Assembly (NCBI GenBank): GCA_937921865.1 | Contig: CAKZWF010000004.1 | Span: 1 to 64,000, forward strand | DNA from: an uncultured Pseudomonadales bacterium | GTDB lineage: Bacteria; Pseudomonadota; Gammaproteobacteria; Pseudomonadales; Azotimanducaceae | Length of the DNA: 64,000 nucleotides | Direction of reading: 5' to 3' | Part shown: one piece after another, positions 1 to 64,000 of the stretch | How positions within the stretch are numbered: position 1 is the stretch's first letter | Layout: each line of letters begins with the position of its first letter | Position numbers and translations under genes: made by a program | Notes under the pieces: model-generated | What the model was told of the DNA's origin: nothing | Databases searched by the model: none | Seen by the model: only the letters and a program-made list of their open reading frames with translations

Positions 1-819
1 AGCGTCGACAATCAAATTCTCACCACCCCAAATGTGAATGTGCTATATACGGCAGCTGCAGTGGACACCACGGGGGGCTTCACCCTTAACCTCCCCGTTG
101 ACGACACTCGCTTAATTACTGCGCAGATCATCAACTTGGACACCCATACAACACCGGTCCATCTCAACAAGGGTGGTGTGTACAATTTCCCGGCGGGGCA
201 GTTTGATGACCACGTAGGAATCTTGGTTCGCATCGGTGTTGATGGCAAGGCGGATGCAGAGTCTCAGGTGAAGGTCATCGCCGCTGAATTGAGTGTTGAC
301 GCGGTGAATGCTAATCCAATTCCGGACTACGACTTGGAAAAACTCCTCGCCACACGGACAGCAATGAAAAACGAATTCTCAAAAACGCCGATCGATAGCG
401 TCGGTGGAATGGTTGAAACGGTTGATCAGATCAAAGACTGGGAGAAGTACACTCTGATCGCTGCGGGCGGATGGGGTCTGAGTGGACCGGAGCGAGCTGC
501 ATACAAGCTTATCCCCGGACCTGAAGCCCTTGATTGCAGCACGGTGACGTTTGATGCCCCGCCGGTAAACACCGAGGCAAATGGTTTTTACAGCCTCACG
601 ATCTACGGTAAGGACATGTTCCTAATGACGGACGAAAACAACACCTTCAAAAGTGATAGTTCAGGCCGCATTGAGGTCACGGTTGGGTTAGCTGAATGTG
701 CGGAAGGTGCCGCCCCTTATCTCCAGGCAACTAAGCCCTGGAACATAGTGTTGAGGGCGTACGAACCTGATGCGGAGGCGTTCATGGCGCAAGATGACGG
801 AACTGTCACCGCAAAGTGA
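1..819 (+). CDS. DUF1254/DUF1214-like protein, 5' truncated by window edge
   Basis: Frame is open from base 1 (SVDNQILTTPNVNVLYTAAAVDTTGG...). The N-terminal part resembles the DUF1254 'pN.dtlYs.a..D' motif and the C-terminal 'PWNIVLRAYEPD' resembles DUF1214. Confidence 0.7.
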   Translation, partial: SVDNQILTTPNVNVLYTAAAVDTTGGFTLNLPVDDTRLITAQIINLDTHTTPVHLNKGGVYNFPAGQFDDHVGILVRIGVDGKADAESQVKVIAAELSVDAVNANPIPDYDLEKLLATRTAMKNEFSKTPIDSVGGMVETVDQIKDWEKYTLIAAGGWGLSGPERAAYKLIPGPEALDCSTVTFDAPPVNTEANGFYSLTIYGKDMFLMTDENNTFKSDSSGRIEVTVGLAECAEGAAPYLQATKPWNIVLRAYEPDAEAFMAQDDGTVTAK

Positions 820-828
820 TGTAACAAT

Positions 829-932
829 GCCCATAACAAGACCTTGAAACGGACAAATTACAGCTGGCCGTGTTCGCTTCGCTCTCGATTTTAGGCAGCT
901 ACAATTTGCCGCTTAAGGTGGCGTTATAGGGC
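829..932 (+). mobile_element. attC-like integron recombination site
   Basis: R''-like GCCCATAAC (829-837) and R'-like GCGTTATAGGGC (921-932) are near-complementary. L''-like ACCTTGAAACGG pairs with CCGCTTAAGGT with one extra G in the left arm. The inner arms CAAATTACAGCTGGCC / GGCAGCTACAATTTG also pair. It starts 10 bp after a CDS stop and ends 12 bp before the next start codon. Confidence 0.7.
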
Positions 933-944
933 TTGCACGCTTCA

Positions 945-1175
945 ATGAAACTAATCAGCGTGACAATGGCAATGGCAATGGCAATGGCAATTGCAATTGC
1001 AGTGTTGGTCGTAGCTTGCGGTCAAAGACCGGAGCCTGAAGGAAGCATGATGATTGCTGATGACCAGCAATACGCTAAACTTATTCAGGCACTTGATGAC
1101 AAGCAGATTAAGTTTTACGAAGCGGGCAGTAATCAGCCCTATAACCAGTTGGGGCAGCTGCTCGTTACCGGCTGA
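945..1175 (+). CDS. small putative lipoprotein
   Basis: MKLISVTMAMAMAMAIAIAVLVVACGQ: signal peptide with a lipobox-like VVAC; ATG at 945. The hydrophobic core is encoded by hexamer repeats. Confidence 0.55.
   Translation: MKLISVTMAMAMAMAIAIAVLVVACGQRPEPEGSMMIADDQQYAKLIQALDDKQIKFYEAGSNQPYNQLGQLLVTG
965..1000 (+). repeat. hexanucleotide tandem repeat (AATGGC)x4 (AATTGC)x2
   Basis: Direct read: aatggcaatggcaatggcaatggcaattgcaattgc. Confidence 0.95.
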
Positions 1176-1176
1176 T

Positions 1177-1200
1177 GTCCGCTTCTGGCCGAAAGCGGAC
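1177..1200. repeat. 24-bp hairpin repeat, copy 1
   Basis: gtccgcttctggccgaaagcggac; 8-bp complementary arms; 21/24 identical to copy 2 at 1862-1885. Confidence 0.8.
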
Positions 1201-1341
1201 GTTTCCCCACCGAGTTAAAGTGTCTATTTCCCACTCTGAATGGAAGGTCGATTGCAATTCTCGATCGCACTAGCCAGGCTATGCGTAACAAAAGGATTGA
1301 GGCTATCGTTGAGAGGCAATCCAGACAATAGACCTATCTGC

Positions 1342-1839
1342 ATGATCCTGCTGATGGCTCCTCCAGGCTCCGGAAAAACTACACTCGGAAACGAATTGAA
1401 TCGGCAGGGTATCGCCTCATATAGCGAACTTGAACCTAAGCTAATCCAGCTTTATGGAGAGGGCGACGAATTCGCAAAACACAGAGCTACTGCGCATCTG
1501 TGGATTTGGGACTTCTATCGAAGCGAGCTTCGGGAATCTAGCTTGCCGGTAATCATGGAGACTACGGGAATCGCCGGGCGTGACTTCATAAACGAAGTAG
1601 GCAGCCAACATAATATGCTCTTCGTTAAGCTTGATACACCGAGAGAGGTCTGCTTGGCGCGTCTTCGAGTTCGACCCAGAGGTCGCAATATAAATGAAGG
1701 CACCGAAGAATCTTCTGGCGAGTTTTACGATAATTGGCATGCAAATGTGGCGCCTACCTACGACTTTGGCTTGACTGTGAGCGGCACAAATATAGTGGCA
1801 GACGTATGTTTGATTCGTAAAAAAATTTCTACAAGCTGA
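1342..1839 (+). CDS. small P-loop nucleotide kinase-like ATP-binding protein
   Basis: Walker A motif APPGSGKTTLGNEL near the N-terminus; likely start at Met 1342 (ORF extends upstream to 1240). Confidence 0.65.
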   Translation: MILLMAPPGSGKTTLGNELNRQGIASYSELEPKLIQLYGEGDEFAKHRATAHLWIWDFYRSELRESSLPVIMETTGIAGRDFINEVGSQHNMLFVKLDTPREVCLARLRVRPRGRNINEGTEESSGEFYDNWHANVAPTYDFGLTVSGTNIVADVCLIRKKISTS

Positions 1840-1861
1840 GTTTGATTGGATGACGCAAAGC

Positions 1862-1885
1862 GACCGCTTGTGGCCGATAGCGGAC
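1862..1885. repeat. 24-bp hairpin repeat, copy 2
   Basis: gaccgcttgtggccgatagcggac; 21/24 identical to copy 1. Confidence 0.8.
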
Positions 1886-2272
1886 CTTCCCGAGATTCTG
1901 AATAGAGTCTGATTCAGAAGACTGTTAGTACCCTTCCCGTTTTTCTAAATCTGGGACGGAGGTGTATCTACTGACATTCAAAGGAACCGGGACTCCTGGC
2001 CGTCTTGGTAGGGGGGGTGTTCCCGAAGGGACCCAAACCTCTGCAGGCAGAGCCAAACTGCTGGTATCTCCCAACAGTCCCGCCACTTACTCCTCGCACC
2101 GAGGATTCCGGGCAAGTGTCGCAGGAGCATGGTGCTGGATTGGACGGAGTGGGGATGTAGGAAATTGACCAGGGAGGCAGTCGGAATGGGTTAATGTGTG
2201 TGAATGCTGCGAAGATTGGTAAGTGCATGCAGTATCTTTGTGGGCAAAGATGTTGGGAAGGAGAAGCGTATT

Positions 2273-2301
2273 AAAAAATAACCAATTAAAACAATTAGTT
2301 A
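2273..2301 (-). terminator. intrinsic terminator of selC
   Basis: On the minus strand: ATAACTAATTGTTTTAATTGGTTAT stem-loop followed by a T run, just after the selC 3' end. Confidence 0.6.
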
Positions 2302-2311
2302 TCTTCATGAC

Positions 2312-2404
2312 TGGCGGAAGAGGTAGGAGTCGAACCCACCAGGCACGTCATCGCACCTCAACGGCTTTGAAGGCCGCGCGACCCACCGGGGCCGATGCTC
2401 TTCC
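2312..2404 (-). tRNA. selC: tRNA-Sec (anticodon TCA)
   Basis: Reverse complement GGAAGAGCATCGGCC...GCGGCCTTCAAAGCCG...GGTTCGACTCCTACCTCTTCCGCCA: long variable arm, TCA anticodon, 7-bp GGAAGAG/CTCTTCC acceptor, CCA end. selA and selB are nearby. Confidence 0.93.
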
Positions 2405-2581
2405 GTGACCGAGTGTAGCGAATTAGTCGGCCGTTGTGGTGCTCAATGAAGTCAAAAATCGCGCTCGAACTCAGCTTTAGTGGACGCTGCTGGAAAAACT
2501 TTAGATCAAAGCCACTTTTTCATTCAGCCGCTGGAGCTTACCCAAGCTGATACCATTCTGTGACGTTCCGAAGGTCTGGGG

Positions 2582-3868
2582 TTGACGGTGACAGATGCTG
2601 CACCGGTGACGGTTGAAGATCGAATTGAATCGCTGGATGTGATTCGCGGTTTTGCTCTGCTGGGTATTCTGCTGCTTAACATTCTCGGTTTCGGGCTGAT
2701 TTCGTCCGGCTATTTCAATCCTGAGGTTGCGGGCGGTTCAACGCCGTTTGAGATGGAACTGAATCTGGCGGTCTGGGCTGGTGTCGACGTCTTCTTTGAA
2801 GGCGCAATGCGCTGTCTGTTCTCGCTGCTGTTTGGTGCAGGCGTGGTGTTGTTTACCAGCAGTGCCCGCGAGCGTGGCGGTGTCCTGCACTATCGGCGTA
2901 ATTTCTGGCTGCTGGGGTTCGGGCTGTTCGATGCCTATATTCTGTTGTGGTCAGGTGACGTTCTGGTGACCTATGCGTTGGCAGGCATGGTGTTGTATCC
3001 GTTGCGTAACCTGTCTCCACGCAAACTCACCGCCTGGGCTACCGCGCTCATTATCCTGATGAGCCTGATGAACCTTGCTTTCTCTTTAAGCCTTGGTCAG
3101 GCCCGTCAGGTCATCGTTGCGTCAAATGCTGCTGAGATTACCGATCCCACTTCTCGAGAGCTCGCGATTGCCTGGGAGGACTTTGAGGCTGATTACACGC
3201 AGAGTCCTGAAGTGGTTGAAACGGAGCTGACGATGCGGCGCAGCAGCTACGCCAGCGCCTTTATTTACAACAGCGAATACATGACGGAAGTGCTCACCTT
3301 CGTTATTCCGGTGCTGCTGTTCTGGGATGCGCTGGCGATGATGCTGCTGGGCATGGCGCTGTTCAAGTGGCGCATCCTGGATGCGTCGAGAACTTCCGGT
3401 TTCTATCTGAAGCTGATGCTGATTGGATTCGGGGTGGGTCTGTTCACCAATCTGTATGAACTCATTCTGGTCTATGCCAGTGACTTTGACCCACTGCGGG
3501 TGCACGGCTACATGCGGCCGACCTATCACGTTGGCCGTCTGGCGATGGCGCTGGGTTATCTGGGTCTGGTAATGCTTATCTGCCGGGAAGGGTGGCTGGT
3601 CGGAATGCGCGCCAGGCTGGCGGCCGTCGGCCGGATGGCGTTGACGAACTATCTGATGCACTCGCTGATCTGCCTGTTTATCTTCACCGGGGCAGGACTG
3701 GCGCTGGTTGGAGAACTGCAGCGCTGGCAGCTCTATCCGATTGTTCTCGCTATCTGGATCTTTCAGCTGGCGCTTAGCCCCTGGTGGCTGACGCACTATC
3801 GATTTGGGCCTGTTGAATGGCTGTGGCGTGCACTCACCTATGGCAAGTTGCCGCAGATGAAGCGCTGA
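2582..3868 (+). CDS. DUF418 (YeiB-like) integral membrane protein
   Basis: RIESLDVIRGFALLGILLLNI N-terminus, many hydrophobic segments, C-terminal GPVEWLWRALTYGKLP typical of DUF418. Confidence 0.85.
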   Translation: MTVTDAAPVTVEDRIESLDVIRGFALLGILLLNILGFGLISSGYFNPEVAGGSTPFEMELNLAVWAGVDVFFEGAMRCLFSLLFGAGVVLFTSSARERGGVLHYRRNFWLLGFGLFDAYILLWSGDVLVTYALAGMVLYPLRNLSPRKLTAWATALIILMSLMNLAFSLSLGQARQVIVASNAAEITDPTSRELAIAWEDFEADYTQSPEVVETELTMRRSSYASAFIYNSEYMTEVLTFVIPVLLFWDALAMMLLGMALFKWRILDASRTSGFYLKLMLIGFGVGLFTNLYELILVYASDFDPLRVHGYMRPTYHVGRLAMALGYLGLVMLICREGWLVGMRARLAAVGRMALTNYLMHSLICLFIFTGAGLALVGELQRWQLYPIVLAIWIFQLALSPWWLTHYRFGPVEWLWRALTYGKLPQMKR

Positions 3869-3874
3869 GCGTGG

Positions 3875-5737
3875 CTAACCCAAGTTCAACCGGCTGAGTT
3901 CGCCGCCGATGCTTCGGGTATCGCCGTTGCGTCTGGTAAAACCCCGACTGTCGAAGTATTCCAGTACTTCAATGGCAACATTGCGCCCGATGCCTGATGC
4001 ATCTCGATACTCGCGCACGGTGAAAGGGCCGGCTGTTCCCAGTTTCATCGCCAGTTCAGCCAGCGGCTTCACCCTGGCGGGCAGGTAGTAGCGGCTGTCG
4101 CTGATTTTGACCAGCTGCTTCTTTACGACCAATGGCAACAGACCCTTGGCCAGTTGTGGAATCGGCTGCCGCAGCAGCTTGGCCAGGTCGCCAAGACTGG
4201 GCGGTTGCGCCTGATCGAGGTGTCTGGTGACTTTGGTCAGCAGGGTTCGTTCCGCGTCACTCAAATCGACCTGGTGGCTGGCAGGCAGGTAGCGTCCTGT
4301 CCTGTTTTCGAGCTGCCGGTTGCTGACCAGTTGGAGCAGTGCTGCAGGCAGCAGCGATTCTGGAATGACGCCAGTCAGATCACTCTGCTTGAGACCCTGA
4401 AGTGAAGGGTCGTTGCGGTGACGCTCGGAGATATTGTCCGTGAGGGTCTTAAGGTGGTTTATCCAGTCCTGCTCAGACACCGCAAACGACTCGATCTTAC
4501 GACACCCGTTATTCTCCAGAAGCCTGTTCAGCGACTTGTCATCGACACGCCAGACCTCCGTGAAGCGCTGCAGATCAACCTCGCCCAGTTCGAGGTGGCG
4601 GGTAAAAGCCTCTTCTGCGGTTGCAGCCTGATCCGCTTTCAAACGCAGCAGGCGCTGCGATGAGCGACGCCGTCCAGCGATGGACTGTGGTGCGAGCACC
4701 GCACCGCCTCCAAGGGTTCGATCCAGCCCCTGATCGCGGATGACCAGTCGATCCCCTCGAGCGACCAGCAGAGGTTCGTTGGTAATGATCTCAACTGCAG
4801 CAATACTGCCGGGAGCCATTCGGCCTTCCTGGAGCAGGGCAATGTGTCCGGTGCTGTGGCTGCTGGCGTGATAAACGTGCACGGGTAACCAGTGGCGAAC
4901 CGGTCGGGGGAAGTCGTCCAGCACCTGCAGATCGAGGGTGAACTGCTGGCTGCCGGTACTGTTCAGGCTCGTCAGCCATTGACCTCGTTTGACCGAATCG
5001 ATGTCTATGCCGGCAATGTTGATCGCGCAACGCTCACCTGCAGCGGCTGTGTCGACCGCTTTGTTCTGCGCACGCAGGCCTCGAACCCGGACTTCGCTGT
5101 TGTGTGGAAACAGCCGCAGTGATTCATCAATACGGACTGTTCCGGACTGAACGGTTCCCGTGACGACTACACCGGCGCCGGTAACCGTGAAGGCTCGGTC
5201 AATGGCGAGCCGGAAAGGTTCATCTGGGCCACTGTTTTTTTCCGCCTGGGCACCCACTAAAAGCTCACGCAGTTGCTCGAGTCCCTCACCTGTCTCTACT
5301 GAAGTGGTAATTGTCTGGGCGTTGTTGAGAAAGCTGTTGGCGGTTAGTTGCTGGATTTCCTGCCGTGCGGCGACGAGCCGTTCTGCGCTGACCCGGTCAG
5401 CTTTAGTGAGTGCAATCACACCCCCGCTTAAACCCAGCAACTCGAGAATCTGCAGATGCTCGCGGCTCTGTGGCATGGGTCCGTCGTCTGCGGCAATCAC
5501 CAGCAGCGCAAACTGTCGGCTGGCAACACCTGCGACCATGTTGTGAATGAACTTGTGGTGGCCGGGGACATCAACGAATCCCAGCGTACCCTGTGGTGTT
5601 TCCAGGTAGGCGAAACCCAGATCGATGGTCAGCCCGCGACGTTTCTCTTCTGCCAGGCGGTCTGTCTCGACACCGGTCAGCGCCCGCACTAGGCTGGTCT
5701 TACCATGATCGACATGGCCGGCGAGGGTAATGATCAT
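3875..5737 (-). CDS. selB: selenocysteine-specific translation elongation factor SelB
   Basis: MIITLAGHVDHGKTSLVRALTG GTPase plus C-terminal winged-helix repeats; ATGA overlap with the upstream selA stop. Confidence 0.93.
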   Translation of the reverse strand: MIITLAGHVDHGKTSLVRALTGVETDRLAEEKRRGLTIDLGFAYLETPQGTLGFVDVPGHHKFIHNMVAGVASRQFALLVIAADDGPMPQSREHLQILELLGLSGGVIALTKADRVSAERLVAARQEIQQLTANSFLNNAQTITTSVETGEGLEQLRELLVGAQAEKNSGPDEPFRLAIDRAFTVTGAGVVVTGTVQSGTVRIDESLRLFPHNSEVRVRGLRAQNKAVDTAAAGERCAINIAGIDIDSVKRGQWLTSLNSTGSQQFTLDLQVLDDFPRPVRHWLPVHVYHASSHSTGHIALLQEGRMAPGSIAAVEIITNEPLLVARGDRLVIRDQGLDRTLGGGAVLAPQSIAGRRRSSQRLLRLKADQAATAEEAFTRHLELGEVDLQRFTEVWRVDDKSLNRLLENNGCRKIESFAVSEQDWINHLKTLTDNISERHRNDPSLQGLKQSDLTGVIPESLLPAALLQLVSNRQLENRTGRYLPASHQVDLSDAERTLLTKVTRHLDQAQPPSLGDLAKLLRQPIPQLAKGLLPLVVKKQLVKISDSRYYLPARVKPLAELAMKLGTAGPFTVREYRDASGIGRNVAIEVLEYFDSRGFTRRNGDTRSIGGELSRLNLG

Positions 5738-7098
5738 GCGCCGAGGTGCCTCAGATTGACACACAGTTCATCGAGCAGCTCAGCGCCGCGCATATCCAGC
5801 CACAGTCTGCCCTGGCTGAGCCGGCCGATCACCGGCGTCGGTAGTTGGCGCAGCTGTTGCTGCAGATCGCGAAGCTGGCGTTCCTTTTCGCAGTGAATGG
5901 ACACACAGATACTGTCGATGGTCTGGTCCGGTAGCGATCCGCTGCCGATCTGGCAGTCAGCCACTTCAATGGTGGTTTTACAGTCCGGTGTGACAGGTTC
6001 CAGTGCCTTCACAACTGCCTCGGCCCGCTCACGGAGCACATCAGAATCAACAATCAGTGTGCGCAGCAGCGGCAGCCTTTCGGGCAGGCGCTCCGGGTCT
6101 TCAAACAGCGCCAGATTCTTCGACAGATAGGCCAGGGTCAGTTTGTCTGCCCTCAACGCACGTTTCATCGGGTTGTTCTTCAACTCACGAATCAATGACT
6201 CACGGCCCAAAATGATGCCTGCCTGCATGCCGCCGAGCAGCTTGTCACCGCTGAACGTGATCAGATCAACGCCCTGCGCAAGCAGCTGTTGTGGCATCGG
6301 CTCGTGAGGCAGTCCCCAGCGGGTCAGGTCCACCAGGGAACCACTGCCGAGATCAACACAGAATGGAATCTGTGAATCCCTGCCAAGTTTCGCCAGGTCG
6401 CTATTGCTGACGGTGCTGGTGAAACCGGCTACGTGATAATTGCTCGGGTGCACTTTGAGCAGCATGCCGGTGTCCTCATTGATCGCGCCGGCGAAGTCTT
6501 TCAGGTGGGTACGGTTGGTGGTGCCGACTTCAATGAGCTTACAGCCCGAACGCTCCATGATGTCCGGCAGACGAAAGCTGCCACCGATTTCAATCAGCTC
6601 ACCTCTGGAAACCGGTACCCGCTTGCCCAGAGCGAAGGTGTTCAGCACCAGCATCAGGGCGGCGGCGCCGTTGTTCACAATCGTGGCAGCTTCTGCACCA
6701 GTCAGCAGTTTCAGCCGGTCTTCAACAATGGCATCTCGATCGCCTCTTTTACCAGTCGTGAGGTCGAATTCCAGGTTCATCGGTCTGGTGACCAGCGGGG
6801 TGATCTCCTCAAGCAGTTCCGCGCTCAACAGCGCCCGTCCCAGATTGGTGTGAATGATTGTGCCGGTCAGGTTGAAAATCGGCTGATAGTCCGCGGTTGC
6901 CAGCGTTTCGCTCAAATAGCTCGCGTAGCCCGATGGGTTGTCGAGCCAGGCCGGTGGCTCGCCGCTGTCTCGCCAGGTCTGCTGCAGGTCTCTCAGCACA
7001 GACTTGATCCTCCCGGGTCCGTAGGTGGCGATCAGAGGACTCAACTCTGTCGCATTCAGGAGGCGATCGATACTCGGCAGTTTTCTCAGACTGGTCAT
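5734..7098 (-). CDS. selA: L-seryl-tRNA(Sec) selenium transferase SelA
   Basis: LPSIDRLLN...FNLTGTIIHTNLGRALLS...VNNGAAALMLVLNT...FSGDKLLGGMQAGIILG, characteristic of SelA. Confidence 0.95.
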   Translation of the reverse strand: MTSLRKLPSIDRLLNATELSPLIATYGPGRIKSVLRDLQQTWRDSGEPPAWLDNPSGYASYLSETLATADYQPIFNLTGTIIHTNLGRALLSAELLEEITPLVTRPMNLEFDLTTGKRGDRDAIVEDRLKLLTGAEAATIVNNGAAALMLVLNTFALGKRVPVSRGELIEIGGSFRLPDIMERSGCKLIEVGTTNRTHLKDFAGAINEDTGMLLKVHPSNYHVAGFTSTVSNSDLAKLGRDSQIPFCVDLGSGSLVDLTRWGLPHEPMPQQLLAQGVDLITFSGDKLLGGMQAGIILGRESLIRELKNNPMKRALRADKLTLAYLSKNLALFEDPERLPERLPLLRTLIVDSDVLRERAEAVVKALEPVTPDCKTTIEVADCQIGSGSLPDQTIDSICVSIHCEKERQLRDLQQQLRQLPTPVIGRLSQGRLWLDMRGAELLDELCVNLRHLGA

Positions 7099-7553
7099 CG
7101 GGCAATCTAGCTCAAGTGGTGTTCAGGATCCGGTGTCCGGGCCCAGTGAAGTCAGGAGTTTACCGACTCCTGGACTGCAACGTCTTGTCGGTGAGCGGTC
7201 AGACCGAATTCCGACGGTCAGAATTGCGACCGGGGGTGGTAGTGCTAGCTCGGATATCAATGAGCGAAATCGAATACAACGATTGAGATCGAGCGGGGAC
7301 TCGAACGCGGTCTGCACAACAGGGGATTTGCAGAATAACCAGAAAAGAATTTTTAACGCTAAACGAAGTGGCCAGGCTGCTGATGGGTGGCGACAACACT
7401 CAATTCAACAACTTTCTTGCGGACCTGTGTTGGGCCGAAGTATCCAGGCTACCCGTACATCAGGCTTTCGCCGCACAGTAGAACCAGGCCAATCGGGGCT
7501 GCCTGGTGGGCACCAGAATCACTCTGGAGCTCACCGGTTAACTCGATTCAGAT

Positions 7554-8846
7554 CTAGCGGGACTCGAGCGGGACGAAGTCTCGCTTCGGGCTGCCCTTGT
7601 AGAGTTGCCGGGGCCGGCCGATCTTATAAGGACCGCTGATCATTTCATTCCAGTGAGCGATCCAGCCCGGGGTGCGCCCGGTCGCGAAGATGACCGTGAA
7701 CATCTCAGTCGGAATGCCGATGGCTTTGAGAATGATGCCGGAGTAGAAGTCGACATTCGGATAGAGATTGCGTTCGATGAAGTATTCGTCCTCCAGCGCA
7801 ATTTTCTCCAGCCGCTGAGCCATCTTCAGGATTGGATTGTCTTCCACACCCAGTTCGCCGAGTACTTCGTGACAGGTCTGCTGCATGACTTTGGCGCGGG
7901 GATCGTAGTTTTTGTAGACGCGGTGGCCAAAACCCATGATCCGGAACGGATCGTCTTTGTCTTTGGCTTTCTTGATGTACTTATCGATGTTCTTTTCGTC
8001 ACCGATCTCATCAATCATGTTGAGCACAGCTTCATTTGCACCGCCATGCGCCGGGCCCCAGAGGGCGGCAATACCTGCGGCAACACAGGCGAATGGATTG
8101 GCACCTGTTGAACCTGCCAGACGTACGGTTGAAGTCGAGGCGTTCTGCTCATGATCGGCATGCAACAGGAAAATCCGGTCCATGGCTTTGGCGATGATCG
8201 GGTTGACCTCGTAGTCTTCGCAGGGCGTCGCAAACATCATGTGCAGGAAGTTCTCTGCGTAGTCGAGATCGTTGCGTGGGTAGATAAACGGCTGGCCGGT
8301 AGAGTACTTGTAGCTCATCGCGGCGAGCGTGGGCATCTTCGCGATCAATCGGTGTGCGGTAATCACCCGATGTTCGAAATTATCGATATCCAGAGAGTCG
8401 TGGTAGAAGGCGGAGAGGGCGCCGGTCACTCCACACATGATGGCCATCGGATGTGCATCCCGCCGGAACCCGCGGAAAAACTGGGCCAGCTGTTCATGCA
8501 CCATGGTGTGGCGCTTGATGGTGTGCACAAACCGTTCTTTTTCGTCTGGAGTCGGCAGATGTCCGTTCAACAGCAGGTAGCACAGCTCGAGATGGTCAGA
8601 ATGTTCGGCGAGCTGTTCTATCGGATACCCGCGATGCAGCAGAACGCCAGCGCCGCCATCAATGTAGGTAATTTCCGAATCACAGGAGGCAGTTGAGACG
8701 AATCCCGGGTCATAGGTGAAGTAGCCCTGAGCGGTCAGTTTGCCGACGTCGATCACATCTGGCCCTGCTGTGCCGGACAGAATGGGCAGTTCGATGGTTT
8801 CACCATCGATGGTCAATTGGGCAGATCTGCCCGGGCTATCGGTCAT
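7554..8846 (-). CDS. gltA: citrate synthase
   Basis: [24 protein letters not shown]...[16 protein letters not shown]-type motifs; likely start [10 protein letters not shown] at 8846. Confidence 0.95.
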
Positions 8847-9230
8847 GCGTCCTCCCTTGGGAACTTTAATTGCGTGGGTCTGCCGGTATCGGACCGTTAT
8901 CTGGCGGCTGTGTATTGTCAGCCTGCAGTTTTCTATCCAGAAGCTGCTGATGATCCACCAGCTATTGGCCGAGTCACCGATCACATTTCACGATCTGATG
9001 ACACCCGGTGCCCTACGTTCTTTGATATGCGTAGTGAGACTATAAACGCACTGAGCTGATGTCAATTGAAGCCCGCATGAACCGTGACCGGAAGTGGCGA
9101 ATTCGCAACGTAATGCGCCCGGTGACGGTCGATGAGCCAGATAGAATCTCACTCTGGCTGGTAAGCAGCGCGCGGTGCGACTAAAATCCGGCGCCGTCGC
9201 TTGCAGTTCGAAATATTGAATAGGAATGTC

Positions 9231-9617
9231 GTGCAAAACGCCGCGAAAAAAGAACGACCCGTTTATCTGTCTCTAACTGATCCAGCCTGGCCAGTCACGG
9301 CCATTGCTTCGATCGTTCACCGAGTTACCGGAGTGATCCTGTTTGTCGGCCTGGCTTATCTGCTGTGGTTGCTGAACCTGGCCCTGTCGTCGCCCGCCGG
9401 CTTTGCCCAGGCGCAGCAGACGCTGGCCATGCCATTGCCGAAACTGGCGCTGATCGGGGTGCTGGGTCTGCTGATCTACCATCTGGTGGCAGGTATCAAG
9501 CATATGGTCATGGATTTCCATATCGGGGATACCTTTGAAGCGGCCAGTTCTGCCGCCTACGTGGTATTCGGAATCAGCATCGTGCTGACTGCTCTGGTGG
9601 GGGTCTGGTTGTGGTGA
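9231..9617 (+). CDS. sdhC: succinate dehydrogenase cytochrome b556 subunit
   Basis: RPVYLSLTDPAWPVTAIASIVHRVTGVILF; first in the sdh operon; probable GTG start. Confidence 0.92.
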   Translation: MQNAAKKERPVYLSLTDPAWPVTAIASIVHRVTGVILFVGLAYLLWLLNLALSSPAGFAQAQQTLAMPLPKLALIGVLGLLIYHLVAGIKHMVMDFHIGDTFEAASSAAYVVFGISIVLTALVGVWLW

Positions 9618-9979
9618 AGAATGTTACGAGTTTGTCTCGAAGCGGGTTGTCGGACTTTGTCCTGCAGCGGGCAAGCGCGGCCATCATGGCCCTTTATACG
9701 CTCTGCGTACTCGGCTTCTTCCTGGCTAACCCGGAGTTGACCCATGCCGAGCTGGTGGGCTATTTCGGCTCTGCTCCGATGCTGGCGTTCAGCACCCTGC
9801 TGGTACTGGCGACAGCGGCTCATGCCTGGATCGGCATGTGGACGGTCGGTACCGACTATATTCAGGCGCACTATTTCGGCGCCCATGCCACCAGCTTCCG
9901 GCTGCTCTATCAGGCCGGGTGTGTGGCGGTGATTTTCCTGTACGTCGTCTGGGCGTTGCAGTTGTTCTGGTCTCTTTGA
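9611..9979 (+). CDS. sdhD: succinate dehydrogenase membrane anchor subunit
   Basis: Small three-helix membrane protein between sdhC and sdhA ([17 protein letters not shown]). Confidence 0.92.
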
Positions 9980-9989
9980 AGGTACTCCT

Positions 9990-11762
9990 ATGAGCGGTAT
10001 TCGCAGGATTGATTTTGACGGCGTGATCATCGGTGGCGGTGGATCCGGCATGCGTGCTTCGTTGCAGTTGGCGCAGTCGGGGCTGAAAACAGCGGTCATT
10101 ACCAAGGTGTTTCCAACCCGTTCGCATACGGTTTCAGCTCAGGGTGGAATTACCTGTGCAATTGCCAGTGACGACCCTAATGACGACTGGCGCTGGCACA
10201 TGTACGACACCGTCAAGGGGTCGGACTACATAGGCGATCAGGACGCGATCGAATACATGTGCAGTGAAGGTCCTCAGGCTGTGTTCGAACTTGAGCACAT
10301 GGGTTTGCCGTTTTCGCGGACTGAGTCCGGGCGGATTTATCAGCGACCTTTTGGTGGTCAATCCAAAGACTTTGGTAAAGGTGGTCAGGCAGCGCGAACG
10401 TGTGCCGCCGCCGACCGAACCGGCCACACCCTGTTGCATACTCTTTATCAGGCCAACCTGCGGGCCAACACCACCTTTTTAAACGAGTGGTTTGCGGTCG
10501 ACCTGGTGACCAATCAGGACGGCGGTGTCGTCGGCGTGATTGCCATCGAAATCGAAACCGGCGAGATGGTCTATATCAATTCCAAAGCCACCGTTCTTGC
10601 CACCGGTGGGGCCGGGCGGATCTATGCCAGCACCACCAATGCGCACATGTGTACGGGTGATGGCGCTGGTATGGCGCTGCGGGCGGGATTCCCGCTCCAG
10701 GACATGGAGATGTGGCAGTTTCATCCCACCGGTATTCACGGTGCCGGCACGCTGGTGACCGAGGGCTGTCGAGGTGAAGGCGGCTATCTGATTAATAAAG
10801 ATGGCGAGCGCTTCATGGAACGTTATGCGCCAACCGCGAAGGATCTGGCCGGGCGGGATGTGGTGGCGCGGTCGATGGTCATCGAGATCCTTGAGGGTCG
10901 CGGCGCCGGTCCGGAAGGCGATCACGTTTTTCTCAAGCTCGATCATCTTGGTGAGGACGTTTTGAACAGCCGGCTGCCGGGCATTCTGGAACTGTCTCGC
11001 ACATTCGCTCACGTCGACCCGGTAAAAGAGCCGATCCCCGTTGTGCCGACCTGCCACTACATGATGGGTGGAACCCCGACTGGTGTGAACGGGCAGGCGC
11101 TGACTCAGGATGCCGCCGGTAATGATCAGGCTGTCGATGGACTCTACGCTGCCGGCGAAGCAGCCTGTGTGTCGGTCCATGGCGCCAATCGTCTGGGTGG
11201 TAATTCACTGTTGGATCTGGTGGTATTCGGCCGGGCGGCCGGCATGCACATTGAAGAAGTGCTGCGTCAGGGCGTGAGTCACCGCGCGGCCAGCGAATCT
11301 GACCTGGAACGGGCGACCGCGCGTCTGGCTCGCTGGAATGAGTCCACCTCGGGCGAGTCTGTGGCGGCACTCAAGAAAGAATTGCAGACAGTGATGCAAA
11401 ACAGTTTCGGCGTATTCCGGACAGAAACCCATATGGAAGAGGGCACCAAGAAGCTGGTAGATCTTCGCGAGCGTATTGGTCAGGCTCACCTGAGCGATAA
11501 AAGTGCGGTATTCAACACCGCCCGGATGGAAGCGCTGGAGCTCGATAACCTGCTGGAAGTTGCTGAAGCCACAGCCATCTCTGCGCTTACCCGTACAGAA
11601 AGTCGCGGCGCGCATGCCCGCGATGACTATCAGGTTCGGGACGATGAGAACTGGCTGTGTCACAGCATCTATTCCCCGATCAGCAGACAGACGACCAAGC
11701 GGGAGGTGAATTTTTCACCCAAGACCGTGCCGACATTTGAACCCCAAGAACGCGTTTACTAG
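9990..11762 (+). CDS. sdhA: succinate dehydrogenase flavoprotein subunit
   Basis: FAD-binding N-terminus, [31 protein letters not shown]. Confidence 0.97.
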
Positions 11763-11776
11763 AGGATTTACAGCAC

Positions 11777-12481
11777 ATGCAGGTAAGCATTTACCGCTAC
11801 GATCCGGACCAGGATGAAGTACCCGCAATGCGGGAAACCACCATCGATCTGCCCGCTGGCAAAGATCTGATGGTTCTGGACGTACTGGAACTGCTCAAAG
11901 AGCAGGACCCGAGTCTGACGTTCCGGCGTTCGTGCCGCGAGGGTGTCTGCGGCTCTGATGGTATCAACATGAATGGCAAAAACGGCCTGGCCTGTATTAC
12001 CCCGGTCTCTGCTGCGGCAAAAAAAGGCAAGCTGGTGTTGCGCCCGCTACCCGGTCTGCCCGTCGTCCGCGACCTGGTGGTCGATATGACTCAGTTCTAC
12101 CGCCAGTATGAAAAAGTCACGCCGTTTCTGATCAACGATAAGCCGCCGCCCGCGCGGGAACGGCTGCAGAGTCCTGAAGAACGCGCCAAGCTCGATGGTT
12201 TGTACGAGTGCATTCTGTGTGCGTGCTGCTCCACATCGTGTCCGTCATTCTGGTGGAATCCGGATAAGTTCATCGGCCCGGCGGGGCTGTTGCAGGCCTA
12301 TCGGTTTCTGGCCGACAGTCGCGATACCGCAACGGCAGACCGACTCTCAAACCTGGACGATCCGTTCAGTGTTTTCCGTTGTCGAGGCATCATGAACTGC
12401 GTCAGCGTCTGCCCTAAAGGGCTGAACCCGACTCGGGCAATAGGCAAGATTCGTACTATGCTGCTGCAACAGGGTACCTAG
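11777..12481 (+). CDS. sdhB: succinate dehydrogenase iron-sulfur subunit
   Basis: CREGVCGSDGINMNGKNGLAC and C-terminal Cys clusters. Confidence 0.97.
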   Translation: MQVSIYRYDPDQDEVPAMRETTIDLPAGKDLMVLDVLELLKEQDPSLTFRRSCREGVCGSDGINMNGKNGLACITPVSAAAKKGKLVLRPLPGLPVVRDLVVDMTQFYRQYEKVTPFLINDKPPPARERLQSPEERAKLDGLYECILCACCSTSCPSFWWNPDKFIGPAGLLQAYRFLADSRDTATADRLSNLDDPFSVFRCRGIMNCVSVCPKGLNPTRAIGKIRTMLLQQGT

Positions 12482-12544
12482 GGGACTCTGTACGCACAGC
12501 CTGCTACGTCCTCTAGACATTACAGCTAATTGGAGTGAGCGAGG

Positions 12545-15388
12545 ATGGCAGAGTCATTTCTCGAACGTATGCGTCGCAGTTCGCACCTCGCGGGCAGTAA
12601 CGTCGCTTACATCGAAGACCTATACGAGTCCTTTCTGGACGATCCGAACAGCGTTTCCGTCGAGTGGCGCGACTACTTTGACAAGCTGCCACGGGTTGTC
12701 GACAGCGTGCAGGCCGATGTACCGCACAGCGCGGTTCGCCAGCAGTTCGAACGGCTGGGACGCAACCGTCTGAAAGCACGCCCCGAGCGGGAAAGCACGA
12801 TGGTGCTGAACGCTCACGAACAGAAGCAGATGCGGGTTCAGGATCTGGTGGCCGCCTATCGTCACCGTGGACACAAAAAGGCATCCATTGATCCGCTGAA
12901 TCTGATGGAGCGGCCGACTATGCCGATCCTCGATCTGGCCTATCACCACCTGTCTCCGGCCGATCTGGACGAGCCATACCATACCGGCACCTTTCACTAC
13001 GGTGAGGGTACCGCGAAGCTCAAGGACATGGTTGATGCTCTGGAGCGGACCTACTGCAGTTCCATTGGCTTCGAGTACATGCACATTGTCGATGCCTCCG
13101 AGCAGCTCTGGGTGCAGCAGCGCATCGAGAGCGTTCGGGCGCATCCCCACTACAGCGAAGCTCAGAAGTTGACCATTCTGGAGCGCCTCACCTCTGCTGA
13201 AGGGCTGGAAAAGTATCTGCACGGTCGTTACCCCGGTACCAAACGCTTTGGTCTTGAAGGGGGTGAAAGCCTGATCCCGATGCTGCATGACATGCTGCAG
13301 CGATTAGGATCGCATGGTGTTATCGAGACGGTCGTGGCCATGGCGCATCGGGGTCGTCTCAACGTGCTGGTGAATATACTCGGTAAGGATCCCTCGGAGC
13401 TGTTTGACGAATTCGATGGAAAAATGCCCACCGACGTCGATGCCGAAGAAACCGGTGATGTGAAGTATCACCAGGGATTCTCCACTAACATCATGACTCC
13501 GGGTGGCGAGATGCACCTGGCGCTGGCATTCAATCCGTCTCACCTGGAAATTGTCGGCCCGGTTGTTGAGGGTTCGGTCAGAGCCCGTCAGGATCGCCGT
13601 ATTGACTATGACGGCGATAAGGTCGTCCCGATCCTGATTCATGGCGACGCTGCTTTTGCGGGTCAAGGTGTGGTGATGGAGACATTCCAGATGTCTCAGA
13701 CCCGCGGCTTCAAAACCGGCGGAACGATCCATGTGATCATTAATAATCAGATAGGATTTACGACGCATCGCGAAGAGGACGCCCGTTCCACCGAGTACTG
13801 CACTGAAGTGGCGAAAATGGTTCAAGCGCCGATTTTTCATGTCAATGCAGATGACCCTGAAGCCGTTTTGTTCGTCACCCAGCTCGCCACCGACTATCGG
13901 ATGGAGTTCCGCAAAGACGTGGTGATAGATCTGGTTTCTTATCGGCGTCGCGGCCACAACGAAGCCGAAGAGCCGATGAAAACTCAGCCGCTGATGTACC
14001 AGAAAATTCGCTCTCTTCCCACCACCCGTACCCTATACGTGGATCAGCTTGTCAGCGAGGGTGTTGTCACTCAAGCGCAGGCTGACCAGCTCGCTGAAAA
14101 TTATCGCGACACGCTGGATACCGGCGGTAACGTGGCGTTGAGTCTGGTGCATGAACCGAACGTGGAGCTGTTCGTGAACTGGCAGCCGTATCTGGGTCAT
14201 GAGTGGACGGCACCTGCGGATACCACGGTGGAACTCAGCCGTCTTCAGGCGTTGGCCCAGGAAATGGAAAAACTGCCGGCCGAGTTTGTGATGCAGCGCC
14301 AGGTCCAGAAGATCATGGAAGACCGGCGCAAGATGGCCGCTGGTGCGATGCCCATAAACTGGGGCTTTGCGGAAGTCATGGCTTACGCAACAATGCTGGA
14401 TGAAGGCCACGGAGTCCGACTGACTGGTCAGGATGTGGGCGTCGGAACCTTTTCCCATCGCCATGCCTGTATCCACAATCAGAAAGACGGCAAACGCCAC
14501 ATACCGTTGAATCATCTCAGCGATTCTGTCAATTTCGATATTTACGATTCTTTGCTCTCAGAAGAGGCTGTTCTCGCGTTCGAATACGGCTATGCGACCA
14601 CGGCACCAAATACGCTGGTGATCTGGGAGGCGCAGTTCGGGGATTTTGCGAACGGTGCCCAGGTGGTAATCGACCAGTTCATCTCAAGCGGAGCGACCAA
14701 GTGGCTGCGGCTATGTGGCTTGACCATGCTGCTGCCGCACGGCTATGAAGGTGCGGGGCCAGAACACTCCTCAGCACGATTGGAGCGTTATCTCCAGCTG
14801 TGCGCTCAACACAATATGCAGGTCTGTGTGCCAACCACACCGGCACAGGTATTCCACATGCTGCGTCGACAGGCGATACGTCCTACCCGGATACCGCTGA
14901 TTGCAATGACGCCGAAAAGCCTGCTGCGTCACAAGCTGGCAACCTCCACGCTTGAAGACCTCTGTGACGGTCACTTTCAGGTAGTATTGCCGGAAATCGA
15001 CGAGCAGGACCCAGCGGGTGTTGATCGTCTGGTGCTCTGTAGTGGGAAGGTCTACTACGACCTGCTGGAACGTCGTCGCGAGTCAGATACCGACAACGTG
15101 GCCATCGCTCGACTGGAACAACTCTATCCGTTCCCTGAAGCAGGACTGGAAGCCGTTATTGCACCGTACAAAAACCTCAAAGAGGTTGTCTGGTGTCAGG
15201 AAGAGCCGATGAACCAGGGAGCCTGGTACTCGAGCCAGCATCATATGCGACGGGTGATCCTGAAGCATCACGAGAATCTGTATCTGGCATACGCGGGCAG
15301 AGAAGCGTTCGCCGCTCCGGCTGGTGGCCACTCTGGCGCGCATAATCTGCGACAGGCGCGCCTGGTGGAAGACGCGTTGTTCGGCTAG
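12545..15388 (+). CDS. sucA: 2-oxoglutarate dehydrogenase E1
   Basis: 947 aa E1 component; GMAHRGRLNVL-type motif; operon position. Confidence 0.97.
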   Translation: MAESFLERMRRSSHLAGSNVAYIEDLYESFLDDPNSVSVEWRDYFDKLPRVVDSVQADVPHSAVRQQFERLGRNRLKARPERESTMVLNAHEQKQMRVQDLVAAYRHRGHKKASIDPLNLMERPTMPILDLAYHHLSPADLDEPYHTGTFHYGEGTAKLKDMVDALERTYCSSIGFEYMHIVDASEQLWVQQRIESVRAHPHYSEAQKLTILERLTSAEGLEKYLHGRYPGTKRFGLEGGESLIPMLHDMLQRLGSHGVIETVVAMAHRGRLNVLVNILGKDPSELFDEFDGKMPTDVDAEETGDVKYHQGFSTNIMTPGGEMHLALAFNPSHLEIVGPVVEGSVRARQDRRIDYDGDKVVPILIHGDAAFAGQGVVMETFQMSQTRGFKTGGTIHVIINNQIGFTTHREEDARSTEYCTEVAKMVQAPIFHVNADDPEAVLFVTQLATDYRMEFRKDVVIDLVSYRRRGHNEAEEPMKTQPLMYQKIRSLPTTRTLYVDQLVSEGVVTQAQADQLAENYRDTLDTGGNVALSLVHEPNVELFVNWQPYLGHEWTAPADTTVELSRLQALAQEMEKLPAEFVMQRQVQKIMEDRRKMAAGAMPINWGFAEVMAYATMLDEGHGVRLTGQDVGVGTFSHRHACIHNQKDGKRHIPLNHLSDSVNFDIYDSLLSEEAVLAFEYGYATTAPNTLVIWEAQFGDFANGAQVVIDQFISSGATKWLRLCGLTMLLPHGYEGAGPEHSSARLERYLQLCAQHNMQVCVPTTPAQVFHMLRRQAIRPTRIPLIAMTPKSLLRHKLATSTLEDLCDGHFQVVLPEIDEQDPAGVDRLVLCSGKVYYDLLERRRESDTDNVAIARLEQLYPFPEAGLEAVIAPYKNLKEVVWCQEEPMNQGAWYSSQHHMRRVILKHHENLYLAYAGREAFAAPAGGHSGAHNLRQARLVEDALFG

Positions 15389-15429
15389 CAACACAAACTT
15401 AAAACATATCACTGCGAGAACAGCTAGAA

Positions 15430-18118
<2,689 letters not shown>

Positions 18119-18270
18119 CGCGACTGACGCAATAGCCGACCAGACAGACTGCAGGATCAAACAGGTCTGATTGTTGCCGGAGCAGTGCTGGGGAGAAGCG
18201 CGGCGATCGGCAACAAACTGGATGAACGACAACACACAAAACACAACAGACAACACACAACGGAACGAGC

Positions 18271-19440
18271 ATGAATTTACATGAGTATCAGGCAAAAGGT
18301 CTTTTTGCCGAATACGGCTTGCCGGTATCGGAAGGATACGCGGTGGACACAGCGGACGAAGCGGTAGCAGCCGCGGAAAAGATAGGCGGTGACCGCTGGG
18401 TCGTTAAGGTGCAGGTTCATGCCGGCGGGCGGGGCAAAGCCGGTGGGGTCAAGCTCGCAGACTCTGCGGACGAAATCCGTGCATTTGCGGATCAGTGGAT
18501 CGGCAAAAATCTGGTGACAATTCAAACTGACGAACATGGTCAGCCGGTCAGCAAAATTTACGTGGAAAGCTGCACGGACATCGATACCGAACTTTATCTG
18601 GGTGCGGTCATTGACCGGGCCAGTCGCCGGACAGTGTTCATGGCGTCTACAGAAGGTGGTGTCGAGATTGAGACGGTGGCGGAAGAGACACCTGAAAAAA
18701 TCCTCAAAGCAGCCATCGACCCGTATGTGGGCGCGCAGCCCTATCAGGGTCGCGATCTTGCGTTTCAGCTGGGGCTCAAGGGTGACCAGGTCAAGCAATT
18801 TACTAACCTTTTCATGGGGTTAGCGAAGCTTTTTGAGGAAACAGATTGCTCGCTTCTGGAGATCAATCCGCTGGTGATAACCAGCGCTGGCAACATCCAT
18901 TGTCTCGATGCCAAGATCAACATTGACGGTAATGCGCTGTATCGCCAGAAGCGTATTGCTGAAATGCATGATCCGTCTCAGGAAGATGAGCGCGAGGCAC
19001 AGGCTGCTCAGTACAACCTCAACTATGTGGCTCTGGACGGCAGTATCGGTTGCATGGTCAATGGTGCCGGTCTTGCGATGGGTACGATGGATCTGGTCAA
19101 GCTGCACGGCGGCAACCCGGCCAATTTTTTGGACGTTGGTGGCGGTGCAACGAAAGAAGCTGTGTCGGAAGCTTTTAAGATCATTCTGTCCGATGACAAT
19201 GTTAAAGCCGTGCTGATCAATATTTTTGGCGGCATTGTCAGTTGTGCGACGATTGCTGAAGGCATCATTGGTGCGGTTCAGGAAGTGGGCGTGGAAGTCC
19301 CCGTGGTGGTGCGCTTTGAGGGCAACAATGCTCCGCTGGGCCGTGAAACACTGGCAAAAAGTGGACTGAATATCATTGCAGCCGAGAGTCTTACCGATGC
19401 TGCCGAAAAAGCCGTTACGGCAGCGGGAGGCCAGTCATGA
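18271..19440 (+). CDS. sucC: succinyl-CoA synthetase beta subunit
   Basis: [22 protein letters not shown]-grasp. Confidence 0.97.
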
Positions 19441-20312
19441 GCATCTTGATCGATAAAAACACCAAAGTTCTGTGTCAGGGTTTTACCGGTTCCCAGGGAA
19501 CGCTGCACAGTGAGCAGGCGATCGCCTATGGAACTCAGCTGGTGGGTGGGGTGACCCCCGGTAAAGGCGGCAGCAAACACCTGGATCGGCCGGTATTCGA
19601 TACCGTCCGCCAGGCCGTGGCTGAGACAGGGGCAACAGCGTCGGTCATCTATGTGCCTGCACCATTCTGCAAAGATTCGATCCTTGAAGCCCTGGATGCG
19701 GGCATCGAGCTCATTGTCTGTATTACTGAAGGGATCCCGACCCTGGATATGCTGGCGGTCAAAGCCAAGCTGGACAGCACCAGCGCGCGGCTGATCGGTC
19801 CGAATTGCCCGGGTGTGATTACCCCGGGAGAGTGCAAAATCGGCATCATGCCTGGTGAGATTCACCTGCCAGGTAAAGTCGGTATCGTTTCGCGCTCTGG
19901 CACGCTGACCTATGAGGCTGTCAAACAGACCACCGATCGCGGTTTCGGTCAGAGCACCTGCGTGGGTATCGGCGGGGACCCGATTCCGGGCAGTCACTTC
20001 ATCGATATTCTCGAACTCTTTGAGCAGGACCCTGCCACTGAAGCCATCGTGATGGTGGGTGAAATCGGCGGAACTGCTGAAGAGGAAGCTGCCAGCTTCA
20101 TCAAAGACCATGTCAGCAAGCCGGTGGTTTCATATATCGCCGGGGTGACGGCACCTCCCGGCAAGCGGATGGGGCATGCCGGCGCGATCATCGCCGGTGG
20201 TAAAGGCACTGCGGCCGACAAGTTCCAGTCGCTTGAAGCTGCGGGTGTGCGCACCGTTCGCAGCCTTGCCGAGATTGGCGATGCTCTGGCGGAAGTTACC
20301 GGCTGGAGTTGA
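19437..20312 (+). CDS. sucD: succinyl-CoA synthetase alpha subunit
   Basis: [34 protein letters not shown]. Confidence 0.97.
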
Positions 20313-20323
20313 CCTGAGCTCGG

Positions 20324-20351
20324 GACCGCAGCACCAGCGGGCGCTGCGGTC
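20324..20351 (+). terminator. stem-loop after sucD, candidate operon terminator
   Basis: GACCGCAGC...GCTGCGGTC 9-bp stem 11 bp after the stop; no strong U tract. Confidence 0.4.
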
Positions 20352-20465
20352 TTGGCTTCCTGACGCTGCTTGCCAGCAGAGAAATCGGCTTTGGGGCCCA
20401 TCAGGCCCTTGAAATTCCCTCCTCTTGTCCCCACCTAGCTGGCTGGTAACTCAGACAGGGCTCAG

Positions 20466-22424
20466 GTGTACGTGACCATGGCAGATTCAACAACAGGTTC
20501 CGAGACTTTTGGATTTCAGACAGAGGCAAAGCAGCTTCTGCACCTGATGATTCACTCGCTGTATTCAAACCGCGAGATATTCTTAAGAGAGCTGATTTCT
20601 AACGCCTCCGACGCGATTGATAAGCTCCGTTTCGAGGCCATTGCCGAACCTGCTCTGCTGGAGGCCGGCAGCGACTACGCGATCACCATTGAAGCAGATG
20701 AAACCGCGGGAACACTGAGCATCATCGACAACGGCATCGGTATGAACCGTGATGAGGTCATTGACCACCTCGGCACTATTGCCAAATCCGGGACGGCTGA
20801 ATTTCTCGGTCGGCTGACCGGTGATCAGAAAAAAGATGCTTCGCTGATTGGACAATTTGGTGTCGGTTTCTACAGTGCCTTCATCGTTGCCGATGAAGTG
20901 GAAGTGTTCACCTCACGCGCCGGTTCCAGTGAAGGTACCCGATGGGTATCCAAGGGCGAAGACGAATTCACTATTGAGGCCGTCAGCGACCTGCCACGCG
21001 GTACCCGGGTTGTGTTGCATCTACGCGAAGACGGCAAAGAGTTTGCTGATGACTTCCGCTTGAGGAACATTGTCCGCCGTTACTCCGATCACATTGGCGT
21101 GCCGGTGCAGATGCCTAAAGCGCCAGAGCCCTCGGCTGAAGGGGCCGCGGCTGAAGGTGCCGCGGCTGAAGGGGAAGAGGCTGCGCCCGCGCAGCCCGAG
21201 CTGGAGGTGGTTAACTCGGCTAAGGCCCTGTGGACACGTTCTCGCAGCGATGTCTCTGATGAAGAGTACAAAGAATTCTATAAGTACGTATCCCATGACT
21301 TTCAGGATCCGTTGAGCTGGAGTCACAATCGGGTCGAAGGCAAGTTCGAATACACCAGCCTGCTCTACCTGCCGGAGAAAGCGCCGTTTGATCTGTGGAA
21401 TCGCGAAGCGCCCCGCGGCCTCAAGCTCTATGTCCAGCGCGTGTTCATCATGGATGAAGCTGAGCAGTTCCTGCCGCTGTATCTGCGCTTTGTTAAAGGC
21501 ATCGTGGACTCCAACGACCTGCCATTAAATGTTTCCCGCGAGATCCTGCAGCAGGATGAGCGGGTTACCTCTATTCGCAGCGCCTTGACCAAGAGGGTCT
21601 TGAGCATGCTTGAGACTATGGCCGGTAAAGACCCGGAGACCTACCAGAAGTTCTGGAACGAATTTGGTGAAGTCCTCAAAGAAGGCGCTGGTGAAGACTT
21701 CGCGAACCGCGAAGCCATCTGCAAACTGCTGCGCTTCTCCTCGACCCATGATGACGCCGCAGAAAAACATGTTGGACTTGACGCTTATCTGGAGCGAATG
21801 GTCGAAGGGCAGGACAAGATTTACTATCTGGTTGCCGAAACCCACGAAAATGCCAAGTCCAGCCCGCACCTGGAAGTCTTCCGCAAGCGCGGTATCGAAG
21901 TTCTGCTGATGTTTGATCGAGTAGACGAATGGCTGATGTCGTCGCTGTCTGAGTATTCATCGAAATCGTTCCAGGACATTACTCGTGGAGATCTGCTGCT
22001 CCCGGGCGAAGAGGCTGATGAGCAGAAGGCGGATGACGATAGTGCGCAGTCCGACAGCAACATTCAACTGACCGAAAGGATCAGTGCGGTGCTGTCTGAA
22101 CAGGTCGAAACAGTTCGCCCATCCAAGCGGTTGACTGATTCGCCTGCATGTCTGGTGCTGCCGGAGTTTGCGATGGGTGCTCAGATGCGCAAGATCATGG
22201 AGGCATCCGGACAGGCCATGCCAGAGAGCAAACCGATCTTCGAATACAACGCGGGACACCCTCTGCTGAAGCGTCTGGACGCCGAAAGCGATGAAGATCG
22301 CTTCCGGGATCTGGTGTTGATTCTGTTCGATCAGGCCAGTCTCTCCGATGGCACACCACTGACCGATGCCTCAGCATATGTGAATAGATTGAATAACCTG
22401 CTGGTGAATCTGTTGGCTGACTGA
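20466..22424 (+). CDS. htpG: molecular chaperone HtpG (Hsp90)
   Basis: [44 protein letters not shown]; Hsp90 signature. Confidence 0.97.
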
Positions 22425-22500
22425 TTTATATCCTGGGCTCTTGCGCTGGCTTTGTCAGACTCGATGCCAGCTTGAGATCGCAATGGGTTAGCATAAGCTG

Positions 22501-23460
22501 ATGAAGTATCTCCCTGGCGTCAGATTCTGGAAGTTTTACTCTCGGCCTTGCGGGCGAAGGCGCGGACGGCTGAAAGGACCGATGAGCCTCGTGCTGCTGC
22601 TGCTAGCGCCAGCGGCGATTGCCGCCAGCGATATCGCTGGCGCCAGTGATCCGGCTGGCATCGTCAGAGTGCCGCACTCCTGGATAGTGGTTTATGAGCG
22701 CGATGACGACTTGCGCAATCGCGAGTTCGTGGTCAGCCGGGTCGACAAAACCCGCCGCGATGTCAGAGTCGAACGCGAAGTCAGAACTCTGGCGCGACTG
22801 GTCAGCGTAACCTATGAAATGCCCCGGAACATCCGTCCGGAAGAAGTCATCAACCACTACCTGAATCAGTTTGGTGCGGGCGAAGCGTTCAGCTGTCGTG
22901 GCAGGGCTTGCGGCCGGTCAAACGACTGGGCCAATCACATATTCGGTCAGGCCATACTCTACGGCCCTGACATTAATCAGTACTATTTTGCCGGTGAACT
23001 GGACGATCGACTGTTGTCGCTGTACGTCATTCAGCGTGGCAACAAGCGGGTCTACGCGCATTTGCAGGTGTTGACGCCGGAGGATCCGGTGGCCGTTGAT
23101 TTCAACCGGGAGATGGTCGATCAACTCAGCAGCACCGGTTTCGTTACCCTGGAAGACATCCGCCCGGAAGCAGGCGGCAGCTTCAGTGATGAAGCCATAG
23201 AGCAGCTGAAGGAACTCGCCGTGGATCTTGCAAGAGTTGGCGATCAGGAGGTTTTTGTAGTCTGCCACCTGTATGGCTCGCAATCAGCTGATGAACTTCT
23301 GCAGAGCGCGGCGCTATGCAGTCAGACCGCCAGTGAAGCCCTCGGTGCGGCTGGAGGACCCGATCTCAAACCCTTTGCTGCAGGACCGCTGCTACCCAGG
23401 CGTTCTGGCAATGTGTCACGCATCGAACTCGTTTTACCGCATCGCCTGGAACACAATTGA
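22501..23460 (+). CDS. DUF4892-like exported protein
   Basis: N-terminal hydrophobic segment; CGRSNDWANHIFGQAILYGPDINQYYFAGEL resembles DUF4892. Confidence 0.6.
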   Translation: MKYLPGVRFWKFYSRPCGRRRGRLKGPMSLVLLLLAPAAIAASDIAGASDPAGIVRVPHSWIVVYERDDDLRNREFVVSRVDKTRRDVRVEREVRTLARLVSVTYEMPRNIRPEEVINHYLNQFGAGEAFSCRGRACGRSNDWANHIFGQAILYGPDINQYYFAGELDDRLLSLYVIQRGNKRVYAHLQVLTPEDPVAVDFNREMVDQLSSTGFVTLEDIRPEAGGSFSDEAIEQLKELAVDLARVGDQEVFVVCHLYGSQSADELLQSAALCSQTASEALGAAGGPDLKPFAAGPLLPRRSGNVSRIELVLPHRLEHN

Positions 23461-24317
23461 CTCAATCCACCGTTGCCGAGGTCATTGCTGACAGTTCAGA
23501 TCGAATGCAGGCAGCGGGTCTGAGTTTCGGGCATGCCAGCAGCAGTTCATGGGACGAGGCGACGGCGCTGGTGTTGTCGGTGTGTGAACTTCCGGACCAC
23601 ATCGATGCTCTGGGTCAAATACTCTCAAGCGAGCAGCTCGCGCGGATCGAGCGGCTACTGAATAAGCGCATTGAAGCGCGAGTGCCATTGCCGTATCTGC
23701 TTGGTCAGGTCAAATTTGCAGGTCGGGATTTCCTCATCGAACCAGGGGTCGTGATTCCGCGCTCGCCGATCGGCGAATTGATTCAGCAGCGTTTTGAGCC
23801 CTGGCTGGCGCATCCACCTGGTCAGATTATTGATCTATGCTGTGGTTCCGGCTGTATCGGCATCGCCACAGCGCTTATGTTTCCAGACAGCGAATTGACC
23901 CTGGTGGATATCGATCCGCAGGCGGTCGCGCTCAGCGCGAAGAACGTCGCCAGGCATGGACTGGAAGAGCGAACCCGGGTTGTTTGCTCGGACCTCTGGT
24001 GCGATGTGCCCGACCAGCGTTTTGATCTGATCCTCACCAATCCACCCTACGTCGACGCGGCGGACATGAGTGTCCTGCCGCCCGAGTATCTGCATGAGCC
24101 TGCACTCGGTCTGGCCGGCGGTGACGATGGCCTGGCGATAGTGAGACAGATACTCGATCAGTTTGAGCAGAGGGTGAGCGCGCAGGGTCTGCTGGTAGGT
24201 GAAGTTGGAAACAGTGCCAGCGCGCTGCTTCGCGCCTATCCGCGGCTGCCGTTTTTCTGGCCCGACCTGGAGCTTGGCGGGGAAGGGGTGTTTCTGCTGG
24301 CGGCTGAACCGGGTTGA
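23457..24317 (+). CDS. prmB: 50S ribosomal protein L3 N5-glutamine methyltransferase
   Basis: LPYLLGQVKFAGRDFLIEPGVVIPRSPIGELI and ILTNPPYVD; directly upstream of aroC. Confidence 0.92.
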   Translation: MTQSTVAEVIADSSDRMQAAGLSFGHASSSSWDEATALVLSVCELPDHIDALGQILSSEQLARIERLLNKRIEARVPLPYLLGQVKFAGRDFLIEPGVVIPRSPIGELIQQRFEPWLAHPPGQIIDLCCGSGCIGIATALMFPDSELTLVDIDPQAVALSAKNVARHGLEERTRVVCSDLWCDVPDQRFDLILTNPPYVDAADMSVLPPEYLHEPALGLAGGDDGLAIVRQILDQFEQRVSAQGLLVGEVGNSASALLRAYPRLPFFWPDLELGGEGVFLLAAEPG

Positions 24318-24388
24318 TCGTCGGGCGGACACTTCCCATACTGCGCGCTCTTCAGATCTAGACCAGCAACGGACACAGACGACTCAAG

Positions 24389-25453
24389 ATGGCAGGCAAT
24401 ACTTTTGGTCAGCAGTTTACGGTGACAACGTTTGGCGAGAGTCACGGTGCGGCGCTCGGGGCCGTTGTCGATGGCTGCCCGCCCGGTCTGCCGTTGACAG
24501 AAGCAGATCTGCAGCACGATCTGGATCGCCGTCGTCCCGGGCAATCGAAGTTCACGACCCAGCGACGTGAGCCGGATGCGGTAAAAATACTCTCCGGGGT
24601 GTTCGAGGGTAAAACCACCGGTACACCCATTGGCCTGCTGATCGAAAACGTTGATCAGAAAAGCAAAGACTACTCCAATATCAAAGACATCTACCGTCCT
24701 GCGCACGCGGATTTCACCTATGACGCCAAGTATGGCTTCCGGGACTATCGCGGCGGCGGGCGCTCCTCTGCCAGGGAGACCGCCATGCGGGTTGCCGCTG
24801 GCGCAATTGCCCGCAAGTATCTGCGCATCGAGGCGGGCATCGAGATCTGCGGATATCTGTCGGCGGTCGGCGACCTGAAGATCGCTCAGAAGCAGTTGGC
24901 TACGATTGATGATAACGCCTTTTTCTGTCCGGATCCGGACCTGATCGAGCCACTCGGCGCACTGATAGAACAACTGCGCCGTGATGGTGACTCGATTGGT
25001 GCGGAGGTCACGGTGCAGGCATCAGGGATGCCCGCGGGTCTGGGCGAGCCGGTATTCGGTCGACTTGATGCTGATCTGGCGGCTGCGCTGATGAGCATCA
25101 ACGCGGTAAAGGCTGTTGCGATTGGCGACGGCTTTGATGTGGTCGCGCAGCGCGGGACTGAGCATCGTGACGAGCTGAGTCGTAAAGGCTTCCTCAGCAA
25201 TCATGCAGGCGGAGTACTGGGCGGAATTTCCTCCGGTCAGGATCTCATCGCCAGTATTGCTCTGAAGCCGACGTCCAGTCTCACCACGCCCGGTCGATCG
25301 ATAGATCGAGCAGGCAATGAAGTCGAAGTGGTGACCAAGGGGCGGCACGACCCCTGTGTGGGCATCAGAGCCGTACCGATCGCTGAATCGATGATGGCCC
25401 TGGTGCTGATGGACCATCTGCTGCGGGATCGGGGTCAGACCGGCGGACGCTGA
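24389..25453 (+). CDS. aroC: chorismate synthase
   Basis: [33 protein letters not shown]. Confidence 0.97.
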
Positions 25454-26334
25454 GATTCGGGTCTTGGATCGGAGGTTCTGACAAGCACTTCAATGAAGGC
25501 ATTCGCCGCGCTGGACAGAGTGCGTTGGGGGTTGGTGACACAGCCCAGCGTCCTGCCGATAGCCGGCGCTCGAGTGTTCAGTACGAGCAGCTCGCTGGTC
25601 ATACTGCGCGGCAGCACGCTCCAACCGAGGCCAGTGCCAACCAGCATGCTGATAGTTTCCAGATAATTGGTCGACAGGGTAGCTGCCAGCGGAATTGCAG
25701 CGGATTCAAACAGTTCAGCGACGATACGTCCGGTATAGGTGCCCAGACCCGGAAGAATGACCGGATAAGCGGCCAGCTCGGTGAGGTCGAGAGCCGGTTT
25801 TCCGGACAGTGGATGATCAACCGCGCAGACAAAACACAGTTCATCCTCCCAGAGACTGGTTGTACTCAGATCCGGCTCTCCGGCCGGGTTCAGGGTAACG
25901 ACGGCGAGTTCGCTGTCGCCATGGCGAACCAGGTCGTGAGCGGCTTCCGAATCTTCGAAGCGTATATCCAGCTGCACGTCGGGGTAGCGGCGAGCGAATT
26001 TCTTCAGCACTGGTGCCAGTCGATGCAGGCCGATGTGGTGTGATGTGGCCAGCTTGAGGGTGCCGCCTATCTGAGCTTCGAGGTTTCCGATAGCCCGCCG
26101 TGCGTCTGCCAGACCGGTCAGCATCTCCCTGGCGCGAGGTACCAGTAGTTGACCGGCATTGGTGAGATGGACCCGCTTGCCGACCCGGTCGAAAAGCCGG
26201 GCATCCAGGCGGGATTCCAGCTGCTGGATGCGTCGGGTCATCGCTGGTTGGGTGATATGAAGCGCCTGCGCTGCAGCAGAAAATGAGCCGCTGTCGCTAA
26301 CGGCCAGAAAGGCTTCCAGGTCCTCGAATCGCAC
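25435..26334 (-). CDS. LysR-family transcriptional regulator
   Basis: N-terminal [43 protein letters not shown]; divergent from leuC. Confidence 0.92.
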
Positions 26335-26453
26335 TTAGTATCTCGCTCGTCAGCACATATGCTGAAAATTTATCATAAATATAAGAATACTGAATTTGTT
26401 TTATCTTAAGCGTCCGCCTAACATGCCGGGCTCTTTCCGAGCCGGAACGATTG

Positions 26454-27869
26454 ATGAGTGGAAAAACGCTTTACGACAAGGTCTGGGACGCCCACCTGGT
26501 GGGTCAACGGGCTGACGGGCAGAGCATGGTCTATATCGACCGGCATCTGCTGCATGAGGTCACCTCACCCCAGGCATTTGAAGGGCTGAAACTTGCCGGT
26601 CGCAAACCCTGGCGGATCGATGCCAATCTGGCGACACCAGACCACAACGTTCCTACCGACAACCGTGCCGCCGGTCTCGACGGGATCACCGATCTGATCG
26701 CTCGTGAGCAGGTGGTGACGCTGGATAACAACTGCCGAGAGTACGGCATCACGCAGTTCGATATTCTCGATCCCCGGCAGGGCATCGTGCATGTCATAGG
26801 TCCTGAGCAGGGCGCGACTCTGCCCGGGATGACCATCGTCTGCGGGGACTCGCATACCTCGACTCACGGTGCTTTTGCCGCTCTGGCCCAGGGTATTGGT
26901 ACCTCCGATGTCGAACATGTGCTGGCGACCCAATGCCTGGTTCAGCAGAAAGCCGGTAATTTTACGGTACAGGTCGACGGTCAGCTGCCTGAACTGGTCA
27001 GCGCCAAAGACCTGGTGCTGGCAATCATTGGCGCAATCGGCACTGCTGGTGCTACCGGACATACCATCGAATACCGCGGCAGCGCGATCTCTGCGTTAAG
27101 CATGGAAGGTCGGATGACGCTGTGTAACATGTCTATCGAGGCCGGCGCGCGGGCCGGGATGGTAGGCGTGGATGACACGACCCTTGCGTATCTGAAGGGT
27201 CGCCCGTTTGCCCCCTCGGGGAGCTTGTGGGACCAGGCGGAAGCCTACTGGCGCACGCTGGTCAGCGATGCGGACGCGCAGTTCGACCGGCAGCTGGTCC
27301 TTGATGCGGCCAGTCTGGTACCGCAGATTACCTGGGGTACGTCTCCGGAAATGGTGATCGGTGTGGACGCGGCAGCGCCCGATCCTCGGGCGGCCGCAGA
27401 TGCTCAGGAAGCAGATGGTATCGAGCGCGCGCTTACCTATATGGGACTGAGTGCGAACCAACCAATCAGTGGCGTGTCGCTGGACCGGGTTTTTATCGGT
27501 TCCTGTACTAACTCGAGAATTGAAGATCTGCGCGTGGTTGCCTCTGTGGTGTCAGGCAAAAAAGTTGCTAAAAATATCAAACAGGCACTCATCGTGCCGG
27601 GCTCCGGACTGGTCAAGGCGCAGGCAGAGGCGGAGGGTCTGGCCGATATCTTTGTTGCTGCAGGATTCGATTGGCGTGCGGCCGGTTGTTCAATGTGTCT
27701 GGCAATGAATCCGGATCGACTCCAGCCGGAAGAGCGCTGTGCTTCTACATCGAACCGGAATTTTGAAGGCCGACAGGGCCACGCCGGCAGAACCCATCTG
27801 GTGAGCCCGGCTATGGCCGCTGCTGCGGCCATAGCCGGCCATTTCGTCGATGTCAGGGAGGTTGCATGA
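26454..27869 (+). CDS. leuC: 3-isopropylmalate dehydratase large subunit
   Basis: [44 protein letters not shown]. Confidence 0.96.
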
Positions 27870-28555
27870 AACCGTTTACTGAAATCACTGGGCAGGTGCT
27901 GCCGCTGGACAGAGCCAATGTGGACACCGATCAGATCATTCCGAAGCAGTTTCTTAAGTCCATTCGAAGAACCGGGTTCGGTGACAATCTGTTTGACGGC
28001 TGGCGGTTCCTGGATGAAGGTTCTATCGGCCAGACGCCCAACGAGCGGCGCTTGAATCATGAGTTCGTGCTCAATGATTCCCGTTATCAGGACGCGCAAA
28101 TTCTGCTGGCGAGGGAGAATTTCGGTTGTGGATCCAGCCGTGAACATGCGGTCTGGGCGCTGCTCGAGTATGGCATCCGTGTGGTAATTGCTCCCAGTTT
28201 TGCAGATATCTTCTTTAGTAACTGCTTTAAAAATGGTCTGCTACCAATTGTTTTAAAAGAAAATATTATAGAGAAATTGTTCGAGCTCGCGAGTCGGGAG
28301 CAGGCCGTCGACCTGACCGTGGATCTGCCCGGGCAACGGGTTGTATTGCCGGATCAGGAAACAGTGTTATTCGACATCGATCCCAATCGAAAACACAGTC
28401 TTATCAATGGACTTGACGATATTGGACTGACACTGGCGGAAAGTGAGCGGATCAGCACATTCGAGGCCGGCTATCGCCAGCGAATGCCGTGGCTGTTTCG
28501 CGAAGCCGAAGCGGCTGCAGCTGCAACCTTCAGCAACACCGGAGACTCTGAATGA
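27866..28555 (+). CDS. leuD: 3-isopropylmalate dehydratase small subunit
   Basis: [32 protein letters not shown]. Confidence 0.96.
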
Positions 28556-29643
28556 GTAAACAGCAAATCCTGATTCTGCCCGGTGATGGCATTGGCCCGG
28601 AAGTGGTGCCCGTAGGGGTCGAAGTACTGAAAGCCGCGGCCACCCGTTTCGGGCTGGATCTGAGTTTCGATTCTGGACTGGTCGGAGGCGTCGCCATTGA
28701 CGAGACCGGCCAGCCACTGCCGGAAGAAACCCTGACCAAAGCCCGGGCGGCCAGGGCGGTACTGCTGGGCAGTGTCGGCGGGCCGAAGTGGGACGAGTTA
28801 CCGACCGCAAACCGCCCCGAGCGGGGCCTGCTGGGATTGCGTTCGGAGCTTGAGCTGTTTGCCAATCTGCGCCCGGCGTTGCTGTTTCCGCCGCTGGCGG
28901 CTGCTTCGTCGTTGAAAACCGAGCTGGTTGCCGGACTCGATATTCTCATCGTCCGGGAACTCACCGGCGGGATTTACTTTGGTGAGCCGCGGGGTGTGGA
29001 GGTGGTGAACAACGAACGCCGTGGCTTCAATACCTATGTCTACAGCGAACATGAGATTGAGCGTATCGCCCGGGTTGCGTTCGAGTTGGCGCAGAAACGG
29101 GGGCGGCGGCTGTGTTCGGTCGACAAGGCTAATGTGCTCGAGGTCACCCAGTTGTGGCGGGAAGTGGTCACTGCGATTGCAAAAGACTATCCCGACGTCG
29201 AACTGTCCCATATGTATGTTGATAACGCTGGTATGCAGCTGGTCAGAGCGCCAAAACAGTTCGATGTGCTGGTGACAGGCAATATGTTTGGCGACATTCT
29301 TTCGGATGTGGCGGCAATGTTGACGGGTTCGCTGGGCATGCTGCCTTCAGCTTCGCTGGCAGCAGACGGCAGCGGTCTGTTTGAGCCGGTCCACGGTTCC
29401 GCGCCGGACATCGCGGGTGAAGATAAAGCCAATCCACTAGCGACGGTACTGTCGGTGGCAATGATGTGCCGCTACAGCCTGGATGCAGGCGAAGCCGCAG
29501 ACGCGATTGAGGCAGCCGTTGACGCGGTGCTGGGCGCCGGCTACCGGACTGGTGATATTGCTTCAGGTGGTGCAGATGAAGTTCTGGTCGGCACTCAGGA
29601 GATGGGCGAGCGGGTTCTGGCGCAGTTGGAGCAGGGGTCATGA
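28552..29643 (+). CDS. leuB: 3-isopropylmalate dehydrogenase
   Basis: [38 protein letters not shown]. Confidence 0.96.
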
Positions 29644-30677
29644 CCAACGCTGATGCTGCACAATCAGGTGTCAACGTTGCGGTTGTTGGTGCAACCGGCG
29701 CGGTTGGTGAGGCCATGATAGAAATTCTCGCGGAGCGCAAGTTTCCCGTGAAACAACTCTATCTGCTGGCCAGCGAGCGCTCGGCCGGTCGCCGGATCCA
29801 GTTCAATGGCACCTCACACATTGTCCAGATATTGGACGATTTCGATTTCTCTCAGGTACAGATCGCGTTGTTTTCTGCGGGGGGAGACATATCCGCTGAA
29901 TTCGCGCCAAAGGCGGCCACCGCGGGGTGTGTGGTCATCGATAACACGTCGTTTTTCCGCTACGACGACGATGTCCCGCTGGTAGTACCGGAGGTGAATG
30001 GCGCTCGGGTGGTCGACTTCCGGGTGCGCAACATCATCGCGAACCCGAATTGTTCAACCATTCAGATGGTGGTTGCGCTGAAACCGCTTCACGATGCGGT
30101 TGGCATTGAACGTATCAACGTCGCCACCTACCAGGCAGTCTCTGGAGCTGGGACCGCGGGTGTGAAGGAGCTGGCAGGTCAAACAGCCGATCTGCTGAAC
30201 GCCAAACCCTTCAAGCCTGAAGTGATGCCGGTTCAGATTGCTTTCAACGCAATTCCTCAAATTGACAAATTTCAAGACAATGGCTACACGAAAGAAGAGA
30301 TGAAGATGGTCTGGGAGACTCGTAAAATTTTCGAATCTGACGACATTCAGGTCAATCCGACCTGTGTGCGGATCCCGGTGTTCTTTGGTCACTCAGAGGC
30401 CGTGCACCTGGAAACCGAGCGTAAAATAACCGCGGTAGAAGCCAGGAAACTGCTGCGCCGGGCTCCCGGCGTCACCGTCATGGATGACCCGGATAAAGGC
30501 AAGTACCCAACCGCAGTGAGCCATGCTGCGGGTAATGACGGTGTTTTTGTGGGCCGGATCCGCGAGGATCTGTCTCATCCTCGAGGTCTTGATCTGTGGA
30601 TTGTTTCGGATAACGTGCGTAAAGGGGCTGCGCTGAACAGTGTGCAGATCGCTGAGCTTCTGCTAGACCATCTGTAG
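29640..30677 (+). CDS. asd: aspartate-semialdehyde dehydrogenase
   Basis: [36 protein letters not shown]. Confidence 0.95.
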
Positions 30678-31045
30678 AGGACTGATAAATCGAGCAGAGA
30701 CGGCGAGGCGAAGTTTAGCGACGCTGACTGGCCCGCAGTGAGAACAAGCCGTCAGTCTTTTAGCGATTTCCGTGGCTAAATCCTCAATGGGTCTGGCAAA
30801 AAGGACTGTCATAATTGATACTTACTGCAATATTCGGTCTAGGTTTCTAGGTTACCCTACCTGGCCTGATACATGGATTTATGCACGGGTGAACAGTGCA
30901 CTGGAAGGCATTTAGCGCGCCGCAGATTGCGGCATCGGCAACTCATGTTCGGGCAAACGCGTCTGAAGATGAGCTGTCGGCAGAAAACTATTCGCAGCTC
31001 GGGCCCTCCGCCCGGCAGAAAATCAACGTTGTGAGAGGGGCACCT

Positions 31046-33574
31046 ATGGCACCTACGGGTAGGTACTTGCTCAGTCGTTCGCGCGTGGGCATAACAAAAC
31101 TACTGGGAATATTGCTGACAATTACGTCGGTCAATGCGATGGCACTGGGTCTGGGCGAAATTGAACTCGACTCAGCACTCAATGAAGAACTCGATGCGAC
31201 CATTGAGCTGATTGACGCCGGTGGGCTTGCGCCTGCTGAAATCGTTGTGTCACTGGCTTCGAACGAAGATTTCGAACGTGTCGGTGTGGAGCGCTTCTTC
31301 TTCCTTACCGATCTCGAATTCTCGGTCACTTTCGGTGAAAACGGCGCTACTCAGATTGTGCTGGAGAGTTCCAGACCGGTAACAGAACCGTATCTCAACT
31401 TCATCGTCGAGGTGCAGTGGCCAAACGGGCGTCTGCTGAAGGAATTCACGCTGCTGCTCGATCCGCCAACTTTCTCTCAAGCGGCAGCACCGGCGGTGAC
31501 GGCACCGGTCGAGTCGTCCCGCAGCCCGGCGACGAGCGGACGGATTCAGCGCCAGCAACCGGCAAACTCGGCGGCAACCCGGGTCCAGGTTGCACCGGAG
31601 AATCGCGTACAACAGCCTTCACCCCTCGACCAGGATGTCGTGGGGGATGAATATCAGATGACTGATCGTGACGACACTCTGTGGTCGATCGCCGCCAGAA
31701 CACGCCCTTCGAATCAGGTGTCTGTTCAGCAGAATATGCTGGCGATTCAGCGTCTGAACCCGGAAGCGTTCATCAACGGCAACATTAATCTGCTGAAAGC
31801 CGGCTACACCTTGCGCTTGCCGGATGAAGACACCGCCAGAACTCTTTCACAGAATGATGCCGTAGCCTCAGTCGCGAGCCAGAATGAAGCCTGGAAGTCG
31901 GGCAGCGCTGTGCCTAGTGCGCCCCAGGCTCCGGCGCCCGCAGCCACTCAGGTTGCCGATGATCAGACTTCGGAGCTGCGCAGCCCCGTGGACGCCACTG
32001 CCGCAACGAGCGCACCCAGCGCCGCCCCGGCTACAGAAGGTGAACTGCGCATCGTCGCTGGTGATGGTGACAGCGCTACCGGCCGCGCCGATTCTGCGGA
32101 TGCGGATGTCTCGGTGGTTCTTGAAGAGAACGACCGGCTGGCTCGCGAACTCGAAGAGTTGAATTATCAGCGTGAGCGAGACCAGGAACTGGTCAGTAAC
32201 CAGTTGACGGTTAAAGACCGGCAGCTGGAGGTAAAAGACAAACAGATTGCTGAATTGCAGCAGCAATTGGCTGACGCGCAGGATGCGCCCGCACCAACGC
32301 CTGCACAGGCGCAAAACCAAAACACCACCGACGCCAAATGGTGGGAGAATCCGCTGGTCCTTTATGGCGGCGCGGGTGTTTTGGTTTTGGCTCTGGTAGG
32401 CGGAATGCTCGCAGCTCGACGTCGCCGCGACAGCGACGAAGATTTCTACGAAGCTCATGAACCAGTCGTTGCTGACGCTGATAATTTTGCCGAGTCCTCT
32501 TCGTTCGCAGCCCTCGACGACGATGACGACAATGACGGAGAAGCGTTTGCAGTCAGTGGGACCGATGACGAGGCTGCTACTGACGAGGAACTGCCCGATT
32601 CCGAAACCAGTGATGTGATTGGTGAAGCGGACATCTATATTGCCTATGGTCGTTATCCACAGGCCATTGGCCTGCTGCTAGGGGTTTTAGACGATGACCC
32701 CGCGCGCAACGATGTGCGGCTGAAACTCTTAGAGCTCTACTCTGAAACCAACGATCGCGATGCGTTCGATGAGAATCTGGCCAAGCTCGTTGAACACTGC
32801 GACGACGAAGACGCGTTGCTGACGGCTCGTGAGTTGGAGAGCCGATTTGGCGAAAAGTCCATTTCTCTCGACGAGGTTCTCGCTGATGACGCGCAGGGCG
32901 AGAGCAATCTGGAGGCTGACAGCGATCTTGATGATGCGTTGGCTGATTCGACCGAACTTGAGCTGGATACTGAATCCGATGGTGCTGATCTTGCCTTCGA
33001 TACTGAGACAGCGCCAGAGTTGACGGTTGATGCGGATACTCTGGAGGCCCCGGATGATGTAGGTTTCGAGCTTGAACTCGATGAACTGGAGTCTACCGCC
33101 GATACCGCCCTAGACGACGCCACAACTCAAACTTCTGCCGGTGAACTTGGTGGCGACCTCGGCATGGATTTCGATCCCGAACGCGATGTCGCAGAGACAG
33201 CGTTAGATGTCGAAGCAGCAGCTCCTGCAGCCGACGACCGCGGCGAACTGCCGGCGTTCAATTCATCGACTGCTGACGAAGACGACTTCAACCTGGACGA
33301 CGTGAATCTCGGCGGTGATCTCGCTGCAGCGAAACCCGGTGCGGAAGCTCTGGCAGGTGTTGAGCTCGAGAGTGATGGAGAGGTTGCTGTTGCCGAAGAA
33401 GATGAGTTTGATTTTCAGGAAGAGGGCGACAGCGCCAATACCAAGCTCGATCTGGCACGCGCTTACATCGATATGGGTGATGCTGACGGTGCGCGAGATA
33501 TCCTCAAAGAAGTGGTCGAGGAAGGCAATTCAGAGCAACAGCAGCAAGCGCGCGGCATGCTCGAATCTCTTTGA
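31046..33574 (+). CDS. fimV: FimV-family LysM/TPR pilus assembly protein
   Basis: MALGLGEIELDSALNEELDATIELIDA, LysM-like segment, single TM, acidic C-terminal half, ARAYIDMGDADGARDILKEVVEEG. Confidence 0.9.
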   Translation: MAPTGRYLLSRSRVGITKLLGILLTITSVNAMALGLGEIELDSALNEELDATIELIDAGGLAPAEIVVSLASNEDFERVGVERFFFLTDLEFSVTFGENGATQIVLESSRPVTEPYLNFIVEVQWPNGRLLKEFTLLLDPPTFSQAAAPAVTAPVESSRSPATSGRIQRQQPANSAATRVQVAPENRVQQPSPLDQDVVGDEYQMTDRDDTLWSIAARTRPSNQVSVQQNMLAIQRLNPEAFINGNINLLKAGYTLRLPDEDTARTLSQNDAVASVASQNEAWKSGSAVPSAPQAPAPAATQVADDQTSELRSPVDATAATSAPSAAPATEGELRIVAGDGDSATGRADSADADVSVVLEENDRLARELEELNYQRERDQELVSNQLTVKDRQLEVKDKQIAELQQQLADAQDAPAPTPAQAQNQNTTDAKWWENPLVLYGGAGVLVLALVGGMLAARRRRDSDEDFYEAHEPVVADADNFAESSSFAALDDDDDNDGEAFAVSGTDDEAATDEELPDSETSDVIGEADIYIAYGRYPQAIGLLLGVLDDDPARNDVRLKLLELYSETNDRDAFDENLAKLVEHCDDEDALLTARELESRFGEKSISLDEVLADDAQGESNLEADSDLDDALADSTELELDTESDGADLAFDTETAPELTVDADTLEAPDDVGFELELDELESTADTALDDATTQTSAGELGGDLGMDFDPERDVAETALDVEAAAPAADDRGELPAFNSSTADEDDFNLDDVNLGGDLAAAKPGAEALAGVELESDGEVAVAEEDEFDFQEEGDSANTKLDLARAYIDMGDADGARDILKEVVEEGNSEQQQQARGMLESL

Positions 33575-34374
33575 TGCAGCTGGCGCTGGGTATTGAATAC
33601 CTCGGCGCCGCGTTCAACGGCTACCAGCTACAAACCCACGCGCCTTCAGTGCAACAAGCCCTGCAGGCGGCTCTGAGTCAGGTCGCAGATCAGCCGGTAA
33701 CCTTGCAGGCCGCGGGTAGAACTGACTCAGGTGTCCATGCAACCGGTCAGGTTGTGTCTTTTCATACTTCCGCGCAGCGCAGCCTCGATAACTGGCGCCG
33801 CGGTGCTAACGCGCTATGCGCCGACGGCCTGAGCGTGAACTGGGTTGAACAGGTAGATGACACCTTTCATCCGCGTTACTCGGCAGTTTCCCGCCGTTAC
33901 ATGTATCTATTCCATGAAGCCGACAATCCGTCGCCGCTGCTGGATGGCTTTGCGGTGCGCAGCCGGCGGCTCGATGATGGTGCCATGCACAAAGCCGCGC
34001 AGCGGCTGCTGGGTGAGCATGATTTCTCCAGTTTTCGCGGTGCAGGGTGCCAGTCCCGCTCGCCGTATCGACGTATGGATCGGATTACCGTAGGCAGGAC
34101 TGCATCGCTGGTCATTATCGATGTTCAGGCCAATGCGTTTCTGCAGCACATGGTCCGCAATATTGCCGGTGTACTGTGGGATATCGGCCAGGGCAAAGGC
34201 GATGCTGATTCGCTGAGCCAGCTGTTGATTGCGCGAGACCGAACCCTGGCGGGTGCTACCGCGCCGCCGCAGGGGCTGTATCTGGTGGATGTGCACTATC
34301 CCGGCTATCCATTTCCAAAGCCACCGTTGCCAGGGCTGCTTCGGGCCCTCGGAGACTTGGACCGCTTCAGCTGA
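33574..34374 (+). CDS. truA: tRNA pseudouridine(38-40) synthase
   Basis: LGIEYLGAAFNGYQLQ, AAGRTDSGVHATGQV. Confidence 0.96.
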   Translation: MQLALGIEYLGAAFNGYQLQTHAPSVQQALQAALSQVADQPVTLQAAGRTDSGVHATGQVVSFHTSAQRSLDNWRRGANALCADGLSVNWVEQVDDTFHPRYSAVSRRYMYLFHEADNPSPLLDGFAVRSRRLDDGAMHKAAQRLLGEHDFSSFRGAGCQSRSPYRRMDRITVGRTASLVIIDVQANAFLQHMVRNIAGVLWDIGQGKGDADSLSQLLIARDRTLAGATAPPQGLYLVDVHYPGYPFPKPPLPGLLRALGDLDRFS

Positions 34375-34433
34375 GTCGGCTAGACTACGCCGCTTTGCGG
34401 ACCCACGTCCTTATTCATCACTCCGGACCGAAC

Positions 34434-35069
34434 TTGGATACCAGGATCAAGATCTGTGGCATCACCCGTGTTGCCGATGCTCAGGCAGCGGTGAGCGCCG
34501 GCGCAGATGCTCTGGGGCTGGTGTTTACACAGACCAGTCCGCGGTGGGTGGCAGCATCGATCGCGGCGGAGATTTCGGCCGAAGTCGAGGGCGCTGTGAT
34601 CCGGGTCGGACTTTTCGTGGATCAGGACAGAGCGCAGATCGAGCAGATCCTGACCCGCGTGCCAGTCGATCTGCTGCAATTTCATGGCAACGAAACTGCT
34701 GAGTTCTGCCGGAGCTTTTCCCTGCCTTATATGAAGGCTTTTCGTGTCGCAGCGCCTTTTGACGCTGCAGCTGCCGTGGCGGCGTATCCGGATGCCTGTG
34801 CGCTGCTGCTGGATGCGTATGTTCCCGGCATCGCTGGCGGAACCGGGACAAGGCTGGCATTGGAATACTGGCCGCAAGCAGCATCTCTGCCGCTGGTGCT
34901 GGCGGGTGGCCTTACCGCAGAAAACGTTGCGGTGGCAATATCTGCTGTTGCGCCGAATGTGGTGGATGTCAGCGGAGGGGTTGAAGGTGGAATCAAAGGC
35001 ATCAAAGATCATCAGAAGATGAACAACTTTATTGCTGCAGTAAAAACTGCGAGCAGATCAAATCAGTAG
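34434..35069 (+). CDS. trpF: phosphoribosylanthranilate isomerase
   Basis: TRIKICGITRVADAQAAVSAGADALGLVF; TTG start likely. Confidence 0.94.
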   Translation: MDTRIKICGITRVADAQAAVSAGADALGLVFTQTSPRWVAASIAAEISAEVEGAVIRVGLFVDQDRAQIEQILTRVPVDLLQFHGNETAEFCRSFSLPYMKAFRVAAPFDAAAAVAAYPDACALLLDAYVPGIAGGTGTRLALEYWPQAASLPLVLAGGLTAENVAVAISAVAPNVVDVSGGVEGGIKGIKDHQKMNNFIAAVKTASRSNQ

Positions 35070-35102
35070 TACGCACTCGCTGCGTTAGATAAGAGGTATA
35101 CG

Positions 35103-36308
35103 GTGGAAGGCGCGAACAGATACGAACAGCCGATCGAAGGACATTTCGGCCAACATGGCGGTCGCTTTGTTGCCGAAACGTTGATGCACGCGCTCGACGA
35201 ACTGGCGGCACTCTACGACAGCGCCATTTTAGATCCTGAGTTTCAACGCGAACTTCAGCGGGATATGGAAACTTATGTCGGCCGACCGTCGCCGCTGTAT
35301 TTTGCTGAGCGGTTGACGCGTGAATTTGGCGGTGCGCAGGTTTATCTGAAGCGTGAAGACCTCAATCACACCGGCGCTCATAAGGTCAACAACACCATCG
35401 GCCAGGCACTGCTTGCCAAACGTATGGGCAAACCCCGGGTGATTGCCGAAACCGGCGCGGGGCAGCATGGCGTGGCAACCGCGACGGTAGCCGCCAGGCT
35501 GGGGCTGGAGTGTCAGGTTTATATGGGTGCCGAAGACATCAAACGGCAGAGTCCGAATGTGTATCGGATGAAGTTGCTGGGTGCAGAGGTCATTCCGGTC
35601 ACGTCCGGTTCGCGCACACTGAAGGACGCAATGAATGAAGCGTTGCGCGATTGGGTCACCAATGTAGACAACACCCATTACATCATCGGTACGGTGGCGG
35701 GACCAGATCCCTATCCGCGCATGGTGCGGGATTTCCAGTCGGTGATTGGTCGGGAAGCCCGGGCGCAATGCCTGGAGCAATTCGGTCGACTGCCTGACAC
35801 CCTGGTTGCCTGTGTGGGTGGTGGTTCTAACGCCATCGGCTTGTTTTACCCGTTCATCGACGATGCTTCGGTGCGCATGGTGGGTGTTGAAGCGGCCGGG
35901 CGCGGCCTCGACAGTGGTGCTCATGCAGCGCCCCTGAACGCCGGTCAGGTTGGAGTTCTGCACGGTAATCGCACCTATCTGATGCAGTCTGATGACGGAC
36001 AGATCATGGAAACCCATTCGATTTCGGCCGGTCTGGATTACCCGGGTGTTGGTCCAGAACACTCTCATCTGCTGGACATCGGTCGCGCAGAGTATGCGGC
36101 GGCAACAGACGACGAAGCGATGGCGGCGTTTCGCCAGTTGAATATCATGGAGGGCATTCTGCCAGCACTGGAGTCGAGTCATGCGCTGGCATGGGTAGCA
36201 AGCCACGCCGGCCAGATGGATCCGGATCAGATCATTGTCGTCAATCTTTCCGGGCGCGGTGATAAAGACATTTTCACTGTCGCTGAATTGGATGGAATCA
36301 GTCTGTGA
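35103..36308 (+). CDS. trpB: tryptophan synthase beta chain
   Basis: [35 protein letters not shown]. Confidence 0.97.
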
Positions 36309-37111
36309 GCAGACTTGGAGTTCGTCTGGGAGAGCTTGCTGGGCAGGATCGCAAAGCCCTGGTCACGTTCATTACCGCTGGTGATCCCGATACAGATACA
36401 ACTGTCCCAGCGCTGCACGCGCTGGTTGAAGGCGGCGCTGACGTCATTGAACTCGGGGTCCCGTTTTCAGATCCGGAGGCTGAAGGTCCAGCCATTCAGC
36501 GTTCGTCGGAACGGGCTTTAGCCAATGGTGTGGGTTTGAACACCTGTCTGGACATGGTTAAAGAGTTCCGTAAGAACAATGCCAGCACGCCGCTGGTGCT
36601 TATGGGCTATCTCAATTCGATTATCGCCATGGGCGAAAGGGCGTTTGCGGAGGCGGCAGCTGAAGCGGGCGTCGATGGCCTGATTATGGTGAATCTGCCT
36701 CCGGAAGAAGCCGGACCGCTGAAATTGGCGTTGCAGGATCATGGTCTCGATCTGATCTTCCTGCTGGCGCCGACGACTACACCCGAGCGCGCCAGCAAGA
36801 TCATTGAGCAGGGCAGCGGCTTTCTGTACTACGTGACGTTGAAAGGCATTACCGGCGCAGACAATCTGGATGTGCAGGCTGTAGGTGAGCGGGTAGCCCA
36901 GATCAAGGCAGAAGCCCGGGTGCCGGTCATGGTCGGCTTTGGTATCAAAGACGCCGCCAGCGCTCGCGCACTGGCCGTGCATGCAGACGGCGTTGTCGTT
37001 GGCAGTGCGCTGGTGAATACCATGGCCGCCGGCGAAGACCCGCAGCAACTCCTCGCAGACCTCACCGCTCAGGTGGCAGACCTTCGAGCGGGTGTAGACA
37101 GTCAGCCCTGA
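36305..37111 (+). CDS. trpA: tryptophan synthase alpha chain
   Basis: [24 protein letters not shown]. Confidence 0.96.
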
Positions 37112-37154
37112 AATCCGAGTTGCTGTTGACTGACAATGAATTGAAGAGCTGTTC

Positions 37155-38423
37155 ATGAACCCTCGCAATCTGGATGACTGGCTCGAGTACGCCGAACGCA
37201 GCCACTCTAAAGATATAGATATGGGCTTGACCAGAGTTCGGAAGGTGGCTGACCGAATGGGCTTGCTTGAACCCGGCGCCACGCGTTTTGTAATTGTGGC
37301 GGGAACCAATGGCAAAGGCTCCACGACTGTGGCAATTGCCGCACTGCTTCTGGAAATGGGTTTCAAGACCGGCGCTACGCTGTCCCCGCACGTTCATCGG
37401 TTCAATGAACGGGTGCAGATTGACGGTGCACAGCTCGATGATGAGCGCCTGTGTGAGGCGTTTGCCGCTGTTGATGCCGCCCGCGGGGACATTGCGCTCA
37501 CCTATTTTGAGTTTGCCACCCTGGTAGCGCTGGAATCCTTCCGTCGTGAGGCGGTTGATGTTGCGGTACTCGAAGTGGGGCTGGGTGGCCGGCTTGATGC
37601 GTTTAATATCGTTTCTGCAGATATTGCCGTTGTGACCAGCATAGGTCTGGACCATCAGGCGTTTCTTGGCGATGACCTCGAGCAGATCGGCCGTGAGAAA
37701 GCGGGCGTTTTCCGTGAGCGCCAGACGGTCGTGTTAGGTGCTGTAACGCGCTCGGTGCGTGAAACTGCCGAAAAGCTGCACTGCCAAATTTTTGCTGCGG
37801 GTGAGCAGTTTGAGGTCACCGAGCAGCAGCATTTCTGGTCTTATCGAAGTGATTCGATGCAATACGATCAATTGCCACGAGGCGCGCTCGCACCAGCTAA
37901 CTGGTCCATGGCGCTCACGGTTGTGCAGCAGCTGGCGCCACCGTCGCGCGCGCAGCTTGAAGCTGCGCTGGGCAGGGCGCGTCTTCCTGGACGACTTGAG
38001 CGCTGGCAATGTGCTGGACGGTTAGTGGTTCTGGACGTTGCCCACAACCCGGCAGGTGCCAGATTTCTCCAGCAGCAGCTTGATCGGATATTTCCCGATA
38101 GACAGTTCTTCGGGATCCTTGGCATGTTGAGCGATAAAATGCCTGCACAAGTGGTTGCCGAGTTGCGCTGTGTCAGCGACTGGTTGCTTGTACCGACCAT
38201 TGGAACTCGTGGTCAGGATGCCCAGGCGTTGCTGGCTCAGCTGGAAGACCACGCAGGGGTTGAAGTCACCAGCGACTTTGAATCTGCGTTGCAGCAGGCG
38301 CTCTCGTCTGTGGCGGAGGGGAGTGGTATCCTCGTCTGTGGATCCTTCTCCGTCGTTGAGCAGGCGCGAAACTGGCTAACCAACTCTTCAGCGTCCGGAC
38401 TTGCAGTTCAGGAATTGACCTGA
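37155..38423 (+). CDS. folC: dihydrofolate synthase/folylpolyglutamate synthase
   Basis: VAGTNGKGSTTVAIAALLLEMGFKTGATLSPHVHRFNER. Confidence 0.94.
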   Translation: MNPRNLDDWLEYAERSHSKDIDMGLTRVRKVADRMGLLEPGATRFVIVAGTNGKGSTTVAIAALLLEMGFKTGATLSPHVHRFNERVQIDGAQLDDERLCEAFAAVDAARGDIALTYFEFATLVALESFRREAVDVAVLEVGLGGRLDAFNIVSADIAVVTSIGLDHQAFLGDDLEQIGREKAGVFRERQTVVLGAVTRSVRETAEKLHCQIFAAGEQFEVTEQQHFWSYRSDSMQYDQLPRGALAPANWSMALTVVQQLAPPSRAQLEAALGRARLPGRLERWQCAGRLVVLDVAHNPAGARFLQQQLDRIFPDRQFFGILGMLSDKMPAQVVAELRCVSDWLLVPTIGTRGQDAQALLAQLEDHAGVEVTSDFESALQQALSSVAEGSGILVCGSFSVVEQARNWLTNSSASGLAVQELT

Positions 38424-38480
38424 TGGCTGTGCGACAGGCCTGCGCAGAACTCAATGCCCGCTCACCGGAACGGCCCCGTC

Positions 38481-39008
38481 ATGGATGAACAATCCCGCTA
38501 TCGAGCCACTGGCAGCCTGTTCCTGCTGGCTGTAGGGGTGATCTGTCTGCCAATGCTGCTGGATGGAGAAGGTATGGCGCCACTGGTGATTGCGCCTCTG
38601 AGCGTGCCTCAGGTGCTACCCGAGGTGGCCGCTCTGGACGAGGTCGCTCCGAACAGCGATTTGCCATCCCGGGTGAGTGAGCTCAAAGCCCAGGTAGATG
38701 ACACTGGGTTCTACACAGATAGCGGTGCTCGCGCCGGCGAACCTGTGCTCACGGTGCCGGACAGCGAGACCAGAATCTGGGCAGTACAGGTCGCCAGTTT
38801 CAAAGATGCCGAAAGGGCAGTCAAACTGCGGGAACAGCTGCGTCTGGAAGGCTATGAAGCCTTTCTGTCGACGCTGCGACGAGATGATGAAGTGCTCCAC
38901 CGCGTCGCTGTTGGTCCATTGCTCAGCGAAACAGACGCTCAGCAGATGCGTGACGCACTGACGCTCATAGTTGAACAACCCGCGCGCCTGATGGCATTTA
39001 CCAACTGA
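38481..39008 (+). CDS. SPOR-domain (DedD-like) protein
   Basis: N-terminal TM; C-terminal SPOR-like IWAVQVASFKDAERAVKLREQLRLEGYEAFLS; between folC and cvpA. Confidence 0.85.
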   Translation: MDEQSRYRATGSLFLLAVGVICLPMLLDGEGMAPLVIAPLSVPQVLPEVAALDEVAPNSDLPSRVSELKAQVDDTGFYTDSGARAGEPVLTVPDSETRIWAVQVASFKDAERAVKLREQLRLEGYEAFLSTLRRDDEVLHRVAVGPLLSETDAQQMRDALTLIVEQPARLMAFTN

Positions 39009-39012
39009 ATCC

Positions 39013-39522
39013 ATGGATTGGCCCTTACCCACTGCAGATATCGTCCTGCTGATACTGATTCTGGTGTCTGCGTTGATCGGTCTGGTGCGTGGACTACTGC
39101 GTGAAGTGCTGTCGCTTGCATCCTGGTTCGCAGCCTTTATGCTCGCGCTCTATTTTGCACCTGTGGCAGCCGGATATCTGGAGGCGCATTTTGCTGATGA
39201 AGCTGTCCGCCTGGTGGTGGGTTTTATCGCGATTTTCGTGGTGACGCTGATAGCCGGTGGCATCGCGCAGTGGTTGCTGCGCAAACTGGTTGAGACATCG
39301 GGTCTCTCCGGTACCGATCGTTTTCTGGGTTTTCTGTTCGGAAGCGTTCGTGGGGTGCTGGTGTGTATCATCGCTCTGGTGGCCATGCGACCCTTCGCAG
39401 AAACCAGTAACTGGTGGCAGCAGTCGCAGCTGACGCCTGAACTTCTTGCTTTTGAACAGGACGTTCTTGAGCTCATGGGCAGGGCCAGGGATCTGGTCAT
39501 TGAAGCCTCCGATCAGGTTTGA
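39013..39522 (+). CDS. cvpA: CvpA family membrane protein
   Basis: Four-TM protein, ALIGLVRGLLREVLSLASW, immediately upstream of purF. Confidence 0.9.
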   Translation: MDWPLPTADIVLLILILVSALIGLVRGLLREVLSLASWFAAFMLALYFAPVAAGYLEAHFADEAVRLVVGFIAIFVVTLIAGGIAQWLLRKLVETSGLSGTDRFLGFLFGSVRGVLVCIIALVAMRPFAETSNWWQQSQLTPELLAFEQDVLELMGRARDLVIEASDQV

Positions 39523-39531
39523 GAAAGAATC

Positions 39532-41055
39532 ATGTGTGGCATTGTCGGCATAGCAAACAACCAACCGGTCAATCATCAGCTTTATGAAGCGTTAACGGTC
39601 CTCCAGCACCGAGGCCAGGACGCTGCCGGGATCGTCACCAGTGACGGCCAGAAGCTGTTCCTGCGCAAGGGTAATGGTCTGGTTAGAGATGTTTTTCATC
39701 AGGCGCACATGGCCCGACTGGTCGGTAATCTCGGCATTGGTCACGTTCGTTACCCGACCGCCGGTTCATCGACTTCGGCGGAAGCCCAGCCGATGTATGT
39801 GAATTCACCGTACGGAATTGTGTTGGCGCACAATGGCAACCTGACTAACACCGATACGCTGCAGGCGGATCTGTTCCGCGAGGACATGCGGCACGTCAAC
39901 ACCGATAGCGACTCCGAAGTTCTGCTTAATGTATTTGCGCACGAACTGCAGATGCAGCGAGCACACAAACCTGGTGCTGAACACATTTTTGCCGCCGTCG
40001 AAGGCGTTCATCGGCGATGCCGCGGAGCCTATGCGGCGGTTGCTTTGATTGTGGGTGGCGGAATAGTTGCGTTCAGGGATCCGAATGGTATTCGTCCGCT
40101 GGTGTTCGGCAAACGCGAGACACCCGCTGGCGATGAATTCATGGTGGCCTCGGAGAGTGTGGCGCTGGATATTCTGGGCTTCGAGCGGGTTCGGGATGTA
40201 GCGCCTGGGGAGGCAATTTATATCAATGAGGGCAAACTGCACACAAAAGTCTGTGCGCAGGATACCCAACTTACGCCCTGTATTTTTGAGTACGTCTACC
40301 TCGCGCGTCCGGATTCCATTATGGACGAAGTGTCGGTCTATAAAGCCCGGTTACGTATGGGTGAACATCTGGCGGATCAGATTCTCAAGCGCTATCCGAA
40401 TGGAGAACACGACATCGATGTCGTGATACCGATTCCTGATACAGGACGCACGGCTGCACTGCCGCTGGCGCATCAGCTCAACGTAAAGTACCGCGAAGGT
40501 TTTATTAAAAACCGCTACATAGGCCGGACCTTCATCATGCCGGGGCAGCAGCAGCGGAAGAAGTCGGTAAGGCAGAAGCTCAATCCGATCGAGCTGGAGT
40601 TCAAAGGCAAAAATGTCCTGCTGGTGGATGATTCCATTGTGCGAGGGACAACCATTCAACAGATCATCCAGCTCGCCCGGGATGCGGGAGCCCGAAAGGT
40701 CTATATCGCATCCGCCGCTCCGGCGATCCGTCATCCCAACGTTTACGGGATTGACATGCCAACGCCTGATGAATTCATCGCGCATGGTCGGGATGAAGAG
40801 CAGGTCAGCAAGCTGATCGGTGCTGATTGGCTGGTCTATCAGCAGATCGATGATCTCGTGGAGAGTGCCCAGCAGGGCAATCCTGGCATCACAGCTTTTG
40901 ACTGTTCTGTATTTGATGGTAATTACGTGACCGGCGACATAGACGGTGGCTATCTGGACCGTCTATCGTTACGTCGAAGTGATAAAATGAAGCAGAGCCG
41001 TGACGCCGAACTCAACCCTGATCAGTCGGTCATCGAGTTACACAACCACGCCTGA
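39532..41055 (+). CDS. purF: amidophosphoribosyltransferase
   Basis: MCGIVGIA N-terminal nucleophile; [13 protein letters not shown]. Confidence 0.97.
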
Positions 41056-41056
41056 T

Positions 41057-41977
41057 GTGAAAACATTGATCGGGCGTCTTAACGACGGCCTGAATCGCAT
41101 TCTGCTCGGCAAAGACCAGCAGGTGAAGATGGCGCTGGCCTGTCTGTTCGCTCGTGGCCATCTGTTGATTGAAGACCTTCCTGGCATGGGTAAAACCCTG
41201 CTGTCCCATGCCCTTGCCAAAGCGCTGGGCCTGTCCTACAACCGTATCCAGTTCACCAGCGATGTGCTGCCTTCTGATGTGATTGGCACCTCGGTATTTG
41301 ATCGGGAGAGCGGGGATTTCCGCTTTGTGGAAGGCCCGCTGTTTGCTCAGGTGGTGCTCGCGGACGAAATCAATCGTGCAACCCCGAAGTCCCAGAGTGC
41401 TTTACTGGAAGCGATGGAAGAGCGTCAGGTGACGAGTGATGGTGTTACCAGACCGCTGCCAAAACCGTTTTTTGTTATTGCGACGCAGAATCCAGCGACG
41501 CAGACGGGAACCTTTCCCCTTCCGGAATCACAGCTCGATCGTTTTCTGATGCGCATTGAACTGGGGTACCCCGAACCTGATGCAGAAAGAGAATTGCTGA
41601 AGACAGGAGACCGACGTAAATCCCTTGAGCTGATGGATACCATCGCCAACCTCGAGGGACTGGAAAAAATTCAGCACGCGGTTGATGCGGTCAAGGTATC
41701 CGACCCGCTTATCGAGTACGTGCAACGGCTTGTCAGTCATACCCGTAGAGCAGGGGAGTTTGCTTTTGGCCTGTCGCCTCGAGGTGCGCTGGCTCTGCTT
41801 CAGAGTGCGCGAGCCTGGGCATTGATCTGCGATCGCGGCCATGTGGTACCCGAAGACGTGCAGGCAGTACTGCCAAGTGTGGTGGAACACCGGCTGCGCG
41901 AAGCTGCGGATTATGCCGGTCACGGCGGTGGCGCGCTGGCGCAAAAACTACTGACCAGCGTCGATGTCGTCGGTTGA
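41057..41977 (+). CDS. MoxR-family AAA ATPase
   Basis: HLLIEDLPGMGKTLLSHALAKALG Walker A; VVLADEINRATPKSQSALLEAMEERQVT; probable GTG start 2 nt after purF. Confidence 0.92.
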   Translation: MKTLIGRLNDGLNRILLGKDQQVKMALACLFARGHLLIEDLPGMGKTLLSHALAKALGLSYNRIQFTSDVLPSDVIGTSVFDRESGDFRFVEGPLFAQVVLADEINRATPKSQSALLEAMEERQVTSDGVTRPLPKPFFVIATQNPATQTGTFPLPESQLDRFLMRIELGYPEPDAERELLKTGDRRKSLELMDTIANLEGLEKIQHAVDAVKVSDPLIEYVQRLVSHTRRAGEFAFGLSPRGALALLQSARAWALICDRGHVVPEDVQAVLPSVVEHRLREAADYAGHGGGALAQKLLTSVDVVG

Positions 41978-42944
41978 TGGTAGAACGTTTCCGGAACGGA
42001 TAATTGGCAGTCGGTTCAGCGCCTGGCTGGATAAGCGGGTGCCGCCGAGTCCACAGATTACCCTCAGCCAGCGCAACATCTTCATATTCCCGACGCGGAC
42101 CGGTTTTGTTTTCTCGGGTTTACTGTTATTGCTGATTCTCGGTGCAGTGAACTATCAGGCCAGTCTGGTGTACGCGGTGGCGTTTCTCCTTGGCAGTCTG
42201 TTTCTGGTCACTATTCTCTACACTTTCCAGAACCTCTCCGGGTTGCAACTCGAACTCGTTAACGCACGTCCAGGTTTTGTGGGTGAAGATCTGGAATTTA
42301 CCGTTCGGGTGGTTCGACCTCAGGGAAAAAGCCGCGAAGGCATACAGCTCGGCTGGCCTAGCGGCATCATGCAGTGGGCGGAACTGCTCGACAAGGAAGC
42401 AGACACTGTCCGGCTCTATGTTGAAGCGCAGCGGCGTGGCTATCAGGATCCAGGAAGGCTGCTGGTGGAAACCTATTTCCCACTGGGACTGTTACGAGCC
42501 TGGACCTGGGTTGATCTGAATGCCCGGGCGCTCGTTTACCCGAAGCCGGTCTTTCAGGACTTTCCGATATCTCAACAGGGTCCGCGAGATGAAGGACAGC
42601 TGATTGATCCGTTTGGCAGTGAAGACTTTCGCGATATAAGAGAGTACCGGCCTGGGGATCCAACTAAACACATCATCTGGCGCTCTTATGCACGCTCTGA
42701 CGAGCTTATGGTTAAGCAGTATGCGAGTTTTGTAGAACCTCGGCTCTGGCTGAACCTGGATGATGTGTCCGGAGGCATTGAAGAAAAGCTCAGCCGGTTG
42801 ACGGGTATGGCATTGAAAGCCACCCGCCAGGATCGCGAATTCGGCCTGAAACTCGGCAATCTCAAGCTGTCGCCCGGGTTGGGAGACGCTCACCTGGAAA
42901 CTGTTCTGCGGGAACTGGCGCTTTATGGATTCACCGAAAGGTAA
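41964..42944 (+). CDS. DUF58 domain protein
   Basis: FGSEDFRDIREYRPGDPTKHIIWRSYARSDELMVKQY. Confidence 0.9.
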   Translation: MSSVDGRTFPERIIGSRFSAWLDKRVPPSPQITLSQRNIFIFPTRTGFVFSGLLLLLILGAVNYQASLVYAVAFLLGSLFLVTILYTFQNLSGLQLELVNARPGFVGEDLEFTVRVVRPQGKSREGIQLGWPSGIMQWAELLDKEADTVRLYVEAQRRGYQDPGRLLVETYFPLGLLRAWTWVDLNARALVYPKPVFQDFPISQQGPRDEGQLIDPFGSEDFRDIREYRPGDPTKHIIWRSYARSDELMVKQYASFVEPRLWLNLDDVSGGIEEKLSRLTGMALKATRQDREFGLKLGNLKLSPGLGDAHLETVLRELALYGFTER

Positions 42945-44946
42945 AGCCGCGCTCGGGGTCGCTTATCAGATACCCCGAAACACACTGGCGCTGCTGATGA
43001 TTGCGCAGGTCGTGGTGATAGTGCCGTATTTACTGCACCTGTCGCCATGGCTGATTGCGGTAGGGCTTTTCTCCGGTTACTGGCGCACCCGGGTCTATCA
43101 GGGTGTGTGGGACTACCCCGGGCGGTTGGTGAAGGCCGTGCTGGTGGTCGCGTCGATTGCCGCAGTGGTACTCAGCGGTATAGAGGGCTTCAGTCTCGAA
43201 GCCGTGTCGTCACTTCTGATCATCGCTTTTGCGCTCAAGCTGATTGAGATGAAGAATCGTCGCGATGCTTATCTGGTGATATTTTTAAGCTACTTTGTCA
43301 TCGCGATTCAGTTTCTGTTTGACCAGTCGATTCTGATGGCGCTCTACGAGTTGGTTGCCATTGTCGTTGTGACGGCCGCGATGGTTGGCCTGAACCAACT
43401 GCATACTCAGGTCAGGCCGCTGGTGTCCTTGAAGCTGGCGGGAGCTCTGGTTGTTCAGGCTCTGCCGTTCACGATAGTCGTATTTCTGCTGTTTCCACGC
43501 ATTGCGCCACTCTGGTCGGTGCCGCTGCCCAATTCCTCGACAACGGGTATAAGTGATGAACTTACGCCCGGCGATATCGCGTCACTGACCCAGTCCGACG
43601 AACCGGCTTTCCGCGTGATTTTCGATGGCGAACGGCCTCCGTCCAGCGAACTCTACTGGCGTGGTCTGGTTTATTCAGAATTTGACCAGGGTACGTGGCG
43701 GGTGGGTCCCCGGCTGTTGCCGCAGGCGCCCCGAGTCTCGCTAGAAGACGGCTTGCGTTATGCGGTGCTGCTTGAGCCGACTTTCCGCAACTGGCTGTTT
43801 GCGCTCGATCTGGCGGAACCGGGAACCAATTCGGTCAGACCCACCCGGGATTTCCGGCTAGAAGCATCGGAGCCTGTTCTGTCGGTGTTTCGCTACGAGG
43901 TCCGCAGTGACCCTCGCGGTCTTCTGGACCCTGGCGTGTTGCCGGAATTCATCAGGATCCGGGAGACAGCGATAGATCCAACCAGCAATCCTCGGTTGAC
44001 CGAATTTGCGCGCTCTCTGTGGCAGCAGACAGGTTCTGCGGTTGCTTTCACCGAAGCCGTGCTCAGGTCCATTCGCCAGGAAGAGTACTTCTACACGCTG
44101 CAGCCGCCGACATACACCGGCGCCGGGACCATTGACCAGTTCTGGTTTGACGGTCGGGCGGGATTCTGTACCCACTATGCCGGCGCGCTGGTCTACATGC
44201 TGCGAGTGGCCGGTATTCCGGCTCGTATGGTTGGAGGCTATCAGGGCGGCGAGCTGAATCCGATTACCGGACATCTGATCATTCGGCAATATGACGCCCA
44301 TGCGTGGGCTGAAGTCTGGCAACCGGAAACCGGCTGGCAGCGGGTAGACCCCACTGCTGCGGTAGCGCCAGCGCGGATTGAACAGGGTCTGAGCGCTGCG
44401 CTGTCTGCGGCAGACCGTTCGTCGCTGTCGATCTTCAGCAATGCTCGTATTGGCGATTGGGCAATTGCCGGTTCGTTGCTGGAACTCATCGACAGCGTGG
44501 AGCTGCGCTGGAATCTCTGGGTGGTCGGTTTTGATGGCAATGTCCAGTCCGGATTGCTGAAATCTCTGTTGGGTGAACTGACGCCGGCTCGGGTCGGAAT
44601 GGCGATGCTGGGTGGCGGTGGTTTGAGTCTGATCGTGGTGCTGATAGTGCTGTTCTGGCGCCGCCGGACACTGCCCCGACATCCGGTAGAGCTTGCCTTC
44701 AGTCGCTTCGCGGCGCGACTGGCCGCGCAGGGTTACCCGCGACGTCCGGAAGAATCTCCGTCCGGATTTGTTACCCGCATCGCAAGTCAGGTGGGTCTGA
44801 GCGATGCTCAGGTTGGCGGGGTCATCGCTGAACTGGATACGCTTCTGTACAATCCAAGTGTCGCGTGGGGAAATGCGGAACTCAAGCAGTTGAAGCGCCA
44901 GCTCAGGCGGCTGCAATTCCGCCTGGCGTTCGGCGCTACCCGCTGA
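42925..44946 (+). CDS. TgpA-like transglutaminase (DUF3488/DUF4129)
   Basis: N-terminal TM block; GRAGFCTHYAGALVYMLRVAGIPARMVGGYQGGE transglutaminase motif. Confidence 0.92.
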   Translation: MDSPKGKAALGVAYQIPRNTLALLMIAQVVVIVPYLLHLSPWLIAVGLFSGYWRTRVYQGVWDYPGRLVKAVLVVASIAAVVLSGIEGFSLEAVSSLLIIAFALKLIEMKNRRDAYLVIFLSYFVIAIQFLFDQSILMALYELVAIVVVTAAMVGLNQLHTQVRPLVSLKLAGALVVQALPFTIVVFLLFPRIAPLWSVPLPNSSTTGISDELTPGDIASLTQSDEPAFRVIFDGERPPSSELYWRGLVYSEFDQGTWRVGPRLLPQAPRVSLEDGLRYAVLLEPTFRNWLFALDLAEPGTNSVRPTRDFRLEASEPVLSVFRYEVRSDPRGLLDPGVLPEFIRIRETAIDPTSNPRLTEFARSLWQQTGSAVAFTEAVLRSIRQEEYFYTLQPPTYTGAGTIDQFWFDGRAGFCTHYAGALVYMLRVAGIPARMVGGYQGGELNPITGHLIIRQYDAHAWAEVWQPETGWQRVDPTAAVAPARIEQGLSAALSAADRSSLSIFSNARIGDWAIAGSLLELIDSVELRWNLWVVGFDGNVQSGLLKSLLGELTPARVGMAMLGGGGLSLIVVLIVLFWRRRTLPRHPVELAFSRFAARLAAQGYPRRPEESPSGFVTRIASQVGLSDAQVGGVIAELDTLLYNPSVAWGNAELKQLKRQLRRLQFRLAFGATR

Positions 44947-44972
44947 ATCATCCACAAAGCTGGAGAGGTAAC

Positions 44973-45413
44973 TTGGCTGCGCTCAAACGGACGCCCTGTG
45001 TGGGCATCTGTTCCACAACCTACGGAGATCTGGTCTGCCGAGGCTGCAAACGCTTTGCTCACGAAATCATTGCCTGGAACGGTTTTGACGAAGATCAGAG
45101 GGAGCGGGTCTGGCAGCGGCTTTACAGCCTCCTCGACGGGGCGGTTGCCAGTCATCTGCAGGTGGTCGACGAGCAGGTTCTGCAGAACCTTGCTGAGGAA
45201 CTGCGCGTGCTCGATCGGGCAGACCTTTCTATCGAGACACTGGCCTTTGAAGTCCTGCGTCGCTGCGCGCGGCGCGGTCAGCCGCTGCAGTCTATGGGTC
45301 TGGCGAGTGAGCTGAGTCGCTCCCCTGAGTCGCTCCTCGAAGCGATCGAGCAGGAATACTTCAAGCGCTCTGTGGCACGCTTTGAACATGATTTCCGGAC
45401 GCTCGCCAAATGA
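44973..45413 (+). CDS. DUF1289 family protein
   Basis: TPCVGICSTTYGDLVCRGCKRFAHEIIAWNGFDEDQR. Confidence 0.85.
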   Translation: MAALKRTPCVGICSTTYGDLVCRGCKRFAHEIIAWNGFDEDQRERVWQRLYSLLDGAVASHLQVVDEQVLQNLAEELRVLDRADLSIETLAFEVLRRCARRGQPLQSMGLASELSRSPESLLEAIEQEYFKRSVARFEHDFRTLAK

Positions 45414-46105
45414 CGCCGTTAACAACCGGTGAGGAAACCAGAGACGTTCGGCGAGTGCTGGAGTTTCTGAACTGCGAAACCCCCGAACAGTGGTATGTCG
45501 CGGCGCCGGACAACGTGAATCTGCTGCTCATTGATCACGCAAACTGCGAAAAGAAGGCGGCCGGTACCGCCTTGAGCCTGCTGTATCGGTATGTCGACCG
45601 TCCGGAACTGCTGCAGATCTGCTCCCGGCTGGCACGTGAGGAGTTGAGGCATTTCGAGCAGGTCCATGCCCTGATTGGTGAGCGCGGTATCGACTATAAA
45701 CACATCAGTTCGAGCCGCTACGCAGCCGGACTGCGCCGCTGTGTGCGAACCACTGAGCCGGAACGTCTAGTTGATACGCTGTTGGTGGCTGCTGTGGTCG
45801 AAGCCCGCAGTTGTGAAAGGTTTCTGGGTTTGTGCCGGGTACTCGATGATGAACTGGCAGCCTTCTATCGGCGCCTGCTGGCATCAGAAGCCCGCCACTT
45901 CCAGCAGTATCTGTCTCTGGCGCAGATGTATGCCACCGCTCCATTCGATGACAAACTCGCAGAGTTGCTGACTATAGATGCGCAGCTCGTGCTTGAGGCG
46001 GACGAAGAATTCCGTTTCCACAGCGGTCCGGTGTTGACGTTGCCACTCACGCCCGATGCGGCAGGCAAAAACACTCCAGCTGAAACTGTCCGGCACGTCG
46101 TCTGA
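45410..46105 (+). CDS. miaE: tRNA-(ms2io6A)-hydroxylase
   Basis: LLIDHANCEKKAAGTALSLLYRYVDRPELL diiron ferritin-like motifs. Confidence 0.9.
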   Translation: MTPLTTGEETRDVRRVLEFLNCETPEQWYVAAPDNVNLLLIDHANCEKKAAGTALSLLYRYVDRPELLQICSRLAREELRHFEQVHALIGERGIDYKHISSSRYAAGLRRCVRTTEPERLVDTLLVAAVVEARSCERFLGLCRVLDDELAAFYRRLLASEARHFQQYLSLAQMYATAPFDDKLAELLTIDAQLVLEADEEFRFHSGPVLTLPLTPDAAGKNTPAETVRHVV

Positions 46106-46754
46106 GCAGCCAGCCGCAGCGCTCCCACGCCCCCAGCACATATCGGGTACCCCAGTCGTGGTGATAGACACCCGGACGATGGGTATGACCGTGGATAAGA
46201 ATTGAGGCACCCGTCCGGCGCATGACGCGCGCAACCTCGTTCTCATTAACGTCCATGATGTTGGCCGCTTTGTTAGCATTTGCGGCACGGCTCTGGGAGC
46301 GCATGGTGAGTGCCAGCGCGCGCCTGTCGCTGAGCGACTGGGATAGAATCTGCGTCTGCCAAGCACTGGATCTGAACATTGCTCTGACGTTCTGGTATTT
46401 GTCGTCGTCGGTGCAGAATGCGTCGCCATGCGCCAGTAGAGTACGCTGATCAATCAGCGTCGGATCGCTGAGTAGCGCAGCGCGGCTGAGTTCGCAGAAC
46501 TGTGAACCAAACAGAAAATCCCGGTTGCCATGCATGATGAAAACCGGACAGTGCTCAGCGGTCTCTGCCAGGAGGCTGATCAGCGCCTGGGCGAGCGGAC
46601 CGTCGTCATCGTCGCCGACCCAGACTTCCACCAGGTCACCAAGAAAGTAGATTGCATTGCAGCGGTCACGCTCAGCCTGCAGCAGAGCGCGCAAACCTGA
46701 AAACGCTCTGGAGTGTTCACTCTCCAGGTGGAGATCGGACAGAAACAGCTGCAT
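46047..46754 (-). CDS. lpxH: UDP-2,3-diacylglucosamine diphosphatase
   Basis: LFLSDLHLESEHSR, FLGDLVEVWVGDDD, MHGNRDFLFG; ATGA overlap with folD. Confidence 0.94.
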   Translation of the reverse strand: MQLFLSDLHLESEHSRAFSGLRALLQAERDRCNAIYFLGDLVEVWVGDDDDGPLAQALISLLAETAEHCPVFIMHGNRDFLFGSQFCELSRAALLSDPTLIDQRTLLAHGDAFCTDDDKYQNVRAMFRSSAWQTQILSQSLSDRRALALTMRSQSRAANANKAANIMDVNENEVARVMRRTGASILIHGHTHRPGVYHHDWGTRYVLGAWERCGWLLRRRAGQFQLECFCLPHRA

Positions 46755-47620
46755 CAGGGCAGGGTGTTGGCAAATTCTCCCTCGGCAACCGCCAGGGTGT
46801 TCTGCAACATTGCCACGCGGGTCATTGGACCCACGCCTCCGGGCACCGGCGTAATCCACGCCGCCCGCTTAACCGCGGCGTCGAAGTCAACGTCGCCGTG
46901 GAGTTTACCGTCTTCGCCCCGGGTGATTCCGACGTCGATGACAATGGCTCCCGGCTTGATCCAGTCTCCCGGGACCAGGCCGGGTTTGCCAACTGCACTT
47001 ACCACTAGATCGGCTGATCTGACCCGACTTGCCGTGTCCCGGGTAAATTTGTGCGCGGTGGTTACCGTGCACCCGGCAAGGAGCAGTTCCAGCCCCATCG
47101 GTCTGCCGACATGATTGGAAGCACCTATCACAGTGGCATCCAGACCGCGCAGATTTACGCCAGTGAACTCCAGCAGGCTCATGATGCCTTTGGGCGTGCA
47201 GGAACGTATAGTCGGCCGTCGAACGACGAGCCTGCCGACGTTGAAAGGATGAAAACCGTCAACGTCTTTGCCTGGATCGATCACGTCAATGATGCGCCCT
47301 TCGTCGATGTGCTCAGGCAGTGGTGATTGCACCAGAATGCCGTCGATGCGCGGATCCCCATTCAGTGTTGCAATATGGGCTTCCAGGTCCTGCTGGCTGA
47401 TGTTGCTCGACAGGTGCTGAAAATTGGAGTGATAACCGATCTCCTCACAATCCCGGCGCTTACCTTTCACGTAGATTTCTGACGCCGGGTCGTTGCCAAC
47501 CAGAATCACGGCCAGCCCCGGGACCCTGAGGTTCTTATTGATGCGCTCATTGACGCGTTGCCGCAGTTCCTGGCGCAGCGACTTGGCAAGGGCATTGCCG
47601 TCGAGAATTTTTGCTGTCAT
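46754..47620 (-). CDS. folD: methylenetetrahydrofolate dehydrogenase/cyclohydrolase
   Basis: [33 protein letters not shown]. Confidence 0.96.
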
Positions 47621-47753
47621 CTAGGTTCCGCCGTGCCGATCTCAGGCGGGCATTCTACATTGATCGAGATCCATGGGGCGAAGCTGCAGGATTAGCAATC
47701 GGCGTTTGACGCCTCAGTAGCGCCTAAGTATCATCGCGCGGCTTTGGCGCCGT

Positions 47754-47830
47754 CGGGGTATAGCGCAGTCTGGTAGCGCGCCTGCTTTGGGAGCAGGATG
47801 TCGGGAGTTCGAATCTCTCTACCCCGACCA
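47754..47830 (+). tRNA. tRNA-Pro (TGG)
   Basis: CGGGGTATAGCGCAGTCTGG...CTTTGGGAG...GTTCGAATC...TACCCCGACCA. Confidence 0.95.
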
Positions 47831-47840
47831 ATTTTTCGTT

Positions 47841-47917
47841 GCGCCCGTAGCTCAACTGGATAGAGCATCGGCCTTCTAAGCCGGCGGTTGAAGGTTCGAG
47901 TCCTTCCGGGCGTACCA
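47841..47917 (+). tRNA. tRNA-Arg (TCT)
   Basis: GCGCCCGTAGCTCAACTGGATAGAGCATCGGCCTTCTAAGCC...GTTCGAGTC...CGGGCGTACCA. Confidence 0.95.
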
Positions 47918-48077
47918 GGCTTGCAGTGCTCAGGGACAGGTTGTTGCGATCAGTGTTTGCAAAACGAAAAGGTGGCAACGAACAGAGCAATCGCCAACAG
48001 CAAAGAGACAGTAAAAAACTGGCCGCTAGTGAAAGTGGTCGTGAAGAGTGAACGCAACAGGTTTCACAGGTTCCAAT

Positions 48078-48154
48078 GGTGGGCGTAGCTCAGTTGGTAG
48101 AGCTCCGGGTTGTGATCCCGGCGGTCGTGGGTTCAAGCCCCATCGTCCACCCCA
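48078..48154 (+). tRNA. tRNA-His (GTG)
   Basis: GGTGGGCGTAGCTCAGTTGGTAGAGCTCCGGGTTGTGATCCCGG...GTTCAAGCC...CCACCCCA. Confidence 0.95.
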
Positions 48155-48297
48155 TTTTACCTGTCGGGGTTGAATAGGCCTCGACACCAGCGCTCCGGAG
48201 CATTGAAGCTCCTGACAACTGCGCGGCTTAATCCGTGCGCGTAAACATGCAAGCTTCGATAAACACCTAACCAAGCAGCAACAACAGAATAGTATTC

Positions 48298-49704
48298 ATG
48301 CAGATATCGATTGAAATTACCAATGGCCTGGAGCGGCGACTGACCATCTCTCTGCCTTCCGAACAATTTGAACAGCAGATCAGCGAACGCCTGGGGAAAG
48401 CGGCGCAATCGATCCGGCTGCCCGGATTCCGTCCTGGCAAGATCCCCATGAAAGAAGTTCGCCGCCGATATGGCCCAGCTGTGCGTGCGGAAGTTGCCGG
48501 TGAACTGATGCAATCGAGTTTTGTTGAAGCAATTGGCAAAGAATCATTGTCACCAGCGGGTTCTCCAACTCTTGATGTAGTCAAGATGGATCCGGGTATA
48601 GATTTCGAATTCACCGCTACCTTCGAAGTCTTCCCGAACGTGGAATTGACTGATCTTTCCAAACTGCAGATCAAGCGACCACAGGCCCAGATTACCGACG
48701 CTGATCTGGAACAGATGATCGAACGGCTGCGCGAACAGCGCACCGAGCATGTCGCGGTCGAACGTGCCGCCGCGGAAGGTGATCAGGTCACGGTCGATTT
48801 TGTCGGTACTTTGGATGGTGAAACATTTGATGGCGGCAGCGGTGAAGGGGTGTCCTTTGTTGTTGGCGCTGGCCAGATGATCGAGGACTTCGACAGCGCG
48901 GTCAGAGGCATGTCCAGTGGTGAAGAGAAGGAATTTCCTGCTACGTTCCCGGATGACTATAACGCCGAGCATCTGCAGGGAAAGACTGCGACTTTCACTA
49001 TTACTGTCAAGGAAGTTGCGGAATCGAAGCGGCCTGAGCTGGATGACGAGTTCTTCAAAGCATTCGGTGTCGAGGAGGGCGGCGAAGAGGCCTTCCGTAA
49101 GGATGTGCGCGAGAACATGCAGCGGGAGATGGACGGTGCCGCCAGAAACCAGCTGAAGAGTCAGGTGATGGATCAGCTGCACGCCAACCATACTGTGCAG
49201 TTGCCCGGCGTGGTCGTCAGCAATGAAATACAGGCCTTGAAGCAGCAGATGCTGCAGCAGTTTCAGATGTACGGTCAGCAGGGCAATGCAGACCAGATAG
49301 ATCTGCCGGATGATCTGTTCACGGAACAGGCGGAGAGGCGGGTGGCGGTTGGGCTTATAGTCAACGAAATTGTCTCAAAAGCAGATCTGAGTGCAGATCC
49401 GGAGCGGGTCAAACAACGCATCGAAGAGATGGCATCGGGATATGCTGAGCCTGCGCAGGTGATAAATTACTACATGAGTAACGCCGAGCAGCGGCAGCAG
49501 ATCGAAATGGCGGTGCTTGAAGATCAGGTCGTGGATCACATTCTCGATCAGGCCAGTATCGAGGAAGTTGTCAGCAACTATAATGATGTCATCAGTGGAC
49601 AGGCGATAGCGCCAGAACAGACTGACGAAGATTTGACGGCCGATGTGGATACTGGCGAAGGTGAAACCGCGGATGCGGCTTCAGAGGCCTCGGATAAGGC
49701 CTGA
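48298..49704 (+). CDS. tig: trigger factor
   Basis: N-terminal ribosome-binding region and GFRPGKIPMKEVRRRYG; FKBP domain; upstream of clpP. Confidence 0.96.
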   Translation: MQISIEITNGLERRLTISLPSEQFEQQISERLGKAAQSIRLPGFRPGKIPMKEVRRRYGPAVRAEVAGELMQSSFVEAIGKESLSPAGSPTLDVVKMDPGIDFEFTATFEVFPNVELTDLSKLQIKRPQAQITDADLEQMIERLREQRTEHVAVERAAAEGDQVTVDFVGTLDGETFDGGSGEGVSFVVGAGQMIEDFDSAVRGMSSGEEKEFPATFPDDYNAEHLQGKTATFTITVKEVAESKRPELDDEFFKAFGVEEGGEEAFRKDVRENMQREMDGAARNQLKSQVMDQLHANHTVQLPGVVVSNEIQALKQQMLQQFQMYGQQGNADQIDLPDDLFTEQAERRVAVGLIVNEIVSKADLSADPERVKQRIEEMASGYAEPAQVINYYMSNAEQRQQIEMAVLEDQVVDHILDQASIEEVVSNYNDVISGQAIAPEQTDEDLTADVDTGEGETADAASEASDKA

Positions 49705-49812
49705 GAGTCAGCGATTAGAGAGCCCCTTTTTACGCGTCCCTGAAGACCTGGGCGCGTAAAGACAGAGGGGGGCGAACAAGGTTTAATAGACGCCTACCTA
49801 ACGGAGCGCTTA

Positions 49813-50454
49813 ATGAAAGACCCCTATCTTCCGGAAATCAGCAATCTGAACCTCGTGCCGACGGTTATTGAACAGTCGGCGCGCGGTGAGCGGGCATTCG
49901 ATATTTTTTCCCGGCTACTGAAAGATCGAATTATTTTTCTGGTGGGCCCGGTTGAGGACCATGTTGCCAACCTCGTTGTGGCGCAACTGTTGTTCCTGGA
50001 GTCGGAAAACCCCGACAAAGACATCCATCTTTACATTAATTCGCCGGGCGGCTCTGTCACCGCGGGCTTGTCGATCTACGACACCATGCAGTTTGTACGC
50101 TGTGATATCAGCACCATGTGCATTGGCCAGGCAGCGAGCATGGGCTCGTTTCTGTTGGCTGCAGGTGCGGCTGGCAAGCGTTACGCACTGCCGAATGCGC
50201 GAATGATGATTCATCAGCCCTCGGGCGGATCGCGTGGTGTTGCTGCGGACATCGAGATCCAGGCGCAGGAAATACTGCTGATTAGAGAACAGCTGAATAG
50301 CCTGCTGGCAAGCCATACCGGTCAAACAGCAGAGCGGATCGCTGAAGACACTGACCGGGACTACTGGATGAGCGCAGACGCCGCCCAGGAATACGGATTG
50401 ATCGACCTTGTTCAGCGTCCCCGAAAACCGCTGGCTGAGGCCCCCAGCGAGTAA
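49813..50454 (+). CDS. clpP: ATP-dependent Clp protease proteolytic subunit
   Basis: [22 protein letters not shown]-type, [35 protein letters not shown]. Confidence 0.97.
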
Positions 50455-50460
50455 ATTTGC

Positions 50461-50480
50461 TTGCAAGTCCGGACTTGCAA
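50461..50480. promoter_or_regulatory. perfect 20-bp palindrome TTGCAAGTCCGGACTTGCAA
   Basis: Direct read, 7 bp after the clpP stop; enclosed by TTGCTTGC (50457-50464) ... GCAAGCAA (50493-50500). Confidence 0.6.
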
Positions 50481-50681
50481 AATTTCCGGCATGCAAGCAA
50501 GGTAAAGCTGATTCGCTACGCGGAGTGAGGTATATGGCCGCATGGAAGCCATGAAAGCCTGAGAACGTGGACGACGGCGTATAAAGCTGAGTAGAAATTA
50601 ACGTAGCCTTGCGACGAAGAGGTCGCAAGGCTAAGACGAGTCCTGATGATTAGGGCTGCGAACCAGATAGAGGCATTATCT

Positions 50682-51962
50682 ATGTCGGATGAAAGCGGTA
50701 AGGGCGACGACTCAGGCAAGCTCCTGTACTGCTCTTTTTGTGGTAAGAGCCAGCATGAGGTCAGAAAGCTGATCGCGGGCCCGTCTGTGTTCATCTGCGA
50801 TGAGTGCGTCGAACTTTGTAACGACATTATCCGTGAAGAAGTTACCGAAAGCGGTGCAACAAAAGAAAGTGATCAGCTGCCTGTACCGCGCGAGATCAAT
50901 GACATTCTTGATGAATATGTCATTGGTCAGGAGCATGCTAAAAAAGTACTTTCTGTGGCTGTTTACAATCACTACAAACGGTTGAACTACACCGGTAAGA
51001 AAGACGAAGTCGAACTGTCGAAGTCAAACATACTGCTGATTGGTCCAACTGGTAGCGGTAAAACGCTGTTGGCTGAAACGCTTGCCCGGCTGCTCGATGT
51101 GCCATTCACGATTGCAGATGCCACCACGCTCACTGAAGCGGGCTATGTCGGTGAAGACGTCGAGAACATCATTCAGAAGCTGCTTCAGAAGTGTGACTAC
51201 GACGTCGAACGAGCTCAGGTCGGCATTGTCTATATAGACGAAATCGACAAAATTTCCCGAAAGTCTGACAACCCGTCGATAACCCGGGATGTATCTGGTG
51301 AGGGCGTACAGCAGGCTCTGCTCAAATTGATCGAAGGTACTGTCGCGTCGGTTCCACCCCAGGGCGGACGTAAACATCCTCAGCAGGAGTTTCTGCAGGT
51401 AGATACCTCGAAGATTCTGTTTATCTGTGGCGGTGCGTTTGCCGGCCTCGATAAAGTCATCAATGACCGGTCCGAAAAGTCCGGTATTGGCTTCGCGGCT
51501 ACCGTAAAGGGTGAAGAAGATCGTAAGTCTATCGGTGAAACCTTGCGCCGTATTGAACCCGAAGATCTGATTCACTACGGCCTGATCCCGGAATTTGTCG
51601 GCCGGTTACCTGTGGTCGCTACTCTCGATGAACTCGACACCGAAGCGCTGGTCAGAATCCTTACCGAACCCAAGAACTCGCTGACCCGTCAGTACTCGAA
51701 ACTGTTCGAGATAGAGGGCGTTGAGGTTGATTTCCGCGAAGATGCATTGCGAGCCGTCGCGCAGAAAGCCATGGATCGGAAAACCGGAGCGCGCGGCTTG
51801 CGGTCGATTCTCGAAGCGGTGCTGCTCGATACTATGTACGACCTGCCATCGACAGAATCGGTGACCAAAGTGGTTATTGACGAAAGCGTCATCAAAGGCG
51901 AAAGCGAGCCAATGCTGATGTACGAGAACGTCGACAAAGCCCAGGCCGCACCCAAAGACTGA
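50682..51962 (+). CDS. clpX: ATP-dependent Clp protease ATP-binding subunit
   Basis: Zinc-finger N-terminus [48 protein letters not shown]. Confidence 0.97.
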
Positions 51963-52120
51963 ACCGAAGTTCACAGGTCTTGCGCCTGCCCGGTGCGGTT
52001 ACATCTTCCTGTATAAGCCTGGACAATGTCTGGCTGGTGTTCCGCCTTGGATAATCCGAAGGTGGCCAACACAAAGCTGATGTGTTTCCGGCATCTGGCG
52101 CAGACAACTTTGGAGGCAAT

Positions 52121-54553
52121 TTGATAACCAACGTACCAGTCTTACCGCTTCGCGACATGGTGGTTTATCCGCACGGCGTCCATCCGCTGTTTGTTGGCAC
52201 CGAAAGTTCAATTTGCGCTCTGGATCAGGCAATGGCCGATGACAAGCAGATCCTGCTGGTCGCCAAACGTGATGCCGAAGTTGAACTTCCCGAGGCCGGT
52301 GACCTTTTTCCGATGGGTACTGTTGCCACTGTGCTGCAGTTGCTGAAATTGCCCGATGGAACGGTCAAGGTTCTGGTGGAAGGTGGGCAGCGAGCCAAAC
52401 TGCACGAGTTGAAAGCAGACGCAGAGTTTCTGACTGCCGAAGTGGAAACGGTTACTGAACCACAGGTGGACGCGCGGGAATCAGAAGCGCTGGTGCGAAC
52501 CATCATGGGCCAGTTCGAACAATACATAAAAGTCAGCAAGAAAGTCCCCCAGGAAGTTTTGTCGTCGGTTTCGAGCATTGATGATCCCGGTCGCCTTGTT
52601 GACACTATTTCAGCCCAGTTGTCTCTGAGCATCGAAGACAAACAGTCGGTTCTCGAGTGTGTCGAGCTCAAAGCCCGTATAGATCTTCTGCTCGGGTTCA
52701 TGGATACAGAAGTTGATGTCTCTCAGATGGAAAAGCGCATCCGGGGACGGGTGAAGAAGCAGATGGAGAAGAGTCAGCGCGAGTACTACCTGAATGAGCA
52801 GATGAAGGCTATTCAGAAGGAACTCGGTGATCTTGACGAAGCACCGAATGAACTCGAAGAGCTGAAAAGCAAAATCGATGACAGCGGCATGGGGAAAGAA
52901 GCCAAAGACAAATCGCTTGTTGAACTGGGCAAACTCAAGCTGATGTCGCCCATGTCTGCTGAGGCAACCGTAGTCCGCAGCTATCTCGACTGGATGGTCG
53001 GTATGCCGTGGAAGGAACGCAGCAGAGTCCGCAGAGATCTGGCAAGCGCTCAGAAGATTCTTGATGAAGACCATTATGGTCTGGAAGACGTCAAAGACAG
53101 AATCATCGAGTACCTGGCGGTGCAGGCCCGGGTAAAGAAAATGAAGGGCCCCGTGCTCTGTCTTGTGGGTCCTCCCGGCGTGGGTAAAACCTCACTGGGC
53201 GAAAGCATCGCACGTGCTACTAACCGTAAGTTTGTTCGTATGGCACTTGGTGGTGTTCGCGATGAAGCGGAAATCCGGGGACATCGACGCACCTATATCG
53301 GGTCGATGCCAGGAAAAATCCTGCAGAAGATGGCCAAGGTCGGTGTTCGGAACCCGCTGTTTCTGCTCGACGAGATCGACAAGATGGGGATGGATGTCCG
53401 CGGTGATCCGGCCAGTGCTCTGCTGGAGGTGCTCGACCCGGAGCAGAACAATACCTTTAACGATCACTATCTGGAAGTCGATTACGATCTTTCGGACGTG
53501 TTCTTCATCTGTACTTCCAATTCGATGAATATCCCGGCTCCGTTGCTTGATCGGATGGAAGTGATCCGGCTGCCTGGATATACCGAAGATGAAAAGCTGA
53601 ACATTGCCCGGCGCTACCTGGTGCCGAAACAGATCAAGCAGAACGGTCTGGCGAATGAAGAACTCGAGGTGACCGACGGCGCGTTGATGCATCTGGTTCG
53701 TTACTACACGCGTGAGGCGGGAGTACGGGGTCTAGAACGGGAAATCGCCAAGCTGTCCCGTAAGGTTGTTAAACAGACGTCGCTCAAGCTCAGTGGTAAA
53801 CGCTCGAAGTCTGCTGCGAAGTCGGAACCTGTCGTGATTACGGAAGATTCGGTTGAGGCATACAACGGGGTGCGCAAATTTTCCTACGGACTCGCCGAAG
53901 AAGAAAATCAGATTGGAATTGTGACTGGTCTGGCCTGGACTCAGGTGGGCGGTGAATTGCTCAGCATCGAAGCCGTGGCAGTTCCCGGGAAAGGTCGTCA
54001 GACCAAGACCGGATCGCTCGGCGATGTGATGCAGGAGTCGATCCAGGCAGCAATCACCGTGGTTCGCAGCCGTTCCGAAGTGCTTGGTATCCGCAAAGAT
54101 TTTCATGACAAGTTTGATCTGCACTTTCACGTACCCGAAGGGGCGACGCCGAAAGATGGCCCGAGTGCGGGCATCGGGATGTGTACGGCTCTGGTGTCGG
54201 TGCTTTCGGGTATTGCTGTGAGGGCTGACGTGGCGATGACCGGCGAGATCACGCTGAGAGGGCAGGTGCTGCCGATCGGTGGGCTGAAGGAAAAACTGCT
54301 GGCCGCGCAGCGGGGTGGAATTAGGACCGTCATCATTCCTGATGAGAATGAGCGGGACCTCAAAGAAATCCCGGATAATGTCAAAGCCGATCTGACCATA
54401 GTGCCGGTGAAATGGATCGATGAGGTTTTACAGATCGCTCTGGAGCGGATGCCGGAACCCCTGGTTGGGGAAGTTGAGCCTGGATCCGAAGAGGTCCAGA
54501 CGTCCTCAGATGGCTCTCGTGACGACGGCGATATGGCCATCAGCCCGCATTAG
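52121..54553 (+). CDS. lon: ATP-dependent protease Lon
   Basis: [33 protein letters not shown]; catalytic [14 protein letters not shown] start with GGAGG upstream. Confidence 0.96.
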
Positions 54554-54839
54554 TTCTGGGTTTCAACCGTTTTCGGTGCTTGCAGCGCCCAGGCGGTGTT
54601 GGTATAAATCGCCGCGAGCTTCAGGATATCGACGCACCGATCGCTTATTGAGTCAGCGATCTGTTTGAACTGGTGTTTTTGTCTGTGACAGACCTGCAGA
54701 AAACGCGCAAAAAATCAGCGCTGGCCATGCGGACTGACTACAGGGTTCATCGTCATACTGGCAAATGGACCAGAGCGAAACAGCCGGATCTGAGGTCGGC
54801 GTGGGATCCTGAGCGTATTTTATTAACGAGGGGCAGAGT

Positions 54840-55112
54840 GTGAATAAAACCGAACTGATCGACCGAATTGCAGAGTCTGCAGATATCTCCAAGGCATCCG
54901 CCGGAAGAGCTCTTGATGCAGCACTGGAAGCAGTCACGGATTCGCTCAAGCAGGCTGATCCGGTTGCGCTGGTAGGCTTTGGAACCTTTACGGTTCGCGA
55001 GCGTGCGGCACGAACTGGTCGTAATCCACAAACGGGTCAACCTATTCAGATTGCAGCGGCCAAGGTGCCTGCATTCAAACCAGGTAAAGCTTTGAAGGAC
55101 GCTCTGAACTAG
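54840..55112 (+). CDS. hupB: DNA-binding protein HU-beta
   Basis: [27 protein letters not shown]...[12 protein letters not shown]. Confidence 0.96.
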
Positions 55113-55140
55113 AGCGCACTTCAATAGAAACGACCCCGGA

Positions 55141-55165
55141 AAAAGGCGCCTTCTGCGCCTTTTTT
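55141..55165 (+). terminator. rho-independent terminator after hupB
   Basis: aaaaggcgccttctgcgcctttttt. Confidence 0.85.
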
Positions 55166-55190
55166 CATAGATATACAGCTAGGAATTCCG

Positions 55191-57107
55191 ATGCTTCAGA
55201 AGCTACGCGATCAGACACAGAGCCTCTTTTTCAAGGTTCTGGTCGGCGCCATCATTTTCACTTTGGCTATTTTCGGGTTTGGCGCATTCAACCTGTTCAT
55301 GAATCCCGACCCGGCCCTGGCGAGCGTTAATGGAGAAGACATCAGGCAGAGCACACTGCTGCTGGAGAGCGATCGCGAGCGCCGACGGATTGCGCTCCAG
55401 GCAGGTGAAAACTTCGATCCAAGCATGGTTGACCCTGTGCTCCTCCAGCAGATGGTCCTGGATCAGCTGATCGCCCGTTCACTTTTGACTCAGGCCGCCA
55501 ATGATCTGGATATGGGCCCGAGTACACGACAGATCAACAGCGTTGTCACAGGTAATCCAAACTTTCTGGTTGATGGCAGATTCGATGAGAACGCTTATCG
55601 CAGCGTTGTACAGATGATGGGCTATGCTCCTCAAGATTTTCTTGAAACCACCGGCGAACTTCTGGTGCTGGATCAGTTGCGCAGAGGTGTTATCGACTCA
55701 GCTTTCATCACCGACTGGGAATTGCGCCAGAACGCGCGTCTACTCAGCCAGAAGCGTGACCTGGCATATCTGCCCTTTACCGTTGAGCAGTTTGCTTCCG
55801 GCATCGAAATAGAGGAAGAAGCGGTCGCCGTCCGCTACCAGGAGAATGAACGCGACCACATGACTGAGGAAAGCGTCGACGTTGAATATGTGGAGTTGGC
55901 CTGGACTGGACTGTTGGAAGACCCGTCCATCGAGGTTACCGAAGAGGACTTGCTTGCTGCCTACGAGGCTGACAAGGCAGCGAACCCTCCGGAAGAGGAG
56001 CGTGACGCAAGCCATATACTGCTGCAGGTAAATGATGAACGCAGTGCCGAACAAGCTGCTGAACAATTGCTGGAACTCAAAGGTCGACTCGAAGCGGGGG
56101 AGGCGTTTGCTGCACTGGCGGAGGAGTTTTCTGAAGACCCGGGTTCAGCCGCCACCGGCGGTAGTCTTGGCAGCATGCGCCCGGGCGTTTTTGTTCCGGA
56201 ATTTGAAGCTGCTCTGTGGGCGCTGGAAGAAGGCGAGTTATCCGAGCCGGTACAGACTGACTTTGGTTTTCATCTGATTCTGCTGAACAGTATTGATTTC
56301 GGCGAATACCCTGAGTTTGCCGAGGTCCGGGAAGAAATTGATCGCCGGCTGCGGCAAGTCCAGGCTGAGGGACTGTTCCTTGAACGATTTCGCGAGCTGG
56401 ACAGCCTGGCGTTTGAGCAGCCGGATTCGCTGGCAGGCCTCAGTGAAGGGCTGAGCCTGGAAGTCAGAACCGCCCAGGGTATTACCAGAGAAGCCGGCTC
56501 CGGAATTTTCGGCAATATCGAATTACGTGAGGCTGTGTTCACAGACGAAGTGCTGGAAAATGGTTTTAACAGCCCTGCGATCGAGTACGTCGACAATCGG
56601 GCCGTTGTGGCTCGGGTGAGCCAGCGCTATGAGCCCGTGTTGCGGCCGCTGGAAGAAGTCGCGGAAGCGATCACGGCCGAGCTTGTTCAGGAGCGGGCGA
56701 GGGCGGCTGCTCTGGATGCACAGACGGCCGCCCTGCTCCGGCTGCAGGCTGGTGAAAGCGTTACAGAAGTCGCCGACGATGTCGGTATTGCATGGCAGAC
56801 GGTCGAGCTGGCCCGCAGGAATCAGCCTGGAGTTCCCCGGGAAGTTGGCGATCTGGTCTTTTCGATGCAGCGTCCACCAGAGGGCGACAAGCTGATAGAC
56901 GCGACCGGTAATCTGGCCGGGGATCGTTTTCTGGTCACCGTGACCCGTGTGGTTGACGGTGATCTGGCGACGATGACTGAAAGCGAAATTGGCAGTGTGC
57001 GGGACCTGCTTGCCGGACGGTCGTCCAACGTAGACTTTGAAGGGTTCTACAATTCACTCGAAGCACAAGCATCGATATCCCGACCGGAGTTTGCGCTTCC
57101 GGAGTAA
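55191..57107 (+). CDS. ppiD: peptidylprolyl isomerase PpiD
   Basis: SurA_N-like MLQKLRDQTQSLFFKVLVGAIIFTLAIFGFGAF; parvulin DASHILLQV...GGSLGSMRPGVFVPEFE. Confidence 0.93.
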   Translation: MLQKLRDQTQSLFFKVLVGAIIFTLAIFGFGAFNLFMNPDPALASVNGEDIRQSTLLLESDRERRRIALQAGENFDPSMVDPVLLQQMVLDQLIARSLLTQAANDLDMGPSTRQINSVVTGNPNFLVDGRFDENAYRSVVQMMGYAPQDFLETTGELLVLDQLRRGVIDSAFITDWELRQNARLLSQKRDLAYLPFTVEQFASGIEIEEEAVAVRYQENERDHMTEESVDVEYVELAWTGLLEDPSIEVTEEDLLAAYEADKAANPPEEERDASHILLQVNDERSAEQAAEQLLELKGRLEAGEAFAALAEEFSEDPGSAATGGSLGSMRPGVFVPEFEAALWALEEGELSEPVQTDFGFHLILLNSIDFGEYPEFAEVREEIDRRLRQVQAEGLFLERFRELDSLAFEQPDSLAGLSEGLSLEVRTAQGITREAGSGIFGNIELREAVFTDEVLENGFNSPAIEYVDNRAVVARVSQRYEPVLRPLEEVAEAITAELVQERARAAALDAQTAALLRLQAGESVTEVADDVGIAWQTVELARRNQPGVPREVGDLVFSMQRPPEGDKLIDATGNLAGDRFLVTVTRVVDGDLATMTESEIGSVRDLLAGRSSNVDFEGFYNSLEAQASISRPEFALPE

Positions 57108-57143
57108 CGCAACCCAGCGCTATTCGCCGCGGGTTGTTTAGTC

Positions 57144-57200
57144 AGTCGCCGCCGGCTGTTGAATTAGTCGCCGCCGGCTGTTGAATTAGTCGCCGCCGGC
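57144..57200 (-). repeat. 22-bp tandem repeat (about 2.6 copies) overlapping the mltD stop
   Basis: agtcgccgccggctgttgaatt x2 plus agtcgccgccggc. Confidence 0.95.
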
Positions 57201-58730
57201 GACGTCCACGTAAAGCATCAGCGATTGGCCGGGCTGCAGGTAGTCGGTGGTGTTGAGTTTATTCCAGTCCGAAATATCCCGAATGCTGACGTTGAACTTG
57301 CTGGCAATACGTGCCAGCGAGTCGCCACGACGAACGCCGTAGCGTACCTTGCGGACAACGTTGTTGCTGGCGCTGGCTGTTCCGGGAATGACCAGCTGCT
57401 GACCAACTCTGAGCAGCTCTTTAGGGCCGACGTGGTTGGCGCGCATCAATTTGTTCATCGATACGTTGTGTGCCCGGGCGATTGTCCATAGAGAGTCACC
57501 GTTGCGGACAATGTACTTGGTGCCGCTGGTGCGGTCTGCCACAGGGTTTTCAAGGGCTGCGGCGGATTTCGGAATCAGCAGCGGCTGACCGGCTCGTATC
57601 GTGTTGCCGCGCAGTTTGTTGGCCTGGCGGAGGCTGGCGACGTCGGTACGATAACGCAATGCCAGTTCACTTAAGGTATCACCGCTGCCAACTTTGATTC
57701 TCAGCCACTGTACTCGATCCTGAGTCGGAATCGCGTCAATGCTTGCCTGTGCACCTTCCTCTATCGATTTAGGCACCAGCAGGTGGTGAGGGCCTCCAGG
57801 CGGGGTTGACCATTGGTTCAGGGCTGGATTCCATTGGTATAGAGTGCTGACCGGCAGCTGAGTAACTTCCGCTGCCACGCTCAGATCTAACTGTCCGCCG
57901 GTGGCAAGCACCTTGAATGGAATACCCGGCTGCAGTTCCGGCAGAGTTACCCCGTACTTTTCAGGGTTCGAAACCAGTTCGGATAGCGCCAGCAGTCTGG
58001 GTACATAAACACTGGTTTCTTTTGGCAGCTTGATTTCCCAGAAGGTCGCATCACCACCCTTGCGCCTCAAGGCACGGGCAACCCTGCCCTCACCGGTGTT
58101 GTAGCCCGCGAGCGCCAGTGACCAGTCATCAAATCGCTTGTTCAGGTATTCGAGGTAGTCCAGCGCGGCTTCGGTTGCGGCGACCGGGTCGCGTCTGCCG
58201 TCATACCACCAGTTTCTCTCCAGGCCAAAGCGTTTACCGGTTGCTGAAATGAACTGCCATAAACCCGCGGCGCCACCCGGTGAGAAGGCATAGGGATCGA
58301 GGGCGCTTTCAACGATGGGCAGCAGAGCAATTTCGCCGGGCAGATCTCTGTCAATCACCCGCTGATGGATATAACCCAGATACCGTTCAAGTCTGGCATG
58401 CAGATTGGGGAGGTATTGAGGGTGACGTTTCAGCCAGGCCAGTTCCTGCTGGACACGGCGATCGCTGACGTGGTGGTCAAGCCGGAAACTTTCGCGCAGA
58501 TTGCGCCACAGATCAGGCTTTTCAATGACTTTCAGTTCCGGCGCGATCATTGGAGCGGGTCGGCCTACCAGCGACGCTGGCGTCACAATCGTGGGCTTTT
58601 CGACGAGCTCAGGTCTGGTGTCCGAGCTCGCACATCCGGATCCGGTCGCTGAGAGAACAGCAATTGTGATGCCTGTCAGCAGACGACGTGAAATGGACTT
58701 GTTCTCAAGGACGGGTATTGGTTTCAACAT
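57186..58730 (-). CDS. mltD: membrane-bound lytic murein transglycosylase D with LysM repeats
   Basis: LPIVESALDPYAFSPGGAAGLWQFISATGKRFGL; three C-terminal LysM-like repeats. Confidence 0.93.
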   Translation of the reverse strand: MLKPIPVLENKSISRRLLTGITIAVLSATGSGCASSDTRPELVEKPTIVTPASLVGRPAPMIAPELKVIEKPDLWRNLRESFRLDHHVSDRRVQQELAWLKRHPQYLPNLHARLERYLGYIHQRVIDRDLPGEIALLPIVESALDPYAFSPGGAAGLWQFISATGKRFGLERNWWYDGRRDPVAATEAALDYLEYLNKRFDDWSLALAGYNTGEGRVARALRRKGGDATFWEIKLPKETSVYVPRLLALSELVSNPEKYGVTLPELQPGIPFKVLATGGQLDLSVAAEVTQLPVSTLYQWNPALNQWSTPPGGPHHLLVPKSIEEGAQASIDAIPTQDRVQWLRIKVGSGDTLSELALRYRTDVASLRQANKLRGNTIRAGQPLLIPKSAAALENPVADRTSGTKYIVRNGDSLWTIARAHNVSMNKLMRANHVGPKELLRVGQQLVIPGTASASNNVVRKVRYGVRRGDSLARIASKFNVSIRDISDWNKLNTTDYLQPGQSLMLYVDVAGGD

Positions 58731-58867
58731 TTTGTTCTAGTTATCGCTGAAATGTTTATCGCTGATGCAGCTATCGACGAGTGGTCGATTGCTGGATCCT
58801 CTGTGGCTGAATTGTCTTTGTTGCCTGTTGACCCGATAGTGGTCAGAATCCTCTGGTACTTTGCGAT

Positions 58868-59683
58868 ATGTCCCCACACTTGGCAACTTCCTCCTCTGCA
58901 TCCTTGCATCGACTATCAGATTGGTTCCTTACCGGAGCTGGGAATCGCCTCGTTGAAGAACAGCTTCCCCATCTCGCCACCAGTGCCCGGCGCTTTCACG
59001 GCGATGCGCTGATGTGGGCAGGTTGCCAGACTCCGTTGCTGGATACCGTGAGCGGGTGCATGGTTCGCAATCACTTCAGGCTGGTCGAACCCGGCTGGTC
59101 GGATGCTGCAGGGGTGATGGCGGAAACAGCCGAAATGTCCTTATTTCAAGCGTCTTTGCGGGAAATTCCGCTACCGAATAACTCCCTCGATGCGATCATT
59201 CTGCATCACGCGCTGGAGGCCTGCGAGGATCCTCGTACCGCGCTTCGAGAGTGTGCCAGAGTGCTGACCGGCGGCGGGCGGCTCGTGGTGTGTGCGTTCA
59301 ACCCGCTGAGCCTTTGGGGCGCGCGGTCTCTGTATGGTCGAGTCCGTGATGACCGCTTCAGCGAACTGAAATTTGTGAACCCGTTCCGGCTGCTCGACTG
59401 GCTTACCGTGCTCGGTTTCGAACCCGAACCGGTAAAATATGTTGCCTATAATCTGCCCCTCGATCGGATAGCCAGCGATGCGGCCGTCTGGAGAGGTACA
59501 CGTCAAATCCTGGCGAAGCGGCAGTTACCGATTGGCGGTGCGTATGTTTTATCGGCCGTCAAAATTGCGCTTGCCGCGGGCGTTAGACAAACGCGTCTCC
59601 GGGACACCGCAGGCAAACTGGCACCGGTTGCGTATCCGAAAATGAGTGCATCAAGAAACTTGAAAGACGCTGAGCGACTGTGA
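58868..59683 (+). CDS. class I SAM-dependent methyltransferase
   Basis: LREIPLPNNSLDAIILHHALEACEDPRTALRECARVLTGGGRLVVCAFNP. Confidence 0.85.
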   Translation: MSPHLATSSSASLHRLSDWFLTGAGNRLVEEQLPHLATSARRFHGDALMWAGCQTPLLDTVSGCMVRNHFRLVEPGWSDAAGVMAETAEMSLFQASLREIPLPNNSLDAIILHHALEACEDPRTALRECARVLTGGGRLVVCAFNPLSLWGARSLYGRVRDDRFSELKFVNPFRLLDWLTVLGFEPEPVKYVAYNLPLDRIASDAAVWRGTRQILAKRQLPIGGAYVLSAVKIALAAGVRQTRLRDTAGKLAPVAYPKMSASRNLKDAERL

Positions 59684-59762
59684 GCGCGCAACTGAACACC
59701 GGGCAACCGCACATACTGATGGAACGCACCGTGGAACCATTCACCGACGAGGCGATGAACTG

Positions 59763-60512
59763 ATGCGCCAGGTGGTGCTCGACACCGAAACGACGGGTCT
59801 GGAAGTCTCTGCCCAGCATCGAATCATCGAGATTGGTGCTGTGGAAGTGTTAGACCGTAAGTTCACGGGTAGGCAATTCCACAAGTACATCAATCCCCAG
59901 CGAGACATTGATGACGGGGCGTTTGAAGTTCATGGCATCAGCAGTGAATTCCTAAGCGACAAACCGGTCTTTACCGATATTCGCGATGAGCTGATGGAAT
60001 TTCTGCGGGGCGCTGATCTGGTCATCCACAACGCACCCTTCGATGTTGCGTTCCTGAATTACGAACTGTCACTGCTACCCGGTCGAACAGAGCGGATTGA
60101 GTCTGTCTGCGGGATTACCGACTCGCTGGCGCTTGCCCGGCATCGCCATCCTGGCCAGAAGAACAGCCTCGATGCGCTGTGTCGACGCTACGGCGTGGAT
60201 AACTCCGCCAGGAAGCTGCATGGAGCTCTGCTCGACGCGGAAATCCTTGCCGACGTCTACCTGCTGATGACCGGCGGTCAGACGGCTCTGTTCAGCGCGG
60301 AGGCAGCAGACGAAGGCAAGGCAGATATGACGCCGGCGATCCGCCTGGTCAGTGTCGATCAGCGCGAGCCGCTGAAAGTGATTTCAGCCAGCGCTGACGA
60401 ATGCGCGGCCCATGAGCAATGGCTCGATGAACTCGATCAGGCTGGGGATACTGGCAGCGTCTGGCGTGCGTTGTATGGATCGAAGGCGGAACAGGCTCCA
60501 GGTCCGGGCTGA
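59763..60512 (+). CDS. dnaQ: DNA polymerase III epsilon subunit
   Basis: RQVVLDTETTGLEVSAQHRIIEIGAVE; exonuclease motifs. Confidence 0.95.
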   Translation: MRQVVLDTETTGLEVSAQHRIIEIGAVEVLDRKFTGRQFHKYINPQRDIDDGAFEVHGISSEFLSDKPVFTDIRDELMEFLRGADLVIHNAPFDVAFLNYELSLLPGRTERIESVCGITDSLALARHRHPGQKNSLDALCRRYGVDNSARKLHGALLDAEILADVYLLMTGGQTALFSAEAADEGKADMTPAIRLVSVDQREPLKVISASADECAAHEQWLDELDQAGDTGSVWRALYGSKAEQAPGPG

Positions 60513-60568
60513 TCATGCTGCGGACCGGGCTGCGATCGGATCCCGTTTTTGCGAGAACCGATTGGTGG

Positions 60569-62068
60569 CTAGAGCAGGTAGTTGACGCAGAACCAGCCGC
60601 TGATACCCATTGTCACCGTATACGGCACCGCCATGACGACCATTCGACCGTATGACAAACGAACCAGCGGAGCTACTGACGATGTCAGCAGAAACAGGAA
60701 AGCTGCCTGCCCGTTAGGAGTGGCAATGCTCGGGATGTTGGTTCCGGTGTTGATGGCGATAGCGAGCAGTTCCAGATGCTCGCGACTGATTTCGTTTTGG
60801 CGGTAGGCTTCAGCCACTTCGTTGATATAGACAGTGGCGACGAACACGTTGTCGCTGATTGCTGAGAGCACACCATTGGCAACGTAGAACATACCCGGCT
60901 GCAGATCCAGGTCCAGACTCAGCACGTAGTCGATGACTGGGGAAAACAGATGCTGGTCGTGAATGACGGCAACGATACTGAAGAAGACAACGAGCAGTGC
61001 GGTGAAAGGCAGAGCTTCTTCGAAAGCTTTGCCCAGTTGATGCTCTTCTATCACCCCATTGAAAGCCGTCTGCACGACGATGACCATCAGCCCAATCAGA
61101 CCCACTTCTGCCCAGTGAAACGCCAGAGCCACCACCAGCAGGGACGCAGCCAGCGCCTGTATGACCAGACGCGCCGTCTCTCTTGGGGTCCTCGCCTTGG
61201 TCTGCTCATCGTCATACTCTTTGAGAATATTGCGGACTGGCTCCGGAAGTGTGGCGCCATAGCCGAACTTCTTTATCTGTTCAAGCATCACACAGGTCAA
61301 CAGCCCAACCGCCAGAACTGGCATCGTTACTGGAGACATGCGCTGGAAAAACTCCAGGAACTCCCAGCCGAGTTTGCTGGCTATCAGCAGATTCTGCGGT
61401 TCTCCGACTGTCGTACACACCCCACCGAGTGCTGTGCCGACCGCTCCGTGCATCAGCAGATTGCGTAGAAAAGCTCGAAACTCCTCCAGATCGCTGCGGT
61501 GAATTTCAGCAATTGAGTCGTCCACCCCGTGTTCGTGCTCATCACGGAACTGTTTACCCGAAGCAACCTTGTGATAAACGGAATAAAAACCGAGGGCGAC
61601 CGCGATGATGACTGCAGTGACGGTAAGTGCGTCCAAGAATGCCGAAAGTACTGCCGACACTGCGCAGAATAGAAACGAAATCAGAGTTTTCGAACGTATT
61701 CCGAGAATGATCTTGGTGAAGGTGAACAACAGCAGTTCTTTCATGAAGAAAATACCGGCGACCATGAACATCAGCAGCAGAATCACCGGGAAATTGCTGA
61801 AGACCTCTGCGCGGATGGTCTCGGTATTGGTCATGCCTATGATGACCGCTTCGATCGCCAGTAGCCCGCCGGGTTGCAGTGGATAACACTTCAGAGCCAT
61901 GGCCAGGGTGAAGATAAACTCGATTACCAGTACCCATCCCGACACAAAGGGGGAGATAAGGAACAGGATGGGGTTGATGAGCAGAAAACTCACGATGACG
62001 GTCTTGTACCAGACCGGCGCCGGACCGAGGAAGTTCTCCCAGAAGGATGAAGCCGAAAGATTGTTCAT
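60569..62068 (-). CDS. nhaB: Na+/H+ antiporter NhaB
   Basis: [14 protein letters not shown]..., [39 protein letters not shown]. Confidence 0.93.
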
Positions 62069-62181
62069 AACGGAACATTATCTGCCGGACCACGCCACAT
62101 CAATACACATCGCATTCACAGGACACTTGATATGTCGGGTGCAATCTGCTGGATTAGGCACAAAATACAACCGGCAAAACT

Positions 62182-63021
62182 ATGTGGCCCATTGATCCAG
62201 AAGATTTCGAGTCCCTTACCACCCCACCGGATAGCGCATCGAGAGATGAAGCCTGGTTTTTTCTGCAGACACCACAAGGTCTTGTCTGTTTGACTGAGCA
62301 AGGCGTTCCCCGTCCGGTGACGGGCGATGAACTGCGCTGGCTGGACATCGAAGTGGTATCCGAACACTACCTCGGGCGTTTTCGAGGCCGCTGTATCTAT
62401 GCAGTCGAAGCCAGCGGTGCCATACCCGAAGGATACAGCGCAGCAGGACTGCGCGACTGGCTGGGCCGTGTTGAGCCTTCTGTCTTCTATCTGGCTGGCC
62501 GCGCCCAGCAGGTGATTGACTGGCACCGCAGTCATCGCTTCTGCGGTCGTTGCGGTGCGGAGAATGAGGATCATCCTCAGGATCGGGCCAAAGTGTGTCC
62601 TTCGTGCAAGCTGATCAGCTATCCGAGACTGTCGCCCAGTATTATCGTGCTGGTAACCAGGGGCGAAGAGATGTTGTTGGCGCGCAATGCCCAGTGGCCG
62701 ACCAGCATGTACAGCACGTTGGCGGGTTTTGTTGAACCTGGTGAGTCGATCGAGCAGACCGTGCACAGGGAGGTTCTGGAGGAGGTGGGGCTGCAGGTCT
62801 CCGGCCTGAAATACCTCGGCTCACAAAGCTGGCCGTTTCCAAATTCTTTGATGCTGGGTTTCCACGCCGAATACGCCGGTGGTGAAATTGTCTGTCAGGA
62901 AGAGGAAATCGCCGATGCCCGCTGGTTCAAGGCCGACGATCTGCCCAATGTGCCGCCAAAGACAGCAATTTCGAGGTGGCTGATTGATGCGTTCATCGAT
63001 AGCCTGCCAAAGAATAGCTGA
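62182..63021 (+). CDS. nudC: NAD(+) diphosphatase (Nudix)
   Basis: HRFCGRCGAENE...CPSCKLISYPRLSPSIIVLV; Nudix box GFVEPGESIEQTVHREVLEEVGL. Confidence 0.95.
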   Translation: MWPIDPEDFESLTTPPDSASRDEAWFFLQTPQGLVCLTEQGVPRPVTGDELRWLDIEVVSEHYLGRFRGRCIYAVEASGAIPEGYSAAGLRDWLGRVEPSVFYLAGRAQQVIDWHRSHRFCGRCGAENEDHPQDRAKVCPSCKLISYPRLSPSIIVLVTRGEEMLLARNAQWPTSMYSTLAGFVEPGESIEQTVHREVLEEVGLQVSGLKYLGSQSWPFPNSLMLGFHAEYAGGEIVCQEEEIADARWFKADDLPNVPPKTAISRWLIDAFIDSLPKNS

Positions 63022-63023
63022 AG

Positions 63024-63377
63024 TTACTCGATAGGGGTTTCCGGCAGACTGTCACTCTGAAACATGGCCATCAGCGAAAAGGCCCACATCAGGTAGCCGT
63101 CTGCGCGGAATCTGCCCTGCATAAACGCTTCGAATGCATCCGCGCGCCCTGAAAGCAGTGCCCACGCAGTATCTACATCTTCGAAGAAAAAAGTTGCGTC
63201 CGGATTCGCCGGGAAACCTTCTTCACCGTCCGGATCATCGAAGCTCAGACCGGACGGCGACACGGCAAAGAGCAGTTGCTCGTCGCCAATCTGCAACCGC
63301 AGCACGGCATCCAACCCCATCGCTGCGGGGGGGAAAAAGGTGTCTTCAAGATGAGTCTGGAGCGCTCTGAGTGCCAT
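63024..63377 (-). CDS. small SCP2-like (sterol carrier-type) protein
   Basis: VLRLQIGDEQLLFAVSPSGLSF...ATFFFEDVDTAWALLSGRADAFEAFMQGRFRADGYLMWAFSLMAMF, resembling SCP2 domains. Confidence 0.6.
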   Translation of the reverse strand: MALRALQTHLEDTFFPPAAMGLDAVLRLQIGDEQLLFAVSPSGLSFDDPDGEEGFPANPDATFFFEDVDTAWALLSGRADAFEAFMQGRFRADGYLMWAFSLMAMFQSDSLPETPIE

Positions 63378-63424
63378 CTATCTGTGTGCCTATCCGTTCA
63401 CCTATCTGGTTGCCTATCTGGTTG
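63377..63424 (-). repeat. 12-bp tandem repeat, about 4 copies, abutting the start codon of the SCP2-like ORF
   Basis: tctatctgtgtg / cctatccgttca / cctatctggttg / cctatctggttg. Confidence 0.85.
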
Positions 63425-63532
63425 CCCGAAAGGCGGCCCAGAAAAAACATGGGACACCTTATCGGGCCTGGTTGCAACCCATATCAACGCGCCATAGAGT
63501 AGCGCGCTTCGTGCCATAATCGTCGAGGTCCA

Positions 63533-64000
63533 ATGGACTACCTGTTTGAATATCTGATCTTTCTCGCCGAGGTTGTGACGATCGTTGTCGCGATCATCGC
63601 GGTGTTATCGGCGATCGCCGCCATGGGGGCAAGGCGGGCTCAGGGATCGGGTGGACATCTCGAGGTTCATAAGCTCAATGACAGTCTCGACTCGCTCAAA
63701 GACAGCGTCCGCCGAGCACTTTTAGACCCCGCGGTACTGAAGAAGCAGCACAAAGGGGAAGCCAAGGCGGCAAAACAGGAGCGCAAAGCTGGTAAGAAAG
63801 CACCGCCGAAAGACGCCGTTGCAGATAACAATGACGCGCAGCCATCTAGCCGTCGATTGTTTGTCGTGGACTTCAAAGGCGACATACAGGCCAATGCAGT
63901 GAAACATCTGCGTACCGAGATTACCGCTATTCTGACCATGGCCACCAAATCTGATGAGGTCCTGATCAGATTAGAGAGTCCGGGCGGATCGGTACACGGT
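63533..64000 (+). CDS. sohB: SohB-family S49 peptidase, 3' truncated by window edge
   Basis: MDYLFEYLIFLAEVVTIVVAIIAVLSAIAAMGARR...LFVVDFKGDIQANAVKHLRTEITAILTMATKSDEVLIRLESPGGSVHG; not in the ORF track because it runs off the end. Confidence 0.92.
   Translation, partial: MDYLFEYLIFLAEVVTIVVAIIAVLSAIAAMGARRAQGSGGHLEVHKLNDSLDSLKDSVRRALLDPAVLKKQHKGEAKAAKQERKAGKKAPPKDAVADNNDAQPSSRRLFVVDFKGDIQANAVKHLRTEITAILTMATKSDEVLIRLESPGGSVHG

Follow-up and report, generated by a model that had tools for sequence, protein, structure and literature searches.

The window analyzed here spans the first 64 kb of C4, a contig of 110,478 bp, and its first base is also the first base of the contig. The contig belongs to a host assembly (G000) of 4.27 Mb in 103 contigs that is an estimated 89.7% complete, with about one tenth of the genome missing. 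Close to the contig start, an imperfect inverted repeat of about 104 bp separates an ORF that is open at the contig edge from two further ORFs on the same strand. The features that we assigned to this region are as follows.

1 to 819, + strand: putative cassette gene, a DUF1254/DUF1214-type ORF of 272 amino acids with its 5' end off the contig (weak Pfam matches and homologs)
829 to 932, + strand: predicted attC including outer flanks (covariance model R1, match at 831 to 929, 51.7 bits, E = 2.2e-10)
831 to 837, + strand: R'' box, CCATAAC (R1 alignment)
838 to 840, + strand: unpaired spacer of the left side, AAG (R1 alignment and fold)
841 to 852, + strand: L'' arm, ACCTT-G-AAACGG, with extrahelical G846 (R1 alignment; bulge in the bottom-strand fold)
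853, + strand: A853, the second of the extrahelical bases and a T on the bottom strand, with G846 at a distance of 7 nt (bulge in the bottom-strand fold; spacing of 6 to 8 nt according to PMC2727003)
854 to 908, + strand: variable terminal structure (R1 alignment; a Pseudoalteromonas attC has similar arms)
909 to 919, + strand: L' arm, CCGCTTAAGGT (R1 alignment)
920 to 922, + strand: unpaired spacer of the right side, GGC (R1 alignment and fold)
923 to 929, + strand: R' box, GTTATAG, with the predicted crossover G923^T924 (R1 alignment; crossover placed according to known attC biology, PMC2727003)
945 to 1175, + strand: lipoprotein-like ORF of 76 amino acids, either a next cassette without a recognizable attC or native flank
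1240 to 1839, + strand: accessory ORF for a P-loop kinase, AAA_18-like (Pfam AAA_18 match below the curated cut-off, E = 1.7e-5)

The repeat starts 9 nt after the stop codon of the upstream ORF (TGA, 817 to 819) and ends 12 nt before the next ATG, at 945. As the first-pass annotation had described, it carries GCCCATAAC at one end (829 to 837) and GCGTTATAGGGC at the other (921 to 932), and its inner arms pair. The terminal R'' and R' boxes (...AAC and GTT...) are able to pair, and an unpaired central spacer (AAG and GGC) sets them off from the L'' and L' arms, the former of which divides into ACCTT (841 to 845), G846, and AAACGG (847 to 852). The annotation had also reported a one-base asymmetry in the left inner arm. 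The asymmetry is present but the count was low, since there are two such bases, G846 and A853, which lie on the R''-L'' arm at a distance within the 6 to 8 nt expected of extrahelical bases. One extra base is found in the outermost flank at the right end, and A849 opposes C912 as a mismatch on the top strand, whereas on the bottom strand, the substrate of IntI, the two positions form a T-G wobble.

To score the site, we used a covariance model (R1) made from 26 aligned attC sites of relatives, with the window site left out and the R-spacer-L structure imposed. Training sites came from a self-comparison of the DNA beside the relatives' integron integrases, where regular repeats of about 100 bp recur every 400 to 1000 bp and read as attC in one orientation. 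The imposed structure was supported by the alignment: 88% of cells were paired versus 69% in shuffles, and the covariation score was 0.461, compared with 0.139 for shuffles and no more than 0.10 for slid versions of the structure. R1 matched positions 831 to 929 on the plus strand with E-values of 2.2e-10 for the window and 1.5e-8 for the genome, with boxes and spacers in register. By our own model, then, the R''/L''/L'/R' architecture that had been proposed from reading the sequence receives a significant covariance match. No second R1 match was found in the window at E ≤ 10, and the next-best match in the first 12 kb, searched with filters off, reached only 10.9 bits. In a scan that scored a limited number of first-look candidates, the window site was the only strong match in the 4.27-Mb assembly and had no companion on contig C4. 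As a false-positive control, we searched the starts and ends of contigs, retrieved separately and amounting to 1.91 Mb (a set without the right ends of long contigs from C29 on and without contig C103), in which matches at E ≤ 1 occurred only in a cassette cluster on contig C11. Given this restriction and a score of 51.7 bits, the window site lies far beyond chance. A pattern search of the genome for the R' end returned 12 matches at ≤1 mismatch, fewer than the reversed control and hence uninformative, and pattern scans of viral contigs together with a phage search did not find the window-type attC.

The annotation had suggested folding the bottom strand, and the result was a canonical attC hairpin, with the R boxes paired, a spacer of 3 unpaired nt, the L arms, and on the correct arm two extrahelical bases, which are the extruded complements of G846 and A853. 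The bottom strand folded at −22 kcal/mol (shuffle mean, −13.2; z = −3.1; 3 of 200 shuffles as good). With the site folded alone, the bottom strand formed one long hairpin and the top strand a more broken one. Mobile-integron attC sites and Vibrio VCRs share with the window site the R boxes, the unpaired spacer, and two extrahelical bases 6 to 8 nt apart on the R''-L'' arm; the conserved bases are the extrahelical G of L'', a T 6 to 8 nt further, and a G after the AAC of the bottom R' box (PMC2727003). The window site agrees in the distance of 7, in the T, and in the G after AAC, but at the first extrahelical position its bottom strand has C where G is conserved. In the VCR, a C at this position costs less than a 3-fold loss of activity (PMC2727003). 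With this spacing, second base, G after AAC, and tolerated C, the predicted site has the structure that attC activity requires, and it may still be active.

The ORF that ends at 819 is the single ORF immediately upstream of the site in attC orientation, as expected of the gene in a cassette. Its Pfam matches to DUF1214 (E = 1.8e-4) and DUF1254 (E = 0.003) both fall slightly under the curated cut-offs. It is 74% identical to a chromosomal protein of Vibrio breoganii and 76% identical to a protein from a Colwellia MAG. The Vibrio homolog has 334 amino acids, so that about 62 N-terminal codons of the window gene are off the contig; as far as is visible, the window does begin inside a cassette, as previously claimed. 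Annotated DUF1254 relatives borne on plasmids showed ≤34% identity, and 196 related genomes contained no close relative (best, 28% identity). Neither the Vibrio nor the Colwellia homolog has a recognizable flanking attC, and the gene is therefore not generally a cassette gene. The Colwellia homolog (L069, 605 to 640) ends in TAAATAACAGAACGTGTTATATAG, which resembles the R'' and R' boxes with the interior deleted; at 9 bits, this may be chance.

Beyond the site, a tRNA-Sec gene (2313 to 2405) lies about 1.4 kb from the attC, with its 3' end toward the intervening ORFs, and adjoins DUF418, selB, and selA. In a same-genus genome (G003), the DUF418 neighbor sits in another context with no tRNA-Sec nearby. 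No relative of the kinase ORF turned up in 146 related genomes, and GC content is 48.2% from 924 to 1840; the cassette ORF has 52.7% and the remainder of the window 56.4%. For these reasons, the interval between 924 and the tRNA-Sec gene looks accessory. A palindromic repeat, GTCCGCTTCTGGCCGAAAGCGGAC, occurs at 1177 to 1200 and again at 1862 to 1885, shortly 3' of each of the two accessory ORFs. It has 10 copies in the genome at ≤2 mismatches, versus 0 for the reversed control, and three of them lie near the left end of contig C27; these palindromes may be terminators or REP-like elements.

We compared the window site with other attC sites. The closest in the plasmid collection, with 71% identity over the whole site, was an attC on plasmid pPBSW1 of Pseudoalteromonas sp. 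Bsw20308 (NZ_CP013139.1; L095, 3981 to 4081), which lies between small ORFs and heads a row that two more attC hits, at 4676 and 6450 of the locus, continue. The plasmid and window sites have in common the R-spacer-L layout and, in the terminal structure, the stem ACAAATnACAGnTGGC / GCnAnCTACAATTTGCC; they differ in the first extrahelical base (C on the plasmid and G in the window, top strand), the L arms, and the neighboring genes. Sites of the same-genus genome G003 (contig C45, L036) resemble the window site in the AAG left spacer, in the GAA(G/A)CGGAC and CCGCTT boxes in register, and in the place of the first extrahelical G. However, their mean identity to it is about 59%, and their array adjoins intI, whereas no intI is visible beside the window site.

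Taken together, the repeat at 829 to 932 is very probably the attC belonging to an integron cassette that has the DUF1254/DUF1214-type ORF as its gene, and at the level of sequence the identification of the attC is secure. Counting against the cassette reading, searches of the assembly recovered no intI and no second attC of the window type; the Vibrio and Colwellia homologs, which lack a recognizable attC beside them, weigh in the same direction, as does the lack of an attC after either following ORF. The ORF is foreign to the clade and the attC is closest to that of Pseudoalteromonas, and the cassette was therefore most likely acquired horizontally, from a marine donor pool.

Two arrangements of the cassette have to be weighed. 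In the first, the site would close a multi-cassette array, and this chromosomal integron would have its intI and remaining cassettes, unassembled, to the left of the contig end. An array tail had been proposed in the first-pass annotation; the reading is plausible, and we consider the chances about even. The contig breaks inside the cassette, and near-identical attC sites of arrays often cause assembly fragmentation (PMC9024848). The cassette orientation places intI to the left of base 1, where the assembly holds no sequence, including the 10 to 20 kb in which the annotation had suggested looking; the missing tenth of the host genome leaves room for such an array. Integrons with intI are common in the host's family and genus: taking a match over the TIGR02249 cut-off as an integron integrase, we found one in 53 of the 147 genomes searched, including the same-genus G003 and G004, and two contigs of G003 carry about 18 attC hits in all. 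Against an array, no TIGR02249 match over the cut-off was present in the 90%-complete host assembly, which has other tyrosine recombinases only, on contigs C72 and C8. An intI gene or an attC-only cluster had been named as support, and neither was recovered: the window and contig C4 contain a single attC, and no cluster of the window type was found in the assembly. An attC without intI recalls a CALIN (in IntegronFinder terms, a cluster of attC sites lacking integrase), but the CALINs that IntegronFinder 2 reports have at least two sites (PMC9024848). Within the 1.91 Mb of contig starts and ends, there was no overlap with the first 20 to 141 bases of C4, no missing DUF1254 N terminus, and no window-type attC, and neither of the two following ORFs is followed by an attC. 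Moreover, sedentary arrays usually hold similar attC sites (PMC8352920), and the window attC is unlike the genus's own type (best about 63% identity in G003 and 56% on C11).

In G003 (L036, 1 to 5839) and G004 (L037, 1 to 1247), intI is found at a common location, next to genes for an amidase and a phosphodiesterase-like protein, and in G003 seven similar attC sites adjoin it. This shared place is that of an inherited chromosomal integron. The best host homolog of the amidase (57%) lies where a contig begins, and its readable side shows no intI.

The host has a second cassette cluster, on contig C11 (L066, which is G000:C11:18501-38500), at 9960 to 11718. It comprises at least four decayed attC-like sites (9960 to 10056, 10402 to 10530, 11123 to 11175, and 11622 to 11718) of a type that differs from the window attC. 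They lie between small ORFs on the same strand (YCII-like and NUDIX-like by reading), with no intI seen, and the cluster possibly runs on to about 19700. Within it, L066 10397 to 10503 forms a palindrome that is 97% perfect. Its outer arms are identical, each being of the right-hand L'-R' type seen in same-genus attC sites, and its extrahelical bases and spacer asymmetry are lost. It looks as if an attC had been symmetrized by hairpin-templated repair, and it should recombine poorly, to judge from PMC2727003.

The other arrangement is a single cassette at a secondary site near the tRNA-Sec gene, with no array, placed there by an IntI from elsewhere or carried on a tRNA-Sec island. We regard this as a real possibility that stops short of an even chance. 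It would fit a lone strong attC in the assembly, an attC type and a gene that are both foreign, and an accessory region on the 3' side of the tRNA-Sec gene with an ORF absent in relatives. Genes for tRNA-Sec are known targets of islands, and the one here is a possible insertion point. Yet no island integrase was seen, no direct repeat of the tRNA-Sec end was found within 1 to 3000, and the left end is out of view. The narrower statement, that a lone foreign cassette with an Alteromonadales-type attC sits at a secondary site beside the tRNA-Sec gene in a host genome with neither an integrase of its own nor an array, is only tentative and on balance doubtful. A chance or unrelated hairpin mimicking attC, be it a terminator, REP element, or RNA, is very improbable: other palindromes do follow nearby ORFs, but boxes, spacer lengths, and extrahelical bases all fall in register here, the control sequence held no other match at E ≤ 1 save the C11 cluster, and Rfam searches of the whole window, and permissively of 700 to 2450, returned no integron-related family and no match at the site.

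Under the cassette reading, the attC would act as single-stranded DNA, its bottom strand folding into the hairpin. The integron integrase (IntI) would bind the R and L boxes, with the extrahelical bases choosing the strand, and would recombine at G923^T924, so that the cassette becomes linked to an attI or a further attC. Entry into the lineage would have been horizontal, most likely from marine bacteria of Alteromonadales or Vibrionales type. At the contig end, the cassette would now be either an isolated one or the final attC-bearing member of an array that is mostly unassembled. The junction made by IntI, the continued activity of the site, the donor, and any further cassettes to the left are the conjectural parts of this scheme.

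The site is of an ordinary, well-known kind, and the understanding of integrons is unchanged by it. It adds one well-supported cassette, with a gene of DUF1254 type, to the known cases of cassette exchange between marine gammaproteobacteria; for this cassette, both the type of attC and the gene content indicate a donor from outside the host clade.
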